A DNA stretch of 64,000 bases, taken from Phycisphaerae bacterium. GTDB lineage: Bacteria; Planctomycetota; Phycisphaerae; Phycisphaerales; SM1A02. Below, one piece after another: positions 1 to 64,000 of the stretch. The translations under genes and the position numbers were made by a program. Location of the stretch: NCBI GenBank assembly GCA_016845245.1, contig JAERSY010000059.1, positions 1-64,000 on the forward strand. Reading direction: 5' to 3'. Positions within the stretch are counted from its first letter, which is position 1; each line of letters begins with the position of its first letter. Under the pieces are notes generated by a model, which saw nothing but the letters and a program-made list of their open reading frames with translations, ran no database searches and had not been told where the DNA came from.

Positions 1-1242
1 TATCTCAACGCGACGGCATCGCTCGCGAACCTAGACCCAGCCCTTGAAGAAGCAGCAGAAAACTTGGGGTCAACACCATGGCAACGATTTAAAGACATCG
101 TGTTGCCACTCATTCGTCCGGGATTGTTTGCAGGTGCAACCATTGTGTTCATTTGGTCATTCACTGAACTTGGCACGCCGTTGATGTTTGATTATCAAAA
201 CGTCACGCCCGTCCAGATTTTCAATGGCATCAAAGAGATGAATACTTCGCAACAACCGTTCGCCCTGACTGCGGTCATGTTGATTGCCGCCGTGCTCTTT
301 TACTTGCTTGGCAAAATGGCCTTCGGCGGCAAAGCGTATGCGATGTATTCCAAGGCATCGGTGCAAGCATCCGTTCAAAAACTGTCGCCACTGAAGGGCA
401 TGCTTGCAACAACGGCATTTGCAATCGTGGTTGGCCTTGCTGTGCTTCCACACATTTCAGTTGTCTTTACGAGTTTTGCAGCTGAGGGCTCTTGGTATCA
501 AACAGTCTTGCCAGCAACATTCACATTTGACCATTTTGAAGGCGCGTTAAGCCATCAACTTGCAGTGGGCTCAATTCAAAACAGTTTGCTCTATTCAAGT
601 TTGGCGGTCGTCCTTGATTTATTCGTAGGCATCTTGATTGGATACATTGTTGTCAGGACGAAGATTCGGGGCAGAAGTCTCCTTGACGCACTTTCAATGC
701 TTCCGCTTGCAGTGCCCGGTTTGGTCATGGCGTTTGGCTATGTCGCGATGTCGCTTCGCTGGCCATTTGGTGAGGGTGACCCGCTTGAGGGCTGGGTCAA
801 TGTGCTTGGGGCGAATCCAAATCCAATGCTTCTCCTCGTGATTGCGTATGGCGTACGAAGACTCCCCTATATCGTCCGCTCAACTGTCGCGGGGCTTGAA
901 CAGACGAGCGGCGAACTCGAAGAAGCGGCGATGAACTTAGGCGCGAATCGAGTCACTGCAGTTCGAACGATTATTGTTCCGCTCATTATGGCGAACCTCA
1001 TTGCTGGAGGACTGCTCGCCTTTAGTTTCGCGATGCTTGAAGTCTCAGATTCACTCATCCTCGCGCAGCGAGAATCACATTATCCAATGACGAAGGCAAT
1101 TTACACCCTCTTTGAACGGCTCGGAGATGGCCCCTACATTGCGAGCGCGATGGGCGTCTGGGGAATGGCCCTGCTCGGCGTGACCCTTATCGGTGCGAGC
1201 GTGTTGATGGGCAAGAAGATGGGCGCCATTTTCCGTGTATAA
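1..1242 (+). CDS. ABC transporter permease, iron(III) FbpB type (5' partial)
   Basis: Inner-membrane permease of a binding-protein-dependent ABC importer. The reading frame is open from base 1, so the N-terminus lies outside the window; 413 residues are visible. Two EAA loops, the contact sites for the ATPase, can be seen: EEAAENLG near the fragment start and EEAAMNLG near residue 307. Two such loops in one chain is the fused two-domain layout of Fbp/Sfu iron(III) permeases. Hydrophobic segments alternate with short loops. No ATPase follows; an FbpC-like ATPase lies alone at 24552-25589 and could be the partner, but this is inference. The substrate is uncertain. Confidence 0.88.
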   Translation, partial: YLNATASLANLDPALEEAAENLGSTPWQRFKDIVLPLIRPGLFAGATIVFIWSFTELGTPLMFDYQNVTPVQIFNGIKEMNTSQQPFALTAVMLIAAVLFYLLGKMAFGGKAYAMYSKASVQASVQKLSPLKGMLATTAFAIVVGLAVLPHISVVFTSFAAEGSWYQTVLPATFTFDHFEGALSHQLAVGSIQNSLLYSSLAVVLDLFVGILIGYIVVRTKIRGRSLLDALSMLPLAVPGLVMAFGYVAMSLRWPFGEGDPLEGWVNVLGANPNPMLLLVIAYGVRRLPYIVRSTVAGLEQTSGELEEAAMNLGANRVTAVRTIIVPLIMANLIAGGLLAFSFAMLEVSDSLILAQRESHYPMTKAIYTLFERLGDGPYIASAMGVWGMALLGVTLIGASVLMGKKMGAIFRV

Positions 1243-1269
1243 AAGAGTTTATGCAGTGGGTTGCCCCAC

Positions 1270-1275
1270 TATAAT
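1270..1275 (+). promoter_or_regulatory. -10 element of the nuoD promoter
   Basis: A perfect TATAAT lies 12 bases before the nuoD ATG at 1288, giving a predicted leader of about 5-6 bases. No good -35 is visible at the expected distance. The site lies in the 45-base gap after the permease stop, so the nuo genes probably have their own promoter. Confidence 0.55.
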
Positions 1276-1287
1276 GCCCCTCTAACC

Positions 1288-2580
1288 ATGCCGTATACGA
1301 TTTCACCATTAGAAGAGGCCTACGATCTCAGCATTGAGACGCTTGATGAGTTGCAGGGCCGTGCAGAAGTTGCTGACCGATGGATTCTCAACTTCGGACC
1401 GCAACACCCAGCAACACACACAACGCTTCGACTTGTGCTCGAACTCGATGGTGAACGAATCGTTCGCGCAACACCCCACATTGGATATCTGCACAGCGGT
1501 TTTGAAAAACTCGGTGAACATCACAACTTCAATCAGTACGTCTGCACGACGAGCCGTATGGATTACGTTGGTCCAATTGTGAACAATATTGCATGGCACC
1601 ATGCTGTTGAAACATTGCTTGACATTGACTTAACGCCACGTTGCAAAGTGATTCGTACGATTCTTGGCGAACTTGGACGAATCCAAAACCACCTTTTATG
1701 TGTTGGTGCTGCAGCGCTTGACCTTGGTGCATTTACTGGGTTCTTGTACGGATTTAACGAACGGGAACACATTTACGACATCATGGACTTTATCGCGGGT
1801 CAACGGTTCCACCCCGACTACACACGTGTTGGCGGTTTGAAGAACGATTTGCCATGCGAAAAGACATTTGTTGAAATGGTGACGAACTTCACCGACAAGC
1901 GGATGCCAAAAGCAATCGGTGATATCGAAACATTGCTCAATACGAACCGCATCTTTATCGACCGAGTTGAAGGTGTCGGCATCATTTCAGAAGCAGAAGC
2001 GACGGCGTGGTCACTGACAGGCCCGCTTGCTCGTGCATCTGGAGTCAAACGTGATATTCGGAAAGCAGAACCATATCTTTGCTTTGCAGATAACTGGGAT
2101 GGGCAAGGCGCAACGCCAGTTGAATTCCAGATTCCCATTGCAACGAGCGGTGATTGCCTTGCTCGTTACCACGTTCGGTTAGAAGAAATCAAACAATCAT
2201 GCCATATCATTAGCCAACTCATCCACAACATTCCAGGTGGGTCAGTTGATGCGCTCCCGAGTTCAGGGATTCAAATGCCTCCAAAAGAGCAGGTGTACAA
2301 CTCGATTCAAGGCACGATTCAACAGTTTGAACTCGTCATGCCAAACCGTGGGTGGGAATCACCTGTCGGTGAGGTCTACAGCGCAATTGAGGGACCCAAC
2401 GGAGAGTATGGTTACTTTGTGGTTGCGGATGGTGGTCCTTGTGCATGGCGTTGTGCGACTAGACCATGCTCATTTATCAACTTCCAAACATTTGCAAAAA
2501 TGTTTGAAGGGCATCAACTTGCTGACCTTGTAGCTGTGCTCGGTTCACTTAACATTATTGCAGCGGAGCTCGACCGGTAA
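1288..2580 (+). CDS. nuoD: NADH-quinone oxidoreductase subunit D
   Basis: 430-residue 49-kDa subunit of respiratory complex I, on the peripheral arm next to the quinone site. The family signature NFGPQHPATH is near residue 35, followed by PHIGYLHSGFEKL; the C-terminus ends ELDR as usual. The ATG at 1288 is preferred over an upstream in-frame TTG at 1261 because a TATAAT lies between them. nuoE starts 9 bases after the stop. NuoA, B and C, which normally precede NuoD, are not upstream here. Confidence 0.97.
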   Translation: MPYTISPLEEAYDLSIETLDELQGRAEVADRWILNFGPQHPATHTTLRLVLELDGERIVRATPHIGYLHSGFEKLGEHHNFNQYVCTTSRMDYVGPIVNNIAWHHAVETLLDIDLTPRCKVIRTILGELGRIQNHLLCVGAAALDLGAFTGFLYGFNEREHIYDIMDFIAGQRFHPDYTRVGGLKNDLPCEKTFVEMVTNFTDKRMPKAIGDIETLLNTNRIFIDRVEGVGIISEAEATAWSLTGPLARASGVKRDIRKAEPYLCFADNWDGQGATPVEFQIPIATSGDCLARYHVRLEEIKQSCHIISQLIHNIPGGSVDALPSSGIQMPPKEQVYNSIQGTIQQFELVMPNRGWESPVGEVYSAIEGPNGEYGYFVVADGGPCAWRCATRPCSFINFQTFAKMFEGHQLADLVAVLGSLNIIAAELDR

Positions 2581-2589
2581 GGAATACGT

Positions 2590-3123
2590 ATGGCTTGGAA
2601 GGCAAAACAATCTGCTCAACTCACCATCGAACAACGAGATGAACCATATCTCACAAAAGAGTTGTTAGACAAGATTAAGAATGACATCATGCCACGCTAT
2701 GCGACCGGCCAAGGCGCGCTCATGACGACATTGCATGAAGTGCAACACAAGTATGGCTACATTCCATGGCAGGCAATGATTGAGATTGGAGATGTCCTTG
2801 GCATCACTGCAGCCCAAGTTGCAGACGTCGTCTCATTCTATGAAGACTATCACAGCGAACCAATGGGCAAATACGTCATTGGCGTGTGCCAATCAATTGC
2901 TTGTGAAGTGTGCGGACACCAAGCGCTGATTGATCATTTAAAAGAGACGCTTGGCATCGATGTTCATGAAACAACTGATGACGGTATGTTTTCACTATTA
3001 GGTATGGAATGCCTAGGTTCATGTGACAACGCGCCTTGCGCACTTGTGAATGGCAAACAACACAACAATCTTTCAATTTCAGAAGTTGATAAGCTTGTCG
3101 CGGAGTGTAAGAGTAACGGATGA
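2590..3123 (+). CDS. nuoE: NADH-quinone oxidoreductase subunit E
   Basis: 177-residue 24-kDa subunit that carries the [2Fe-2S] cluster N1a of the NADH module. The cluster ligands are visible as a pair in CQSIAC and a second pair in CLGSC, the usual thioredoxin-like arrangement. Starts 9 bases after nuoD; the stop overlaps the next small gene as ATGA, so translation is probably coupled. Confidence 0.96.
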   Translation: MAWKAKQSAQLTIEQRDEPYLTKELLDKIKNDIMPRYATGQGALMTTLHEVQHKYGYIPWQAMIEIGDVLGITAAQVADVVSFYEDYHSEPMGKYVIGVCQSIACEVCGHQALIDHLKETLGIDVHETTDDGMFSLLGMECLGSCDNAPCALVNGKQHNNLSISEVDKLVAECKSNG

Positions 3124-3320
3124 TGGCAGTGAAGAATGACAAGCCACTCATGCGATGCCTCGGCGAGTTTGTCGGACATGTTCTGACTGCGGTTCGCAAA
3201 GATGTGAACGCGAAAGAAGTTCACCGCACCATCGAAGAGAAACAAGAAGGCAACATCACACTTCGTCGCACGACGATTGATGAAATGGTCATTCATGAGA
3301 AGGAGTCATCCGATGGATAA
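3120..3320 (+). CDS. small unknown protein between nuoE and nuoF
   Basis: 66 residues, not recognised. It begins with an ATGA overlap on the nuoE stop (a second in-frame ATG follows at 3123), and its 3' end overlaps the start of nuoF at 3313 by 8 bases. Being locked between two complex I genes by overlaps at both ends argues that it is a real translated gene. The protein is charged and soluble, with no signal peptide, membrane segment or cysteine motif (one Cys, in MRCLGEF). Possible roles include an assembly helper or lineage-specific accessory of the NADH module, but that rests on position alone. Confidence 0.68.
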   Translation: MMAVKNDKPLMRCLGEFVGHVLTAVRKDVNAKEVHRTIEEKQEGNITLRRTTIDEMVIHEKESSDG

Positions 3321-4635
3321 GCAGTTTCTCATGAGAAACATTCCTGCGAAACGGGAAGAGCGAAAACTTATCTCCTACGCTGAGTATGTTGAACGCGGCG
3401 GCTATGAAATGCTTAAGAAAGCACTTCTGATGCAACCAGCTGACATCGTTTCAACGATTAAGGACGCAGAGTTACGCGGTCGTGGTGGTGCGGGATTCCC
3501 TTGCGGAATGAAGTGGTCGTTCTTGCCAGAAGCAGATGGAAAACCTCGCTACTTATGTATCAACTGCGACGAAGCAGAACCGGGTACGTTTAAAGACCGT
3601 TTACTTGTTGATTTCGATCCTCATTCAGTCATCGAAGGCATTGCCATTGCATGTTACGCATGTAAGCTTGATGCGGCGTTCTTCTTTATTCGTGGCGAAT
3701 GGGCTGAACAAGCCAAGGTCATGCAAGATGCAATCAATGAAGCATATGAGCATGGTATTTTTGGCAAACAGGGCTTGATGAATGGTGCTTCTGACTTTGC
3801 GGTTGAGTGCACACTTCACCGCGGTGCAGGTGCATACATCTGTGGTGAAGAAACAGCACTCCTTGAAGCAGTTGAAGGCAAACGTGGTTGGCCACGAATC
3901 AAACCGCCATTCCCAGCAGTCAGCGGACTGTTTGGAAGACCAACGATCATCAATAATGTAGAAACGCTCGCAGCAGTACCGCTCATTCTTGAACATGGCG
4001 TCGAGTGGTGGCAATCCTATGGTTGTGAATCATCGATTGGTGGAGCGGCAAGTTATGGTGTGAAACTCATGGGCGTGTCGGGTCACGTCAACAATCCCGA
4101 TGTTTTTGAAGTCCCACTTGGCATCACGCTCAGAGACCTCGTCAATAATTATGCAGGCGGGATGAAAGATGGAAGAGCGTTCAAAGGCGCCATTGCAGGC
4201 GGTGTGAGCATGGGCATTCTTGGCCCAGATCAGTTTGATGCTGAAATGGATTTTGACATCGGCCGTAAGTACGACGTCATGGGACTCGGCACAGCGTGTC
4301 CAACAGTCTTTGATGAGAATACCGACATGGTTGCCGTCGCACGGAACATCGCTCGATTCTTCAAGAATGAATCGTGTGGTCAGTGCACGCCATGTCGAGA
4401 AGGCGCTGATTGGATTTACAAACTCCTTGTGCGAATCGAATCGGGCAATGCACAATTGAAAGACCTCGACCAACTCCTAGAAGTCGCCGGTTCAATGGGC
4501 ATCATGCCCGGAACAACGATTTGCGGGCTCTCTGATGGAAACAACTGGGCAGTACGCACAATCGTGAACAAGTATCGAAGTGAGTTTGAGGCTCGTTGCA
4601 AGCCCTCACTTGTTCCGGTAACCGCAAATCCGTAA
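3313..4635 (+). CDS. nuoF: NADH-quinone oxidoreductase subunit F
   Basis: 440-residue NADH- and FMN-binding subunit of complex I. Visible signatures: the glycine-rich NADH-binding RGRGGAGFP near residue 57, GAYICGEETALLE, and the [4Fe-4S] motif ESCGQCTPCREG. The start at 3313 is chosen because GGAG lies 7 bases upstream and homologues begin close to this point; the longer frame from 3277 would add an unlikely N-terminus. No nuoG or membrane-arm genes follow; ybeY is next after a 58-base gap. Confidence 0.97.
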   Translation: MDKQFLMRNIPAKREERKLISYAEYVERGGYEMLKKALLMQPADIVSTIKDAELRGRGGAGFPCGMKWSFLPEADGKPRYLCINCDEAEPGTFKDRLLVDFDPHSVIEGIAIACYACKLDAAFFFIRGEWAEQAKVMQDAINEAYEHGIFGKQGLMNGASDFAVECTLHRGAGAYICGEETALLEAVEGKRGWPRIKPPFPAVSGLFGRPTIINNVETLAAVPLILEHGVEWWQSYGCESSIGGAASYGVKLMGVSGHVNNPDVFEVPLGITLRDLVNNYAGGMKDGRAFKGAIAGGVSMGILGPDQFDAEMDFDIGRKYDVMGLGTACPTVFDENTDMVAVARNIARFFKNESCGQCTPCREGADWIYKLLVRIESGNAQLKDLDQLLEVAGSMGIMPGTTICGLSDGNNWAVRTIVNKYRSEFEARCKPSLVPVTANP

Positions 4636-4693
4636 TCGAGATTGGAATTCGTCCAAATTGCATGTATCCTATTGCGTTGGAAGAGCACTCTAA

Positions 4694-5215
4694 ATGAACA
4701 ATAGTTTTTCATTTCAAGAAGGAAACTCAGAGTCACAAGACTCGGATCCTCCTGAACCGAGCCAGTCAAGTTGTATTGATGTCGCAATCGATGACGGGGT
4801 GAAGGGTGTCGATGCGTCTTGGCTTTCAAGTCAAGTAGAGCTTGTCCTTCGCGAACTATCGTTAGAGGGTGCAGCCGTCGCAATTCGCGTAGTGTTGGAT
4901 GACACCATGGCTGCGATGCATGTTGAACATTCAGGTGTTGAAGGCACAACAGACGTACTGACATTTAAGCATTCATGTGATGGGGAATCACTATCAGTTG
5001 ATATCGCCATCTGCGTCGATATCGCATCGCGGCAAGCGAGCGATCGCGGGCATTCACTCAATCACGAGTTGCTTCTTTATGTTGTTCACGGCATTTTGCA
5101 TTGCACTGGTTTTGATGACCACTCAGAAGAAGAGCATAAGAAGATGCACCAAGAAGAAGACCGAATTCTCACAGCCATTGGTGTTGGGCCAGTTTGGGGG
5201 CAATCGTCATGTTAG
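4694..5215 (+). CDS. ybeY: endoribonuclease YbeY (rRNA maturation factor)
   Basis: 173-residue single-strand endoribonuclease involved in 16S rRNA 3' processing and ribosome quality control. The zinc signature is HGILHCTGFDDH near residue 137, with the usual first two His and a following acidic and His-rich stretch. The first 30 residues, rich in Ser, Asp and Gln, extend beyond the common family start. A TATCCT about 25 bases upstream and GGAAGA before the ATG make this a conventional leadered gene. Its stop overlaps the start of the CBS-domain gene, the common ybeY-ybeX pairing. Confidence 0.93.
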   Translation: MNNSFSFQEGNSESQDSDPPEPSQSSCIDVAIDDGVKGVDASWLSSQVELVLRELSLEGAAVAIRVVLDDTMAAMHVEHSGVEGTTDVLTFKHSCDGESLSVDIAICVDIASRQASDRGHSLNHELLLYVVHGILHCTGFDDHSEEEHKKMHQEEDRILTAIGVGPVWGQSSC

Positions 5216-6456
5216 CAGTGATGTGGCTCATTTTTGTTTGTTCTGTATTGCTTGGTGCTTGGCTATCAACGATTGAGCGTGCCATGACGCGAACGGATAA
5301 GTTTGCGATTCAACATGAGTTTGAGTTGAAGGGTGCACCAACTCGGGGCATTTGGATTTCAAATCACTTTGAACACGCGGTGCAATCTCTTTCACTTGTA
5401 CGAGTGGCGCTCTTTGTCACTTCCGTTCTTTCTCTCGTTGAAATCTTTGGTGACAACGGATACATCATCCCCCTCATGATTGCCGGAGCAGTCCATTGGT
5501 TCTGCTCTTCGATGATTGCAAGTGCAATTGCGGTTTCAATTCCAATTGAATCTGTCCATGGCGGATGGTTTTTGATTCGATTTGTTTCTCTCGTTGGTCT
5601 CATTTTGGGTGGCGTGATTAATGTCATTCATGAAATTATTCGCCGGCTCACTGGCGCGAACTTAAAAGCACCAAGTCAAGAGAGCGAAGTTGAAGAGCAA
5701 CTCCTTCGTTCCATCGAACACTCTCAACGCGAAGGCGGACTTCCTGCTGAAGCAGCAGAGATGCTTGAAAACGTTGTTGATTTGGGCTCAACTGATGTTG
5801 GCGAAATCATGACACCTCGAACGGACATCGTCGGCATTGAACTCACGGATGACTTAGATTCCATTCGTGCATTCGTGCTTGAATCTGGACGCTCGCGCAT
5901 TCCAGTCTTTGAAGAAAATCTTGATCAAATCGTAGGCATCTTGTACGTCAAAGATTTGATTGAGTTTTTAGGTTCAGGTAATGGCGGATTCAACTTACGA
6001 ACAATTCTTCGTAAACCAATTGTTGTGCCAGATACTAAGCTGGTTCAGGAGTTACTTGCGGACTTCCAAACAAGTGAAGTTCACATGGCTGTTGTTATTG
6101 ATGAGTATGGCGGAACTGCTGGTCTTGTCACCATTGAAGATGTCCTTGAAGAGATTGTTGGCGAAATCCGCGACGAACATGACGATGCCGAAGAGAGCGA
6201 ACCAGAAATGCTCAGGGTTTCTGAAGTGCTGATTGAAGTTGATGGTCGGTTTAATCTCGATGACATCAACGACGAACTCAACATTGAACTTCCTGAAGAT
6301 GAAGAGTACGACACGATTGCTGGATTTATCCTCGCGAATCTGGGGCATGTTCCACAAGTAGGTGAAACGCTTGAACTTGAATACTTACGATTTACTGCGT
6401 TGAAAGCAACGTCGACACAAATCGAGCGTGTTTCGATTGAGATTTTGCAAAAATAG
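5209..6456 (+). CDS. CNNM/CorC-type membrane protein with CBS pair
   Basis: 415 residues. Three or four hydrophobic segments in the first 140 residues form a DUF21/CNNM membrane domain. They are followed by a CBS pair (GEIMTPRTDIVGI near residue 200 and a second repeat ending TAGLVTIEDVLEEIVGEI) and a C-terminal CorC_HlyC transporter-associated domain. The family is linked to magnesium or cobalt export and, through YbeX, to ribosome metabolism. The ATG at 5209 overlaps the ybeY stop. The membrane domain looks shortened and divergent compared with typical CNNM proteins. Confidence 0.9.
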   Translation: MLAVMWLIFVCSVLLGAWLSTIERAMTRTDKFAIQHEFELKGAPTRGIWISNHFEHAVQSLSLVRVALFVTSVLSLVEIFGDNGYIIPLMIAGAVHWFCSSMIASAIAVSIPIESVHGGWFLIRFVSLVGLILGGVINVIHEIIRRLTGANLKAPSQESEVEEQLLRSIEHSQREGGLPAEAAEMLENVVDLGSTDVGEIMTPRTDIVGIELTDDLDSIRAFVLESGRSRIPVFEENLDQIVGILYVKDLIEFLGSGNGGFNLRTILRKPIVVPDTKLVQELLADFQTSEVHMAVVIDEYGGTAGLVTIEDVLEEIVGEIRDEHDDAEESEPEMLRVSEVLIEVDGRFNLDDINDELNIELPEDEEYDTIAGFILANLGHVPQVGETLELEYLRFTALKATSTQIERVSIEILQK

Positions 6457-6525
6457 TGGCACCACAATCAATTTTCGTTTTTGGAGTGTGTTATCCTGAC
6501 TCATTCAACGAAAGGATAAAACACT

Positions 6526-7695
6526 ATGAAACACCTCATTTTTGCTGTGGTAGTGACATCGATTGCCCTCACAGGATGTAAAAAAACGAAGACAGTTGCC
6601 GTTCAAGACGAGCCCCGAACACTTGAAATTGATGAATCGACTCAAGCGATGATGAAAGTCATTGTCAACGGTGAAGAGATGGACATTGATGCGCTTCCGA
6701 TTGCTGAAGTCATCAGAAACATCAACATTGATGGCTTAGGCGGTGAAATGGAAGTTGAAGTCATGGTTTCTGGCGATGGCTCAACTTGTGATTTATCAGC
6801 ACTGCAATTCTGTGGTGACGCAAAAGCGGATGTTTGCAAAGATGTTCAGATTGAAGCGATTGCTGACATGATTTTTGAAGATGAACATGGCAATGTGTAC
6901 AGCATGAGCACAAATGGTTTTAGTCCTGAGGATATGCATGGCAATGCGATGGGATGGGTTGATGCAAAAGATTGGCATGGAAAAGATATGCCACACATGC
7001 ATGACAAAGCCATCGTGATGCACAAAAAGATGCACATGGCTGGTGCACATGGCAAAGATATGGAAGTCGCCTGGCACTCAATGGGGCACCCACACAAGAA
7101 GGGTGAATGGGTTGGCTTTAAGGGTGATTTCCATCACGGCGGCGACGTGGAATGCCCTTACTTACAACGCGAGTGTGAAGAACACGAAAGAAGAGCGCAT
7201 GAAGAAGACCACTGGCAAGAACGAGAACATGAAGAAGAGTTTGAGTTCATGCATAAAGTCAATCTTTACAACGAAGTTGGTCACCATTTAAGTGAATCAG
7301 ATGCAATGGCAATCTTTGGCGTGCACATGCTTCGCGACAACATCGATCCAGAACTTCGTCTTCACATGCTGCATGGCATCATCGAAGCAACATTCGATAG
7401 AGAACCCGGGCGAAACGCAGCGTTACTCGTTGCAATTGAAACGCTCATGGAAATGGGTAATGAAGAGCATGCATCGTGGTACATGGCAGAACTTGTGATT
7501 TCAAACTCCGACCATGGTCACGTGCCTTGGGAAGAAGATGGATATGAGCATGGGCATGATGAAGACGATGGACATGCGCATGACCACGATGACGACCATG
7601 GACATGATGACGATGAAGGACATGACCATGATCACGATGATGATTGGGATGTTCACGATCACCCGCACCCCCACGGAGATCATGCCCACGATTAA
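6526..7695 (+). CDS. His/Asp-rich predicted lipoprotein, unknown function
   Basis: 389 residues. An N-terminal lipoprotein signal peptide ends in the lipobox ALTGC, predicting a lipidated cysteine at residue 18. The middle (residues 125-250) is rich in Met, His, Asp and Glu, with HGKDMPHMHDK-type stretches. The last 60 residues are almost only His, Asp, Glu and Gly, with about 17 histidines. Such tails bind Zn, Ni, Cu or Co in other proteins; metal buffering or sensing at the envelope is an inference. An AAAGGA ribosome site lies 11 bases upstream. Its stop interlocks on TTAA with the convergent aminopeptidase gene. No named family recognised. Confidence 0.82.
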   Translation: MKHLIFAVVVTSIALTGCKKTKTVAVQDEPRTLEIDESTQAMMKVIVNGEEMDIDALPIAEVIRNINIDGLGGEMEVEVMVSGDGSTCDLSALQFCGDAKADVCKDVQIEAIADMIFEDEHGNVYSMSTNGFSPEDMHGNAMGWVDAKDWHGKDMPHMHDKAIVMHKKMHMAGAHGKDMEVAWHSMGHPHKKGEWVGFKGDFHHGGDVECPYLQRECEEHERRAHEEDHWQEREHEEEFEFMHKVNLYNEVGHHLSESDAMAIFGVHMLRDNIDPELRLHMLHGIIEATFDREPGRNAALLVAIETLMEMGNEEHASWYMAELVISNSDHGHVPWEEDGYEHGHDEDDGHAHDHDDDHGHDDDEGHDHDHDDDWDVHDHPHPHGDHAHD

Positions 7696-8813
7696 TCAAG
7701 CAAGTGTTTATGTTTTGCGAGGCGGTCCTGTAAAAGGCCTTTGATTGAGGCAGAGCGGGGCCTGGATTTGTCGAGTCCAACGCAAGAGATGACAAGCATA
7801 TTGATGAGCCCGTGAAAGTCGCGAATTGAGATGATCTCAGATGCGATTTTCGCGGGCTTCTTCTTTTGTAACACGCCATCGATATCTTTCATGTTGTGGT
7901 AGTTGCCAAGGGGGAGGCACAGACACGTTGAGAGATATCCATACTGACAAAATGCAGTTGATTCACATGTACCGCCCGGCATGAGTTTTCGTTGCCACTT
8001 GAATGAGGGGTGTTTCTTTTGGTAATCATTCATGATTTCAGTAATTGCGTTGGTTAACTCTGGGCCAAAAACGCTCGTTTTGTCACCAACTCTAAGAATG
8101 GGTCCCGCACCAATTGGGGACTCTGGAAAACTTCTTGACGTTTCTAAGCAAAGCAAACGACTAGACTTTGGAACACTTTTTGCATTCGCAGCAGCAATCG
8201 CACCGACGAACCCAATCTCTTCAGCGCGAGTCAGAAGGACGCCGACATGCCCCATCCCCCGCTCACCTTTCAGTTTATCGAGCGCGCCAAGTGCCGCCGC
8301 GACACCAGCTAAATCGTCACATGCTGGCGCATGCAATAGGTCACCTTTGATGATTGATGGTTTCAGTTTCCACCGTGCAATGTCATCTTGAACAAACATC
8401 CCCGCGATGCTCTTTTTCAGTTTCACTTTCACCCGCTTAAACGGTTTCGCTTTTGCTTGGAGTGAAACAATCGTTCCCTCAAAGGATTGCTGTTTGTCAT
8501 CAAAGATTTCTACTTTTGTCCCGACGAAATATGCGTCGTTTACCCCACCTCGAAACTCAAGTTCAAGATGCGTCTCATCAATCTGTTTGCGAACGACAAA
8601 TGCAGGATGATCGAGATGAGCGGTGATGAAGATGGGCTTCTTTGAAGATGTTCTTGATTGCGTCAGTAGCAGGTTTCCAAAGGTATCTTCTTTGAGCGTG
8701 ATTCCCTTCGTTCGTTTCACCCACATTTTTACCCAAGCAATCACACTGTATTCCCTGCCAGCTGCAGTCGGGAGGTTCGTTACATCAATAAGCCATTGTT
8801 CATGTCGCTTCAT
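7692..8813 (-). CDS. M42/M28-like zinc aminopeptidase
   Basis: 373-residue co-catalytic metallopeptidase. Metal ligands and catalytic residues appear in the expected order: AHLDHPA near residue 67, CDDLAGVAAAL (bridging Asp), RAEEIGFVGA (Glu pair), LETSRS, and a final His in GNYHNM. This matches M42 or DUF4910-like cytosolic aminopeptidases with a beta-domain insertion between the first two motifs. The start at 8813 (MKRHEQW) is chosen over longer frames because these would read through the divergent ribB promoter. A TACAAT lies 10 bases upstream. Confidence 0.87.
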   Translation of the reverse strand: MKRHEQWLIDVTNLPTAAGREYSVIAWVKMWVKRTKGITLKEDTFGNLLLTQSRTSSKKPIFITAHLDHPAFVVRKQIDETHLELEFRGGVNDAYFVGTKVEIFDDKQQSFEGTIVSLQAKAKPFKRVKVKLKKSIAGMFVQDDIARWKLKPSIIKGDLLHAPACDDLAGVAAALGALDKLKGERGMGHVGVLLTRAEEIGFVGAIAAANAKSVPKSSRLLCLETSRSFPESPIGAGPILRVGDKTSVFGPELTNAITEIMNDYQKKHPSFKWQRKLMPGGTCESTAFCQYGYLSTCLCLPLGNYHNMKDIDGVLQKKKPAKIASEIISIRDFHGLINMLVISCVGLDKSRPRSASIKGLLQDRLAKHKHLLD

Positions 8814-8823
8814 AAGACTTCCC

Positions 8824-8829
8824 ATTGTA
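8824..8829 (-). promoter_or_regulatory. -10 element for the aminopeptidase gene
   Basis: TACAAT on the minus strand, 10 bases before the ATG at 8813, so the predicted leader is about 4 bases. It lies in the 58-base gap shared with the divergent ribB promoter. Confidence 0.45.
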
Positions 8830-8834
8830 AGCCA

Positions 8835-8865
8835 TTGCACGGCAAATCGCCGTGTAGGGTAAAAT
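8835..8865 (+). promoter_or_regulatory. ribB promoter, predicted leaderless
   Basis: TTGCAC at 8835-8840, a 19-base spacer, and TAAAAT at 8860-8865. Six bases separate the -10 from the ATG at 8872, so transcription should begin at the start codon itself. An FMN riboswitch leader is therefore excluded for this gene. Confidence 0.5.
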
Positions 8866-8871
8866 ATGGGG

Positions 8872-10047
8872 ATGGCCCTCGATTCAATTGAATCTGTATT
8901 AGAAGACCTCAGAGCAGGCAAAATCATTGTGCTCATCGATGACGAAAATCGTGAGAATGAAGGTGATTTTGTTGTTGCTGCTGAGCATATCGATATTGAG
9001 AAGATAAATTTTCTCACTCGCGTTGGCGGCGGCTATCTTTGCGTCGCGATGACAGGAGAGGATTGCGACCGACTTGAACTTGGTCCGCAGTGCCTCACTA
9101 ATACAAGCGTCAGGGGCACGCCATTTACAATCAGTGTGGATGGACATCCCCGCCACAACGTGAGCACTGGCATTTCAGCAAGCGACCGCGTAAAAACGAT
9201 TCAACTGCTTACTGATGAAGCATCAAGACCAGATGATTTTGTAAGACCGGGCCACATCAATCCACTCCGGGCGCGCAAGGGCGGCGTGCTTGCTCGAACT
9301 GGGCAGACTGAGGGTTCGGTTGACTTGTGTCAACTCGCAGGACTCAAACCAGCAGCAGCAATCATCGAAGTCGTTCGCGAAGATGGCGAAATGGCACGCG
9401 TTCCGGACTTAGAAAAGATTTGTGATGAACACGGATTCAAAATGTGTTCCGTCGAGCAGATTATTGAGTATCGACTTGCTAGAGAATCACTTATTAAACG
9501 CATTGAACCGACGTGCGGCACGCCAATCGAAACACCGTATGGCACCTTTAACTTGATTGCGTATCACAGTGCAATTGATGCAGTGCCACACTTAGCGCTC
9601 ACCATGGGCGGCGTGGGCGAACTTGATGAGTATGGAAGCGCGACGCCAATCGAAGAGCCAGTGCTTGTTCGTGTTCACCGCCGGAACTTGCTTGGCGATA
9701 TTTTTGATGCAACTGACCACCCGTCAGGCAAAGAACTTCGGGGCTCTTTGAAACGAATCGCAGAACATGGGCACGGTGCAGTGATTTATCTACGACCTGA
9801 GCAATATGGCGATGAATTCATTGACAGGTTGCAACGCATTCAAAGACCTGAAGCAGATGTCAACGTTCCAGATTTAACGGTAGCGCAGCAACCAATGGAC
9901 AGGCGAGATTACGGAACAGGCGTGCAAATCATTCGCGATCTCGGCATACGCAACCTCAGGTTGCTGACAAACCATCCAAAGAAGTTGACAGCACTTCACG
10001 GATTTGGCATTCACATCGAAGAGCAAATCCCGATTGAGATTGAATAG
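8872..10047 (+). CDS. ribB: 3,4-dihydroxy-2-butanone 4-phosphate synthase fused to a degenerate GTP cyclohydrolase II domain
   Basis: 391 residues. The N-terminal half is a RibB domain making the four-carbon unit of riboflavin from ribulose 5-phosphate: DDENRENEGDF near residue 24 and GHINPLRARKGGV near residue 125. The usual HTE motif reads QTE here. The C-terminal half has the length and fold pattern of RibA, but the zinc Cys ligands are gone (RRNLLGDIFDATDHPSG where CLTGDVFGSLRCDC is expected), so GTP cyclohydrolase II activity is unlikely. This resembles the RibBX variant known from Proteobacteria. A true RibA must be elsewhere. The ATG at 8872 is preferred over 8866 from promoter spacing. 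Confidence 0.92.
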   Translation: MALDSIESVLEDLRAGKIIVLIDDENRENEGDFVVAAEHIDIEKINFLTRVGGGYLCVAMTGEDCDRLELGPQCLTNTSVRGTPFTISVDGHPRHNVSTGISASDRVKTIQLLTDEASRPDDFVRPGHINPLRARKGGVLARTGQTEGSVDLCQLAGLKPAAAIIEVVREDGEMARVPDLEKICDEHGFKMCSVEQIIEYRLARESLIKRIEPTCGTPIETPYGTFNLIAYHSAIDAVPHLALTMGGVGELDEYGSATPIEEPVLVRVHRRNLLGDIFDATDHPSGKELRGSLKRIAEHGHGAVIYLRPEQYGDEFIDRLQRIQRPEADVNVPDLTVAQQPMDRRDYGTGVQIIRDLGIRNLRLLTNHPKKLTALHGFGIHIEEQIPIEIE

Positions 10048-10863
10048 TTATCTTCTGTTTCCGAGAATGATGGCAAGCCGGAAGCAGAGTTTTAGCGCTT
10101 CAAGGTAAATCCAAACGAGCGAAACAATCAAGATAAAACCACAGAACCATTCCATTTGTTTTGGTTCACCTGATTTTACGTGTTGTTCGACCATGCCAAA
10201 ATCTATGATGAGCCAAAGTGAAGCAACAGCAAGAATGAACAAGTTCAGTCCAAGACCAATCATTGCAGTCTGACCGCCTTCGAATGCTGAAGCAAGCGTC
10301 AAGAATGGCATCTGAGCTCCGAACAATGACATGATAAATGAGATGAAATAGGTTACAAAAATGCCAAGCGTCAGGACGCAGATAACGGTCGTGAACATTT
10401 TTGTTGGTTTTAGGATGTTGAAATAGTACAACGCAAGCATCGAAATGAGCACACTAATTGTGATGGCGAACGCTTGGAGCGCAAGCCCGCCCGCAGCGGC
10501 GTAACCCATGTTGATGAGTATATTGTCAAGTGCAAATGTAATTGAGCCCAAGAACGCGCCTTGGATGAGTGCGTAAACCCAAGCAAAATACTTCGCACGC
10601 ATTGGTTTAAAGATGATGACGAAGTATGCAACGAGGGAAAGAATAAACCCAAGAATGCCAAGCGGCATTGCGAGTGTTGGCTGATTCGTGACGAGCCAAA
10701 TGCCAAACATGCCACCGACAGCAGCAATCATTGCAAGCATGCTTGTTTTGTTGACGACCCCTTGAATTGAGGCGGCGTTTTCATCACTTGCTGAAATGCC
10801 TGAATCCCAAACTTCATCATGTTTGAGTGCAGGATTTGTTGATTGGAACATGCTTCTTCTCAT
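10048..10863 (-). CDS. Bax inhibitor-1/YccA family membrane protein
   Basis: 271 residues with about seven hydrophobic segments from residue 40 on, after a soluble N-terminus beginning with the family-typical NPAL stretch. Members are proton- or calcium-leak channels or modulators of membrane proteases such as FtsH; the exact role is unknown here. AGGAG lies 9 bases before the ATG at 10863, which fixes this start (an inner ATG at 10851 is possible). Its stop codon abuts the stop of ribB at 10047, tail to tail with no spacer. Confidence 0.88.
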   Translation of the reverse strand: MRRSMFQSTNPALKHDEVWDSGISASDENAASIQGVVNKTSMLAMIAAVGGMFGIWLVTNQPTLAMPLGILGFILSLVAYFVIIFKPMRAKYFAWVYALIQGAFLGSITFALDNILINMGYAAAGGLALQAFAITISVLISMLALYYFNILKPTKMFTTVICVLTLGIFVTYFISFIMSLFGAQMPFLTLASAFEGGQTAMIGLGLNLFILAVASLWLIIDFGMVEQHVKSGEPKQMEWFCGFILIVSLVWIYLEALKLCFRLAIILGNRR

Positions 10864-10891
10864 CTTGGTGTACTCCTGTAGTTGACTCGTG

Positions 10892-10897
10892 TATTCT
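10892..10897 (+). promoter_or_regulatory. -10 element of the nif3-like gene, predicted leaderless
   Basis: TATTCT ends 7 bases before the ATG at 10905, so the start codon is about +1. No convincing -35 is seen. Confidence 0.42.
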
Positions 10898-10904
10898 ACT
10901 CGTA

Positions 10905-12032
10905 ATGCCTACAACAGCACAACTCATCGATGCGTTCAATCAATTTGCACCAGAACATTATGCAAACGATTGGGATAATGTTGGGTTACTCGTGGGTTCT
11001 GAAGCATGGGATGCTTCAAACATCTTGCTTACGATTGATTTAACTGAAGAAGTGATGCAAGAGGCAATTCAAAACAAGGTAAGCGCCATTGTTTCGTATC
11101 ACCCACCAATTTTCGATGCACTGACCTCTGTGACTGATCGGACATTCAAAGAACGAATCGTGCTCCAAGCAATCGAGCATTCAATTGCAATTTACGCACC
11201 GCACACAGCACTCGATGTTGCTCGTGGTGGCGTCAATGATTGGATTGCAGAAGGCATAGGGCAGGGCGATGTTCGAGCGATTGCTCCGTTTGAAAATCTG
11301 CCTCACTCGGAACAATGCAAACTCGTCACCATGTGTCCTGTAGAAAGCGTTGAAGCGTTAAGGAATGCGCTTTCAAGTGTTGCATGTGGACGCATTGGCA
11401 ACTACGAACAGTGTTCCTTCGTGACGAAAGGCACTGGGACGTTCCTTGGCAATGAGCACTCAAATCCAGTCGTCGGAAACGCAGGCGAGTTAGAAGTCAC
11501 GCCAGAGTGCAAACTTGAAATGGTGGTTTCAAACGCATCGTTATCACTGGCAGTTCAAACGTTACGGCAGTTCCACCCATACGAAGAACCAGTCATTGAG
11601 ATTTATAAACTCAGCCCTCGTTCACATCGGGACATTGGTGTTGGAAGGCGAATTCACCTTGATCAAGAGGTTCAACTTGACGAACTCGCTCGCCGAGTTA
11701 AAAAACATCTCAACATTGGATATGTCAGAGTCGCTCCCGCACATGGCGTCAATGAACGCTCTGTTGTGAAGACGATTGGCTTGTGCGCAGGTGCGGGTGG
11801 CTCAGTTTGCCAACAAGCGATTGATGAGGGTTGCGAAGTATTCGTCACAGGAGAAATGACACACCATCAAGTCGTCGCAGCCATTGCTGGCGGATGCTCA
11901 GTCGTGTTGACGGGGCATACCAATAGTGAACGCGGCTACTTGCCGACTTTAAAAACATTGTTGGAAGAACATCTTGAAGGTGCTTCAATTTCTGTGAGTA
12001 AAGCAGACACGACGCTGTGGACGTACTATTAA
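10905..12032 (+). CDS. Nif3-like dinuclear metal centre protein (YqfO/YbgI family)
   Basis: 375 residues. The N-terminal part contains WDNVGLLVG near residue 24 and SYHPPIFDAL near residue 66; the C-terminal part has AGAGGSV and TGEMTHH with the second set of metal-binding His. A PII/CutA-like insert (residues ~135-235, ending FHPYEEPV) is inserted between them, as in Bacillus YqfO. The family forms metal-bound hexamers and has been linked to GTP cyclohydrolase I-type function by name only. The ATG at 10905 is supported by the -10 position. Its stop interlocks on TTAA with tag. Confidence 0.9.
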   Translation: MPTTAQLIDAFNQFAPEHYANDWDNVGLLVGSEAWDASNILLTIDLTEEVMQEAIQNKVSAIVSYHPPIFDALTSVTDRTFKERIVLQAIEHSIAIYAPHTALDVARGGVNDWIAEGIGQGDVRAIAPFENLPHSEQCKLVTMCPVESVEALRNALSSVACGRIGNYEQCSFVTKGTGTFLGNEHSNPVVGNAGELEVTPECKLEMVVSNASLSLAVQTLRQFHPYEEPVIEIYKLSPRSHRDIGVGRRIHLDQEVQLDELARRVKKHLNIGYVRVAPAHGVNERSVVKTIGLCAGAGGSVCQQAIDEGCEVFVTGEMTHHQVVAAIAGGCSVVLTGHTNSERGYLPTLKTLLEEHLEGASISVSKADTTLWTYY

Positions 12033-12607
12033 GTTTTTGACAGCTTTTTAACTTCTTTGTACCTAGGACATGACACAACATGGTCATTCACCATTCCAAC
12101 GGCTTGCATAAAGGCGTAACAAATAGTTGACCCGACAAACTTAAAGCCGTGCTTCTTTAAGTCCTTTGCCATCGATTCGCTTTCTTTTGTTTGAGTTGGA
12201 ATTTGTTTGTCGGTTTTCCACACATTCACAATAGTCTTATGATTGACATGTTTCCAAAGAAAGTCGTTGAACGCGCCTTCGCCGTCTTCCATGACTTCTA
12301 GCCATGCTTTTGCGTTTGCGATAGCACCCTCTATTTTTGCTTTCGAACGAATGATTCCTGCATCCTTGAGCAAGCGGTTGAGATCACGTTTTCCAAACCG
12401 TGAAACTTTCTCGGGGTCAAAATCAAAAAACGCTTTTCGAAAGTTGTCGCGCTTCTTTAAGACGATAATCCATGAAAGCCCCGCTTGAAAACCATCAAGG
12501 CACAACTTTTCATAGAGCGCTTGGTCGTCGTGCTCGGGGACGCCCCACTCCTCGTCGTGATAAGCGACGTAGATCGGGTCTTCACCACACCAAGTGCACC
12601 GCTTCAT
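12029..12607 (-). CDS. tag: DNA-3-methyladenine glycosylase I
   Basis: 192-residue base-excision repair enzyme removing 3-methyladenine from alkylated DNA. The N-terminal RCTWCGEDPIYVAYHDEEWG and the C-terminal His/Cys residues (VGSTICYAFMQAVGMVNDH, SCPRY) form the Tag zinc site and pocket. The start codon overlaps the stop of the upstream AsmA-like gene as TAATG, so the two genes are translationally coupled. Full length for the family. Confidence 0.95.
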   Translation of the reverse strand: MKRCTWCGEDPIYVAYHDEEWGVPEHDDQALYEKLCLDGFQAGLSWIIVLKKRDNFRKAFFDFDPEKVSRFGKRDLNRLLKDAGIIRSKAKIEGAIANAKAWLEVMEDGEGAFNDFLWKHVNHKTIVNVWKTDKQIPTQTKESESMAKDLKKHGFKFVGSTICYAFMQAVGMVNDHVVSCPRYKEVKKLSKT

Positions 12608-15171
12608 TACGAGCCACCACCAAGCAACTCTTCTAACAGTTTGACTGGATCAGGTGCGTCACCCTCACCGCTCAATGCGTCTCCGATTGCATCACCAATG
12701 GCATCTAATGCAGCACTCTGTAAGAGTTCACTTAAATCAAACTGAGGGTCTACATCGACCTGCGGTTCTGAAATCGTGCCAGTGATTCTCAGTGGCACAT
12801 CAATGTCCGTTGCGAGCCCTCTTAGTTCCTTGATTGAGTAACCAAGTCCAGTGAGCGGCACTGCAGATGTCAGGTTTAACTTTCGGTTGTTTAAGTTAAT
12901 CGTTCCAGCATAAGGAACGGCGTATTTTCCATCGATGATTAAGTTGAATTCTTCGTACGTGACAACGCCTTTTCGAATTTGAACTTTGATGGGTTCAAAC
13001 TTTGCTGGAATCATTTCTGTATGAGAAGAGTTAAACAGTGGAAGAAGTTGCAACGTCACTGCCCCGCTGTCGAGTTCAACTTCACCGATGTCAATGCGAA
13101 CATCAGCATGTAACTGATTTACCTTTCCGTTGAGTGGAACACTTGCATTACTTACAGTCATGACGATTGGCTGTTTGACAGAACGAATGTCAGACAACAC
13201 GGGACCCAAATCTTTAAGAATGCGCTGGGTTAATGCGGGCGTCAACTGAAGCGTCGCAACGGTGTTTTGATTGCCAAGGGTTGCTTTTTGATCTTCAACA
13301 TTGAAATGCGTTTCAAATGCTGCATTGGGTGCGTTTCCGCCAGCTTGGATACGGGGTTCGCCAAGGAAATCATCAATAATGCATTCAACTGCGATTGGAG
13401 ACCCAACGGAATCGACTAGAAGACCATGACAATCACCCATTGCATCAATGAGGCGTGTATCAATCCCAGTCGCAGCAAGATGGAGCTGCAACTCATCATG
13501 ACTGCCGCGAAGACTCTTGCCTTGGATAAACGTTTGTTGTTTGCCAATTGTGTACACGCCATTGAATGAACTGTTGCCAGCCATGTCGATGTCGTCAATG
13601 ACTGCTGCGATTGAAACCGGTGATGCAAACTGAACACCAAGCATCTCTTCAGCAAGTTTGGGATGAACCGTTCCTGTTGCGTTACATGCAGTGAGTCGCT
13701 CAATGCCTTCATTGCCAAGTTCAAGGAAACCCGAAAGTTGGAGTTGATTTGAGTCGAACGAAAAGATGTTCTCTTCATCTTTGAGCGTGAGCGACAAGTC
13801 ACATAATAAGCCGACATCACGCGCGATGTTCACATCCTGCAACCCTGCATACTTTGCAAGAACGGACGAAGGGAATTGGTGCAATTCAATCGAAGCATTT
13901 GTTGTTGGATTCAATTGGATGACATCATCAATCAACCCAACAAGCGCTTTCGCGCGTTCTTGCTGATTGACGACCACTTTAAACGTTGTTGATTGGTCGT
14001 TTGTGATTCCCCTGCCTTCTAGCAATACGCTCTGTTGGTCAGTACTTGCTACATTAGCGTGTAACTTTCTAACGCTAACATTGGAACCTTCTAATTGAAT
14101 TGGGCCTTCTGCAAAGAGACTTCCAACCAATGAAAAGTGTTCTCCCTCAGGAGTACATTCTTCAATTGTCGCGTTGATTGCAGTGTCTCCTTTTATACGA
14201 CCATTTGTCAGCGCTTCAATGAGCTCAGCATGTGCTGTTGCGTTTACTTCAACATTTGAGAAGGTATGCAATCCGTTATCCACGGAGCCGGAAATGTTGC
14301 ACTTCGGACTTGCAAACGAAAACTGGAGCGGTTTACTCTGCTGTAAGTGCGTGAGTTGTAGTGCGAATGAATGCCCAATGTCCCTGTCGATGTCTATGTG
14401 CGTTCTGTTTAAGAATGGTGCGAGTAAACTGCTTGGGACATGTTCAAGGTGCGCCATGCCAGTGACTTCATGCCCACCAAGCGTAAACAGGTCTTGTGTA
14501 TCTTCCGATTTTGTAAGTTGAAGCTTTACTTGAACATCGCCACTTTTTTCTTCATACTCCGCAAGCGACCCATGTAAATCAATGTTCATCGCTGACTGAA
14601 TGTCTGGCGAACTGATTGAGCCCGTCATATTGATGATGGACCACCCCCCAATGGATTCATACGAGGGAATAGGCAATGTCTTGATGTCAAATGACGCATG
14701 AAACTCTGCATGTTCATTGATCTCATATTGCGAATCAAGTAAGCTCGGCGCGGTTGCTTCAATAATGAGGTGCCCGCCATTTTCGTGCATTCCCTGCAAA
14801 TCTAATGAAACTGCGCCTGTTGGGCTAAGCACGATTTGACTAGATTCAACATCTAACTGAAGCGTGTCGTGCTTTCCAATTGAAAGTTGTCCCGAGGTTG
14901 ATACATGAATTGATTCAGATTGCTTTACCAATCCGATGAGCGATGAATGAACCGTGCAATCAAGTGAACCGGAAAATTCCTCTTCTTCGATCACGACGCC
15001 ATGTAACACGAGCGGTCCTGACCATGAACACGTGACGCTTTCGACGACGATACCTTCTTCGCTCAGCATTGATTTCACTTGATGGGAGATGAGCCCAGGA
15101 ACTGCAAAAAACACCGCCGCGCTAACGAGCACCACCAAGCCAAGAATGGCAAATACAAGTTTCTTCTTCAT
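12607..15171 (-). CDS. AsmA-like envelope protein
   Basis: 854 residues with one N-terminal membrane anchor (residues ~5-25) and a long periplasmic beta-rich remainder. The C-terminal part (LTSAVPLTGLGYSIKELRG, then PLRITGTISEPQVDVDP) matches the ending of AsmA/TamB/DUF748-type proteins, which are thought to carry phospholipids between membranes. The middle is divergent. The gene starts 9 bases after a TATCAT. It is coupled to tag by a TAATG overlap, an odd functional partner. The family assignment is moderately sure; the exact substrate is unknown. Confidence 0.72.
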   Translation of the reverse strand: MKKKLVFAILGLVVLVSAAVFFAVPGLISHQVKSMLSEEGIVVESVTCSWSGPLVLHGVVIEEEEFSGSLDCTVHSSLIGLVKQSESIHVSTSGQLSIGKHDTLQLDVESSQIVLSPTGAVSLDLQGMHENGGHLIIEATAPSLLDSQYEINEHAEFHASFDIKTLPIPSYESIGGWSIINMTGSISSPDIQSAMNIDLHGSLAEYEEKSGDVQVKLQLTKSEDTQDLFTLGGHEVTGMAHLEHVPSSLLAPFLNRTHIDIDRDIGHSFALQLTHLQQSKPLQFSFASPKCNISGSVDNGLHTFSNVEVNATAHAELIEALTNGRIKGDTAINATIEECTPEGEHFSLVGSLFAEGPIQLEGSNVSVRKLHANVASTDQQSVLLEGRGITNDQSTTFKVVVNQQERAKALVGLIDDVIQLNPTTNASIELHQFPSSVLAKYAGLQDVNIARDVGLLCDLSLTLKDEENIFSFDSNQLQLSGFLELGNEGIERLTACNATGTVHPKLAEEMLGVQFASPVSIAAVIDDIDMAGNSSFNGVYTIGKQQTFIQGKSLRGSHDELQLHLAATGIDTRLIDAMGDCHGLLVDSVGSPIAVECIIDDFLGEPRIQAGGNAPNAAFETHFNVEDQKATLGNQNTVATLQLTPALTQRILKDLGPVLSDIRSVKQPIVMTVSNASVPLNGKVNQLHADVRIDIGEVELDSGAVTLQLLPLFNSSHTEMIPAKFEPIKVQIRKGVVTYEEFNLIIDGKYAVPYAGTINLNNRKLNLTSAVPLTGLGYSIKELRGLATDIDVPLRITGTISEPQVDVDPQFDLSELLQSAALDAIGDAIGDALSGEGDAPDPVKLLEELLGGGS

Positions 15172-15180
15172 CTCGATAGC

Positions 15181-15186
15181 ATGATA
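15181..15186 (-). promoter_or_regulatory. -10 element of the AsmA-like gene
   Basis: TATCAT on the minus strand, 9 bases before the ATG at 15171. It faces away from the ispE -10 element, with 20 bases between the two hexamers. Confidence 0.42.
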
Positions 15187-15206
15187 CTCTCAAGCGTTTT
15201 GTCTGG

Positions 15207-15212
15207 TATCCT
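15207..15212 (+). promoter_or_regulatory. -10 element of ispE, predicted leaderless
   Basis: TATCCT ends 7 bases before the ATG at 15220. No strong -35 is visible. Confidence 0.45.
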
Positions 15213-15219
15213 TGCTGAT

Positions 15220-16080
15220 ATGGCAACTTCGCAAATTGAGTGCGTCGCGCACGCCAAATTGAACCTGTCGCTGTCGGTTGGTGCTCAAGAATCAAATGGA
15301 CTCCATGAGATTGCATCACGCATGGTGTCACTTTCAATACACGATTCATTGACTCTGACGGCGCTCGATTCACACGCGCTCTCGCGGTACGCCATTCTGT
15401 GGGATGAGGATGCGCCAAAACCAACCGAGATTGACTGGCCCATACAATCAGATTTAACAGTCAAAGCCCACGAACTTGTTCAAAAACATGTTGGAAGGAT
15501 GCTTCCAGTTCAGTTAAAACTGACAAAGAATATTCCAGTTGGCGGAGGGCTTGGCGGCGGTTCTGCCGATGCCGCTGCGATGTTGGTGGGATTAAAAGCA
15601 CTATTCAATCTCGACATTGACTTACAGCCAATTGCAGAAGCGCTCGGTTCAGATGTCCCTTTTCACCTCACAGGAAGGGAATCGGTTGTCCGTGGAACGG
15701 GCGACCTGTTGATACCGGTTGACTTTGAGCACAAAGCGATTTTGCTTTGCATGCCACCCTATGGCTGTAACACTGGGGAGGTCTACCAAGCACTTCAACA
15801 AGAAGACCCTTGGCTAGATGTTCAGAGGGTTGAGTCAGGGGCCATCTTTAACGATTTAACAACAGCAGCATGTGCTGTTGAACCACAACTGGCGACTGAT
15901 TTGGAACATTTAACCACCTTGTGCAATTGTGAAATACATCTTTCAGGAAGCGGCTCAACAATGTTCGCAATCTGCGATAATGAGGAACACGCGAATCAAC
16001 TTGCAGACACAGTTCAATCGTCTACGAATTGCAAAGCAGTTGTCACTGAAACATGCGTGCCAGAGAACATGGAGAATTGA
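15220..16080 (+). CDS. ispE: 4-diphosphocytidyl-2-C-methyl-D-erythritol kinase
   Basis: 286-residue GHMP kinase of the non-mevalonate (MEP) isoprenoid pathway; it phosphorylates CDP-methylerythritol. The N-terminal AHAKLNLSL motif, the ATP loop PVGGGLGGGSADAAAML near residue 107 and the C-terminal LSGSGSTMFA motif are all present. The start at 15220 is chosen because longer frames would cross the promoter. pepF follows after one base, so the two form an operon. Confidence 0.95.
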   Translation: MATSQIECVAHAKLNLSLSVGAQESNGLHEIASRMVSLSIHDSLTLTALDSHALSRYAILWDEDAPKPTEIDWPIQSDLTVKAHELVQKHVGRMLPVQLKLTKNIPVGGGLGGGSADAAAMLVGLKALFNLDIDLQPIAEALGSDVPFHLTGRESVVRGTGDLLIPVDFEHKAILLCMPPYGCNTGEVYQALQQEDPWLDVQRVESGAIFNDLTTAACAVEPQLATDLEHLTTLCNCEIHLSGSGSTMFAICDNEEHANQLADTVQSSTNCKAVVTETCVPENMEN

Positions 16081-16081
16081 A

Positions 16082-17782
16082 ATGACATTAGCAACGACCG
16101 ATTTTGTGCCTGCAGATATTGATGCAACAACATGGGATAACTTAAAACCATATTACGATTCACTTCTTAGTCGTACGTTTAAATGCCAAGGATGCATTGC
16201 TCAGTTTCTTACCGATTGTTCAGAACTTGATGCATCAGCTGATGAGGCCGGCTCAAATTTGTACATCGCAATGACGTGCAACACTGAAGATGAAGATGCA
16301 AAAAAGGCATTCTTAAACTTCATAGAAACTGTTGAACCAGAACTAAAGAAAGTTCGCTTTGAAATCAAGAAAAAAGTAGTCGAGTGCGAGCACGTCGCTG
16401 CACTTGATCAAGAACGGTATGGCGTATTGATTCGAAACTGGACAGCGGATGTTGAACTCTTTCGGGACGAAAATGTTCCGCTTCAAACGGAGGACACAAA
16501 GCTTGGCCAGCAATACGCAGAAATCTGCGGCCAAATGATGGTTGAGTTTGATGGTGAAGAACGAACGATGCCACAGATGGGTCGATATCAACAAGATGGC
16601 GACCGCGACATCCGTGAATCATCATGGCGAGCAGTTGCAAGTCGTCGACTCGAAAATCGAGATGACATCGATGGTCTGTTTGATGAGATGGTCTCAATAC
16701 GAAACCAAGTTGCGAAGAACGCTGGATATGAAAACTACCGAGACTACATCTTCACAGTCAAACACCGTTTTGATTACACACCAGACGATTGCATGGCATT
16801 CCATGATGCAATCGAACAAGCGTGCATGCCAATTGTTCGCCGTCTTGCTGCAGAACGAAAAGAAGCATTAGGGCTCGACACACTAAGGCCGTGGGACCTC
16901 GCGGTTGACCCACACGGGCATGACCCCCTTCGACCATTTGAAACTGCAGATGAGTTGATTGAACGAAGTTCAAAACTCTTCCACAGAATGGATGGCGAAC
17001 TCGGAACAATGTTCGACTCTATGAGAGATGGCGGTTATTCATTAGACCTTGCATCCCGAAAAGGGAAAGCGCCAGGCGGGTATCAAGCATCTCGTGATCG
17101 AGAACGAAAACCATTTATCTTCATGAATGCTGCGGGACTTCCAAGGGATGTCGACACTATGGTTCATGAAGCAGGTCACGCGTTTCATGCGATGCTGAGT
17201 AAAAACGATGATTTTGTTTGGTATCGAAATCCCCCGCTTGAATTCGCAGAAGTTGCGTCAATGAGTATGGAGTCACTTGCGTACCCATTCCTTGATGAGT
17301 TTTACTCAGAAGAAGAGTGTAAGCGTGCGATTCGTAAACACCTTGAGGGTGTGGTTTCGACGCTTCCTTGGGTGGCAACGATTGATGCATTCCAACATTG
17401 GATTTATACGAATCCAGAGCACACTAGGGAAGAGCGTACACAGTGTTGGCTTGATATCACACAACGATTTGGTGGCATCAGTGATTGGAGTGACCTTGAA
17501 CATGAGCAGGCATCTGTATGGCACAGACAACTTCACCCATTTGAAGTTCCGTTTTATTACGTTGAGTACGGCATTGCCCAACTCGGCGCGTTACAACTTT
17601 GGTTGAACTATTGCAACGATGAAACTTCTGCAATCGAAGCGTACAAACGCGCACTCACCATTGGTGGCAGTAAACCGCTGCCTGTACTGTTTGAGTCTGC
17701 AGGTCTGAAGTTTGACTTCTCAGCGGAAATGGTTGGAACACTTATGGACGCTGTCGATAAGGCGCTCACGCAATATGCGTAA
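16082..17782 (+). CDS. pepF: M3-family oligoendopeptidase F-like
   Basis: 566-residue zinc metallopeptidase of the thimet/oligoendopeptidase F family. The zinc site HEAGHAF (HEXXH) is near residue 360, with the third ligand Glu in the following EFAEVASMSME stretch. No signal peptide, so it is cytosolic and likely trims peptides. GGAG lies 8 bases before the ATG. It sits directly after ispE and 6 bases before the molybdoenzyme gene, so it is probably transcribed with both. Confidence 0.93.
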   Translation: MTLATTDFVPADIDATTWDNLKPYYDSLLSRTFKCQGCIAQFLTDCSELDASADEAGSNLYIAMTCNTEDEDAKKAFLNFIETVEPELKKVRFEIKKKVVECEHVAALDQERYGVLIRNWTADVELFRDENVPLQTEDTKLGQQYAEICGQMMVEFDGEERTMPQMGRYQQDGDRDIRESSWRAVASRRLENRDDIDGLFDEMVSIRNQVAKNAGYENYRDYIFTVKHRFDYTPDDCMAFHDAIEQACMPIVRRLAAERKEALGLDTLRPWDLAVDPHGHDPLRPFETADELIERSSKLFHRMDGELGTMFDSMRDGGYSLDLASRKGKAPGGYQASRDRERKPFIFMNAAGLPRDVDTMVHEAGHAFHAMLSKNDDFVWYRNPPLEFAEVASMSMESLAYPFLDEFYSEEECKRAIRKHLEGVVSTLPWVATIDAFQHWIYTNPEHTREERTQCWLDITQRFGGISDWSDLEHEQASVWHRQLHPFEVPFYYVEYGIAQLGALQLWLNYCNDETSAIEAYKRALTIGGSKPLPVLFESAGLKFDFSAEMVGTLMDAVDKALTQYA

Positions 17783-17788
17783 CAACTG

Positions 17789-19933
17789 ATGAAGGGTGGA
17801 TTCCATTCCATTTGGTACGTCATTCAGCAAGCAAGGCGAGCTGGGGGCTTGCGTGCGATGTGGAAGGCGATGCGCGCAAAGAACGCATGTAAGACTTGCG
17901 CCTTTGGAATGGGCGGTCAAAAAGGTGGCATGGTCAATGAAGCTGGAAAGTTTCCAGAGTTCTGTAAAAAATCTGTGCAAGCGATGGCTGCAGACATGCA
18001 AGGCGCAATTTCAGAGTCACTCTTTGAGACGTATTCGATTTCACAGTTAGGTTCGATGTCTCCTCGCGAACTAGAGTCGCTTGGGCGGCTTGTGTTTCCA
18101 CTTTATGCTGGTCCGCTTGACATGCATTACAAACGCATTTCTTGGGATGAAGCATTTCAAAAAGTGTCATCGGAAATGAAAACAACCGACCCCGCGAAAT
18201 CGTTTTATTATTGCAGTGGGCGTTCAAGTAACGAGGCAGGATTTCTATTGCAAGTCGCAGCGAGAGTTCGCGGCGCGCACAACATTAATAACTGTTCGTA
18301 TTACTGCCATCAAGCAAGTGGAGTCGGACTTACAAGCGTAACGGGTTCTGGCACAGCAACAGTTGTGCTTGAGGACATTGAACGCGCTGATTTGATTTTT
18401 TTAATTGGGTGCAATCCCTCTTCAAACCATCCAAGGTTGCTTCGAAACTTAGTTGATTTGCGAAGGCGAGGCGGGAAAGTCATCGTCATTAACCCACTAA
18501 AGGAACAGGGTCTTTGCAATTTTAAAGTTCCAAGCGATGTTAGGAGCTTATTGTTTGGGTCAACAATCTCCGACATCTATGTGCAGCCAAACATCGGTGG
18601 AGATAGCGCACTATTGCTTGGCATCATCAAATGGCTTGATGAACATGATGGTATTGACGAACGATTCGTTGAAAACCATGTTGACGATTTTGAAGGTGTC
18701 CGCAAGCAAGCAAGAGCGCACGATTGGGATTGGATTGAACAAACGAGCGGTGTAAGCGTCGAAACAATTACTCAGGTCGCAGAAGTGTACAAAGCATCAA
18801 GCAACGCTATATTTTGCTGGGCAATGGGCATTACGCACACCAAAGGCGGTGTTCATGGTGTTCGAATGATTGCAAACGTCGCACTTGCTAGAGGAATGGT
18901 CGGGAAGAAAGGCGCAGGCCTTCTTCCGCTCAGAGGACATTCGAACGTCCAAGGCATGGGCACGATTGGTGTTGTGCCAGTCCTCAAACCCGAAATGAAA
19001 TCTGCGATTGAGGATTCGCTTGATGTCTCTATTTCAGAAACCCCTCCAAATCATCGCGGCGACACGATGGCGTGCATGGAAGCTGCAAACAATGGAGATG
19101 TTGAATTTGCGCTTTGTCTTGGCGGGAACTTGCTTGCGTCGAATCCAGACACGAAGTTTGCGCACCAAGCGATGTCGAAGATTCAAACAACAGCGTACAT
19201 TTCTACAACGTTAAACAAGGGCCATTTTCTTGGAAGAGGACGTGAAACGATTATCTTCCCAACACTTGCAAGAGACGAAGAGTCACAAACAACCACGCAA
19301 GAATCCATGTTTAACTTTGTGAGACGAAGTAGTGGTGGTTCACCGAGACATGAAGATGTATTCAGCGAAGTCGATATTATTGTTTCACTTGCAAGCGATG
19401 GCGTTGATGGTGTTGAGTGGGAACAGTTCAGAGATTATCAAGCGGTCCGTCAGTTGTTGGCACAATGTCTGAATGGTTTTGACCCAGACGAAGAACATCA
19501 AATAAAGGGTCGCACATTTCACACGCCAACTTTTCATACACCGACTGGCAATGCCAAAGCGCACGTCGACGAGTTACCAATACCAAAAGAGATTGGAAAA
19601 AACGAATTGCGACTCATGACCATTCGTTCGGAAGGCCAATTCAACACAGTTGTGTATGAAGAAGAAGATGTCTTTCGGAATCAGACGCGGCGAGATATTG
19701 TCATGATGCATCCTGAGGATATCAAGCAACTGAACTTATCAATTGACGAATGCGTCAGAGTTGAGGGTCCCACTGGATCGTTGGACGTCATCGTGAGAGC
19801 CATTGATATTGCGCAAGGAAATTGCGCGATGTATTATCCAGAAGCAAACATATTGCTTTCAACAGCAATTGATGATGAGTCACGAACACCGATGTTTAAG
19901 GGTGAAGTTGTCAACATCAGCAGGCGTGTTTAA
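17789..19933 (+). CDS. FdhF/YdeP-family molybdopterin oxidoreductase
   Basis: 714 residues. The N-terminus has CKTC followed by a later Cys. The molybdopterin domain follows, with SSNEAGFLLQ, NCSYYCHQASGVGL (candidate Mo-ligand Cys) and IGCNPSSNHPR; a C-terminal MGD-binding domain begins near residue 615. These features fit the YdeP-like branch, whose substrate is unknown. Ordinary codons are used throughout, so it is not a selenoprotein. A duplicated five-residue unit FHTPT occurs near residue 575. Nearby MobA and MOSC supply or use the same cofactor. Its last 54 bases overlap mobA on the other strand. Confidence 0.92.
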   Translation: MKGGFHSIWYVIQQARRAGGLRAMWKAMRAKNACKTCAFGMGGQKGGMVNEAGKFPEFCKKSVQAMAADMQGAISESLFETYSISQLGSMSPRELESLGRLVFPLYAGPLDMHYKRISWDEAFQKVSSEMKTTDPAKSFYYCSGRSSNEAGFLLQVAARVRGAHNINNCSYYCHQASGVGLTSVTGSGTATVVLEDIERADLIFLIGCNPSSNHPRLLRNLVDLRRRGGKVIVINPLKEQGLCNFKVPSDVRSLLFGSTISDIYVQPNIGGDSALLLGIIKWLDEHDGIDERFVENHVDDFEGVRKQARAHDWDWIEQTSGVSVETITQVAEVYKASSNAIFCWAMGITHTKGGVHGVRMIANVALARGMVGKKGAGLLPLRGHSNVQGMGTIGVVPVLKPEMKSAIEDSLDVSISETPPNHRGDTMACMEAANNGDVEFALCLGGNLLASNPDTKFAHQAMSKIQTTAYISTTLNKGHFLGRGRETIIFPTLARDEESQTTTQESMFNFVRRSSGGSPRHEDVFSEVDIIVSLASDGVDGVEWEQFRDYQAVRQLLAQCLNGFDPDEEHQIKGRTFHTPTFHTPTGNAKAHVDELPIPKEIGKNELRLMTIRSEGQFNTVVYEEEDVFRNQTRRDIVMMHPEDIKQLNLSIDECVRVEGPTGSLDVIVRAIDIAQGNCAMYYPEANILLSTAIDDESRTPMFKGEVVNISRRV

Positions 19934-20434
19934 ACTTGAGAAGTACGTCAGCTCATCATGATTGATGGGCAATGTTTGACAATTGATTTGTGATAAAAAC
20001 GCTTTGAGAGAACGCGTACCCCCGTCTAAACTTTCAGTGCATTGCTTTGCAAATGAAGATTCAATCGTGAAGGGCAATCCGAGGATTCGATCGTCATGGA
20101 TGTACGCTGCAGGATGCAAACTTTGCATCAATGGCTCTAGTACTTGTTTGTTCACATACGGCATGTCGCATCCAAGAACGAGATACTTCTGACTTACTGT
20201 TGAATGGAGCAGTGCTTCAATTCCTGCAAGTGGGCCCGTTTCATGTCGCATGTCTAACACATACGGCAAGTTGCCATACTTGCCTCCAACAGTCACAATT
20301 GAAGTTGAAATGCTTAATGCAATATCGATCATGACATCCATCAATGTTTGTTCACCACACACTTGCAGCATATGCTTCGGTTCACCCATCCGAACACTTT
20401 GTCCGCCAAGCAAAATAGCAACAGTGATCGTCAT
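19880..20434 (-). CDS. mobA: molybdenum cofactor guanylyltransferase
   Basis: 184-residue enzyme that joins GMP to molybdopterin to make the bis-MGD cofactor used by FdhF-type enzymes. The N-terminal LLGGQSVRMGEPKHML is the nucleotidyltransferase signature (G-x-S-x-R-M-G-x-x-K), and GCDMPYV is the metal-binding Asp motif. The start overlaps the MOSC stop as ATGA. It runs tail to tail with, and 54 bases into, the molybdoenzyme gene. Confidence 0.93.
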   Translation of the reverse strand: MTITVAILLGGQSVRMGEPKHMLQVCGEQTLMDVMIDIALSISTSIVTVGGKYGNLPYVLDMRHETGPLAGIEALLHSTVSQKYLVLGCDMPYVNKQVLEPLMQSLHPAAYIHDDRILGLPFTIESSFAKQCTESLDGGTRSLKAFLSQINCQTLPINHDELTYFSSLNTPADVDNFTLKHRCS

Positions 20435-20874
20435 GCGGATGAAACAGAAATCGTTTCACCAACTTCAAGTGTGCCAGCGGTGATGACTTTCGCAAGGTAG
20501 CCACACCTGCCAACGATGTCTTTCTTGAGAGATACACCTAGAGGGTCTAAAACATAACATGGTTTTCGCAACTCAGTCAGTTCAATCACAACGCCTCCAG
20601 AAAATGTGAGCGTGTCCCCCACATGCAATGACGTCATGTCGAGTGCTTCCGTCGTCACATTCTCACCAATTGCCCCCGGTTCAAGTGGATAACCGTCCTT
20701 CTTCAACACTTCAATAGTTTCAATATCCATCAAGCTGACGGCTCTGTCTACGTGCCAATGTTTTTCATGACTTCGTCCGTCACCGACAAGACCCATCGAT
20801 TCAACTTCGACGTGTTGGGTAGGAAGTTTCGGGATACCACCATCAGAAATATTCACAGAAATTACTTTAGACAT
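20431..20874 (-). CDS. MOSC-domain protein
   Basis: 147 residues forming a single stand-alone MOSC domain, as found in the C-terminus of Moco sulfurase and in YiiM/YuaD-like proteins. GAIGENVTTEAL and ELRKPCYVLD, with its conserved Cys, are visible. It probably handles molybdenum cofactor or its sulfur and works with MobA, to which it is coupled by an ATGA overlap. A TATAGT lies 6 bases before the start codon. Confidence 0.9.
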   Translation of the reverse strand: MSKVISVNISDGGIPKLPTQHVEVESMGLVGDGRSHEKHWHVDRAVSLMDIETIEVLKKDGYPLEPGAIGENVTTEALDMTSLHVGDTLTFSGGVVIELTELRKPCYVLDPLGVSLKKDIVGRCGYLAKVITAGTLEVGETISVSSA

Positions 20875-20880
20875 GCCGAG

Positions 20881-20898
20881 ACTATACTGTTGTATAGT
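20881..20898. promoter_or_regulatory. symmetric divergent -10 elements (MOSC and secreted unknown)
   Basis: ACTATA, six bases, then TATAGT: a perfect inverted repeat in which each arm is a -10-like hexamer for one strand. The minus-strand arm (20881-20886) lies 6 bases before the MOSC ATG, predicting a leaderless mRNA. The plus-strand arm would give a leader of about 40 bases for the gene at 20945. Confidence 0.45.
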
Positions 20899-20944
20899 AA
20901 CAACGTGTGCGTGCGAGCGTACAAAAACAGGTCATCATTTCATC

Positions 20945-21478
20945 ATGATTTGCAAACTCGGTATATTTTTGATTTTACTATGCATGGCGCAGGAACCAGT
21001 TGAGTTACTGCCTATCGATGCAGGCGTTGAAGATAGAGGGCCACTCAGTGCATCACTCTTTGTTGAAACAAAAGATTTACGCCAGAACCAATCGTTTGAG
21101 CGACTGTACAAAGTTGAGGGAAGTGATGATGTGTATGTTCGCAAAGCAGGTGGTTTGAAAGCAATCTTTAGAAGTTCCCAATACGCAAACATCCATGGCA
21201 TGGAAGTTCCCATCGTTCCTGCTGGAACAGTCTATGTCATTGGTGCGATTCGCCCCGAACTTGTGGAAAGCATGGGGGGGCTTAGTCCAACAACCGAAGA
21301 TGTTGATGTTCAGCAAACGGTTCAACAAGCAGTGCAACAGGCGCAAGGAACGCAAACATTGCAAACAATGCGAACACATGTGCCAAAGGGTGTTCGGTCA
21401 CTCCGTTTTGTTGAGGATGAATCGTATCGCCGGAAACGCCTTGCGTCATTTGTACTTTCAAGTGCTTTAAGCAAGTAA
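20945..21478 (+). CDS. secreted protein of unknown function
   Basis: 177 residues. The ATG at 20945 gives an N-terminal signal peptide ending near CMA-QEP, so this start is preferred over the longer frame from 20873, which would run through the divergent promoter. The mature part is charged and has a Gln/Val-rich stretch around residue 125 with short repeats of VQQAVQQ type, then a basic C-terminus. No family recognised. Divergent from MOSC; convergent with the small gene at 21483. Confidence 0.62.
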   Translation: MICKLGIFLILLCMAQEPVELLPIDAGVEDRGPLSASLFVETKDLRQNQSFERLYKVEGSDDVYVRKAGGLKAIFRSSQYANIHGMEVPIVPAGTVYVIGAIRPELVESMGGLSPTTEDVDVQQTVQQAVQQAQGTQTLQTMRTHVPKGVRSLRFVEDESYRRKRLASFVLSSALSK

Positions 21479-21482
21479 ATGA

Positions 21483-21719
21483 TTACGCAGCATTTGGGGG
21501 GTCGTCATGAATTGCCATCATGCCCATCATCGATGCAAATTCTCGAATCCGTAACTCAGCTTCAATCATTGCGCCTTCAACATCATCATATCGCTGAGAA
21601 CGTTCTTCACTCAGAAGCCGGGCCGCCCGAGTAGGAAACGGAATGGGCTCACCGCCTGCGAGTCTGAGTGGGTCATTGTGAGGAGTTTGATTCAATTGAT
21701 GTTCAGGGAATGCAACCAT
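21483..21719 (-). CDS. small unknown protein
   Basis: 78 residues, not recognised. It has an acidic and Met-rich C-terminal half (EAELRIREFASMMGMM) that could be helical, and no signal peptide. Support: it fills the gap between two genes exactly, with only four bases to the convergent neighbour, and its composition looks protein-like. Against: no clear ribosome site or -10 at the usual place. Confidence 0.45.
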   Translation of the reverse strand: MVAFPEHQLNQTPHNDPLRLAGGEPIPFPTRAARLLSEERSQRYDDVEGAMIEAELRIREFASMMGMMAIHDDPPNAA

Positions 21720-21813
21720 ACAAATAGCATCGGGAAGTGACCACTCACTCTTTGGTTGTTTCGCTGAGAATCAACCAATATCCAAACAGAATCAACCGCA
21801 TAGTTACCCTACC

Positions 21814-21841
21814 TTGACACACACCTTCCCCTCGCTACGAT
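21814..21841 (+). promoter_or_regulatory. mqnE promoter
   Basis: A perfect TTGACA (21814-21819), a 16-base spacer, and TACGAT (21836-21841). The ATG at 21851 is 9 bases on, so the predicted leader is only about 3 bases. This is one of the clearest sigma-70-type promoters in the window. Confidence 0.68.
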
Positions 21842-21850
21842 GTGCAGTTC

Positions 21851-23026
21851 ATGCAGTTGAAATCAGCTCAAAACGCAATCCCCCTCGTTCAGGATGACAA
21901 ACTCGACGTTATTGCGCAAAAAGTACGCTCAGGCGAGCGGCTCAGTGCGGAAGAGGGTGAGTATTTATATGAAACGCCAGACCTTTGGACGCTGTGTGGC
22001 TTAGCTCAAGAAGTCCGCACAATACTGCATGGCAACAAGACCTATTACAACATAAACAGACATATCAACTACACGAACATTTGCGCCCTCAGTTGTCAGT
22101 TTTGCGACTTCCATAGGAAGAAAGAACAAGAGGGTGCGTATGAGCATTCGCTCGATGACATTCGGCGCGAGACAGAAGTTGCGATTAACGCAGGTGCAAC
22201 GGAACTCCATATTGTTGGCGGATTGCATCCATGGCTCCCCTTCTCGTATTACACTGAGATGCTTCAAACGATTCGTGAAATGGCACCAATCATTCACATT
22301 AAAGCATTCACAGCTGTAGAAGTTGTGCATCTTGCGAGAATTTCAAAACGGGGTCGTGATGGTCGTGATGGCATCACTGAAGTGCTTAAAGAACTCAAGG
22401 CACATGGTCTTGGTTCATTACCCGGCGGCGGCGCAGAAGTGTTTGATGACCGTGTGCATGATGATGCATTCAAAGGAAAAATCAGGGGGGAACAGTGGTT
22501 AGACGTTCATCGTTGCGCCCATGAAGTTGGTCTTAACTCAAACGCCACCATGTTGTATGGTCACATTGAAACGAACGCAGAACGAATTGACCACATGATG
22601 CAGATCCGTGAAGAACAAGACAGAGTGCTTCAAGATCAAACAAAGGGAACATTTCAAACGTTCATTCCCCTCCCCTTCATTCCCGGTAAAAGTGAACTTG
22701 CACACTTGCCAGGTCCGGGTGGTGTTGAGAATCTTCGCACAATTGCAATTGCCCGTTTGATGCTCGATAACATTCCACACATCAAAGCGTTTTGGATTAT
22801 GCAAACGTTGCACATGGCGCAGCACATGCTTGAGTGCGGTGCAAATGACATTGATGGTACGGTTGTGTGGTATGACATCACCAAAGTTGACACTGCTGAT
22901 ACACATCAAGAGTGCACGGTGCATGATTTATGTAGAGCGATTCGCGACGCTGGTTTTGAACCAGTCGAACGAGATACGATTTACAGAGAAGTTGAACGCG
23001 ATGGCCACGCGTGGCGCGTGAAGTAA
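21851..23026 (+). CDS. mqnE: aminodeoxyfutalosine synthase (radical SAM, menaquinone synthesis)
   Basis: 391 residues. MqnE joins an enolpyruvyl-benzoate derivative to SAM in the futalosine route to menaquinone. NRHINYTNIC followed by CALSCQFC gives the radical SAM CX3CX2C cluster, and LPGGGAEVF near residue 195 is typical of MqnE/MqnC. Its length and the GNKTYYNINRHINYTN segment favour MqnE over MqnC. The ATG at 21851 is preferred over a GTG at 21842 from the promoter position. It implies a menaquinone-based respiratory chain, in keeping with the nuo genes. Confidence 0.92.
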   Translation: MQLKSAQNAIPLVQDDKLDVIAQKVRSGERLSAEEGEYLYETPDLWTLCGLAQEVRTILHGNKTYYNINRHINYTNICALSCQFCDFHRKKEQEGAYEHSLDDIRRETEVAINAGATELHIVGGLHPWLPFSYYTEMLQTIREMAPIIHIKAFTAVEVVHLARISKRGRDGRDGITEVLKELKAHGLGSLPGGGAEVFDDRVHDDAFKGKIRGEQWLDVHRCAHEVGLNSNATMLYGHIETNAERIDHMMQIREEQDRVLQDQTKGTFQTFIPLPFIPGKSELAHLPGPGGVENLRTIAIARLMLDNIPHIKAFWIMQTLHMAQHMLECGANDIDGTVVWYDITKVDTADTHQECTVHDLCRAIRDAGFEPVERDTIYREVERDGHAWRVK

Positions 23027-23067
23027 ACTAAACTTCTAAACCACCAAGCCGCTAAGTCCGATAACTA

Positions 23068-23232
23068 TTATGCTGCTTTCTTGAGATTGATGCGTGCGGT
23101 TTTCTCTTGGGCTTGAAGCCAGAAGAGTTGTTGCGTCCAATTTGATAGGAAGCGTTGAAACTGCTGTTTTGCAACAGCTTCGGCACGTTTGGTAACTTCA
23201 GGAGTTGGTAATGAGAGGGGTGTATGTGACAT
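23068..23232 (-). CDS. possible 54-residue protein downstream of parB
   Basis: A 54-residue frame on the minus strand, starting MSHTPLSLPTP and ending INLKKAA. The sequence from about residue 12 on is a likely amphipathic helix (VTKRAEAVAKQQFQRF, then WTQQLFWLQ). It lies in a 281-base gap that otherwise holds no gene, on the same strand as parB. A perfect 10-base inverted repeat covers its start codon. No family recognised. Too short for firm support. Confidence 0.42.
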   Translation of the reverse strand: MSHTPLSLPTPEVTKRAEAVAKQQFQRFLSNWTQQLFWLQAQEKTARINLKKAA

Positions 23233-23257
23233 GACGCACCAACTATCGGTGCGTCAT
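23231..23257. repeat. 10-base perfect inverted repeat (possible operator)
   Basis: ATGACGCACC, seven bases, then GGTGCGTCAT. It overlaps the start codon of the possible 54-residue gene and lies 51 bases beyond the end of parB. As RNA it could hide that start codon; as DNA it could bind a dimeric regulator. There is no T-run, so it is not an intrinsic terminator. The remaining bases up to 23307 are C-rich with no gene. Confidence 0.5.
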
Positions 23258-23307
23258 GGCGGTGAATAAAATGAAATCCCCCCGGATTCCCCCCTTTTAT
23301 ATATGAG

Positions 23308-24297
23308 TCATGAAACTGGCCTGAAGTTGAGCTTGTCTAGAATGCCCTCAAACTGATCGTTGTCATAAAACGAGATGGTCAACTTGCCGCTCCCCTTCTT
23401 CTGCCCAGCTGCAATGTCGACCTTCGTTCCAAGATGATTCCCTAGTTGCTCACTGAGTGAACCCATGTACATCTCGAGCGGCGTCTTTTCCTTCTCCATC
23501 GACTTCGACTGCTTGCGACCTTTTTGGAGTTGACGCTCAAGCTCCCGAACGGACCACTGCTCACGCATGCATCTCGCCGCAATAAACTTGGATTGGGTTG
23601 CATCGGCAATGCCGAGTAACACTTTTGCGTGCCCCATCGACAAGCGGCAATCTCGAACAGCATCCTTAACAGAATCTTCTAAATCGTTTAACCGCAGGAA
23701 GTTAGCAACACTTGAGCGGTCGATCCCAAGCTGGTCTGCAATCTCTTTTTGGGTTGCTTCGAACGTCACAATGAGGCGATCAAACGCTTCCGCCCTGTCG
23801 ATTGGGTTGAGGTCTTCTCGCTGCAAGTTTTCAATGAGTGCCCACTCTGCTGCAGTTCGATCGTCTACTTGTTTGATGGTCGCAGGAATGGTTTCAAGTC
23901 CAGCAATCTGAGCGGCACGCAGCCGACGTTCACCAGCAACGAGTTCATAGCCGTCCCCCTGCTCAGACCTCCGAACAACGATCGCTTGCATGACCCCCGC
24001 CTTCTGAATTGAGTCTGCAAGTTGCCCAAGTGAGTCGTCATCGAATACTTGTCTAGGTTGCAACCGATTTGGCTCGATCGTTTCGATTGGCAGATATGAG
24101 ATGCCTTCATCAAAAGCACGCTCAGTACCCGCTTCTTTGACGGGCGCTTGCTCAGCCCTGTCTGGTGTTTTGGTTGCCGCTACTGGGGTCGCTTTCTCAG
24201 GGGCCACTTCCCTTAGGGGCACAGCGACGGGAGTGGATAGCAATCCGCCCAACCCCTTCCCTAATCTCTTCTTTGTTTTCTTAGCTTGCTTTGCCAT
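23308..24297 (-). CDS. parB: chromosome partitioning protein ParB (Spo0J)
   Basis: 329-residue CTP-dependent DNA clamp that loads at parS and spreads. The family start KKRLGKGLGGLL is near residue 7, after AKQAKKTKK. GERRLRAAQIAG is the CTP-binding motif (GERRxRA), and the helix-turn-helix KEIADQLGIDRSSVANFLRL lies mid-protein; a dimerisation domain follows. The ATG at 24297 has GGAG 6 bases upstream; the longer frame would read through parS-like sites. ParA is not adjacent but lies at 34338, so the usual parAB pair is split. Confidence 0.96.
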   Translation of the reverse strand: MAKQAKKTKKRLGKGLGGLLSTPVAVPLREVAPEKATPVAATKTPDRAEQAPVKEAGTERAFDEGISYLPIETIEPNRLQPRQVFDDDSLGQLADSIQKAGVMQAIVVRRSEQGDGYELVAGERRLRAAQIAGLETIPATIKQVDDRTAAEWALIENLQREDLNPIDRAEAFDRLIVTFEATQKEIADQLGIDRSSVANFLRLNDLEDSVKDAVRDCRLSMGHAKVLLGIADATQSKFIAARCMREQWSVRELERQLQKGRKQSKSMEKEKTPLEMYMGSLSEQLGNHLGTKVDIAAGQKKGSGKLTISFYDNDQFEGILDKLNFRPVS

Positions 24298-24316
24298 GGT
24301 TACTCCTTCAACCGAT

Positions 24317-24332
24317 TGTTCCACGCGGAACA
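24317..24332. promoter_or_regulatory. parS: parS-like palindrome 2
   Basis: TGTTCCACGCGGAACA, a perfect 16-base palindrome matching the parS form found in Pseudomonas (GTTCCACGTGGAAC core) except for the centre CG in place of GT. It lies between the predicted transcription start and the parB ribosome site. Confidence 0.7.
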
Positions 24333-24346
24333 TGCATTGTGTTTGT

Positions 24347-24381
24347 TGAGATGTTATCTCATGTTCCACGTGGAACGTCAA
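24347..24381 (-). promoter_or_regulatory. parB promoter embedded in palindromes
   Basis: On the minus strand: TTGACG (24381-24376), a 19-base spacer, TAACAT (24356-24351). The -10 is covered by a perfect inverted repeat TGAGAT-gtt-ATCTCA (24347-24361), and the spacer is filled by a parS-like site. ParB bound here should repress its own gene. Confidence 0.6.
24362..24377. promoter_or_regulatory. parS: parS-like palindrome 1
   Basis: TGTTCCACGTGGAACG, with the 14-base perfect core GTTCCACGTGGAAC. It differs from the Bacillus-type parS consensus at two symmetric positions and matches the Pseudomonas parS core. ParS sites usually lie close to the replication origin. Confidence 0.8.
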
Positions 24382-24505
24382 GCGAAGCATCGCGAAAACG
24401 AGGAATAAAACTGCGAGAACAGGGGCCGCTGTCGCCAGCAGGGGAAGTCCGATAACAAAGCAGGGCTTGTGTAATCAAGCATGTAAACGTAAGATAACAA
24501 CAATA

Positions 24506-24522
24506 AGACGCAAATGGCGTCT
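24506..24522. repeat. short inverted repeat after the ABC ATPase gene
   Basis: AGACGC, five bases, GCGTCT. It lies 30 bases past the stop of the minus-strand ATPase gene and is followed on that strand by a weak T-containing stretch (TATTGTTGTTATC). It may be a poor terminator. The rest of 24391-24551 holds no gene that I can see. Confidence 0.35.
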
Positions 24523-24551
24523 ATATAGCGCAAATTAGACGCAGAACATCT

Positions 24552-25589
24552 TTAAGAGCTGATTGGATAAACATCTTCAGGGGCAACTGAGATGTTTGCG
24601 GTTTGGCCGACTTCGATGCGTTGCTTGGGGTTCATTTCAGAAACTGCGATGATTTCGCCGCTTTCTGTCTCGAACTTGTGCTGCGCAGACTCGCCAAGAT
24701 AGATGCTTTGGATACATGTGCCTATGAACGTATTTTGTTCAGAAGGGGATTGCGAAAGCGAGAACGACTCAGGACGTATTGAAACGGTCACTTGCTCAAC
24801 CTTCGATTGATAGGTTGATTCCAGCATGCCAACAGGGGTTTTTAAGAAGTTGCCATCAGCTCTTGCATCAATAAAGTTCGTTTCCCCAATAAACGACGCG
24901 ACAAACGTTGAAGCTGGCTGGTTGTACACAGCATGTGGAGAACCGACCTGTTTGACGTCACCATCTTTTAGGACGGCCATTCGATCTGCAATAGAGAGGG
25001 CTTCTTTTTGGTCATGTGTGACATAAACTGTTGTAATGCCAAGCGTTGTGCATATGCGGCGAATTTCGGTACGCATTTCAAGCCGTAGTTTTGCATCGAG
25101 GTTTGATAGGGGTTCATCAAGAAGGAGGACATCTGGCTCGACCACGATGGAGCGGGCTAGCGCTACTCGTTGTTGTTGACCGCCTGATAATTCATTTGGT
25201 TTTCGGTGAGCGAGATGTTCCATTTGAACAACAGAAAGCGCCTCTAACGCCTTCTTTACTTGCACGTTCGACGCAAGTTTGCGTAATTTAAGCCCATATG
25301 CCACATTTTGCTGCACAGTCATATGTGGCCAAAGGGCGTAACTCTGAAAAACCATGCCTGTATTTCGTTTGTGTGGGGGAAGGTGCGTGACATCGTTTTC
25401 GCCAAAACAGATGTTCCCGCCAGTTGGCTCAATAAAGCCCGCGAGCATTCTGAGCAAAGTCGTCTTCCCGCACCCAGATGGACCAAGAAGAAAAAACAAC
25501 TCTCCACTTTCGATGGTCAATGACACATTGTTGACGGCGGTTGTTTCACCAAATGACTTGGTGAGATTATTAATCTGAATCGATGTCAT
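24552..25589 (-). CDS. ABC transporter ATP-binding protein, FbpC/PotA type
   Basis: 345 residues. Walker A GPSGCGKTT near residue 36, Q-loop MVFQSYALWPHMTV, signature LSGGQQQRVALARS, Walker B DVLLLDEPLSNLDAKLR and the switch His in VYVTHD are all intact. A C-terminal TOBE-like domain (from about residue 235) places it with iron(III), spermidine or sugar importers. It is an orphan: no permease or binding protein is next to it. The iron-type permease at the window start is a candidate partner. The ATG at 25589 is 8 bases after a TATTGT. Confidence 0.93.
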   Translation of the reverse strand: MTSIQINNLTKSFGETTAVNNVSLTIESGELFFLLGPSGCGKTTLLRMLAGFIEPTGGNICFGENDVTHLPPHKRNTGMVFQSYALWPHMTVQQNVAYGLKLRKLASNVQVKKALEALSVVQMEHLAHRKPNELSGGQQQRVALARSIVVEPDVLLLDEPLSNLDAKLRLEMRTEIRRICTTLGITTVYVTHDQKEALSIADRMAVLKDGDVKQVGSPHAVYNQPASTFVASFIGETNFIDARADGNFLKTPVGMLESTYQSKVEQVTVSIRPESFSLSQSPSEQNTFIGTCIQSIYLGESAQHKFETESGEIIAVSEMNPKQRIEVGQTANISVAPEDVYPISS

Positions 25590-25597
25590 ATCGAGAA

Positions 25598-25603
25598 ACA
25601 ATA
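25598..25603 (-). promoter_or_regulatory. -10 element of the ABC ATPase gene
   Basis: TATTGT on the minus strand, 8 bases before the ATG at 25589; predicted leader about 2 bases. Confidence 0.38.
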
Positions 25604-25645
25604 CCAAAGTCAGAGTACGCAAATGAATTTAAGCCAAACTTTATT

Positions 25646-25674
25646 TTGAAAAAATACGCGTCCTTGATTACGAT
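25646..25674 (+). promoter_or_regulatory. dciA promoter
   Basis: TTGAAA (25646-25651), a 17-base spacer, TACGAT (25669-25674), then 9 bases to the ATG at 25684. Both boxes and spacing fit sigma-70. The predicted leader is about 3 bases. Confidence 0.65.
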
Positions 25675-25683
25675 AGGACGTCG

Positions 25684-26028
25684 ATGTCATTGGAAGAACG
25701 AAAACTTGAACAACTCAGGGAGTGGCGGGGTCGCAAGGAGCGCGATTTATCTGTTCACCAAACACTTTCAAAACTGAAACGAACGCTAAAGCGGTCGAAC
25801 ACACAACTTCTTCAAATTGCAGAAGTGTGGAAAAGTGAAGTCCCTGAGCTGATGTATGAACAAACACATCCCATCTCTTTAAAGAATGGCGTGCTCGTCG
25901 TTGCAGTCAATGGTTCAGCGATGAGTTATCAATTACAACAATTGATAAGAGGGGGGTTGCTGCAAAAGTTACAAACGCAACTAAACTCGCCCCTCAAAAA
26001 GATAAAAGTAAAACTACTCACTGATTGA
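25684..26028 (+). CDS. dciA: DUF721 protein, DciA-like helicase loader
   Basis: 114 residues. The C-terminal two thirds carry the DUF721 pattern: VWKSEVPELMYEQTHPISLKNGVLVVAV and SYQLQQLIRGGLLQKL. DciA-type proteins load the replicative helicase DnaB in bacteria lacking DnaC or DnaI, which fits the replication and partition neighbours. The first 35 residues are highly charged. Its end overlaps the convergent thioesterase gene by 15 bases. Confidence 0.83.
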   Translation: MSLEERKLEQLREWRGRKERDLSVHQTLSKLKRTLKRSNTQLLQIAEVWKSEVPELMYEQTHPISLKNGVLVVAVNGSAMSYQLQQLIRGGLLQKLQTQLNSPLKKIKVKLLTD

Positions 26029-26400
26029 TTGGAGTTCGTCTGGAATCGGTTGAACGTTGCCATTTTGATCAACGCATGCAATCACAGTCTCACCACGAGT
26101 CAACACAACATCATCTCTTCTTAACTCATAAAAATGCGTCAGCGTTACTTTCTTTTGTTGCGTACATGTTGTGACTAACGTTAATGCATCATCGTAACGC
26201 GCTGGAGCAAGATACTTGACAGCAAGAGATGAGACGACAAAGAACACGTTCTCTTCTTCTAGTTTTTTATATTGCATTCCTTGTGCACGCAACAACTCTG
26301 TCCTTCCCATTTCAAACCAAACGGGGTACGCCGCATGATGGACAACGCCCATCGGGTCACACTCGTTGTAACGAACACGAATTGGTAATGAGTTTTCCAT
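26014..26400 (-). CDS. acyl-CoA thioesterase, YbgC/4-hydroxybenzoyl-CoA thioesterase family
   Basis: 128-residue hotdog-fold protein. The catalytic Asp lies in NECDPMGVVHHAAYPVWFE near residue 15, the usual YbgC signature. It acts on cytosolic acyl-CoA; the chain preference cannot be read. It starts 3 bases after mnmE stops and is the last gene of the phosphoesterase-yidC-mnmE transcript. Confidence 0.9.
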   Translation of the reverse strand: MENSLPIRVRYNECDPMGVVHHAAYPVWFEMGRTELLRAQGMQYKKLEEENVFFVVSSLAVKYLAPARYDDALTLVTTCTQQKKVTLTHFYELRRDDVVLTRGETVIACVDQNGNVQPIPDELQSISE

Positions 26401-26403
26401 TTT

Positions 26404-27684
26404 TTATTTCCCAACGCAAAATGATGAAAATACTTCGCCGAGTACTTCATCTGGCGTGACTTGTCCTGTTATTCCACCAACTGCATCCAATGCATTTCGT
26501 AAGGAATTTGCGACTAATTCTGGCACTTGTGTATCTGCGGCTGCTTGTTCTAAACTTGTCTTTGCGCTTAACAAAAGTTGTTCATGACGGTGAAGCAGGG
26601 CGAGTGCCTGTTCGTTTGGATTGAGTTGCTCACCAAGTTGCGATTCAACTTGCTTCATTAATGCGTCGAGCCCTGCGCCTTCTTTCACGGATATTGCGTC
26701 AGCATGCGAATCAGCTTCATCACCTTTCGTGTGAACAATCACGTACTTGGAATGTTCGTTTGGCAGGGGATGATGTGGCGCAACACAATAGATGACAAGA
26801 TCCGCTTGTTCCATCATCCTGTTTGTTTTGTTCTGTGCAGCTTCTGTAATCGCGTCAGTACCGTGTTCGATTCCTGCAATGTCTGAAAGGATCGTCTCTC
26901 TACTTCCAAAGTACACTTGTTCTGATATTGCATCTCGCGTTGTGCCTTCTTCGGGGTTCACGACAACGCGTTCAAAACCAACAAGCGCATTGAACAATGT
27001 TGATTTTCCTGCGTTCGGAAGGCCAGCAATGACAACGAGTGGAAGCGCATGTAACGCAGTCATTGAGACGTTGTTATCTAGTAATGACGAAATCTGGCAA
27101 CTGCACGCCTCAATGTTCGCTCGCAAATCTTCCTTACTGATGGCGACAACATCTTCTTCATCAGTGAAATCGATGCCTGCCTCAACAAGCCCCAAGGTTT
27201 TTTTCAGAATGGTTGATACGTGTTCTACGCGCGACGCAAGTGCGCCCTCTCTCAGCAGTGAAGCACCTTTGAGTTCGGCATCATTTGATGCAGAAATTGT
27301 TGCACAAACCCCTTCAGCTTCACTTAGGGTAAGCCGGCCATTAAAAAATGCTCTTGCTGTAAACTCGCCTGCTTCAGCAAGGCGCCCGCCTGTCACATCA
27401 ATGAGCTTCTGAATCACCATGTCAATCAGGTGGGAATTGTTGGGGCACTGAATCTCTACGGTGTTTTGTCCGGTGTATGAACGTGCTGCTTCAAATGTCG
27501 CAACCAACACTGGTAATGTGTCATCGCCTAGCGAAAACAGAGATTTGGTCATGATTCTTGGCTTCGGGAGGGGGCAAAGTTCACTGTCGATATCAAAGGC
27601 GTTGAAACCACTCATCCGAATGAGCGTTTTGACGCTCGAACCCCTCGGCGCACTGACAGCAATAATTGTCTCCTCAAGATTCAT
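26404..27684 (-). CDS. mnmE: tRNA modification GTPase MnmE
   Basis: 426-residue GTPase that, with MnmG, installs carboxymethylaminomethyl groups on U34 of certain tRNAs. An N-terminal folate-binding domain (AEAGEFTARAFFNGRLTLSEAEG) is followed by an inserted G domain: GLPNAGKST, GTTRDAI, DIAGIEHG and TKGD. The C-terminus ends FCVGK, where family members have the essential Cys in FCIGK. The G3 Thr of DTAG is replaced by Ile. The protein is about 25 residues shorter than usual. yidC is 20 bases upstream, yet a TAGTAT lies 6 bases before the ATG. Confidence 0.95.
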   Translation of the reverse strand: MNLEETIIAVSAPRGSSVKTLIRMSGFNAFDIDSELCPLPKPRIMTKSLFSLGDDTLPVLVATFEAARSYTGQNTVEIQCPNNSHLIDMVIQKLIDVTGGRLAEAGEFTARAFFNGRLTLSEAEGVCATISASNDAELKGASLLREGALASRVEHVSTILKKTLGLVEAGIDFTDEEDVVAISKEDLRANIEACSCQISSLLDNNVSMTALHALPLVVIAGLPNAGKSTLFNALVGFERVVVNPEEGTTRDAISEQVYFGSRETILSDIAGIEHGTDAITEAAQNKTNRMMEQADLVIYCVAPHHPLPNEHSKYVIVHTKGDEADSHADAISVKEGAGLDALMKQVESQLGEQLNPNEQALALLHRHEQLLLSAKTSLEQAAADTQVPELVANSLRNALDAVGGITGQVTPDEVLGEVFSSFCVGK

Positions 27685-27690
27685 GAGTCA

Positions 27691-27696
27691 ATACTA
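27691..27696 (-). promoter_or_regulatory. possible -10 element of mnmE
   Basis: TAGTAT on the minus strand, 6 bases before the ATG at 27684, inside the short yidC-mnmE gap. It could add a leaderless internal transcript to read-through from yidC. Confidence 0.35.
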
Positions 27697-27704
27697 AGGT
27701 AAAA

Positions 27705-29882
27705 CTAATCTCTTTTCTTGAAGTTCCGCTTCTTCGCTTTATTTTGCACCTTCTTGCGGCGTGCGTCCATAGCATCGGCCCATGCTCGACCTTGCTTATC
27801 TTTTGGCTTGCCTTTTCGCGGTGAAGTTGCTTTTGTTGGCTCAACATCAAGTTTATCGATGTGCTGCCTGACACGCCTACTTTCAAGAATACCAATCGCA
27901 CTTGACGTCAAGATGTAGAGCGTCAGTCCAGATGGCGCTGAATACAACATGAGTGGGAACATCACGACCATCATGACACGCATGATTTTTTGTTGTGACT
28001 CTTGTTCCGGTGTCGTTGCGACTTGCGGGGACATATATTTCTGTTGAATGAAGAAAATCAAGCCCATCAAGATTGGAAGAATGTTGATGCCCGTAATGTT
28101 CCAGAGGAAGAACTGGAACGGTTCATCAAACTCACCAAAGAAGTGGTCAGCCGCACTTAAATCTGCAAGGAAGGGCCAATCGCCAATCATTTGGAAGATG
28201 CCAAAAAACGCTGGCTCTTGACGGATATCAAACATGAAGTAGAGCAAGGCGTACAACGCAACCCAGACAGGCATCTGTAAAAACATTGGTAGACAACCAA
28301 GCATCATGAACGGATTAACTCCGTACTGTTGCATCAATCGCATTTGTTCGGATTGCGCCTTCTTTGGATCGTCTGGATACTTCGCCTTGATTTTGTCAAT
28401 CTCTGGCTTAATCTTTTGCATCACTTTGCCAAAGCGCTGCATGTTGATTTGTGATTTCTTTGTGATTGGGTGTAAGAGTCCTCGAACAATGAGTACGAGA
28501 CAAATGATTGCGAGTCCCCAATCGAAGACGACATGTTGGTCGAGGAACGTCAGAACCCAAGCAAGCAAATCTGCAAGCCATTGGAACGTGCAAATTGCGC
28601 ACATGCTCGACATTTGATAGAGGACGAGTTCCCTCATGTTGAGTGAAACGTATGGTTGCTCGTTATCTAGAATTGCGCGCTGCATTGGGCCTGCATAGAC
28701 GCCCATTGACAAATCAAATGATGCACCTGGCGCAACAGTTGTTTCAGGACTCCAGAGCGCAGTTAGAATAAACTCTTGTTCGCCATCGCCATACACTTGG
28801 CTACTGATGACTTCAACTTTGTCGGTTAGGGTTCTGCTTCCAACGCCTTCGTCATTTACATTCGGAAAAACAGCAAGTGCAAAGTAGCGGTTTGTTGAAG
28901 CGAACCAAGAAAGCGTTAACTCGTCTTCTTCAGTTTCTTCTGTTGGCCAAAGTGGTGCAGTATCAAGTTTTGTTGCATCAGCATATTCGTAGAGAATCTC
29001 AGTCGATTGAATTGGTGCAGCTTGATTTGGATCAAACTCTTCTGATAACTCCCAACCGAAACGGAATCGTCTTCGGTCCATGTAGCGAGAACGGTCAACA
29101 ACCAAACTTTGTGGCCCGTACTGCAACCAGCGTACTGAAAGAGAACCAGCTGTTTCATTGGTCACTCTTTGGTCTAGCGTGATGCCGTATTGATCATTAA
29201 TCGTCCAAATTCTGTGAACGGACGCAACAGGTGAGCCCGCTTCTTCAATCACTTCCGCCTTAAAGTGGATGCTGTGTTCATCCACATGAACCACTTGCCA
29301 GAAGTTTGGATTTGTTAAGTGAAGCGTGTGACCATTGATGACGACTTGGCTTGCACCGAGCATTGACGCAGTTGCACTCGCAACACCATTAGAAGTTTGG
29401 TATTGCAAGGATTTTTCTGTACCTAAGAGGTACATGTCGTCATACGAGGGTTGTGTTCCACCTTCAGTTCTAAACTTTTCCCAAGCAAGTTTCCCATCTA
29501 CGGTTTCAAAAATGTTTGAGAAACGAATGTTCTTGATGCCAGCACCAGCTTGCGTAAACACTGCTTCCATTTTCCACTTGGAGTAGTCCTCAAGTGAACC
29601 AAGCGTAAGTGTTTCGCTTGGTTCGTCGAACCGGCGAAGTGAAATGGATCCAGTTTCTGTCTGCTCAGCGTGATCAACATGTTCAACAGGTTTCGCGTCA
29701 GTGATTGGCTCAACAGTTTCTGAAGGTTGTTGTTCTTGCTCAACGTGCGTAGTTGATTGCGCAGGTGTTTCATCTGTTGGCTGTGTTTGTCTTTTTGGAC
29801 CTAACACAACCGCAAGGAGAATCCCTACCGCAGCAAGAATCACAAGGAGTGGAATGAATCGGCGCAGTGCCTGTGGTGACAT
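27705..29882 (-). CDS. yidC: membrane protein insertase YidC
   Basis: 725-residue inner-membrane insertase. It has an N-terminal anchor (residues ~10-28), a long periplasmic beta domain to about residue 420, and then the conserved five-helix core with PITKKSQINMQRFGKVM and QQYGVNPFMMLGCLPMFLQMP. The tail is strongly basic (KKVQNKAKKRNFKKRD), which in other bacteria binds ribosomes. It is longer than the E. coli protein (~550), mostly through the periplasmic part. The upstream neighbour is a phosphoesterase, not rnpA and rpmH as in the classic cluster. Confidence 0.96.
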   Translation of the reverse strand: MSPQALRRFIPLLVILAAVGILLAVVLGPKRQTQPTDETPAQSTTHVEQEQQPSETVEPITDAKPVEHVDHAEQTETGSISLRRFDEPSETLTLGSLEDYSKWKMEAVFTQAGAGIKNIRFSNIFETVDGKLAWEKFRTEGGTQPSYDDMYLLGTEKSLQYQTSNGVASATASMLGASQVVINGHTLHLTNPNFWQVVHVDEHSIHFKAEVIEEAGSPVASVHRIWTINDQYGITLDQRVTNETAGSLSVRWLQYGPQSLVVDRSRYMDRRRFRFGWELSEEFDPNQAAPIQSTEILYEYADATKLDTAPLWPTEETEEDELTLSWFASTNRYFALAVFPNVNDEGVGSRTLTDKVEVISSQVYGDGEQEFILTALWSPETTVAPGASFDLSMGVYAGPMQRAILDNEQPYVSLNMRELVLYQMSSMCAICTFQWLADLLAWVLTFLDQHVVFDWGLAIICLVLIVRGLLHPITKKSQINMQRFGKVMQKIKPEIDKIKAKYPDDPKKAQSEQMRLMQQYGVNPFMMLGCLPMFLQMPVWVALYALLYFMFDIRQEPAFFGIFQMIGDWPFLADLSAADHFFGEFDEPFQFFLWNITGINILPILMGLIFFIQQKYMSPQVATTPEQESQQKIMRVMMVVMFPLMLYSAPSGLTLYILTSSAIGILESRRVRQHIDKLDVEPTKATSPRKGKPKDKQGRAWADAMDARRKKVQNKAKKRNFKKRD

Positions 29883-29902
29883 GTTTCTTCTCTTATCTAT
29901 AA

Positions 29903-30664
29903 TCAGCGACCTTCGTGAAGACGGTCACCTAACCAGTTGCTTAATTCTGGAATCGCATGAATTTTACTTGAGACGGCATCGATGTCATACTCAAGACGGA
30001 AAAAGTCAACAGTTGTGGTTTCATCATCGAGAATTGCATAACTGCTGCGCGGATCTAAGTCACGTGGTTGACCTACAGAACCGGGATTGATAATAATGTG
30101 TTCTTCGTCTTTATAGTTAAACGAATATTCCACGTCTTCTGGCGGATAGAAGTCTGGCTCAGTTGTAAAAATACCAGGAACGTGCGTGTGCCCAGACATT
30201 GAATGTTTAGGGATGCGATCAAACACTTGTTTCATTTTGACAGGTGAGTTGATTGCGTCATCTGGAAACAAATACTCATTGATAGGTCTTCTTGGCGTGC
30301 CATGCACACATAAGAAATCATCCATTTGAGTCCGGACTCGTAATCCGCCAAGGAACTCCCAACGTCGTGCAGCAACACTTTTGTCTTGTTCCGCATCAAA
30401 CTGAGCGCGTGTCCAATACGCAGCTTGTTCAGCAGCAGCATTGAAGTTTGTGGGTTCATACAGTGCGCCGTAATCATGGTTGCCAAGAAGGGACCATTCA
30501 CAACGCTCAGCAACAAGGTCGACGCATTCTGCGGGATTTGGTCCATACCCGAGAATGTCACCAAGACAAACAATGCGGTCAACTGACTTTGTGTCAATGT
30601 CCGCAAGCACCGTCGTAAGTGCTTCTAGATTGCCATGGATGTCACTAATGATTGCTGTTCGCAC
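29903..30664 (-). CDS. calcineurin-like metallophosphoesterase
   Basis: 253 residues. The five metallophosphoesterase motifs are in order: DIHGN, GDILGYGPNP, GNHDYG, a central VHGTPRR and GHTHVPG. Substrate unknown; the small YfcE/ApaH-like size suggests a phosphodiesterase or nucleotide hydrolase. The GTG at 30664 is chosen because homology begins at VRTAIISDIHGN and AGAGG lies 9-10 bases upstream; the longer frame to 30772 has no such support. A TATCAT lies about 30 bases before the start. First gene of the yidC transcript. Confidence 0.9.
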   Translation of the reverse strand: MRTAIISDIHGNLEALTTVLADIDTKSVDRIVCLGDILGYGPNPAECVDLVAERCEWSLLGNHDYGALYEPTNFNAAAEQAAYWTRAQFDAEQDKSVAARRWEFLGGLRVRTQMDDFLCVHGTPRRPINEYLFPDDAINSPVKMKQVFDRIPKHSMSGHTHVPGIFTTEPDFYPPEDVEYSFNYKDEEHIIINPGSVGQPRDLDPRSSYAILDDETTTVDFFRLEYDIDAVSSKIHAIPELSNWLGDRLHEGR

Positions 30665-30894
30665 TGTGTTTTGCCTCTCACTGCCAAAGCGAGGAATGAT
30701 ACTCTGACTCAGCAAAGAATGCGAATTTTGCCCCACAGGGATGGGGTGTAAACAGCATTTACAGGGGCACAATGCCGCAAATGTAAGTGACTGCTATAAA
30801 AAGAGTTCTGCATTATAAGGCCAGAGTTCGTCCACTCGGATAGAATACCCCACTTTTCAGCAATTCCCATTCTTACAACTGGAAGGATAGAACG

Positions 30895-32370
30895 TTGTCT
30901 TCAGAACGCCATTTCGATTTAATTGTCATAGGTTCCGGTCCTGGCGGATACGTTGGTGCCATTCGTGCAGCTCAACTTGGCTTAAAGGTCGCTTGTATTG
31001 ACCGCGATAAACTTGGTGGCGTCTGCTTAAACTGGGGGTGTATTCCTTCTAAAGCTCTGCTGCATGGCGCTGAAGTGTACAACGAAGCAATCAACCACGG
31101 CGATTCGTGGGGCATCCATGCAAATGATGTGACGGTCGACTGGGGCGCATTCATTGGGCGAAGTAGAAAAATTACAGAACAACTCAATGGCGGAGTTGGC
31201 TATCTCTTTAAAAAGAATGGCGTCGAACATATTCAGGGACACGCACATATTCTTTCTGGCAATGACGGGCTCAACCCATGCAAAGTCGAAGTCCGTGAAG
31301 CAACTGGGGATTACTACAACGGTGACGGTTCTGCTGTGCTTGAAACAGTTACAGCAGATCGCGTACTCATTGCAACGGGTGCAAAACCACGCGAACTTCC
31401 TTTTGCGCCATGCGATGGCGAAAACATTATTCACTCATCGCACGCAATGACGTTAAGCGAGCGACCTGAGTCGCTCATCATTATTGGTTCTGGCGCAATT
31501 GGGATGGAGTTTGCGTACGTCTACAACGCGTTCGGAACAAAAGTCACAATCATCGAAATGCTTGACCGAATTCTTCCAGCAGAAGATGAAGAGATTAGTA
31601 AACTCGCACTACGCGCGTTTAAAAAGCAAGGCATGACCATTCATACAGGCGCTGCAGTGCAAGGCATCGAGAATGGCAAAGACGGTGTGTCTGTCACTTT
31701 TGCTGATGTCAATGATGAAACAAAAGTACAAAGTGAAACTGGCGATAAAGTTCTCGTCGCAATTGGCGTTGGACCTCGTGCTGATGGCCTCTTCGCAGAA
31801 GGGCTGAACATTGAACTTGAACACGGCTTCATCAAAACAGATGCCAAAACAGTTGCAGAGCCAACGTATCAAACATCAGTAGGTGGCATTTACGCAATCG
31901 GCGACATTATTGGCGCGCCCCTTCTTGCTCACGTTGCTTCCGAGGAAGCGGTCACGTGTGTTGAACGAATGGCAGGACACCACACATTTGGTGTTGATTA
32001 CGCGGCGATTCCGGGTTGCACATACACCAGCCCACAAATTGCATCAATCGGTAAAAACGAACAGCAACTCCAAGATGAGGGTATTGAGTACACCAAGGGC
32101 GTCTACTCACTCAAAGCCCACGGCAAAGCGATTGCTGTCGGTGCTGCAGATGGCGTCGTGAAACTGCTTGCGAGTAAACCGTATGGTGAAATCTTAGGCG
32201 CACACATTATTGGTGAAGACGCGAGCGAACTCATTGCAGAAATCGGGCTTGCAATTCGCTTAGAAGCGACTGTTGAGGATATTATTTCAACCATGCACGC
32301 TCATCCAACGATGGCTGAATCCATCCATGAAGCGGCGCTTGGCACTGAAGACAGAATGATTCACAATTGA
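30895..32370 (+). CDS. lpdA: dihydrolipoyl dehydrogenase
   Basis: 491-residue FAD flavoenzyme, the E3 component of 2-oxoacid dehydrogenase complexes and the glycine cleavage system. The N-terminal GSGPGGYVGA is the FAD site; the redox disulfide is in GGVCLNWGCIPSKA; a second Rossmann motif (GSGAIGMEFAY) and the C-terminal HAHPTMAESIHEA motif with the catalytic His are present. The start is TTG, with GGAAGGA 9 bases upstream. No E1 or E2 gene is adjacent. The stop overlaps the next start as TTGA. Confidence 0.96.
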   Translation: MSSERHFDLIVIGSGPGGYVGAIRAAQLGLKVACIDRDKLGGVCLNWGCIPSKALLHGAEVYNEAINHGDSWGIHANDVTVDWGAFIGRSRKITEQLNGGVGYLFKKNGVEHIQGHAHILSGNDGLNPCKVEVREATGDYYNGDGSAVLETVTADRVLIATGAKPRELPFAPCDGENIIHSSHAMTLSERPESLIIIGSGAIGMEFAYVYNAFGTKVTIIEMLDRILPAEDEEISKLALRAFKKQGMTIHTGAAVQGIENGKDGVSVTFADVNDETKVQSETGDKVLVAIGVGPRADGLFAEGLNIELEHGFIKTDAKTVAEPTYQTSVGGIYAIGDIIGAPLLAHVASEEAVTCVERMAGHHTFGVDYAAIPGCTYTSPQIASIGKNEQQLQDEGIEYTKGVYSLKAHGKAIAVGAADGVVKLLASKPYGEILGAHIIGEDASELIAEIGLAIRLEATVEDIISTMHAHPTMAESIHEAALGTEDRMIHN

Positions 32371-33590
32371 CAGTTACCTATAAAGAAACAACTCTAGACA
32401 ATGGAATGCGAATCGCGTGCGAATACGCACCTTCTGCAGCATCAACGGCTATTGGGTTCTTTGTAAAAACTGGTGCAAGAGATGAAACAACATCGTTAAT
32501 GGGAGTCAGTCATTTCCTTGAACACATGATGTTCAAAGGAACAGATACTCGAAGTGCGCAAGAAGTTGACTTGGCATTTGATTCTCTCGGTGCAGAACAC
32601 AACGCATTTACATCTGGTGAAATGACCGCGTTTTGGGGTGCGTGCATGCCTGAAGTGCTCGGCGACGTGCACGATGTGTTAACAGACATCTTAAGGCCTG
32701 CGCTTCGTCAAGAAGATTTTGATGCTGAGAAGAGCGTCATCCTTGAAGAAATCGCAATGTATGACGACCAACCATTTTGGGTGCTTTACGAGAAAGCACT
32801 CGAAACCTATTTTGAACATCAAAGCATTGGGCATCGCGTGCTTGGAACGAATGACACCATAAACGCGATGAAGCGAGATGAACTCGCGGGCTATTTTGAA
32901 CATCGATACAGCGCTGATAACACCATTGTTGCACTTGCAGGCAACGTTGATTTTGATTCAATGGTTGCTCGCATTGAAAACAGTTGCAGTAGTTGGGCGA
33001 CAACAAATGTGAAGCGAGAGTATCCACCCGTTACACGAACCACTGGTGAACTTAGGGTTCCGATTCCAAATCTCAATCAGCAATACATCATGATGCTCAT
33101 GCCAAGTACACCTTTTGATGATGAACGGAAGTATGCAGCATCTGCTGTCAGTTCAATCTTAGGTGGCGGCGACGGCTCGCGATTTCACTTTGCCCTTGTT
33201 GATAGTGGTCTTGCAGAACAAGCAGCAACGGGCGTCGATTCGCACGATGGATATGGTGAACAGATTGCATGGGCGATGTGTAAGCATGAAAATGGTGAGC
33301 AAGTGGTAGACATCATGAGGGCTGAGATGCAAAACATTGCAAACGCCTTGACGCAAGATGACTTAGATCGTGTCATCGCAAAAGCAGCGACAGAATCTGC
33401 AATCCGAAGTGAACGGCCAGCAGGGAGTATGCGGCGTCTTGGCTCGATGTTAACGACGAATGGCACATACCTTTCTTTAGAAGAAGAACTTCACAAGATT
33501 GAATCATTAACATTGTCAGATTTACAATCTGCAATAGAAGCATTCCCTTGGGAACCGCATTTCGTTGCGATGACTGACCACAATACTTAA
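32367..33590 (+). CDS. M16-family zinc protease (processing peptidase-like)
   Basis: 407 residues. The inverted zinc motif HFLEHMMFKGT (HXXEH) is near residue 49, with the third ligand Glu in SVILEEIAMYDDQP. The second half is the usual inactive-like M16 repeat. The family (MPP, YmxG) cleaves small peptides or presequences. The TTG start overlaps the lpdA stop (TTGA), indicating translational coupling. recO follows after 3 bases. Confidence 0.93.
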   Translation: MTVTYKETTLDNGMRIACEYAPSAASTAIGFFVKTGARDETTSLMGVSHFLEHMMFKGTDTRSAQEVDLAFDSLGAEHNAFTSGEMTAFWGACMPEVLGDVHDVLTDILRPALRQEDFDAEKSVILEEIAMYDDQPFWVLYEKALETYFEHQSIGHRVLGTNDTINAMKRDELAGYFEHRYSADNTIVALAGNVDFDSMVARIENSCSSWATTNVKREYPPVTRTTGELRVPIPNLNQQYIMMLMPSTPFDDERKYAASAVSSILGGGDGSRFHFALVDSGLAEQAATGVDSHDGYGEQIAWAMCKHENGEQVVDIMRAEMQNIANALTQDDLDRVIAKAATESAIRSERPAGSMRRLGSMLTTNGTYLSLEEELHKIESLTLSDLQSAIEAFPWEPHFVAMTDHNT

Positions 33591-33593
33591 TCG

Positions 33594-34307
33594 ATGAACT
33601 CAGATACAGCAATTTGCTTACGGTGTTGGGACTGGTCAGAGACGAGTCAGACCGTCAGTCTTCTCACACGCACGCATGGCGTACTCCGAGGAATTGGAAA
33701 GGGCTCAAAGCGAGATAATGGCGCATTCTCTGGTGGGTTTGACCCAGTCACCCGTGGTCAAATCGTATATCGCCTAAAAAATGGTGCAGACCTAGCAACG
33801 CTTACTGAGTGGCAACTCGAACATGTTTGGTGGAAAGCTCGAAGTTCGCTCGAAGTCAATCAAGCTGCCATCTACATGGTCGACCTTGTCAGCCGAATGA
33901 TGACACAGCAAGACCCACACCCCGTCGTGTTTGATGCTCTTAATGAATCACTCGACCGGATGAATCAAGGGCATGACATCGATTGGCCTTTGTTGCGATT
34001 TAGTTGGACTTTACTTGTTGACACCGGTTATCAACCTTCGCTTGAAGGGAAACAGGGGCTTGCAGAAGTTGTCGGGTTTAGTGCAGACGCTGGTGGAATC
34101 GTTGCAGATACAGGTGCAATCGACCGCGTTCGCGTTCGCAGGGAGACCATCGACGCGTTAAAACTTCTCGCTGAAGATCAACCGATGTCAACGATTGAGC
34201 CAGACACACTGCGGCGTGCAAATCGCCTACTTGCACATTACTTTCGCCACATCATTGGCAAAGAATCATCTGCGATGCGTTGGATGTGGGGAACAATTCA
34301 TTCGTAG
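33594..34307 (+). CDS. recO: DNA repair protein RecO
   Basis: 237 residues. An N-terminal OB fold (LRCWDWSETSQTVSLLTRTHGVLRGIGKGSKR) precedes a helical domain. RecO helps RecA replace SSB in RecF-pathway repair. The usual C4 zinc-finger cysteines in the middle are absent, as in several other lineages. The gene lies 3 bases after the M16 protease and probably shares its transcript. Confidence 0.87.
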   Translation: MNSDTAICLRCWDWSETSQTVSLLTRTHGVLRGIGKGSKRDNGAFSGGFDPVTRGQIVYRLKNGADLATLTEWQLEHVWWKARSSLEVNQAAIYMVDLVSRMMTQQDPHPVVFDALNESLDRMNQGHDIDWPLLRFSWTLLVDTGYQPSLEGKQGLAEVVGFSADAGGIVADTGAIDRVRVRRETIDALKLLAEDQPMSTIEPDTLRRANRLLAHYFRHIIGKESSAMRWMWGTIHS

Positions 34308-34324
34308 TTTCAGTGAATAGTCGG

Positions 34325-34330
34325 TATACT
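34325..34330 (+). promoter_or_regulatory. -10 element of parA, predicted leaderless
   Basis: TATACT ends 7 bases before the GTG start at 34338. No clear -35. Confidence 0.45.
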
Positions 34331-34337
34331 TCATACA

Positions 34338-35207
34338 GTGAATACGACGCGAATCATTTCATTACTGAACCAAAAAGGGGGAGTGGGAAAAACAACCACA
34401 ACGGTTAATCTTGCTGCAGCAATTGCGAACGCTGGGAACCGTGTGCTCGTCGTTGATTTAGACCCGCAAACGCATCTAGGACTTCATTTTGGAATCGATG
34501 ATGCGGCGGTGTCAGTGTACGATTTGTTGATTGAAGAAGAGACGAGTGTTCAACAAGCGAGGTTGAACGCGAGACCAAACATCGATCTCGTCACAAGTGA
34601 AGTCGACTTAGCAGCAGCTGAGTCTGAACTCGCATCAAAAACAAACCGTCATGATTTATTGAAGCAAAAACTGGACGCGGTTGCCAGTGAGTATGACTAC
34701 ATTCTGATTGATTGTCCCCCAAGTTTGGGCTTGCTGACAATCAATGCACTTGCTGCATCAAACGAACTCGTTGTGCCAATGCAAGCGCACTTCCTCGCGC
34801 TGCAAGGCGTGAGCCGCCTCTTTGAAACCGTTCGATTACTTGTTGACGGGATTAACCCCGATTTATCCGTTACTGGCGTCGTGCTCTGTATGTTTGAAGG
34901 CCAAACGAATCTTGCAAAGGAAGTGGTTGCAGATTTGTCTGAGTTCTTTGAAGCATCTCGCGGGCAATCCTTGCCTTGGAGCAACTGCAACATTCTCGAC
35001 CCACCAATTCGACGAAATGTTAAACTCGCAGAAGCGCCGAGTTTTGGTCAAACGATTTTTGATTACGAACCAGAATGCGCTGGTGCTCAAGATTATGCAA
35101 AACTTGCGCAAAGTGTCATGGAAGCAAATCAACCACAAACATCACAAGTGATCGAAGTGAAATCAACTGAAGAGTTGAGCGACCCTGTTTCACATGACAT
35201 TCAATAA
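34338..35207 (+). CDS. parA: chromosome partitioning ATPase ParA/Soj
   Basis: 289 residues. The deviant Walker A KGGVGKTTTTVNLA near residue 14, the Walker B region YILIDCPPSLGLLT and a C-terminal DPPIRRNVKLAEAPSFG segment are those of chromosomal ParA/Soj. It moves ParB-parS complexes on the nucleoid. The start codon is GTG. The last 14 bases overlap the VanZ-like gene. parB is about 10 kb away on the other strand, so the two are not co-transcribed. A 30-residue C-terminal tail follows the core. Confidence 0.93.
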   Translation: MNTTRIISLLNQKGGVGKTTTTVNLAAAIANAGNRVLVVDLDPQTHLGLHFGIDDAAVSVYDLLIEEETSVQQARLNARPNIDLVTSEVDLAAAESELASKTNRHDLLKQKLDAVASEYDYILIDCPPSLGLLTINALAASNELVVPMQAHFLALQGVSRLFETVRLLVDGINPDLSVTGVVLCMFEGQTNLAKEVVADLSEFFEASRGQSLPWSNCNILDPPIRRNVKLAEAPSFGQTIFDYEPECAGAQDYAKLAQSVMEANQPQTSQVIEVKSTEELSDPVSHDIQ

Positions 35208-35973
35208 TCACGCAACAACGAAATGGCGTGTGTTTTTTTGGGGTCTTCTAGCACTCACATTCCTTTTGTCTCATCGATATCAGGCAGACCCTACAGGGGA
35301 ATCCATTGAATCGCCAGACAAAATGCTTCACTTTGTAGCATTCGGCGCAATCACGTTTCTCTTCATTGGAACGAGGTACATAAAAAGTACGCTCTTTCTA
35401 TTTCTACTTGCAACTGGATGGGTCATTATTGATGAATGGACACAACACCTATTCCCAAACAATCGAACGTGGAGTACAGCAGATGTTGTTTCTGGTGAAC
35501 TTGGCGTTCTCGCTGCAATGTGCTGGAAAGGCGCGTGTTCATCGCCAAAGTTACAACCACTGCGGGATTCGTTTGATGAAATGTTAAACAGTTGGCACAT
35601 GTGGATGATGCTAGGCGTTGTTGGTTTTACGTCCATGTGCATCAGTTTTCTTGCGGTGTGGCACATCTTTAATCTATTCGTTGATTCGCCGAGCACTTCG
35701 CTCACTATGTTGATTTCCATTCTCGTGAGCACACTCATGGTTTTGCTCTACCTCATACGAAATGAAACAGTGCACTCTATTCTGTACCCACTCTTAAAAA
35801 GTATGGCGCTTCCATCATTAGCGTCGATTGGATTATTGCCTGTGTTCTATTTGTTGTTTGCACCCATGACACCGATTCCATTTGTCATTGCACTTGCATG
35901 TTTGGTTGCATGGCATCGACTTGTCTGGGACACAAAAGTTTTTACGTTGAGGGAATTGTCAGTTGACCTCTGA
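35194..35973 (+). CDS. VanZ-like membrane protein
   Basis: 259 residues. The first 120 carry the VanZ pattern: SPDKMLHFVAFG, then DEWTQHLFPNNRTWSTADVVSGELG. These are the conserved acidic and Gln/Arg/Asp residues between helices. The C-terminal half adds about three more membrane segments of unknown role. VanZ relatives affect glycopeptide or lipid-linked phenotypes by unclear means. It overlaps parA by 14 bases and murJ by 11, so it is embedded in one transcript. Confidence 0.82.
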   Translation: MTFNNHATTKWRVFFWGLLALTFLLSHRYQADPTGESIESPDKMLHFVAFGAITFLFIGTRYIKSTLFLFLLATGWVIIDEWTQHLFPNNRTWSTADVVSGELGVLAAMCWKGACSSPKLQPLRDSFDEMLNSWHMWMMLGVVGFTSMCISFLAVWHIFNLFVDSPSTSLTMLISILVSTLMVLLYLIRNETVHSILYPLLKSMALPSLASIGLLPVFYLLFAPMTPIPFVIALACLVAWHRLVWDTKVFTLRELSVDL

Positions 35974-37543
35974 ACAGTTTGAGAAAAATACACGAACGAA
36001 CACCGTGCTTACGCTCGCAAGTCGCGTCACAGGGCTAGTGAGAGATGGTGCAATCTCACGAGTGTTCGGCTCCGGCGCATTTGCTTCAGCGTTCTACTTT
36101 GCATTTCTCATTCCAAACTTGTTTCGGCGTTTGTTTGGCGAGGGGGCACTTGCTGCCGCCTTCCTACCGTCGTATTCAAAACTACTGTATGAGAATGAAG
36201 AACACGCGAAAGCATTTGCAACACTCACCCTTTCAACATTGACGCTTTTCTTGAGCGGCATCGTCATTGCAATAGAACTTATCTTGCTTTCGGTCATCAG
36301 CATGCAAGAGGAGCCAACACTCGCAGTCCAGTTAACAATGGTCATGTTGCCGTACATGCCACTCGTCTGTATCGTGGCAATTCTCGCGGCAATGCTTCAT
36401 GTGCATGGAAAGTTTGGTCCGCCTGCAGCAGCCCCAATCATTTTGAATGGCGCAATGATTGCTGCGACCATTGGTTTTGTAAACGTCTTTGATTCAGAGA
36501 CAAAACATATGTTTGCAATTGCGATTGCTGTTGTCATCGCAGGCATCATTCAAGTTGTGTGGTCGCTGCTTGCATTGAGACGAATCGGTTGGTTCTCTGC
36601 GAAGACCACGCACATGCGTGGCGAATTACGAACACTGATGCGAACGACGCTGCCAATGATTGTTGGACTTGGCGTTCTTCAAATCAATACCCTTTGTGAT
36701 GGCGTCATTGCTAGTTGGCCCGCGCTCTTTGGAGACACGATTGCTGGTGTTGTTTATCCACTACATGAAAGTGCGATGAGTGAGTTAAGTTGGGGACAGC
36801 GGTTGTACCAGTTCCCGCTTGGCGTTTTTGGCATTGCAATCGCGACAGCAATTTATCCACTGCTCGCAAAACAACAACTCGACTCCGAGCGGTTTGGCGA
36901 AACAATGAGAAGGGGGATGCGGTCGGTGATGTTTATTGGATTGCCTGCAAGTGCGGGGCTCATTTTTGTTCGCGAGCCACTGACTGCGGCAGTGTTTCAG
37001 GGCGGCGCATTCACAAGTGATGACACGCTTGCAGTCGGCGCAATTCTCTTGGGATACGCGCCCGCCGTTTGGGCATATTCAATGTGCGGCGTCCTAACAA
37101 AAGGGTTTTACGCGAGAGGAAACACGATGACACCCGTGAAGATTGCAATTGGGTGCATGGTGCTCAACGCCATCTTAAATGTCACACTGATTTGGACGCC
37201 ATTAAAGACGGCAGGGCTTGCGTGGTCCACTTCGATTTGTGCGGTCTTGCAAGCAGCAATCTTAATGGCAGCAATCTCCAAAGATGCAAAACCATTTGAT
37301 GGCACCGTGCTCAGGTCTTGGTTAAAAACTTCCCTGTTGACACTTGCGATGAGTCTTGTTGTTGCATTTTTACTTCAATTAGATTTTTTCCAGTTCACCA
37401 ACTGGGATGACAGTGTGAAAACGCTTGCCATCGTTGTACCAGTTGCTGCACTTTGTTATGGGCTTGGCGCGCGAATACTTCGCATGCCGGAGCTCAATTG
37501 GTCGCTTGGTTTCGCAGACGCGGGAAAAAGGGAAAAAGTTTAA
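35963..37543 (+). CDS. murJ: lipid II flippase MurJ
   Basis: 526-residue MOP-family membrane protein with about 13-14 hydrophobic helices. The signature SRVTGLVRDGAISRVFG near residue 20 and LFRRLFGEGALAAAFLP near residue 52 are diagnostic. It moves lipid II across the inner membrane for peptidoglycan synthesis, so this cell makes a peptidoglycan wall. The start is TTG, overlapping the VanZ-like gene. Confidence 0.95.
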   Translation: MTSEQFEKNTRTNTVLTLASRVTGLVRDGAISRVFGSGAFASAFYFAFLIPNLFRRLFGEGALAAAFLPSYSKLLYENEEHAKAFATLTLSTLTLFLSGIVIAIELILLSVISMQEEPTLAVQLTMVMLPYMPLVCIVAILAAMLHVHGKFGPPAAAPIILNGAMIAATIGFVNVFDSETKHMFAIAIAVVIAGIIQVVWSLLALRRIGWFSAKTTHMRGELRTLMRTTLPMIVGLGVLQINTLCDGVIASWPALFGDTIAGVVYPLHESAMSELSWGQRLYQFPLGVFGIAIATAIYPLLAKQQLDSERFGETMRRGMRSVMFIGLPASAGLIFVREPLTAAVFQGGAFTSDDTLAVGAILLGYAPAVWAYSMCGVLTKGFYARGNTMTPVKIAIGCMVLNAILNVTLIWTPLKTAGLAWSTSICAVLQAAILMAAISKDAKPFDGTVLRSWLKTSLLTLAMSLVVAFLLQLDFFQFTNWDDSVKTLAIVVPVAALCYGLGARILRMPELNWSLGFADAGKREKV

Positions 37544-37599
37544 AAAGTAGAGTTTCTCATTGAAGACCGATGGGTAAAATCGCCCATGACATACTGCAC

Positions 37600-38637
37600 A
37601 TGGCAAACAAACAGAAGAAAGTCGTAGTCACTGGTGGCTCTGGATTTATCGGGGCTTATTTTTGCCGTGAGCTTATGAGTAGGGGCGATGAAGTGACGAT
37701 TTTAGACTTGGTAGAGCCCGGCGATGAATCGCCTCACCACACCTATGTGTACGGGGATATCAGGGATGAGCAAGCAGTTCGCAAGGCTTTTGTTGGATGC
37801 GATGAAGTCATTCATCTTGCTGCAGCACACCATGATTTTGGCATTGATGAAAAAACATATTATTCGGTCAATGAAGAGGGCTTAAAAATCATAACCCGCG
37901 TGATGGACGAGTTTGGAATGTCTTCAATCTCGTTCTATTCAACGGTTGCGGTGTATGGCAATGCGCCACCACCACTGACAGAAGAAACAACGCCTCAGCC
38001 AGAAACCTTTTATGGCAAATCAAAACTTGCTGGCGAAGTCGTTCTCAAGGAATGGGTTGAACTTGGCGGAGAGAGGCAAGCGCTCGTGATTCGTCCAACA
38101 GTGACGTTTGGCGTAAACAACTTTGCAAACATGTATTCACTCTTAAGACAAGTGAACAACGGCAAGTTCTTCTTTGCAAAGGGTTCATCAAACATAAAGA
38201 GCTTGTCGTACATCGAGAACATTGTTGCAGCAACAATGTACTTGCTCGACACAAAGAAGTATGACGCATTTGACGTCTTCAATTACATTGACAAACCAGA
38301 CCTGACAAGTATTGAGATTGCAGAATCCTGTTATCAAGCATTGCAGAAGCCATTGCCAAAAGTCAGACTTCCGCTTTGGTTATTGCTCCTCGGCGCGAAA
38401 CCATTTGATCTTATCATTGCACTGACTGGGAAAAACTTGCCTGTATCATCAGCAAGGGTTCGAAAGTTGTTTGTCGACCAAACAAAGTTTGAAGCAGACA
38501 AGATTCTTGCAACTGGATATACACCTGAAGTTTCACTTCCTGAAGCAATCAAGCGAACAGCGAATTGGTATGTCGAGCGAGGTCAACATGAGTCCGCAAC
38601 GTGGCATCAGCCGCCGAAAGAAGTTGTGCGATCTTAA
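37600..38637 (+). CDS. NAD-dependent sugar epimerase/dehydratase (extended SDR)
   Basis: 345 residues. The nucleotide motif GGSGFIG is near residue 12, and the catalytic STVAVYG with YGKSK (YxxxK) is intact. It probably acts on a nucleotide sugar; relatives also include sterol-dehydrogenase-like SDRs, so the substrate is open. The ATG at 37600 is preferred over 37570 because a TAAAAT at 37575-37580 lies between. It opens the polysaccharide locus, and its stop interlocks on TTAA with the deacetylase. Confidence 0.88.
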   Translation: MANKQKKVVVTGGSGFIGAYFCRELMSRGDEVTILDLVEPGDESPHHTYVYGDIRDEQAVRKAFVGCDEVIHLAAAHHDFGIDEKTYYSVNEEGLKIITRVMDEFGMSSISFYSTVAVYGNAPPPLTEETTPQPETFYGKSKLAGEVVLKEWVELGGERQALVIRPTVTFGVNNFANMYSLLRQVNNGKFFFAKGSSNIKSLSYIENIVAATMYLLDTKKYDAFDVFNYIDKPDLTSIEIAESCYQALQKPLPKVRLPLWLLLLGAKPFDLIIALTGKNLPVSSARVRKLFVDQTKFEADKILATGYTPEVSLPEAIKRTANWYVERGQHESATWHQPPKEVVRS

Positions 38638-39485
38638 TGCGAACCGTTTAAGACTTGATCTTTTAAATCCGCAACAGTTGTCCATTTGAAATCGGAAAGC
38701 AGTTTCGACCACCGCTTATCACATTTATCAATGTTGAGGTAATGCCTAAACGTGTATTGCTTGCCCATGCCTTGGACTCTCGGTTGCCCAGCATCAATTT
38801 CCCACGGGTGAATGTAAAAAACATATGGTTGATTCTTCTTCAGAATCTTGTTTACGCCTGCTTTAAACAGGGTGTAGGGGAACAACCTGAAGTAGCCGCC
38901 GCCAGCCCACGGGATGCCTTTCCCCATAACATGGAGGCATGAAACACAGACTTCGTGAAATCCATCACGAATCTCTTGCACAACTTCGTTTGGATTCAAC
39001 CCAGTGAGTTTTCCATATCTGTCATGAGCAATCGTTGGGAAGGAGGATGAGTCATAGGTGTATCCTTCTTCTTGAAGAATATCAATCGCTTCGTCTGTGA
39101 TTGAAAAACAAGGCGCTCTGTACCCGACGACGTTGTGTCCCGTTAAATCTTCAAGAAGTGATTTTGTGTCACGAATATCAATTCTAAATCGCTCAGTTGA
39201 GATTTCGTAGATGAGTTCATGGTTGTAACCATGACTTGCGATTTCATGCCCCGCGTTTGCAATCGCCTTCACAATGTTTGGATGTCGTTCCGCAATCCAA
39301 CCAAGAATAAAGCAAGTGCATTTCACTTGATGCATCTCCATGAGTTCAAGCATTCGCTCAACATTTCTCTCCACACGTCGTTCATGTGTATCCCAGAGAG
39401 AAGGGTCAATGCCAAGATTTTGCACTTGGAACCAATCTTCAACATCAATTGACATTGCAGCAGGGGTTGTGTGTGAAGTAGCCAT
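38634..39485 (-). CDS. XrtA-type polysaccharide deacetylase (DUF3473)
   Basis: 283-residue NodB-fold deacetylase. SIDVEDWFQ near residue 12 supplies the metal Asp, ASHGYNHEL the His pair, and GYRAPCFSI the substrate motif. The C-terminal DUF3473 part (YFRLFPYTLFKAG, YIHPWEIDAGQPR, HYLNIDKCDKR) is typical of deacetylases in exosortase/PEP-CTERM exopolysaccharide loci. No exosortase gene is seen in this window. It is coupled to the upstream formyltransferase gene by a TGATG overlap. Confidence 0.92.
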   Translation of the reverse strand: MATSHTTPAAMSIDVEDWFQVQNLGIDPSLWDTHERRVERNVERMLELMEMHQVKCTCFILGWIAERHPNIVKAIANAGHEIASHGYNHELIYEISTERFRIDIRDTKSLLEDLTGHNVVGYRAPCFSITDEAIDILQEEGYTYDSSSFPTIAHDRYGKLTGLNPNEVVQEIRDGFHEVCVSCLHVMGKGIPWAGGGYFRLFPYTLFKAGVNKILKKNQPYVFYIHPWEIDAGQPRVQGMGKQYTFRHYLNIDKCDKRWSKLLSDFKWTTVADLKDQVLNGSH

Positions 39486-40270
39486 CAGAGCATCTTATGT
39501 CCAACGCGGCGAAGCGCTTTGACATCCTTCGGAGTGGGGAATGAAAAGTACTGTGCGTCCGACATATCAAGGTGCTGTCTAGATTCAAATGCTATATCAA
39601 AATCAGCGAGCACTTCAATCATAAGCCGTGCGCCTTCTTCCTTCGTTCCAACGATGACTCTGTCGAGAGAATCTTGTTTCTTTAAGGGAAACGCCTTCGT
39701 GGAGATGATGCCACCCGCGTCAAGTTTTTCCGCCATCTCATGAATCGTGATCGTTGCGTGTTCTTCTTGATGAAGCAATTGCCAGAAGTTGGGCATCATG
39801 CCTCGGTAAATCGGAAGACGGCCACTGTGAATATTGATGCACGCTTTCGTCGATGCGTTCATGATTTCTTTTTTGAACACTTCTGGTGCAGCAACTGATG
39901 CGATGACATCTGGTTTGAGATGCTTCACTTTTTCGATGTAGCGAGGGTCGTTGACGGATTGCGTATCGAAGATCTCAATGCCAGCTTGTTCAGCGATGGT
40001 CTTGATGGAACGGCCTTTCAGTTTTGTCCACACGAAGCGGAAACCAAGGCGAACAAAGTCGAATGGGCCATAAAATTTGAACATTCTCCACGCTGTTTTC
40101 CAGATGGGTTCATGGAACGCATCCACTACAGTTATTCCGATAACATCAATGTCCTCGCGTGGGTATTCATTAAAAAAGACGTCAAAGAACTTGATGACAT
40201 AGAGCGGGTCATCTTCAGTGACGAATAAAACCTTTGTTGAGGCGTAGGGTGTCTCTTTTTCTGAACTCAT
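39485..40270 (-). CDS. formyltransferase-like protein (Fmt/ArnA fold)
   Basis: 261 residues from the ATG at 40270; an in-frame ATG at 40297 would add 9. The catalytic triad pattern is visible: NIHSGRLPIYRG (Asn, His) near residue 140 and the Asp in KLDAGGII. The N-terminus differs from methionyl-tRNA formyltransferase, so N-formylation of an amino sugar is the more likely role given the polysaccharide neighbours. The stop overlaps the deacetylase start by one base (TGATG). Confidence 0.85.
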   Translation of the reverse strand: MSSEKETPYASTKVLFVTEDDPLYVIKFFDVFFNEYPREDIDVIGITVVDAFHEPIWKTAWRMFKFYGPFDFVRLGFRFVWTKLKGRSIKTIAEQAGIEIFDTQSVNDPRYIEKVKHLKPDVIASVAAPEVFKKEIMNASTKACINIHSGRLPIYRGMMPNFWQLLHQEEHATITIHEMAEKLDAGGIISTKAFPLKKQDSLDRVIVGTKEEGARLMIEVLADFDIAFESRQHLDMSDAQYFSFPTPKDVKALRRVGHKML

Positions 40271-40322
40271 ACGGTACTTTTTCTGTATAGATGACATTCA
40301 TCGACAGATAGAGAGGTCAACA

Positions 40323-40364
40323 TCATACGATTGTCGGATTGATTGTGTTTCGTCAATCGTATGA
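40323..40364. repeat. 11-base perfect inverted repeat in a divergent promoter region
   Basis: TCATACGATTG (40323-40333) and its exact complement CAATCGTATGA (40354-40364), separated by 20 bases. Centre-to-centre spacing is 31 bases, about three helical turns, so both halves lie on one DNA face. It sits between the divergent formyltransferase and acyltransferase genes, as an operator for the polysaccharide locus would. Confidence 0.5.
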
Positions 40365-40388
40365 ATAATCCGATAGTAAGCCATACCA

Positions 40389-40958
40389 ATGGATTCAAAA
40401 GAGAACATCCAATCTCCGTCGCCACGCTCTCAAAGCGATGCGATGGAACAAGCGCCACCAAAGCGTAAGTCTGTGTGGTCTGCGAAGGACCGAATAATAA
40501 GGTTGCTTTGGGGAACTGTTGGCAGAGCAGTTTGGCATTGTCTGCCTTGTTTCCGCATTTCAATCTTGCGGTTGTTCGGCGGGCGAGTTGGCAAAAGGTG
40601 TACGATCGCATCATCGGTTGAAGTCACAGTGCCGTGGAACATCACAATGGGCGATGATAGCCACATCGCAGAACACGTCATTCTTTACTCCCTGGGCACA
40701 ATTACGCTTGGTAACAACGTGAGAATCGACACGAAAGCACATTTGTGCGCAGGTTCCCATGACATGCGTGACACAACGTTCCCCTTAACAAGGCCGCCAA
40801 TCACAGTGGGGGACAATTCGTACATCGGCATCGACGCCTACATTGGTCCGAACGTTTCACTCGGCAATGACACATGTGTCCATGCGAGAGCAAGTGTGTA
40901 TAAAAGTTTCGATGATGGGGTGGAACTCCAAGGTAATCCCGCGAGACCGCTCTCATGA
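40389..40958 (+). CDS. hexapeptide-repeat acyltransferase, WcaF-like (1 of 3)
   Basis: 189 residues. A soluble N-terminus precedes LLWGTVGRAVW and LRLFGGRVG, then left-handed beta-helix repeats (HIAEHVILYS, GNNVRIDTKAHLCAGSHD, GDNSYIGIDAYIGPNVSLGN). The His in AGSHD is the usual catalytic base of such acetyltransferases. It probably O-acetylates a cell-surface glycan. It overlaps the next gene as ATGA. Confidence 0.88.
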   Translation: MDSKENIQSPSPRSQSDAMEQAPPKRKSVWSAKDRIIRLLWGTVGRAVWHCLPCFRISILRLFGGRVGKRCTIASSVEVTVPWNITMGDDSHIAEHVILYSLGTITLGNNVRIDTKAHLCAGSHDMRDTTFPLTRPPITVGDNSYIGIDAYIGPNVSLGNDTCVHARASVYKSFDDGVELQGNPARPLS

Positions 40959-41464
40959 AACGTATAAAACAATTGTTATGGAACACAGTTGGTAAAATAC
41001 TCTTTCGTTGTACGCCGCACAATGCGTACGCGTACCGTACATCGCTCTTAAAACTCTTCGGTATGAAGTGTGGTACAAGAGTCCGCTTTAGGCGGAATGT
41101 CCACGTCGATAAACCGTGGAACATCACAGCAGATGATTTAGTCATTTTTGGTGACTGCGCGATTGTAAACGCGACTGCACCCATTCGAATTGGGAAGCGA
41201 TGTGTCGTCAGCCAATACGCGATGCTCATGACGAAGCAAGGAGATTGCAAATCGAAGGGACGCACGAACACAGTCAAGTCAATCGTTATTGAGGACGACA
41301 GTTGGGTTGCAGCAGACTCGCTTGTTTTGCCAGGTGCTCACATTGAAAGGGGCGTCGTTGTAGGCGCGCGTTCATTAGTTACAGGTCGTCTTCCAAGTTG
41401 GAGTATCTGCACAGGGGAGCCAGCACAGAAACGCACTGAACGTGTGCTGTACGGAACAACATGA
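40955..41464 (+). CDS. hexapeptide-repeat acyltransferase, WcaF-like (2 of 3)
   Basis: 169 residues, same layout as its neighbour: IKQLLWNTVGKILF, LLKLFGMKCG, VDKPWNITADD, then hexapeptide repeats. The usual AG-H motif is altered (MLMTKQGDCKSKGRT), so the catalytic His is not obvious and activity may differ. It is coupled by ATGA overlaps to the genes before and after. Confidence 0.85.
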   Translation: MKRIKQLLWNTVGKILFRCTPHNAYAYRTSLLKLFGMKCGTRVRFRRNVHVDKPWNITADDLVIFGDCAIVNATAPIRIGKRCVVSQYAMLMTKQGDCKSKGRTNTVKSIVIEDDSWVAADSLVLPGAHIERGVVVGARSLVTGRLPSWSICTGEPAQKRTERVLYGTT

Positions 41465-42312
41465 TGTCAAACATCGAAGTCATAATCCCAGTCAAAAATG
41501 AAGCGAAGAACTTGCCTTATGCACTCGCAAGCGTCATGGAGTGGGCGGACAAGGTTTGGGTGGTCGATTCAGAGTCAAACGATGACACAAGAGATATTGC
41601 GAAAGCAGCCGGCGCTGAAGTTGTTGTGCAACCATGGCTTGGTTATGCAAAACAAAAAAATTGGGCCATCGAGAACTTAGACATTCAATCTGATTGGATT
41701 TTTATTCTCGATGCCGACGAAGCAATCTTGCCAACATTAAAAGACGAACTTGTTTCGATTGCTTCGAAGCCCGTAGATTCGGTGAGCGAGTCAGCATTTA
41801 ACATCAATCGTTACTTTATCTTTCTTGGAAAGAGGATTCGACATTGTGGGTACTACCCAAGTTGGAATGTCCGCTTCTTTAAACGCGGCAAGGCAAAGTA
41901 CGAAGAGCGTGAAGTGCACGAACACATGGTCGTCGATGGAATCACTGGCGCGCTTAAAGGGCATATGGAACACTATGACAGGCGCGGCTTGGAAGTGTAT
42001 ATGGCAAAACACAACCGATATTCAACGCTTGAAGCAAAAGAGATTCTGACGCAACTGAGCAAGAAAGATGAAACCATCGATGCATCACTGTTTGGAACGG
42101 CCCAACAAAGAAGACGTTGGATTAAACACCATCTTTATCCGAAGTTGCCTGCGAAGTGGCTGTGTCGTTTTATCTGGATGTATGTGCTTCGGTTTGGCTT
42201 CTTAGATGGCCTCACAGGGCTCCGCTTTTGCTTGTTCATCTCAAGTTATGAATTGTTAATCTCGCTCAAAATGGTTGAACTTAAACAAGAGGAGCGTGGC
42301 CGTGACAGTTGA
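41461..42312 (+). CDS. family 2 glycosyltransferase
   Basis: 283 residues. GT-A fold: VIIPVKNEAKNL near residue 7, VVDSESNDDT, and the metal-binding ILDADEA near residue 81. It resembles WaaE/KdtX-type LPS core and related glycosyltransferases (YAKQKNWAIENL, GYYPSWNVRFFKRGKA). It most likely adds a sugar to a lipid-linked or core glycan in the cytosol. It sits inside the three-acyltransferase operon with overlaps at both ends. Confidence 0.91.
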   Translation: MMSNIEVIIPVKNEAKNLPYALASVMEWADKVWVVDSESNDDTRDIAKAAGAEVVVQPWLGYAKQKNWAIENLDIQSDWIFILDADEAILPTLKDELVSIASKPVDSVSESAFNINRYFIFLGKRIRHCGYYPSWNVRFFKRGKAKYEEREVHEHMVVDGITGALKGHMEHYDRRGLEVYMAKHNRYSTLEAKEILTQLSKKDETIDASLFGTAQQRRRWIKHHLYPKLPAKWLCRFIWMYVLRFGFLDGLTGLRFCLFISSYELLISLKMVELKQEERGRDS

Positions 42313-42856
42313 AGATAGACATGTCAGTCCCTACTCATTCGCTGAGAAAGTGAAACGAATGGTGTGGTCAGTTGTCCAATCGACGCTCTTTCGTTATTCA
42401 TTTCATACTTGGAATGGATGCAGAATCATGCTACTCAATCTCTTTGGCGCAAAAGTACACGCCTCTTGCATCATCCGGAGAACAGTTCGAGTTGAATGCC
42501 CTTGGAATCTGAAGATGGGTGCAAACGCGTGTCTTGGTGACGGGGCGATTGCGTACTGTCTCGGAGAAGTGACGATTGGACCGCGGGTTTCAATTTCTCA
42601 AGGCGCCCACTTGTGTGCAGGCACACATGATTACACATGTGCTTCGTTGCCACTTCTCCGACTTCCCATTACGATTGAAGAAGATGCTTGGATTGCAGCA
42701 GATGCGTTTGTTGGTCCGGGCATCACAATTGGCAAAGGCGCAATTCTTGGGGCTCGCGGGGTAGCGATGAAAGATCTTGATGCAATGACGATTTATGCAG
42801 GCAACCCTGCAAAATCAATCAAAGCACGCCCTGCAATCGATACAAAAAACGATTGA
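42302..42856 (+). CDS. hexapeptide-repeat acyltransferase, WcaF-like (3 of 3)
   Basis: 184 residues from a GTG at 42302, chosen because GAGGAG lies 7 bases upstream. The pattern KRMVWSVVQSTLF, LLNLFGAKV, VECPWNLKMG repeats the N-terminal layout of the other two; the catalytic His is in CAGTHDY. C-terminal hexapeptides end NPAKSIKARP. It overlaps the glycosyltransferase by 11 bases. Confidence 0.87.
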   Translation: MTVEDRHVSPYSFAEKVKRMVWSVVQSTLFRYSFHTWNGCRIMLLNLFGAKVHASCIIRRTVRVECPWNLKMGANACLGDGAIAYCLGEVTIGPRVSISQGAHLCAGTHDYTCASLPLLRLPITIEEDAWIAADAFVGPGITIGKGAILGARGVAMKDLDAMTIYAGNPAKSIKARPAIDTKND

Positions 42857-42897
42857 TAAATCACCATCTTTTTGGTGCCACACTTCTGAACATTGCG

Positions 42898-42903
42898 TAT
42901 CCT
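42898..42903 (+). promoter_or_regulatory. -10 element of prepilin gene 1, predicted leaderless
   Basis: TATCCT ends 6 bases before the ATG at 42910. No clear -35. Confidence 0.48.
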
Positions 42904-42909
42904 TTGTGT

Positions 42910-43806
42910 ATGCATAATAGATTTGCCAAAAGACCACACATCATCAAGCCATACAAGGGTTTTACGATTATTGAGTTACTTGTTGTTATTGCCATCATCG
43001 TGCTATTGGTTTCAATTTTGATTCCTGCAATGGGCAAGGCGCTTCGTACAGCTCGTTCGACTGAAGATAAAACACAGGCAAAAGGAATCTACACAGCGAT
43101 GGTGTTGTATGCCTCGTCAAACAACGACAAGTTGCCGAGACCAAGTTTTATTCGGGATAACTTCGACCCAGATATCACTGATGACACGACAGGAAACTTA
43201 ATGTCCGTCATGATTGGTCGCGACTTCTTTACACCCGACTATTGCATCAGTCCGGTTGAAGCGAATCCGAACATCATCGATATCAACGAGTTTGGCGTCG
43301 AATATGATTACGGCTCTATTGATGGTGAAGATGTCTTCTGGGACCCCCTCTTTAATGGTGACGTCGAGAATGCGACGGCGTCAAATCCCGCATACAACTC
43401 TTACGCCCACCAAGCACTCGTTGGCCACCGCGCAAAAACGAAATGGAATAGTAACGCGGGCAGTTCTGACCTCATGATTTCAAATCGCGGACCGCGAGAA
43501 GGTGCGTTTGGTGAAGCCACAGATAGCCAAAGTTATACATTGCAATTCCATGGAAGCAATGCTTCGTGGAGTGGTTCAATAGTGTCAGGCGATGGCTCAT
43601 CTCGTATAGCACACAGCACATTCCCAGAGGGCGTTGCGTATCAACCCTTAAATGGTATGCCACTTGGCCCAGACAACATCTTTGATTGTGAATGGAATGA
43701 TGTCACTGCAAATGGCGCACCTGACGGCATGCCAAGTGGTGACAACTGGATGGTAATTTGCACGGAACTCATTGATGAGAACAACATGACTGCTGCGTGG
43801 GATTAA
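42910..43806 (+). CDS. type IV prepilin-like protein 1
   Basis: 298 residues. The class III signal sequence is clear: a basic leader, then the cleavage site KG-FTIIELLVV at residue 17-18 with Glu at +5, followed by a hydrophobic helix. The globular part is long and contains many Asp/Asn. The start at 42910 is set by the -10 element and by the short basic leader; an ATGA overlap at 42853 would give an unusually long leader. The last 38 bases overlap the convergent epimerase gene. Confidence 0.85.
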   Translation: MHNRFAKRPHIIKPYKGFTIIELLVVIAIIVLLVSILIPAMGKALRTARSTEDKTQAKGIYTAMVLYASSNNDKLPRPSFIRDNFDPDITDDTTGNLMSVMIGRDFFTPDYCISPVEANPNIIDINEFGVEYDYGSIDGEDVFWDPLFNGDVENATASNPAYNSYAHQALVGHRAKTKWNSNAGSSDLMISNRGPREGAFGEATDSQSYTLQFHGSNASWSGSIVSGDGSSRIAHSTFPEGVAYQPLNGMPLGPDNIFDCEWNDVTANGAPDGMPSGDNWMVICTELIDENNMTAAWD

Positions 43807-44734
43807 TCATTTCCCGAAGCGCCGCAATCGTATCTGTCTCACATTGAAAACCAAGTGCTTCTTGAATAGCTTTTATTGATGCAAGCGAATGCAATACATC
43901 GCCATCACGCATTGGTTGATACGCCGGCTCTACATCATCACCAAAAATGACTGTTGCAAGTGTATTCACAGACATCGATTGTCCGCTCCCGACATTCAAA
44001 GATGCGCCATGAAACGGAGTTTGGCTTGCACCTGCAAGCATGCAAGCGTGCACGATGTTTGAGACGTGAATGAAATCTCGCGATTGCGTGCCATCTCCAT
44101 AAATGATTGGCAGCTTGCCGCACGCGTTCGCTTCAAGAAACGCAGAGACTACGGCAGCGTAATGTGAATCAGCATCTTGCCCCTCACCAAACACATTGAA
44201 GAACCGAAGCGATACGCCATCAAGTTCTGGCGGCAATGCCTTCATGAGTGCTTCAGCATTGACTTTGCTTTCAGCATAGGGCGATGCTGGTTGCAATGGG
44301 TCATCTTCCACACTTGGCACGCGAGGTTCGACGCCATAACACGCTGCAGAAGATGCAAGCACAACACGGTTGCAATGTTCATCTAACGCGTGTTTGAGTA
44401 CTGACGCAGTGCCTTGCACATTGATGTTGAAACAATCTTCGGGGTGCTGCACACTTTCAGGCACAGAGACGAAAGCTGCAAGGTGGAACACAGTTGAGCA
44501 ACCATTGATGGCTTTCGACAATGCAACCTTATCAAGAATGCTTCCTTCAACAAACTCAACATCCAATCCATCAAGCCGGCTAAGCTTGCCACTACTCAAA
44601 TCATCAATGACCTTGACGCTGCATCCAATCGATGTGAGTTCACGTGCTAAGTGCGAACCAATAAAGCCAGCACCGCCAGTAACGAGGACTGACTGCTTTG
44701 CAAAAAAATCATTGACATCTTGCGAAAACTCCAT
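43769..44734 (-). CDS. UDP-glucose 4-epimerase-like SDR (GalE family)
   Basis: 321 residues. GGAGFIGSHLA near residue 21 binds NAD; SSAACYG and SPYAESK give the Ser and YxxxK catalytic residues; SLRFFNVFG and GDGTQSRDFIHV are typical of UDP-sugar epimerases. It is expected to supply a nucleotide sugar for the adjacent polysaccharide genes. The ATG at 44734 is chosen; the longer frame would read through the cysS promoter and start. Its stop lies inside the prepilin gene. Confidence 0.9.
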   Translation of the reverse strand: MEFSQDVNDFFAKQSVLVTGGAGFIGSHLARELTSIGCSVKVIDDLSSGKLSRLDGLDVEFVEGSILDKVALSKAINGCSTVFHLAAFVSVPESVQHPEDCFNINVQGTASVLKHALDEHCNRVVLASSAACYGVEPRVPSVEDDPLQPASPYAESKVNAEALMKALPPELDGVSLRFFNVFGEGQDADSHYAAVVSAFLEANACGKLPIIYGDGTQSRDFIHVSNIVHACMLAGASQTPFHGASLNVGSGQSMSVNTLATVIFGDDVEPAYQPMRDGDVLHSLASIKAIQEALGFQCETDTIAALREMINPTQQSCCSHQ

Positions 44735-44744
44735 TGGTTCAAAG

Positions 44745-44750
44745 TATCGT
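44745..44750 (+). promoter_or_regulatory. cysS -10 element overlapping an oppositely directed one
   Basis: TATCGT, 10 bases before the cysS ATG at 44761, with a TTGCGA 19 bases upstream. The overlapping minus-strand TACGAT (44746-44751) lies 11 bases before the epimerase ATG, so the two promoters share the same seven base pairs and should compete. Confidence 0.42.
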
Positions 44751-44760
44751 ATCAATAAAC

Positions 44761-46296
44761 ATGCAGTTATCACTTTACAACTCGCTCACTCGGACCACAG
44801 AACGATTCCAAGCCATTGATGAAGCGGGGCAAACAGTCACGTTTTATGCGTGTGGCCCAACGGTGTATGACTATGCACACATTGGAAACTTTCGAGCGTT
44901 TTTAAATGCTGACGTGCTCCGAAGGACGCTCGAGTCAATTGGGTACACCGTCAATCAAGTCATGAACATCACTGATGTTGGACATATGACTGAGGATAAC
45001 CTTGCAGACGGCGGCGGTGAAGACAAAATGCAGGTCGCCGCAAATCGGCTCACTGAGGCGAAGAAGGCGGGAACGCTCCCAGAAGATTCGGAGATTGACC
45101 CAAATGATCCGTACGCCGTGGCATCGTTTTACGCGGATGCCTTTCTTGAAGATGGCGAAATGCTTGGGATGCGAATTGTCGAAGATGCGAAACAATCAAT
45201 GGACTGCATGCCAAGACCGACTGCATACATTGAACAAATGATTGCACTCATTGGTCAGCTCATTGAGAACACTCACGCATATGTTGCTACTGACGGTGTC
45301 GTGTACTTCGACGTTATGTCCTATCCAGAATATGGAAAGCTATCTGGCAATACGCTTGATTCACTGCGAAGTGGTGAGGGTGGTCGAGTCGACATGGAAA
45401 CGCAATCAATCAAAAAACACCCTGCAGATTTCATGTTGTGGAAGCCCGATGCAAAACACCTCATGCGATGGGCAAGTCCGTGGGGTGAGGGGTATCCGGG
45501 ATGGCACCTTGAGTGTTCAGCAATGGCGTGCGCACTATTAGGTGACGTCATCGACATTCATTCTGGTGGCGAAGACAACATTTTCCCGCACCATGAATGC
45601 GAAATTGCTCAATCTTGTTGCGCAACTGGGAATACGTCGTTTGCACATTACTGGTTCCACACTCGGTTCTTACTCGTTGATGGTGGCAAGATGAGTAAGA
45701 GTAAGGGGAACTTTTTCACACTTCGCTCGCTCATCGAGAAAGGTGCAACGCCAGCAGCAGTTCGTCTAGAACTCATCAAAACACACTACCGTTCAAATGC
45801 GAACTTTACGATGCAAGGGCTCAAAGATGCACAGCGTCAAATTGAACGGTGGCACCGTCTGAAGCGTTGGCTTGAACAACACCGGGAGCACGCAATTGAT
45901 GCAAGGGGTCCACTGTCCCAAGCAAAAGATAAGTTTATGGAAGCGATGTGTGATGATTTAAATGTTGCGGGTGCAATCGGTGCTTTGAGTGAAGCGGTTT
46001 CGGCCTATGCAGTTGAACAAGAACCAACTGTGACAGGTGAGGGAGGTACGCTTCAAGACGAACTTGATGCGTTGCATGCAATGGATGAAGTGTTAGGCGT
46101 ACTCAACCTTCAACATGAAGCATCCACAACCACACTTGCGGTTGAAACGATTGAAGCGATGTTAGAGGAACGCATCACGGCTAGAGATAACAAAGATTGG
46201 TCTCGAGCGGATGACATTCGGGATGAACTTCTAGAAATGGGTATCGAGATTAAAGATGGTCCCGAAGGAACGTCTTGGACTCGGGTCGTGCAGTAA
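44761..46296 (+). CDS. cysS: cysteinyl-tRNA synthetase
   Basis: 511-residue class I synthetase. The zinc Cys and HIGH-like motif are in FYACGPTVYDYAHIGNFR; further zinc ligands lie in HLECSAMAC and the following HHECE; KMSKSKGNFF is the KMSKS loop. The start at 44761 matches homologues (LYNSLTRTTERF). A C-terminal anticodon-binding DALR-like helical domain is present. The stop overlaps coaE as TAATG. Confidence 0.97.
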   Translation: MQLSLYNSLTRTTERFQAIDEAGQTVTFYACGPTVYDYAHIGNFRAFLNADVLRRTLESIGYTVNQVMNITDVGHMTEDNLADGGGEDKMQVAANRLTEAKKAGTLPEDSEIDPNDPYAVASFYADAFLEDGEMLGMRIVEDAKQSMDCMPRPTAYIEQMIALIGQLIENTHAYVATDGVVYFDVMSYPEYGKLSGNTLDSLRSGEGGRVDMETQSIKKHPADFMLWKPDAKHLMRWASPWGEGYPGWHLECSAMACALLGDVIDIHSGGEDNIFPHHECEIAQSCCATGNTSFAHYWFHTRFLLVDGGKMSKSKGNFFTLRSLIEKGATPAAVRLELIKTHYRSNANFTMQGLKDAQRQIERWHRLKRWLEQHREHAIDARGPLSQAKDKFMEAMCDDLNVAGAIGALSEAVSAYAVEQEPTVTGEGGTLQDELDALHAMDEVLGVLNLQHEASTTTLAVETIEAMLEERITARDNKDWSRADDIRDELLEMGIEIKDGPEGTSWTRVVQ

Positions 46297-46913
46297 TGTC
46301 TTCCCCAATTCCTATCATTGGTGTTACAGGGGGTATTGGCTCTGGTAAAAGTTTCGTTGCACGAACATTTGAATCATTTGACTGTGTTGTTGCAAACGCT
46401 GATGACAATGCCAAAGTTGTTTTAAATCGAGAAGAGATTCAAGACACAATAAGAGCGTGGTGGGGTGACGAATGTGTTGGTCAAGATGGTCAAACGAATC
46501 GGGCGTTCATTGCATCAATTGTGTTTAACGATGTCGATGCTCGGGAAAAACTTGAGGGGTTGATTCACCCAGTTGTCAGAGCCATGCAAGAAGCGCAATT
46601 CTCAAACGCTCCTGAACACACAAGAGCACTTGTGATTGATGCTCCATTGTTGCTTGAAACAGATTTGCACACCCTTTGTGACTACATCATCTTTGTGCAG
46701 GCAAACGAGGCATTGCGATTAGAACGAGTGCAAGAAACGCGTGGTTGGGACGAAAATGAGCTTCGAAGACGGGAAGAAGCACAGTTGCCACTTGACAAAA
46801 AGGCCGATTCAGCGGATTATGTCATTATCAACGAGAGCGATCAGTCGTCAGTGATGACGCAAGTTAAACAAGTCCTCGACGATATCCATGGACAACAAGT
46901 AAAGAAGTCCTAA
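46296..46913 (+). CDS. coaE: dephospho-CoA kinase
   Basis: 205-residue P-loop kinase for the last step of coenzyme A synthesis. IIGVTGGIGSGKSFVA near residue 6 is the Walker A signature, ADDNAK the substrate motif, and VIDAPLLLE the CoaE-specific motif. The ATG at 46296 overlaps the cysS stop (TAATG). Confidence 0.95.
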   Translation: MSSPIPIIGVTGGIGSGKSFVARTFESFDCVVANADDNAKVVLNREEIQDTIRAWWGDECVGQDGQTNRAFIASIVFNDVDAREKLEGLIHPVVRAMQEAQFSNAPEHTRALVIDAPLLLETDLHTLCDYIIFVQANEALRLERVQETRGWDENELRRREEAQLPLDKKADSADYVIINESDQSSVMTQVKQVLDDIHGQQVKKS

Positions 46914-47017
46914 GACAAAACCCCCTTTTATTGCATTCATACACTTGCCACAAGGCACCGTAGTCCATACCAACTCATGGTATTCAGGGCACATCGGGTA
47001 GAGGAGAATCATAGGAA

Positions 47018-48451
47018 ATGGCTAAGAAAAGAAGACGTCGTAAGAAAACGAGCAGCGGTGATGGTCTCGCGACCATGTCACTCAAGCCGGGTGAAGTGCC
47101 AACAGATGAAGAGCTCGAAACGGAGGCGGCATCGCTGGACTCTAAGTTAACGGCAGCTGCTCAAAAGAAATATGACAAGGCGAAGAAGGAAGGGTTTGAC
47201 CTTGCTGCACTTCAGCACATGAAGAGCAAGGAGCTTGGTGAGATTGCCAAGAAAGAAAAAGTTGAGCATTGGTCAGACATGCCTCGCCAAAAACTTGTGT
47301 TTGAAATCTTAAAAGCACAAGCAAACAGGCAAGGACTCATGATTGGTGAAGGCACGCTTGAAATCATGAGTGATGGGTATGGATTCCTTCGAAGTCCAGA
47401 GTATTCATATGTGGCATCACCAGATGATGTCTATGTCAGCCCATCGCAGATTCGTCGATTTGGATTACGGAAGGGGCAAATCATTCGTGGTTTGATTCGA
47501 CCTCCAAAAGAAACTGAAACATATTTTGCGATGCTTCGTGTCGAAGCCATCAATGGAAAAGATCCAAAAGACATTCACGATGTTCCAACCTTCGAAAACT
47601 TAACACCGCTCCATCCTGAAGAACGAATCATGATGGAAACTGAAAGTGACGTTATCGAAACACGCGTCATTGATTTGGTTTCACCGATGGGCTTTGGTCA
47701 GAGAGCGCTAATTGTCGCTCCACCAAGAACAGGTAAAACAGTCTTGCTTCAAAAGATGACTAAGGCAATTGCGACAAATCATCCTGATGTTCACGTCATC
47801 GTTTTACTTGTTGATGAACGCCCAGAAGAAGTGACTGACTTTAAGCGAAGCACACCTGACTCAGTTGAAGTTGTTGCAAGTACGTTTGACGAAGAAGCCA
47901 GGCGGCACATTCAAGTTGCTGAGATGGTGATGGAAAAATCGCGCCGAATGGTTGAGTTTGGTGAGCACGTCGTCATCTTGATGGACTCCATCACACGACT
48001 TGCACGCGGTTACAACAACGGCATGCCAACGACAGGAAAAATCGGCACAGGTGGCGTTGATTCAAAAGCATTGATTCGTCCGAAAAAGTTTTTCGGTTCT
48101 GCTCGTAACATTGAAGATGGTGGTTCATTAACCATCATCGGTACAGCGCTCGTTGACACTGGTTCAAAAGCAGATGAAGTAATTTTTGAAGAGTTCAAAG
48201 GCACGGGCAACTCCGAATTGCACCTCACACGTAAGCTCGTTGAGAAACGCATTTGGCCAGCGATTGACATTGCAGCATCTGGCACACGCCGTGAAGAGTT
48301 GCTGCTTGATCCGAAAGAACACGAACTTGTTGGTCGGTTGCGTAAAGTTGTCAGCGATATGAGTCCTGTAGAGGCGATGGAAATGTTAAGAACTCGTATG
48401 GTGAAGACGAATTCCAACGCTGAATTCCTCATGACGATGAATCTTGGATAA
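47018..48451 (+). CDS. rho: transcription termination factor Rho
   Basis: 477-residue hexameric RNA helicase. A basic N-terminal tail (AKKRRRRKK) and a linker precede the Rho N-terminal helical domain (LKSKELGEIAKK-like), the RNA-binding cold-shock domain (LEIMSDGYGFLRS), and the ATPase with APPRTGKTVLL (Walker A) and VIVLLVDERPEEVTD (Walker B). GGAGA lies about 11 bases upstream. With few intrinsic terminators and many abutting convergent genes, Rho is probably heavily used here. The 104-base gap upstream could hold a regulatory leader. Confidence 0.97.
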   Translation: MAKKRRRRKKTSSGDGLATMSLKPGEVPTDEELETEAASLDSKLTAAAQKKYDKAKKEGFDLAALQHMKSKELGEIAKKEKVEHWSDMPRQKLVFEILKAQANRQGLMIGEGTLEIMSDGYGFLRSPEYSYVASPDDVYVSPSQIRRFGLRKGQIIRGLIRPPKETETYFAMLRVEAINGKDPKDIHDVPTFENLTPLHPEERIMMETESDVIETRVIDLVSPMGFGQRALIVAPPRTGKTVLLQKMTKAIATNHPDVHVIVLLVDERPEEVTDFKRSTPDSVEVVASTFDEEARRHIQVAEMVMEKSRRMVEFGEHVVILMDSITRLARGYNNGMPTTGKIGTGGVDSKALIRPKKFFGSARNIEDGGSLTIIGTALVDTGSKADEVIFEEFKGTGNSELHLTRKLVEKRIWPAIDIAASGTRREELLLDPKEHELVGRLRKVVSDMSPVEAMEMLRTRMVKTNSNAEFLMTMNLG

Positions 48452-48479
48452 AGATGTGGTCAAAATGAAGATTCGTGCG

Positions 48480-48485
48480 TACAGT
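48480..48485 (+). promoter_or_regulatory. -10 element of prepilin gene 2, predicted leaderless
   Basis: TACAGT ends 6 bases before the ATG at 48492. Read-through from rho is also possible. Confidence 0.38.
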
Positions 48486-48491
48486 AACGGT

Positions 48492-49445
48492 ATGAAAGAG
48501 ATAAAGATGATTCGACGCGCATTTACCATTGTTGAGATTCTCGTTGTTGTCGCGGTCATTGCACTGCTCGTGGCGATTCTTCTTGTTTCCGTTCAAGGCA
48601 GTACTGATGCTGCGAAAAGCATTCGCACAGCTTCGAACCTTAAACAGATTGGTTCATGGATGCAGTTATGGTCAGGTGGTAATGGCGACTACATTCTTCC
48701 AAGCCAGTTCGATTTTGTCGATGAAGCAACATCGGGCAAAGCGGTTTCAGCTCGATTGAGCGCGAGTTCGCAAGATGACAATCCCCACGATGCAATTGTC
48801 CGCGGGCAATACCAAGGCACATGGTCTGATTTGTTATGGGTCGACAATAAGTTGCACACAGCATACGGCTTGGGCGTGGGTTTAGATGGGTCAGGTCTTG
48901 ATGACAGTGCAATTCTTAAATGGCAGTTTGATTCGCCAGACAATGACATCTTTGAAGAGATCTCTGCGTTTGAGCATCCATTCCGTTCCGCCCTTGAAAA
49001 CACAAGAGGACCTGAACAAGGCGTCATGGGATATTTTGCTGCAAATGATTTCTTTGACTCACGCAGTGACAATGACCTCGGTGATGAAGACTCAACATCA
49101 AGAGTCGATAAATACTACACCTATGCAATGATTCGTTCCCCAGCGCAATCGGTATACATTGTTGACTCAATGGCTGGTGAAACAATCAGTGATGGGCCTG
49201 AACCATGGGTGTACGACTTTGACATCAACAGTGAGGGGCAGATGATTGCTCCAGATGCGGTGACGTATGGCGAGATTGATTACCGAAATGGCGGCGAATG
49301 CAACATTTTGTTGTTAGATGGCGCAGTCTCTTCCGTGACTCCATTTGCAGAGCGTGGTCCTCAAGCAGCAGGCACAACGGATACCTCCTTGTTTGGGAAG
49401 GGCTACCGAGTGCACCAACTCACGAAGCGTCGCCCAACCAACTAG
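48492..49445 (+). CDS. type IV prepilin-like protein 2 (DUF1559-like ending)
   Basis: 317 residues. The class III signal is MIRRA-FTIVEILVV with Glu at +5 and a hydrophobic helix, then a long globular domain. Near the C-terminus CNILLLDGAVSSV resembles the DG motif shared by the large planctomycete prepilin families. The start is uncertain: ATGs at 48465, 48492 and 48507 are in frame, and 48492 fits the -10 spacing. It stands alone after rho, away from the pil genes at 61351. Confidence 0.85.
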   Translation: MKEIKMIRRAFTIVEILVVVAVIALLVAILLVSVQGSTDAAKSIRTASNLKQIGSWMQLWSGGNGDYILPSQFDFVDEATSGKAVSARLSASSQDDNPHDAIVRGQYQGTWSDLLWVDNKLHTAYGLGVGLDGSGLDDSAILKWQFDSPDNDIFEEISAFEHPFRSALENTRGPEQGVMGYFAANDFFDSRSDNDLGDEDSTSRVDKYYTYAMIRSPAQSVYIVDSMAGETISDGPEPWVYDFDINSEGQMIAPDAVTYGEIDYRNGGECNILLLDGAVSSVTPFAERGPQAAGTTDTSLFGKGYRVHQLTKRRPTN

Positions 49446-49504
49446 CGTTTTTAGGCAGATAACGGGGTTTGCCCTCGTTTTATCCACACCAAAACCTCAA
49501 TTCT

Positions 49505-49535
49505 AGGGTAAAAGGGTTGCGTTTTTTACCCTTTT
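49505..49535 (+). terminator. probable terminator after prepilin gene 2
   Basis: AGGGTAAAA and its exact complement TTTTACCCT (49524-49532) frame a 10-base loop; TTTCG follows. The stem is A/T-rich but long enough for an intrinsic terminator. Confidence 0.5.
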
Positions 49536-49552
49536 CGTTACACTTTCCCTTT

Positions 49553-49575
49553 CCGTCCCGCTTGGGACGGTTTTT
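49553..49575 (+). terminator. intrinsic terminator upstream of the tRNA-Thr/tuf operon
   Basis: CCGTCCC, loop GCTT, GGGACGG, then TTTTT. A textbook 7-bp GC-rich stem with a T-run; it insulates the tuf operon from rho and prepilin transcription. Confidence 0.85.
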
Positions 49576-49642
49576 AATCGGGGGACAGTCTTAGGGGGAA
49601 TGTCTGGGGGAACTTTCGGGGGCGGAGCAAATGGAATTTGCT

Positions 49643-49671
49643 CTGACATACTCGCCAAGGAAGGATAGGAT
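49643..49671 (+). promoter_or_regulatory. tRNA-Thr/tuf operon promoter
   Basis: CTGACA (49643-49648), a 17-base spacer, TAGGAT (49666-49671). The start would be about five bases before the tRNA. It probably drives tRNA-Thr, tuf, rpmG, tRNA-Trp, secE and nusG. Confidence 0.65.
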
Positions 49672-49682
49672 TTGTTACTCAT

Positions 49683-49754
49683 GCCGCCGTAGCTCAGTGG
49701 TAGAGCGCACCCTTGGTAAGGGTGAGGTCACGGGTTCAAATCCCGTCGGTGGCT
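49683..49754 (+). tRNA. tRNA-Thr (GGT)
   Basis: 72 bases. The acceptor arms GCCGCCG and CGGTGGC pair over seven positions with one G-U; the D arm is GCTC...GAGC; the anticodon stem CACCC/GGGTG frames TTGGTAA (anticodon GGT); the T arm contains GGTTCAAAT; discriminator T. CCA is not encoded. It stands directly upstream of tuf. Confidence 0.95.
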
Positions 49755-49767
49755 TTGGAATTATGCG

Positions 49768-49853
49768 TTATTGCAGACGGTCTGCAGTAACAAAGTAGAT
49801 GGTGTCGGTTGATGACCGGCGTACAAATTGGTTAGGTCGGTAGGTCACCTACC
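49768..49853 (+). ncRNA. structured leader between tRNA-Thr and tuf
   Basis: Three hairpins can be drawn in 86 bases: TTATTGCAGAC/GTCTGCAGTAA (10 of 11 pairs, near-perfect palindrome), GTCGGT/ACCGGC, and GGTAGGT/ACCTACC. None has a T-run. They could direct processing of the tRNA from the mRNA or control tuf; no known riboswitch is recognised. Confidence 0.45.
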
Positions 49854-49877
49854 ACCATTTGAATTGGAGAACTCACG

Positions 49878-51077
49878 ATGGCTAAGGACACATTTGTTCG
49901 AAACAAACCCCACGTGAACATTGGCACAATCGGTCACATTGACCACGGTAAGACAACTCTTACTGCTGCTATTACAACTAGACAGGCTGCAAAAGGCCTC
50001 GGCGACGCTCGTGCATTTGATCAAATTGACAATGCACCAGAAGAAAAAGCTCGTGGTATTACTATTGCAACAAGCCACCAAGAGTATGAATCAGATACTC
50101 GTCATTATGCTCACGTTGACTGCCCAGGTCACGCTGACTATGTGAAAAACATGATTACTGGTGCTGCACAAATGGACGGCGGCATCCTAGTTGTTGCTGC
50201 GACTGACGGGCCAATGCCACAAACTCGTGAACACATCTTGCTCGCTCGTCAGGTTGGCGTTCCAGCACTTGTTGTGTACATGAATAAATGCGACATGGTT
50301 GATGACGAAGAACTACTTGAACTCGTTGAAATGGAAGTCCGTGACTTGCTTAGCAGTTACGATTTCCCAGGCGACGACATTCCAGTGATTCGTGGTTCAG
50401 CTCTTAAAGCACTTGAATCAGAAGGCAAGGACGATGAAGCATGTGCATCAATCGATGAATTGATGGCAGCATGTGACAGTTACATCCCAGAACCAGAACG
50501 AGCAGTCGATCAGGCATTCCTCATGCCAGTTGAAGACGTCTTCTCAATTAAAGGTCGTGGTACAGTTGTGACTGGTCGTATCGAACGCGGTCTTGTCAAA
50601 GTTGGTGACGAAGTTGAAATCGTTGGTTTGGCTGAAGAAACAGCAAAAACAACAGTCACTGGCGTTGAAATGTTCCAAAAGATTCTTGAAGACGCTCAAG
50701 CTGGTGACAACGTTGGTTGCCTCCTTCGTGGTGTTGAGAAGGAAGACATTGAACGCGGTCAAGTGCTTTGTAAGCCAGGTAGCATCACTCCTCACACAAA
50801 GTTTGAGGGTGAAGTTTACGTCTTGACAAAAGAAGAGGGTGGACGTTCAACTCCATTCTTCAGTGGTTACAAACCACAGTTCTACTTCAGAACAACTGAC
50901 GTTACTGGTAAGCTTGACTTGCTCGGTGGCGCAGAAATGTGCATGCCTGGCGATAACGTCAAGATGGCAATCGATCTTGAAAACAAACCAATCGCGATGG
51001 AAGAAGGTCTTCGTTTCGCGATTCGTGAAGGCGGCCGAACAGTTGGTTCAGGCGTCGTCACAAAGATTGTTGAGTAA
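49878..51077 (+). CDS. tuf: translation elongation factor Tu
   Basis: 399 residues. GTP motifs: [11 protein letters not shown] (G1), ARGITI (G2), DCPGH (G3), NKCD (G4) and GSAL (G5). Two beta-barrel domains follow. It delivers aminoacyl-tRNA to the ribosome. It uses Ile where most bacterial EF-Tu have Val in VGTIGHVDHG. A weak GGAGAA ribosome site precedes the ATG. Confidence 0.99.
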
Positions 51078-51090
51078 TAAATTGTTGTAG

Positions 51091-51113
51091 GTAGGGGGAG
51101 CTTCTCCCCCTAC
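51091..51113 (+). repeat. strong hairpin between tuf and rpmG
   Basis: GTAGGGGGAG, loop CTT, CTCCCCCTAC: a perfect 10-bp stem. No T-run follows, so it is more likely an mRNA stabiliser or processing site that uncouples tuf level from the rest than a terminator. Confidence 0.7.
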
Positions 51114-51145
51114 TTGCAATATTTTGTACACGAAAAGGGTTCAAA

Positions 51146-51322
51146 ATGGCTAAGGCAAAAGATCGAGAATATGTATGGCTCCAATGCACGGAGACCGGTG
51201 ATCTGAACTACCGCACAAGTATTCGAGTGAAAGGTGGCATTGATGAGAAAGTTAAGGAAGGGTACAAAAAGTACTGTCCTAGACTTCGCAAGCACACACT
51301 TCACAAGATTAAGCGGAAGTAA
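51146..51322 (+). CDS. rpmG: ribosomal protein bL33
   Basis: 58 residues: MAKAKDREYVWLQCTETGDL, then NYRTSI, and KKYCPRLRKHTLHKIKRK at the C-terminus. It is the C-minus-type L33 with only two cysteines instead of the four zinc ligands, so probably zinc-independent. The order tuf-rpmG-tRNA-Trp-secE-nusG is widely conserved. Confidence 0.96.
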   Translation: MAKAKDREYVWLQCTETGDLNYRTSIRVKGGIDEKVKEGYKKYCPRLRKHTLHKIKRK

Positions 51323-51343
51323 GTCGCGCCATTTGGTGCCAGG

Positions 51344-51416
<73 letters not shown>

Positions 51417-51465
51417 TTAAGGAATCATTCAAGCAGTAACGAAACAGCGCAAAGAAGGTACAACG

Positions 51466-51876
51466 ATGAGTGCAGGCATTTACAAACAAGGGCAAGGGTA
51501 CTGGGTCAGGCTGATGTCAGCGATTGGCTACGGTCTTGTTGTCATGATGGGTGTCGTTTGGCTTTGGGACCAGATGCAAGGCGTCAAGATTGGAGACCTC
51601 GAATCGGTTTACATTCAAGGCGGCGTCGCGGTTCTCGCAATTGCAATCTTCGGCTTGATTGGGTATTACCTCATTGGTCGTAAGCCCAAGTTTGTTGAGT
51701 TTATGATTTCAACAGAAGGTGAGATGAGGAAAGTGAACTGGTCTTCCAAAAGAGAAATCATTGGTTCAACCATCCTTGTCATTTTGTTGACACTCTTTAT
51801 TGCTCTCTTCTGTCAAGTTGCTGATTTAGGTTTCTCAGCGTTCTTCCAGTGGGCGGATGTTCTTCAATCGACATAA
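51466..51876 (+). CDS. secE: preprotein translocase subunit SecE
   Basis: 136 residues. Two hydrophobic segments (residues ~17-38 and 48-70) precede the conserved SecE part FMISTEGEMRKVNWSSKREIIGST and a final membrane helix. Most SecE proteins outside Enterobacteria have a single helix, so this is an E. coli-like three-helix form. It acts in the SecYEG channel. AAGAAGG lies just upstream. Confidence 0.95.
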   Translation: MSAGIYKQGQGYWVRLMSAIGYGLVVMMGVVWLWDQMQGVKIGDLESVYIQGGVAVLAIAIFGLIGYYLIGRKPKFVEFMISTEGEMRKVNWSSKREIIGSTILVILLTLFIALFCQVADLGFSAFFQWADVLQST

Positions 51877-51891
51877 GGAATTGGGAAGCAG

Positions 51892-52698
51892 ATGACTGAA
51901 TACGAACAACAAATAGAATCTTCAGAACAGCGTGATGAAAACGTTCAAGAGGACGTGTCAGAAACTGCGACTGAAGTGACTGAAACTGAAGCAGTGGTTG
52001 AAGAAAGTCCAGTTGAAGAGAGTTCAATTGAAACAGCTGTTGAAGACTCACCACAAGTCGAAGTGGTTGCAGAGCCGGAAAGTGAACCAGTTCCAGCGAA
52101 TCCGCAGGCACTTGGTCAAGCGGTTCATATTGAGAAACGAACTCAGGATGGCATGAACTGGTTTGTGCTTCGAGTTGCTTCAAACAAAGAAGATTACGTT
52201 CGAGGTGCACTTGAAAAGAAAGTGCAGATTGAAGGTGTTGAACACCTTGTTGGCAGAATCATGGTGCCAACTGAAAAGACCAGAACACTTACAAAAACGG
52301 GTAAAGCGAAGATTACCGAAACAAAGCTGTATCCCGGTTACATCTTTGTAGAAATGCGCCTTGTTGATCAACGCATTTCACAAGATGTGTTCTTCCTCAT
52401 TAAGGAAACAACAGGCGTTGGTGATTTCGTTGGAACAGCGGGCAAGCCAACTCCAATGAGTGAAGAAGAAGTTGACAAGATGCTGTATGACTCACAAGCT
52501 CCTGAAGAAGTGACTGAAGTCAAACTTGAGTTTGTGAAGGGCGATCACGTCAGCGTGAAAGATGGTCCATTCATGGGTCACGAAGGAACTGTGGATGAGA
52601 TTTATCCAGAGAAGGGCATCGTTCGCGTGCTCGCAACAGTCTTCGGTCGTCAAACGCCGCTTGATATTGAATACTGGATGATTGAGAAAGCAGAATAA
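51892..52698 (+). CDS. nusG: transcription antitermination protein NusG
   Basis: 268 residues, longer than the usual ~180 because of an N-terminal acidic tail of about 78 residues made of Glu, Val, Ser and Thr. The NGN domain (NWFVLRVASNKEDYV, LYPGYIFVEM) and the C-terminal KOW domain (KDGPFMGHEGTVDEI) are intact. NusG binds RNA polymerase and links it to Rho or the ribosome. The tail is of unknown role. A terminator follows, and the usual next gene rplK is not here. Confidence 0.96.
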   Translation: MTEYEQQIESSEQRDENVQEDVSETATEVTETEAVVEESPVEESSIETAVEDSPQVEVVAEPESEPVPANPQALGQAVHIEKRTQDGMNWFVLRVASNKEDYVRGALEKKVQIEGVEHLVGRIMVPTEKTRTLTKTGKAKITETKLYPGYIFVEMRLVDQRISQDVFFLIKETTGVGDFVGTAGKPTPMSEEEVDKMLYDSQAPEEVTEVKLEFVKGDHVSVKDGPFMGHEGTVDEIYPEKGIVRVLATVFGRQTPLDIEYWMIEKAE

Positions 52699-52725
52699 TT
52701 TTCAATTCAGATGAAACGACAAAAA

Positions 52726-52754
52726 GCCCGCTCTCTTTTGAGCGGGCTTTTTTT
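52726..52754 (+). terminator. intrinsic terminator of the tuf-nusG operon
   Basis: GCCCGCTC, loop TCTTTT, GAGCGGGC, then seven T. An A-run precedes the stem, so it could also work on the other strand. The strongest terminator in the window; the moxR promoter begins right after it. Confidence 0.92.
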
Positions 52755-52767
52755 ATTGAATGTATGG

Positions 52768-52773
52768 TATCGT
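52768..52773 (+). promoter_or_regulatory. -10 element of moxR, predicted leaderless
   Basis: TATCGT ends 6 bases before the ATG at 52780. The upstream terminator hairpin occupies the -35 position. Confidence 0.48.
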
Positions 52774-52779
52774 GCTGAT

Positions 52780-53778
52780 ATGTCAACAACGATGACACTT
52801 GAAGAAGCCGCAAAGACTTTTAGCAAGCAATATGGATTACTCCGAGATGAGATTCAAAAATCAGTCGTCGGTCATGATGCAATTGTTGAAGGCGTCTTAA
52901 TAAGTTTGTTTGCGGGAGGGCATGCACTCCTTGAAGGCGTTCCCGGTCTCGGTAAAACCCTTCTCATTCGTTCATTAAGCGAAGCGCTTCACCTTCAGTT
53001 TACGCGTATTCAGTTTACGCCTGATTTAATGCCTGCAGACATCACGGGCACAACCGTCGTCGTTGAAGTTGGCGGGCAACGAAACTTTGAGTTTAAACAG
53101 GGGCCACTCTTTTCACAGATGGTTCTTGCTGATGAAATCAACAGAGCGACTCCAAAAACACAATCGGCGCTTCTTGAAGCGATGCAAGAGAAATCAGTGA
53201 CTGTTGGTGGCGAAACACATAAGTTGCAACAGCCATTCTTCGTCATGGCGACGCAAAACCCAATTGAACAAGAGGGGACATATCCGCTACCAGAAGCGCA
53301 ACTTGATAGGTTCTTTTTCAAACTTCATGTGGGTTATTCAAATCGCAGTGAGTTGATGGAAATTTTGAATCGAACGACTTCGGGGCATCAGCCAAACGTT
53401 GAGCCCGTGCTCGACGCTGAACAAATTGTGAGTTATCAACATGTCATTCGCGAAGTTTCAATCGATCAGCACGTTCAAGATTATGCCGTTCGAGTTGTTC
53501 TTGCGACGCATCCCGAAGAGCAACTTGCAACACCTCAAGTTCAATCGTTCCTCCGCTTTGGCGCATCCCCTCGTGCTGCTCAGACGTTAGTCCTTGCAGG
53601 AAAGGTGCGAGCATTGCTAGAGGGACGAACTTCAGTTTCTTATGACGACATCCGGGCATCTGTACTGCCAGCACTCCGCCATCGAATCATGCTTAACTTT
53701 GAAGCAGAGGCCGAAGGCATCGAGGGTGATGACATTCTTCAAAACCTTATTGACACTTTACCAACGGACATTCAATGA
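52780..53778 (+). CDS. MoxR-family AAA+ ATPase
   Basis: 332 residues. Walker A GVPGLGKT near residue 48, Walker B VLADEINRATPKTQSALLEAM and sensor 1 ATQNPIEQEGTYPLPEAQLDRF are diagnostic of MoxR. Such chaperones usually work with VWA-domain proteins and a DUF58 protein; none is present here. Instead it is coupled by ATGA to an outer-membrane barrel gene. The ATG at 52780 is chosen over a longer frame running through the terminator. Confidence 0.95.
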   Translation: MSTTMTLEEAAKTFSKQYGLLRDEIQKSVVGHDAIVEGVLISLFAGGHALLEGVPGLGKTLLIRSLSEALHLQFTRIQFTPDLMPADITGTTVVVEVGGQRNFEFKQGPLFSQMVLADEINRATPKTQSALLEAMQEKSVTVGGETHKLQQPFFVMATQNPIEQEGTYPLPEAQLDRFFFKLHVGYSNRSELMEILNRTTSGHQPNVEPVLDAEQIVSYQHVIREVSIDQHVQDYAVRVVLATHPEEQLATPQVQSFLRFGASPRAAQTLVLAGKVRALLEGRTSVSYDDIRASVLPALRHRIMLNFEAEAEGIEGDDILQNLIDTLPTDIQ

Positions 53779-54665
53779 ATTTAAACATGAAACACGTTCC
53801 ACTTTTACTCACGCTGTTATGCATTCCTGCCCAAACAACGATTGCAGAGTTTGATGCCAAACTTGATTTCTTTTATACGAATCAATTCAACAGTAACATT
53901 GATAATGGCGGCGAAATTGGAATTTCACGCGGTGGTTTAGAACTCCGTTTAGGGAAAAAAGTCACTGACCAAGATTCCATGAAGTTTAAGTTTAAAGCCA
54001 TGCGGGATGATTACGACTTTGGCGGTGTTGCGGGCTTGGGTTTACAGAATCCATGGAGTTCAATTGATACGGTTGATTTTGCACTTTCATGGTTCCATGC
54101 TGTCGACCAAGACAAGACGCTCTTTGCAGCAGGCCTTGTCCGTTCAAGTTACGAACATGATTTCTCTGACGGTTTAGTTGGTGGTGGCTCTGCGGGATTT
54201 ATTCAACGGTACTCGCCAACGCTTACATTAGGACTCGGCGTTGGCATCATTGGGCAAATTCATGACGATCCATACGTGTTTCCGGTCCTCGTGTTAGATT
54301 GGGAAATCAGTGAAAACCTTCGTGTGACCAGTGACCTCGTCACTCGGTTTGGCAGCCAAACAGGGGTTGAACTTGTCTGGACACCAAACAGCGAGTGGTC
54401 AGTTGGCGTTGGGATTTCATACGATTACAGCAGATTCCGATTAAACGATAGCGGGATTGCACCCAATGGTGCAGGGGAAGCGACTTCATGGCCGCTTTCA
54501 TTTAGAGCAACGCGGCATGTTTCGCCAGATTTTGACATTACGTTTTATGGCGGCGTGGTCTACAACGGCGAACTTCGGTTGTTTGACCAAGCTCGAAATC
54601 AACTTTCAATTGACAACTACGATGAGGCAGGCGTCATCGGAATCATGGGTCAGATTCGTTTTTAA
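53775..54665 (+). CDS. predicted outer-membrane beta-barrel protein
   Basis: 296 residues. A signal peptide ends near TTIA-EF. The rest alternates polar and hydrophobic residues with many Gly and aromatic ends of strands (e.g. FALSWFHAV, LTLGLGVGIIGQI, SVGVGISYDYSRF), and the last residue is Phe, the usual barrel sorting signal. It resembles DUF6268-type barrels; function unknown. Coupled to moxR by an ATGA overlap; its stop interlocks on TTAA with the next gene. Confidence 0.75.
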   Translation: MNLNMKHVPLLLTLLCIPAQTTIAEFDAKLDFFYTNQFNSNIDNGGEIGISRGGLELRLGKKVTDQDSMKFKFKAMRDDYDFGGVAGLGLQNPWSSIDTVDFALSWFHAVDQDKTLFAAGLVRSSYEHDFSDGLVGGGSAGFIQRYSPTLTLGLGVGIIGQIHDDPYVFPVLVLDWEISENLRVTSDLVTRFGSQTGVELVWTPNSEWSVGVGISYDYSRFRLNDSGIAPNGAGEATSWPLSFRATRHVSPDFDITFYGGVVYNGELRLFDQARNQLSIDNYDEAGVIGIMGQIRF

Positions 54666-56335
54666 GTGTCGCTTTTTGGGAGTTGAACAGGAAACTTCTT
54701 TATCTCGTCCCACTGCGTGAGATCAATCTCAATGTATGTCGGCTTGATATCCCATGGCACGCAGGGAAGCGGTGAGGTTTCAATGTTTTGTGAATCACCA
54801 TGCGTCCGTGCAATCGAAAATGCAAGTGTTTCGCTGTTGACCCATGCGTCGGGAAGTTCTACTCTCGCATACCACCCATTGTCCATTGTTGAAACAAAAG
54901 TGTTGCAACCATGCTCAGCTTGGAAGACGCCATGTGTTGGGGTGATACATAAGGGGGATGGACTGTCAAAGAGGAAAATAGTCACCGCTTCGATGCCTTG
55001 CACATCGCTGGCACTTCTAATGGGCAACTTCGGTGCGATTGAGTCACTCATGCCTGCACATGTGATGAAGAGTTCCCATTTGCCGAGTGCTTTTCTAAGT
55101 TCGACGGTCGTGCGTTGATTGGGACTGCATCGCACTGGCACAGACTCACGAATACTGTCAAGTGTCCAAGGCGGTAAACACTCAGGCATTAACACGCCGG
55201 GAGTTTGCGCGATGACTGATTCTGGAACAAAGGGTTGAGCAGATGCATGCGAACCCAATTGAATAGAAAGCCACTGAATCTGTGATTCTTTTGTGACAGT
55301 CCCAAACAGAGACGGGTCAACGTGTTCCACTCGTTCATAAGAGAGCCGCTCAGTTTCAAGCGGGGGCACTTCAATCGCAATTGGGATGCTGTCAACTTCT
55401 TGCCACGAAAGTGCGGCAACAACCGGAACAAGTGTTGGGTTTGCAAATGCAATCCGAACGTCGCTTCCAAACAATTCTTCAACCCAGTAGAGGTAGAGTT
55501 TTTGTTTTTCAGACCACGCAAGGCAACGCGCTGCACACTCTTCGTCTGAGATGCTTTCTTCGAGCATGACGCCAAGTAACACATTGAGTTGCTGTTGATT
55601 CGTTACCCAGCACGCAAATTGATTTTCACCATCAAATGCTGTGCACGTGAGCAAATCTCTGCATGTTGCAGCAATGCCTCTACTTGCACCTGCAAGTCGA
55701 TGAAACCCATTTTTCCAAAGTTGAGAAGAGTATGTCGCAGCAAGCGTTTCAACGTTTGAGTGGAATTCTAATGTTGGGATTGTTTGGTTTTGGCTCGATG
55801 CCAACAATGACCAGCGCCACATGCTCATTGCATTGTGTTCAGGAAGTGCATCTCGGCTCCACTCACTTGGCGGTTGTCCGATGGGCGATTCATCGATGTT
55901 GAGTTGAGGGAAATCTTCAAACTGCTCAATCCAATTGGGTTGAATCACGCTTCCGCCTACAGTTATCGTTTCAAATGTTGATTCATTGAGCTCAACGAGA
56001 AGAACAGGACCCGTCTGCGCATCACTTGCATTCAGCGTGTTGATTGAATCATCTGGCTTGATGGGTCTCATGCGATAACTGCCTGAGGTCCACTGTCCTT
56101 GCGCTTGGTTTGGCTCAACCCACGCAAGATGCCCAGTCATGACATCACCATTTGAACTCTGTAACTGCATATGGGACGGCCACCCATCGCCAGATTGTGT
56201 TGAGTACACGGGGATGTACAACACACCACCGATTGGCGTAATGGGGTTAAGGTGTCTCGCGAAAATGCTCTCTTCATCGATTGCATGCGCAATCGATGTC
56301 TGCATGGCAAGCCATAACAATAGCGCGAGTTTCAT
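54662..56335 (-). CDS. secreted protein of unknown function
   Basis: 557 residues, not recognised. An N-terminal signal peptide (MKLALLLWLAMQTSIAHA) precedes a Trp-, Ser- and Glu-rich mature chain with a dozen or so Cys, some of which could form disulfides. The C-terminal 150 residues (from about ELRKALGKWELF) look like a beta-sandwich carbohydrate-binding-like domain, but this is only a pattern impression. It overlaps the gmk stop as ATGA, so it is translated from the gmk transcript. Confidence 0.7.
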   Translation of the reverse strand: MKLALLLWLAMQTSIAHAIDEESIFARHLNPITPIGGVLYIPVYSTQSGDGWPSHMQLQSSNGDVMTGHLAWVEPNQAQGQWTSGSYRMRPIKPDDSINTLNASDAQTGPVLLVELNESTFETITVGGSVIQPNWIEQFEDFPQLNIDESPIGQPPSEWSRDALPEHNAMSMWRWSLLASSQNQTIPTLEFHSNVETLAATYSSQLWKNGFHRLAGASRGIAATCRDLLTCTAFDGENQFACWVTNQQQLNVLLGVMLEESISDEECAARCLAWSEKQKLYLYWVEELFGSDVRIAFANPTLVPVVAALSWQEVDSIPIAIEVPPLETERLSYERVEHVDPSLFGTVTKESQIQWLSIQLGSHASAQPFVPESVIAQTPGVLMPECLPPWTLDSIRESVPVRCSPNQRTTVELRKALGKWELFITCAGMSDSIAPKLPIRSASDVQGIEAVTIFLFDSPSPLCITPTHGVFQAEHGCNTFVSTMDNGWYARVELPDAWVNSETLAFSIARTHGDSQNIETSPLPCVPWDIKPTYIEIDLTQWDEIKKFPVQLPKSDT

Positions 56336-56931
56336 GTTGAAGTCGTGTGTCCTGCGAGTTGTTGTTTGATAACCGCAACTGTCTCAGCGACTGCGATATC
56401 TAACTCGTCATTCACAATGAACGTGTTGTATGCACCACTTTTTTCAGCCATCGAAATCTCTTGCTTTGCTTCTCTGAAGCGGCGGAGGATTGCATCTTCA
56501 TCGTCTCTACCACGAGCACGTAGCCGATTGAGTAGCTCATCTTCGTGTGGTGGCATGATGAAGATGCGAAGAGATTCTGGCATGTTCTCGTGAACTTGCA
56601 TGCCACCTTGAACATCGATATCGAGAAGAACAACTTCACCTCGCTTCATCGCAGCTAAGACAGGCGCTTTTGGCGTTCCGTACCGGTGGCATCCAAATAC
56701 TTCGGCAAACTCCAAAAACTCACCTTTGCTGACCATGGCATCAAAATCACGGTCAGTGATAAAGAAATAGTCAACGCCATCTGCCTCGGTTGCACTTTTT
56801 GGTCTTGTCGTCGCTGAAACGCTAAAAGTTGCGTTAAATGCCTCTTTAACGCGGTGCACAATCGTTGTTTTTCCAACTCCGGAGGGGCCAGAAATCACCA
56901 CAAGTAAGCCATTTGCATCGTTCATCGACAT
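56332..56931 (-). CDS. gmk: guanylate kinase
   Basis: 199 residues. Walker A ISGPSGVGKTT near residue 13, SATTRPKSATEADGVDYFF (GMP-binding), and LDIDVQGGMQV are present. It converts GMP to GDP. A TACAAT lies exactly 6 bases before the ATG at 56931. Confidence 0.97.
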   Translation of the reverse strand: MSMNDANGLLVVISGPSGVGKTTIVHRVKEAFNATFSVSATTRPKSATEADGVDYFFITDRDFDAMVSKGEFLEFAEVFGCHRYGTPKAPVLAAMKRGEVVLLDIDVQGGMQVHENMPESLRIFIMPPHEDELLNRLRARGRDDEDAILRRFREAKQEISMAEKSGAYNTFIVNDELDIAVAETVAVIKQQLAGHTTST

Positions 56932-56937
56932 AAGGGC

Positions 56938-56970
56938 ATTGTATGGAAATGAGCCCGATTCTGGTACAAT
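56938..56970. promoter_or_regulatory. mirror-image leaderless promoters of gmk and der
   Basis: ATTGTA at 56938-56943 (a minus-strand TACAAT for gmk) and TACAAT at 56965-56970 (for der). Each ends 6 bases before its ATG. Both hexamers are identical and 21 bases apart; each also contains TTGTA on the opposite strand near the other promoter's -35 position. Confidence 0.6.
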
Positions 56971-56976
56971 ACCGGA

Positions 56977-58512
56977 ATGTCTTTACCCCGCATCGCAATA
57001 GTCGGAAGACCCAATGTCGGCAAATCGAGCTTGATGAATCGCCTTGCGAAACGTCGCGTTTCTATTGTCGACCCAACACCGGGCGTGACGCGTGACCGCG
57101 TGAGTGTGCTCTTAGAGTTGGATGCACCATCCTATACACCTAAGGGCACCGAGAGTTCGCTGGTCGAACTTCATGACACTGGTGGGTGGGGCGTCTATGT
57201 TGTTGAGGGAGAACACATCGACGACGCTGGAAAAGACCTTAGAGATTTAACTGGTGACATTGAGTTCCAAATCAAAGAAGCGATGGGTAAATCAGATCTC
57301 ATCATCTTCCTCGTTGATGCGCAATCAGGCATTACCCCGCTTGATGAAACAGTCGCCGAAATGATGCGTAAAGCAGGGGCAGGCAACAAGGTACTTGTCG
57401 TTGCGAGCAAAGTCGATTCAAGGAAGTGGGAAGCTCATGGTCATGAAGCAGCTGCACTTGGTTTAGGCGAAGCAATCTGCATTTCTTCAACGAGCGGACA
57501 TGGCATCCAATATCTGAATGACAGAATGTGGGAACGTGTTCAAGGCATTGAAACATCTGACATTGAAGATGCAGACTTAAAACTCGCCATCGTGGGTAAG
57601 CGAAACGCAGGCAAGTCATCACTTGTGAATGCACTTGCAGGTGAAAATCGCGTCATCGTTTCAGAGATTGCTGGAACAACGAGGGACGCAGTTGACGTTC
57701 AGTTCCAGATTGGCGACCGTACATTTACGGCGATTGACACTGCAGGCCTACGGAAACAAAAGAGTTTTGCAGATGACATTGAGTATTACGCCTACCGGCG
57801 AATGCTTCAATCAATTCGACGTGCTGATGTTGCGTTGTTACTTGTCGATGCAACTGAGCGAGTCTCACAAGTTGATAAGAAGTTAACTCAAGAGTTGCAA
57901 CGGCAGTTCAAGCCGACAGTTATCGTTGTGACAAAGTGGGACTTGGTTGATGAATCTGTGACACCTGAAGATTACCTTGAGTACTTAACAAAAGAGTTAC
58001 GAGGTTTAGACTACGCGCCAATCGTCTTTATCAGTTCGACGGAGAACGAAGGCATCGAAGACACAATCTCGATGGCGTTTAATCTCAAGGAGCAGTCCGA
58101 GCACCGCGTTTCAACATCACAATTGAACGACTTTATAAAGAATGTGCTTAAAGACAGGGGCCCTTCATCTCGCCTTGGTACCGTTGCAAAATTGTTGTAC
58201 GTCTCACAGATTGCAACGAAACCACCGACGATTGCCATGGTTGTGAATCAGCCATCCCTCTTTGAAGGTCAATATGAGCGTTATCTCATGAACCGTTTGC
58301 GTGAAGCACTGCCATTTAGCGAAATCCCCATTCGCTTGCTCTTTACAAAACGTCAACGGAAGTCGCTTCAAGACTTAAAAACGGGTAAAAAAACCGATAC
58401 AATGGATGAGCAATCGCGTATAAACCCAGTTGATGGTCAGGCATCGACTGATGGTACTGATACCCTTCCTGACGACATGGAGATTTTAAACGACGAATCG
58501 TTTTCATCATGA
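56977..58512 (+). CDS. der: ribosome-associated GTPase Der (EngA)
   Basis: 511 residues with tandem G domains: GRPNVGKSS near residue 10 with DTGGW, and GKRNAGKSS near residue 207 with DTAGLRKQ and TKWD, then a KH-like domain. It is needed for 50S ribosome assembly. A C-terminal tail of about 45 residues, rich in Asp, Ser and Thr, exceeds the usual length. The start is fixed by the TACAAT 6 bases before the ATG. Confidence 0.96.
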   Translation: MSLPRIAIVGRPNVGKSSLMNRLAKRRVSIVDPTPGVTRDRVSVLLELDAPSYTPKGTESSLVELHDTGGWGVYVVEGEHIDDAGKDLRDLTGDIEFQIKEAMGKSDLIIFLVDAQSGITPLDETVAEMMRKAGAGNKVLVVASKVDSRKWEAHGHEAAALGLGEAICISSTSGHGIQYLNDRMWERVQGIETSDIEDADLKLAIVGKRNAGKSSLVNALAGENRVIVSEIAGTTRDAVDVQFQIGDRTFTAIDTAGLRKQKSFADDIEYYAYRRMLQSIRRADVALLLVDATERVSQVDKKLTQELQRQFKPTVIVVTKWDLVDESVTPEDYLEYLTKELRGLDYAPIVFISSTENEGIEDTISMAFNLKEQSEHRVSTSQLNDFIKNVLKDRGPSSRLGTVAKLLYVSQIATKPPTIAMVVNQPSLFEGQYERYLMNRLREALPFSEIPIRLLFTKRQRKSLQDLKTGKKTDTMDEQSRINPVDGQASTDGTDTLPDDMEILNDESFSS

Positions 58513-58543
58513 TTGATGGGCGATTCGCTTAAGCGATTGCCAA

Positions 58544-59689
58544 ATGTCAATTTTTCCACTCCCCGTATTTGAAGAAGACGCCAACCCTGAAAACAGGGAT
58601 GCGTTAACGCTCGAAGAGCAACTTGCACAAACAACAGCACCAGAAACGATGGTGGTTCGATTTGGCTCGATGCAGATGGTGGGCGAATATAAACAGGGCG
58701 GAGACATCCGTGCTGGCTGCGGTTCAAAACTTGTCGCAAGGACACATCGAGGCACAGAACTGGTCGAAATGTTAACAACGACATGTTCGAATTCAGGGTG
58801 TGGCAAGTCAATCAGCCGGCAAGAGATGTTGCAGTACATCGAACAATCTGGAGGTAAAAAATTCCCGTTTCATACAAATGGAAGAATTGTTCGCATCGCA
58901 ACACGTGATGACATGGATCGCATGTCTCAACTTAAATCTCGAACGCAAGAGTTCCGAAAAGAAGCAAAGCGTCTTGTTGAAGAACATCAACTTGAGATGG
59001 ACATTGTTGATGTCGAGCCGATTTTAGGCGAAGAACTGTTGACCTTTTATTATCTCAGCGAAGACAGAGTCGACTTCAGGCCGCTGGTGCATGACCTTGC
59101 AAACAAATTCTCAGCAAGAATTGAAATGCGCCAAGTCGGCGCAAGAGATGAAGCGCGGCTCGTTGCAGATTATGAACGATGCGGGCAACACTGCTGTTGT
59201 AAAAACTTTTTGAAGGTGCTCGCGCCAGTCTCGATGCGTGCTGCGAAACAACAAAAACAAACACTCGACCCCAAGAAAATTTCAGGGCGGTGTGGCAGGT
59301 TAATGTGTTGTCTACGATATGAAGATCAAACCTACCGTGACCTTAAGAAGAATCTGCCACATAAAAAGACGAGAGTTGGAACTGTTGAAGGTCCAGGAGT
59401 CGTGGTTGATGGAAAAATTCTTACACAACTCGTCCTCGTCGAATTGGAACACGACAAACGACAAATTGCAGTTCCACTCGAAGAATTGATGGACCCTGAA
59501 ACTTGTCCAAAACCATACGAGACTGCTTTTGAAGTTGAGGAACCAAAGAAGAAGCGCAAGCCACGCAAGAAAAAGAACAAGGATTCTGGAAACAAAGAAG
59601 CAAGTGCAGATGGCGATCAGCCAAAGAAAAAACGAAGAAGAAAGCGTCGCCGCCGAAGAAAAGGCAAGAAGGGGACCGACAATAGTTAA
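58544..59689 (+). CDS. ricT: PSP1-domain protein RicT (YaaT)
   Basis: 381 residues. The Cys-rich core CGQHCCCKNFL and KISGRCGRLMCCLRYE is the RicT/YaaT signature. In Bacillus this protein works with RicA and RicF, carries Fe-S clusters and adjusts RNase Y cleavage. The last 60 residues are a Lys/Arg-rich tail (KKKRRRKRRRRRKGKK) that could bind RNA. An additional Cys pair (CSNSGCG) lies near residue 83. lepB follows after two bases. Confidence 0.9.
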   Translation: MSIFPLPVFEEDANPENRDALTLEEQLAQTTAPETMVVRFGSMQMVGEYKQGGDIRAGCGSKLVARTHRGTELVEMLTTTCSNSGCGKSISRQEMLQYIEQSGGKKFPFHTNGRIVRIATRDDMDRMSQLKSRTQEFRKEAKRLVEEHQLEMDIVDVEPILGEELLTFYYLSEDRVDFRPLVHDLANKFSARIEMRQVGARDEARLVADYERCGQHCCCKNFLKVLAPVSMRAAKQQKQTLDPKKISGRCGRLMCCLRYEDQTYRDLKKNLPHKKTRVGTVEGPGVVVDGKILTQLVLVELEHDKRQIAVPLEELMDPETCPKPYETAFEVEEPKKKRKPRKKKNKDSGNKEASADGDQPKKKRRRKRRRRRKGKKGTDNS

Positions 59690-59691
59690 CA

Positions 59692-61251
59692 ATGTCTTCA
59701 GGTGAACAAAACACATCTCAACCTCAATACATTGAAACGTTTCAATCGCTCTTGTTTGCGTTTGTGCTTGCGATGGTCTTTAGAGGATTCGTTGTCGAGG
59801 GTTTTGTCATTCCGACAGGTTCAATGGCACCGACCCTTCGAGGCATGCACCTTCAAAAGAAAAGCCCTCAAACAGGACAAACGTTTGCAGTTGGTTTTGA
59901 TAACGCTCGGGCATTTTCACCAGACAGGTTTTCAGATCCTTTGCTTGGCCGGCGACAGTCACTCGGGGCGACAGAATCAAAGCGGCTCGATCCAAAGATG
60001 GGCGACAGGGTACTCGTCCTCAAATCGCTGTATCCATTCTTTGAACCAAAGCGATATGACGTTGTCGTCTTCAAGAATCCGACTGATACCCAAGGCGCCG
60101 CAGCGAACTACATTAAACGTTTGATTGGCTTGCCGGGCGAGACAATCACAATTGTTGATGGAGATATCTTTGCGAAGAAGGGTGAAAACCCTTACACAAT
60201 CCAACGAAAACCAGAGCACATTCAACAGGCACTTTGGCGCACATTGTCTGATACCGATGCGATTCCGATTGACACGCTAGCGTTGTCAAATCCTTGGCGG
60301 GGTCAGCCATGGAGAGGAACGCCTTCATCAGCGTGGGAAGCGCAAGAACGCTTATGGCGATGTGATAGTGACGCAATAGCTTCGTTGCGGTGGGACGCAA
60401 AGGAGTTGCCCGTCAATGATTGGATTCCGTACAACATGCTCATGCCAGCCGTACGGCAGTATCCACTTTCAGATGTAAACATTTCAGCAACGATTGTTCC
60501 TGAGAAGGCGTCTCTTTCAGTGACGTTTGAAATGCATTCGAGGGGGCATACATTCGATTGGACGATTGAGGGAACCGAAGCGACGTTAACAATGACGCGA
60601 GATAACGGGGACGTCGTTGAACGTGTGGCAGCGGTGTGCCCAGAGATGGAGGCACACAAGCCCATCCGAATGGAGTGCTGGCACGTTGATCAAGAAATGG
60701 TGCTCTACATCAATCGAAAGAGAATCGCTTCGCTTGCGTATGACTTTGGACCTGACAAACGAATTCGCCTCGCTACGAATTCACTCGATTCAACGCCAGT
60801 GGAAGAGGCATTAAAGCAAGACATTCAACAACCGACATTCGATTGGATTGTCAGTGGTTCGCCATGTTCAATCTCAAACATCGAAGTCGCAACGGATTTG
60901 TATTACAGACCCTCGCTATTGCCATCAAGATCAACGAAAAACCCGACAAAGCCGGGCAACGAGGCATTGGTTCTTCCCGGTTCACCTTCGTATGGCTCGC
61001 ATCCAGATAAGCCAGCAGTGCTTGGTGATGATCACTTTATGCTTGCGGGCGACAATAGTGCGTTTTCACTTGATGGCCGCCTCTGGGGAAATCCCGACGA
61101 GTTTGTATCCGCTCAAATTGATGACACGCCATTCTTAGTGAATCGTGATTTACTGATTGGGAAAGCGTGGAGCGTCTACTGGCCAGCACCTAAGAAAGCG
61201 TTTGGATTCCCCATCGTTCCAGATTTCAGTAAGGTTCGTTTCATCAGATAG
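59692..61251 (+). CDS. lepB: signal peptidase I with a large inserted domain
   Basis: 519 residues, roughly twice the usual size. After one membrane helix (residues ~17-35), the catalytic Ser44 is in IPTGSMAPTL and the general-base Lys142 in NYIKRLIGLPGE; the C-terminal box GDNSAFSLDGRLWG is near residue 455. Between them, residues ~175-420 form an insert whose part ECWHVDQEMVLYINRKRIAS resembles LamG/concanavalin-type beta-sandwiches. It cleaves signal peptides outside the inner membrane. Downstream of ricT by two bases. Confidence 0.92.
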   Translation: MSSGEQNTSQPQYIETFQSLLFAFVLAMVFRGFVVEGFVIPTGSMAPTLRGMHLQKKSPQTGQTFAVGFDNARAFSPDRFSDPLLGRRQSLGATESKRLDPKMGDRVLVLKSLYPFFEPKRYDVVVFKNPTDTQGAAANYIKRLIGLPGETITIVDGDIFAKKGENPYTIQRKPEHIQQALWRTLSDTDAIPIDTLALSNPWRGQPWRGTPSSAWEAQERLWRCDSDAIASLRWDAKELPVNDWIPYNMLMPAVRQYPLSDVNISATIVPEKASLSVTFEMHSRGHTFDWTIEGTEATLTMTRDNGDVVERVAAVCPEMEAHKPIRMECWHVDQEMVLYINRKRIASLAYDFGPDKRIRLATNSLDSTPVEEALKQDIQQPTFDWIVSGSPCSISNIEVATDLYYRPSLLPSRSTKNPTKPGNEALVLPGSPSYGSHPDKPAVLGDDHFMLAGDNSAFSLDGRLWGNPDEFVSAQIDDTPFLVNRDLLIGKAWSVYWPAPKKAFGFPIVPDFSKVRFIR

Positions 61252-61350
61252 AGCGCCATATTCCGTCAATGCAGGCAACTCATTGATGTAACCCTCACAA
61301 CCCAACCCACGTTCTTTAGTTGCGATATTTGTGTGCCGAGGTAGATTCTT

Positions 61351-62367
61351 ATGGGAAAACTACATTGGCTTACACAGCGTATGAGCGCGCCACCAATTTG
61401 CGTGCATTTTGAAAAAGAGGTTATTCGCTTGATGCAAATGACAAGCGCTAAAGAACCGACGCTTCATATGGCACTTGAAGTTTCAAGGCATGACGAACTT
61501 GGAATGAAGGAGGCGCTTGGGTCATTTAAAGGAAAAGAGTGCATTATTAGCATTCCATCTTCTGAAGTACTCGTTCAACACATTCGAGTTTCAAACTGTG
61601 AAGATGAATCTGAAGTTAAAAGCAAGCTCATGCAACAGAGCCCCGAGTGGGAGCATTGCGAGATTCGCCACGTGTGCGTTGCTATGACAGGCATTGGAAC
61701 TGGCGATGCTCCAAAGCAAGAACTTCTTTGTGTTGGCGTGAAAGAAACTGTTGCGGAGCGATATGTTCAAGAACTTGAATCAATTGGAGCACACGTGTTA
61801 TCTGTCACTGTTCCACTTCACGCATCACTCAGAGCATTCGACAAACTCTATCGCCGTGATGGTGATGAGAAAATCACATCAATGCTCATCGATTTAGACG
61901 AGCAATCATCTTTCATCTTGGTTGCGCATGGAAGCCACTGTGTGTTTGCAAGACAACTCAGTTTGAATGCAATGACAAACCCAACAAAGTGGCAGTCGCC
62001 AGAACAAGAAGTGCATGCACACACAGAGCAAGGTGAGTTTGAACGCCGTCAAGAACAACAACCACGCGGGTTGTATGAAACAATGCCATCCAACTCACTC
62101 ATCGATGGCCCATTAGAGCAAGAACTGCGAAGATGCCTCCAACATCACGACGCACTCTTCCCTCAAAGAGCAGTCGACAGAATCATCTTCTCTGGGTCAG
62201 CAGCAAGTGATACTGAAACATGTGCAGCAATCGCATCGAACTTAGGGGTTTCGGGGTACATCGCAGATCCTTCTGCGTGGATTGAAGGCGCTGAAACTTG
62301 TGCAAGCGGCCCCTCATGGACTACTGCAGCAGGCATGTGCCTTCGTTTTTCAAAGGGGGCAGCATGA
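61351..62367 (+). CDS. pilM: type IV pilus assembly protein PilM-like
   Basis: 338 residues, actin-like fold. ECIISIPSSEVLVQHIRV near residue 63 is the typical N-terminal part; TSMLIDLDEQSSFILV is the phosphate-binding-like strand; IIFSGSAASD the second. PilM sits in the cytoplasm and binds the N-terminus of PilN. Divergent from model PilM proteins, but order and overlap with the next genes support it. Stop overlaps pilN as ATGA. Confidence 0.82.
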   Translation: MGKLHWLTQRMSAPPICVHFEKEVIRLMQMTSAKEPTLHMALEVSRHDELGMKEALGSFKGKECIISIPSSEVLVQHIRVSNCEDESEVKSKLMQQSPEWEHCEIRHVCVAMTGIGTGDAPKQELLCVGVKETVAERYVQELESIGAHVLSVTVPLHASLRAFDKLYRRDGDEKITSMLIDLDEQSSFILVAHGSHCVFARQLSLNAMTNPTKWQSPEQEVHAHTEQGEFERRQEQQPRGLYETMPSNSLIDGPLEQELRRCLQHHDALFPQRAVDRIIFSGSAASDTETCAAIASNLGVSGYIADPSAWIEGAETCASGPSWTTAAGMCLRFSKGAA

Positions 62368-62966
62368 CTCATCCATTTGATGATTTTTTACCGAAGTCTT
62401 GGCACGTTGCCCGAGCGGACCAGCGTGTTGTGAAGTTTGGCATCATGTTTGTCGTACTAATTTCACTTGCGACAGTCGGCGCATTTGTTGTCAGCATGGA
62501 TAACTGGCGTAGCGTTGCTCAAGACAGCATGGAAGTTTCGAAACAGTGGAACGAAGCACAGCACCGTGTCCATGAGTATGTCAAAGTGCAAAAAGAACTC
62601 AAGGATGCTGTCGAGAAAGCGCAAGAAATTGAACAACACCTCGACGGGATTCCTCGTTCCGTGTTGCTTTGGGAAATGACGCAGTTGTTACCCCAAGAGT
62701 CAGTGCTTGATGACATTCGCCTAGAAACTCGAAGACGCGTCTTAAAGGATGATGACGTGCATGTCACGGAGTTCATCACACTCCTTGGCGTTGCTCAACA
62801 TGACAGTTTTATCTCTGCATACATTGAGGCACTTTCAAATTCACAATATTTTGAAAATGTATCGCTCCAGTATGCTCAAGAAACTCGTGTTGATTCACAA
62901 AGACAATTTGCAATTCATATGGAAGTGAGCCGTGGTGCAACACTTGCAATGGAGGATTCTCAATGA
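62364..62966 (+). CDS. pilN: type IV pilus assembly protein PilN-like
   Basis: 200 residues. A short cytosolic N-terminus (DDFLPKSW, compare the NLLP motif) precedes one membrane helix (residues ~25-45), a coiled coil (~55-95) and a ferredoxin-like periplasmic domain. The ATG at 62364 overlaps the pilM stop; the longer frame from 62298 is inside pilM. Linked by ATGA to the next gene. Confidence 0.82.
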   Translation: MTHPFDDFLPKSWHVARADQRVVKFGIMFVVLISLATVGAFVVSMDNWRSVAQDSMEVSKQWNEAQHRVHEYVKVQKELKDAVEKAQEIEQHLDGIPRSVLLWEMTQLLPQESVLDDIRLETRRRVLKDDDVHVTEFITLLGVAQHDSFISAYIEALSNSQYFENVSLQYAQETRVDSQRQFAIHMEVSRGATLAMEDSQ

Positions 62967-63502
62967 GTATTCCTAAGCGTTACATTTCATTACTCGCACT
63001 TCTTGCAGGTGTCCCAATGGCTGCGTGGGTCATGGCTTACAAGCCAATCAATAGCGCAGTTGCTGAAACCGCGAGCGAAATCAGAGTGCAAACAAGCAGA
63101 CTATCAAACTTCCCAGAACTCAATGGTCAATACCGCGAGATGATTGCAATGGTAAGTGAACTTGAAGAAGCTACTGAGAGCGCTCTACAAAGTATTCCAA
63201 GTGCGCCTGAAGCAGAATCATGGTTAGAAAACGTATCTGATGTTGCGTCCGCTCATCACTTAACGATGAAATCTGTCACGACATCGGGCACAAAAGAGTC
63301 AGGAGAATATGGGATCATGCCAATTGATCTTAGCATTGCTGGCAGTTTTGACGGCGTGTATGACTTCATCCAGTCCCTAGAACAAATGGAACGGTTGTCA
63401 CGCATCGAGCGGATGACGATTCATCGAGTGAGGGACGACTTTATCGATGTTCGTTTTGTGATTCATCTCATCTACAACAATCAAACGGAGCAACAACAAT
63501 GA
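62963..63502 (+). CDS. pilO: type IV pilus assembly protein PilO-like
   Basis: 179 residues. One membrane helix at residues 7-27, a coiled coil, and a periplasmic domain with IDLSIAGSFDGVYDFIQSLEQMERLSRIERM, the common PilO pattern. It forms the periplasmic alignment complex with PilN. ATGA overlaps at both ends. Confidence 0.85.
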   Translation: MSIPKRYISLLALLAGVPMAAWVMAYKPINSAVAETASEIRVQTSRLSNFPELNGQYREMIAMVSELEEATESALQSIPSAPEAESWLENVSDVASAHHLTMKSVTTSGTKESGEYGIMPIDLSIAGSFDGVYDFIQSLEQMERLSRIERMTIHRVRDDFIDVRFVIHLIYNNQTEQQQ

Positions 63503-64000
63503 CAGTACCGCTCCAGTACATTCATAAATACAACAGCGCAACTCTTTTTGTAGCCATTGCGGCAATCGCACTCTTTGCTGAACTCATGTTTATGCGTTCA
63601 TTTGTACCCGCGGTTCAAGCAAACGAAACCAAAGAATCAAAAGCACTCATGAATCAAATTTGTAGTGTTGACGCTATCGCAAAAACCGCAACGCTCATTG
63701 CAACAACAAAGCAATCGACTCAGAACATGACTGCTCGATTGTCGGGTGACGTTCATTCATGGCAGCGTCCATTACAAGAACTCCACGCGTTCGGGAAACA
63801 ACCAAAGGCAGTAGCGGCCTCGCACCATGTTGAACGTTCCGAACAAGTCGCAGATGTCGAAATTGACGCAGAGTTTGCTGCTAATCAACTCATGGTCCAG
63901 TCAGTCATGCGTGGAAAGCGCTCCCTTGCGAACATCAATGGACAAATTTATCGCGTCGGTGATGACATTTCGCTCCGCGGCGGCTCATTGATTGTTGAAC
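63499..64000 (+). CDS. PilP/GspC-like protein (3' partial)
   Basis: 167 codons visible from the ATG at 63499, which overlaps the pilO stop as ATGA; the window ends before the stop. One membrane helix (residues ~14-34) and a Thr/Ala-rich linker precede a beta domain (SVMRGKRSLANINGQIYRVGDDISL) like that of PilP or GspC, the link to the outer-membrane secretin. Identity rests on position and this segment. Confidence 0.65.
   Translation, partial: MTVPLQYIHKYNSATLFVAIAAIALFAELMFMRSFVPAVQANETKESKALMNQICSVDAIAKTATLIATTKQSTQNMTARLSGDVHSWQRPLQELHAFGKQPKAVAASHHVERSEQVADVEIDAEFAANQLMVQSVMRGKRSLANINGQIYRVGDDISLRGGSLIVE

Follow-up and report, generated by a model that had tools for sequence, protein, structure and literature searches.

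Whether a frame of 66 codons lying between nuoE and nuoF in a Phycisphaerae bacterium encodes a protein, and whether such a protein belongs to complex I, is the question raised by this locus. The window (the whole stretch of DNA analysed) spans 64,000 nt, positions 1–64,000 on the forward strand of contig JAERSY010000059.1 in assembly GCA_016845245.1 (Phycisphaerae bacterium).

The reading frame between nuoE and nuoF

A preliminary description had placed a 66-residue frame wedged between nuoE and nuoF, overlapping the former by ATGA and the latter by 8 bases, and the frame and both overlaps were found as described (Table 1). In the first overlap the small-gene ATG begins at 3120 and the nuoE TGA occupies 3121–3123; a second in-frame ATG at 3123, which leaves a 1-base overlap with nuoE (TGATG), may be the actual start in place of 3120. 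The same description tied translation of the frame to the NADH module, which needs one correction: AAGGAG lies 7 bases 5' of the nuoF ATG at 3313. With this good ribosome-binding sequence of its own, nuoF need not hang wholly on the small gene for its translation, and coupling between the two is possible, not obligatory. Against NCBIfam models, the window NuoF scored 516 bits with TIGR01959, below the cut-off of 558.65, and 452 bits with NF010120, above the cut-off of 389. The true start of nuoD may lie downstream of the listed TTG.

Table 1 Features of the nuo operon around the small gene, in window coordinates
Feature	Position	Strand	Basis and remarks
nuoD (49 kDa subunit), neighbour upstream of nuoE	1261..2580	+	PF00346, E 5.9e-91
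nuoE (2Fe-2S subunit)	2590..3123	+	PF01257, E 2.8e-46; NF005722, 141.6 bits against cut-off 141; ATGA overlap with small gene
Small conserved gene, 66 aa	3120..3320	+	Predicted amphipathic helix ~10–26, beta-hairpin ~31–43 / 46–57
AAGGAG, likely nuoF ribosome-binding site, within small gene	3300..3305	+	Read off the sequence
nuoF (NADH/FMN, 4Fe-4S subunit)	3313..4635	+	PF01512, PF10589 and PF10531 above cut-off; 8-base overlap with small gene

The frame is a real gene. A protein search of the window's own genome and 40 relatives found homologues in 32 of the 41, and a broader profile matched in 251 of the 269 Phycisphaerales genomes (order named from record titles) of completeness 90% or more, from some of which it had been built. 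Third codon positions were variable at 58 of 62, compared with 42 of 62 for first and 26 of 62 for second positions. The preliminary description had named a near-neutral dN/dS, or the lack of a related frame in the same slot in relatives, as evidence against the gene; instead, the ratio was about 0.10 (0.097, at a dS of 1.3) when the window was compared with its nearest congener, and the slot between nuoE and nuoF was occupied in all 13 genomes of the window's genus, its own included, with both neighbours also present at 39 of 80 named loci. Another close pair gave a dN/dS of 0.13 (dN 0.023, dS 0.177). Values for nuoD, nuoE and nuoF between the window and the nearest congener were 0.010, 0.038 and 0.012, respectively; the small gene evolves faster than these neighbours, yet is clearly constrained by purifying selection. 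A frame between nuoE and nuoF that is open by chance would suit the many spurious frames listed for this region (one of them, at 2964..3296, is antisense and 110 aa long), but conservation across the order, the low dN/dS and retention of the same protein outside the nuoE–nuoF slot leave that explanation next to no probability.

Taxonomic range and genomic context

The suggestion that the gene would be lineage-specific was borne out within narrower limits, these being the order Phycisphaerales and not the whole class. Phylum-wide searches with two profiles, the second broader, found matches in 37 and 39 of 294 genomes, all of them within the order (37 and 39 of its 44 members). Neither profile matched in the 10 genomes from the class's other families, and none of the 240 remaining phylum genomes had a match, giving 0 of 250 non-order genomes sampled in all, most of which were counted in aggregate without individual listing. 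Within the order, only three of the 251 positive genomes had more than one match (G242, G413 and G216, with two each); the pair in G216 represents pieces of one frame, and the second match in G242 is marginal. An N-terminal motif pattern, blind to the alternative N-terminus in families f5 and f6, was run against one genome per species for 84,980 species and matched 113 stretches; 88 of these passed confirmation, and 80 were retained. Record titles for the retained loci name Phycisphaer- or Planctomycet- organisms, except for two MAGs with a Phycisphaerales-type locus, L163 (titled Chitinophaga pinensis) and L166 (titled Vicinamibacteraceae); both record titles look wrong, and the Vicinamibacteraceae label of L166 probably is.

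The recurrent companions of the small gene are nuoE and nuoF. Among the first 32 loci, 27 had a same-strand nuoE upstream of the small gene and 22 had both neighbours. Among the 80 named loci, a same-strand nuoE preceded it in 54 (within 100 bases in 49) and nuoF followed it in 43 (within 100 bases in 33), with neither found in 22, some of these stretches ending at contig ends. Families f1, f4, f5 and f6 have one recurrent neighbourhood, consisting of nuoE and mostly also nuoF: the f5 and f6 loci that hold the small gene have it between the two, and in f4 it follows nuoE, with nuoF absent within 3 kb. In part of family f2 the small gene is solitary, with varied neighbours, and nuoE and nuoF lie elsewhere in the genome. 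Four genomes of genus g14 carry small gene, nuoE and nuoF in three separate places (in G034, nuoE at 0.37 Mb, the small gene at 1.91 Mb and nuoF at 3.35 Mb). Partial links persist even where the trio is scattered, which supports nuoE and nuoF as the companions: the small gene lies approximately 1.5 kb from nuoF and far from nuoE in G263 and G271, and beside nuoE with nuoF on another contig in G306. Similarly, at L126 and L161 it is away from nuoE and still near nuoF. Apart from the exceptions in f2 and the 14 of 264 NuoF-positive genomes that lack a match, the small gene is encoded or inherited together with nuo genes.

Candidates for a second conserved partner were rejected. Twenty proteins neighbouring solitary copies belonged to unrelated families or to none, and a sugar-kinase-like protein (named by eye) upstream of the small gene in g14 had no match at E 1e-6 at the 80 named loci. 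No natural fusion to NuoE or NuoF was found in 12 genomes whose match is surrounded by long open frames; checked by hand, nuoE was in another frame in 8 of 8 and nuoF started after the stop of the small frame in 6 of 6 of the stretches holding each.

The gene is missing from part of the order. A NuoF-family match, made with a model that can also match NuoF-like hydrogenase subunits, was present in 264 of 269 order genomes, and the 18 genomes without a small-gene match comprised 14 that were NuoF-positive and 4 that were NuoF-less. Six of the 14 were inspected: G238 has a divergent copy in place after nuoE, and G029, G033, G332, G333 and G339 have no such frame between nuoE and nuoF. Because some genomes retain nuoE and nuoF without it, the small gene is apparently not strictly required for complex I. 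Among the five NuoF-less genomes, four also lack the small gene and G479 keeps a weak match (5.6e-5). Joint absence with NuoF speaks only weakly for co-inheritance, as three of these four genomes still have NuoG and NuoH, so that assembly gaps explain the joint absence better than biology does. In a NuoD plus NuoE tree of 25 genomes, G029, G033, G332 and G339 fell inside f6 (support 94), and four f5 genomes, all with the small gene in place, branched before the rest of the order. The simplest reading is that the gene was present in the Phycisphaerales ancestor and was later lost, with an uncertain number of losses given the weak nodes within f6 (33–68). No NuoF indel tracked the presence of the small gene among 19 aligned NuoF sequences, 3 of them from no-match genomes.

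These searches also touch on how complex I is annotated in the order. A passage of a 2024 survey describes NADH dehydrogenase as mostly predicted missing in Phycisphaerales because nuoF and nuoG lacked annotation (PMC11266412). Though most order genomes have a NuoF match, only one of the 269 has a NuoF above the TIGR01959 cut-off, and scores below the cut-off may explain the absence stated in that passage. Of 13 genomes examined for NuoG, 12 from the order and 1 from outside it, 11 had a match and two (G379 and G479) had none; all matches were below the TIGR01973 cut-off, and the middle of the profile (~333–511) was unmatched in the main copy. The NuoF matches (264/269) and NuoG matches (11/13) thus bear on the 'missing NADH dehydrogenase' statement in the same passage (PMC11266412).

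Several further features were observed. The only NuoF match above the family cut-off among the 269 genomes is a second copy in G508 (contig 35:2339-3550, 611 bits), which possibly represents a second complex I, or contamination. NuoG proteins that are short and without the middle of the TIGR01973 profile are encoded in G000 (contig 30:11960-13390, open frame of 542 aa) and its relatives, and G080, outside the order, also has a short one (541 aa). On the forward strand of the window, 17789–19933 encodes a 714-residue molybdopterin oxidoreductase (PF00384, PF01568) that is also a weak NuoG match, and 6526–7695 encodes a 389-residue protein with no Pfam match and a His/Asp/Glu-rich tail of ~60 residues, perhaps metal-binding.

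Conservation and predicted structure

AlphaFold2, run with a 76-sequence alignment, predicted a helix at residues 10–26 (17 residues) followed by a hairpin at 31–43 / 46–57, with a mean pLDDT of 82 (92–95 over residues 31–50 and 88 over 51–60); with a pTM as low as 0.44, the model does not fix how the helix lies relative to the hairpin. The helix was amphipathic relative to shuffled sequences in 119 of 124 sequences, and its hydrophobic side carries a nearly invariant G15 and mostly G19 and F17. Conservation was highest at R49 (129/129), E55 (128/129), G15 (127/128), T51 (125/129), R50 (124/129) and R12 (122/128). As R49, T51, I53 and E55 alternate, they should share one face of the second strand. 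The hairpin face formed by positions 34, 36, 38, 40, 49, 51, 53 and 55 had a mean entropy of 0.88 bits versus 1.68 for the opposite face, with faces assigned after the invariant positions were known. Of 128 sequences, 82 have S or N in place of C13, and no conserved metal-binding pattern is present, making a structural role likelier than a catalytic one.

Other parts of the protein vary. The linker between helix and hairpin (positions 26 to 34) ranges from 1 to 40 residues and is proline-rich in L069, and the N-terminus resembles SWFQKLCRNTGLMIH in families f5 and f6, in place of LMRCLGEFVGHI. Five sequences, L021, L022, L023 and L025 (f4) and L143, have a charge-swapped hairpin in which R50 is replaced by E and D54 by R, together with R39, and R49, T51 and E55 are kept; these five may derive from a single event. 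The R39/E50/R54 set fits the predicted hairpin register, but 7 other sequences carry both R39 and R50, and a mutual-information test of the register gave a weak result. Two short conserved modules joined by a variable linker, as modelled here, might be expected of a small subunit clasping a larger surface.

Neither Pfam nor NCBIfam has a model that the 66-aa protein matches above cut-off. Searched against Pfam, 31 relatives gave single weak matches only (best E 0.0046), and two profile searches of all PDB chain sequences gave 2 matches at E up to 1 and 4 at E up to 5, none of them a complex I chain. Fold searches of the PDB with the model returned no match, which is weak evidence given so small a model. 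With nuoE and nuoF present as separate genes beside it and with no family match, the protein stands outside the 14 core subunits of complex I. In literature searched by titles and abstract beginnings, no publication on this gene was among the matches listed, nor was a description of complex I from the planctomycete phylum.

Possible roles in the NADH-input module

The preliminary description proposed a complex I subunit or assembly factor, which the slot and the order-wide range make the best reading of the genomic evidence; the evidence does not separate the one from the other. We place at about even odds that the protein is an order-specific accessory subunit, small and cytoplasmic, that belongs to the NADH-input (NuoEF) module of complex I and dates back to the Phycisphaerales ancestor, and infer that it binds NuoE and NuoF. 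Counting against this reading are the solitary copies in part of f2 and the genomes that keep nuoE and nuoF without the gene. Such a protein would be synthesised beside NuoE and NuoF and would dock on them, with the helix seated in a groove by its hydrophobic side and the specific contact coming from the conserved hairpin face (R49, T51, I53, E55). It could then keep NuoE and NuoF, and perhaps also the short NuoG, joined to one another, stabilising the NADH-input module in the role that NDUFS4 or Nqo16 is thought to play in other lineages.

Accessory parts of this kind differ between lineages. According to passages in two papers, NDUFS4, NDUFS6 and NDUFA12 keep the NADH module in place in Paracoccus and mitochondria, a task that falls to Nqo15 and Nqo16 in Thermus or to extensions of core subunits (PMC11522691, PMC8762328). 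In a bacterium, the first three are described as apparently stabilising this module (PMC11522691). These ancient alphaproteobacterial and mitochondrial proteins resemble the proposed subunit as accessory subunits stabilising the NADH module, but they sit at the N/Q interface with other architectures (a four-strand sheet and helix in NDUFS4, a zinc-bound sheet sandwich in NDUFS6, and helices with a three-strand sheet in NDUFA12), and no sequence or fold relationship to them appeared in the Pfam, NCBIfam, PDB sequence or PDB fold searches. Similarly, the text of PMC11522691 lists Nqo15 and Nqo16 of Thermus thermophilus, PIMT of Paracoccus and MSMEG_2064 of Mycobacterium smegmatis as lineage-specific extra subunits, the stabilising parts differing by lineage. 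Nqo15 is frataxin-like and PIMT a methyltransferase, and the PDB searches linked the protein here to none of the four by sequence or fold, a missing fold match being weak evidence for so small a model. A functional analogy with these accessory subunits is the most that could be proposed.

Another parallel is NDUFV3, a 9–10 kDa subunit of vertebrate mitochondrial complex I that is described as lying in the cleft between NDUFV1 (=NuoF) and NDUFV2 (=NuoE), as a coil-helix-coil of proposed origin within vertebrates and with only minor defects on knock-out (PMC8762328). The same passages note that the C-terminus of Paracoccus NuoE overlaps the place of NDUFV3 in the NuoE/NuoF cleft (PMC11522691, PMC8762328). 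Both proteins are small, non-core and lineage-specific, the one here being encoded between nuoE and nuoF and missing in some lineages. In contrast to the coil-helix-coil, a helix and beta-hairpin are predicted here, and the PDB searches gave no sequence match to any complex I chain; the likeness would be convergent at best. A more specific proposal, held tentatively and at somewhat below even odds, is that the gene encodes a fifteenth, order-specific subunit of complex I, 7–9 kDa in size, whose helix and hairpin are unlike any solved subunit of the enzyme. The gene would have entered the operon between nuoE and nuoF in the order's ancestor, and its product, at the NADH-module tip, would have converged with NDUFV3 of vertebrates.

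The main rival to an accessory subunit, fitting nearly as well, is a dedicated assembly factor or chaperone that binds NuoE and/or NuoF while they fold, acquire clusters or dock, and is then released from the mature enzyme. The position of the gene, overlapping nuoE on one side and nuoF on the other, would place such a factor where both proteins are made, and its absence from some lineages that keep nuoE and nuoF could suit a helper. However, the protein has no Pfam or NCBIfam resemblance and so is no known chaperone or cluster-insertion factor, and nothing in the data is specific to a transient over a permanent role; overall, an assembly factor is judged rather unlikely.

A function unrelated to complex I, with the operon merely shared, would account for the part of f2 in which the gene is retained as a solitary copy beside unrelated genes. 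It is improbable, however, as the sole recurrent neighbourhood in f1, f4, f5 and f6 is nuoE, mostly with nuoF, and in the solo genomes checked (g14) nuoE and nuoF are themselves scattered. Less probable still is a small regulator of NADH oxidation, either a reversible inhibitor or a tether of NuoEF to another protein through the variable linker. Two conserved modules separated by 1 to 40 residues, proline-rich in L069, would suit a tether or inhibitor of this kind, but no conserved second partner gene was found among the solo-locus neighbours tested and no sensor motif was seen.

Complex I subunits confined to single lineages reveal the various ways in which one core enzyme is stabilised. If an accessory role in the NADH-input module is correct, a small, order-wide, unannotated protein tied to nuoE and nuoF would offer a new handle on the assembly of that module.
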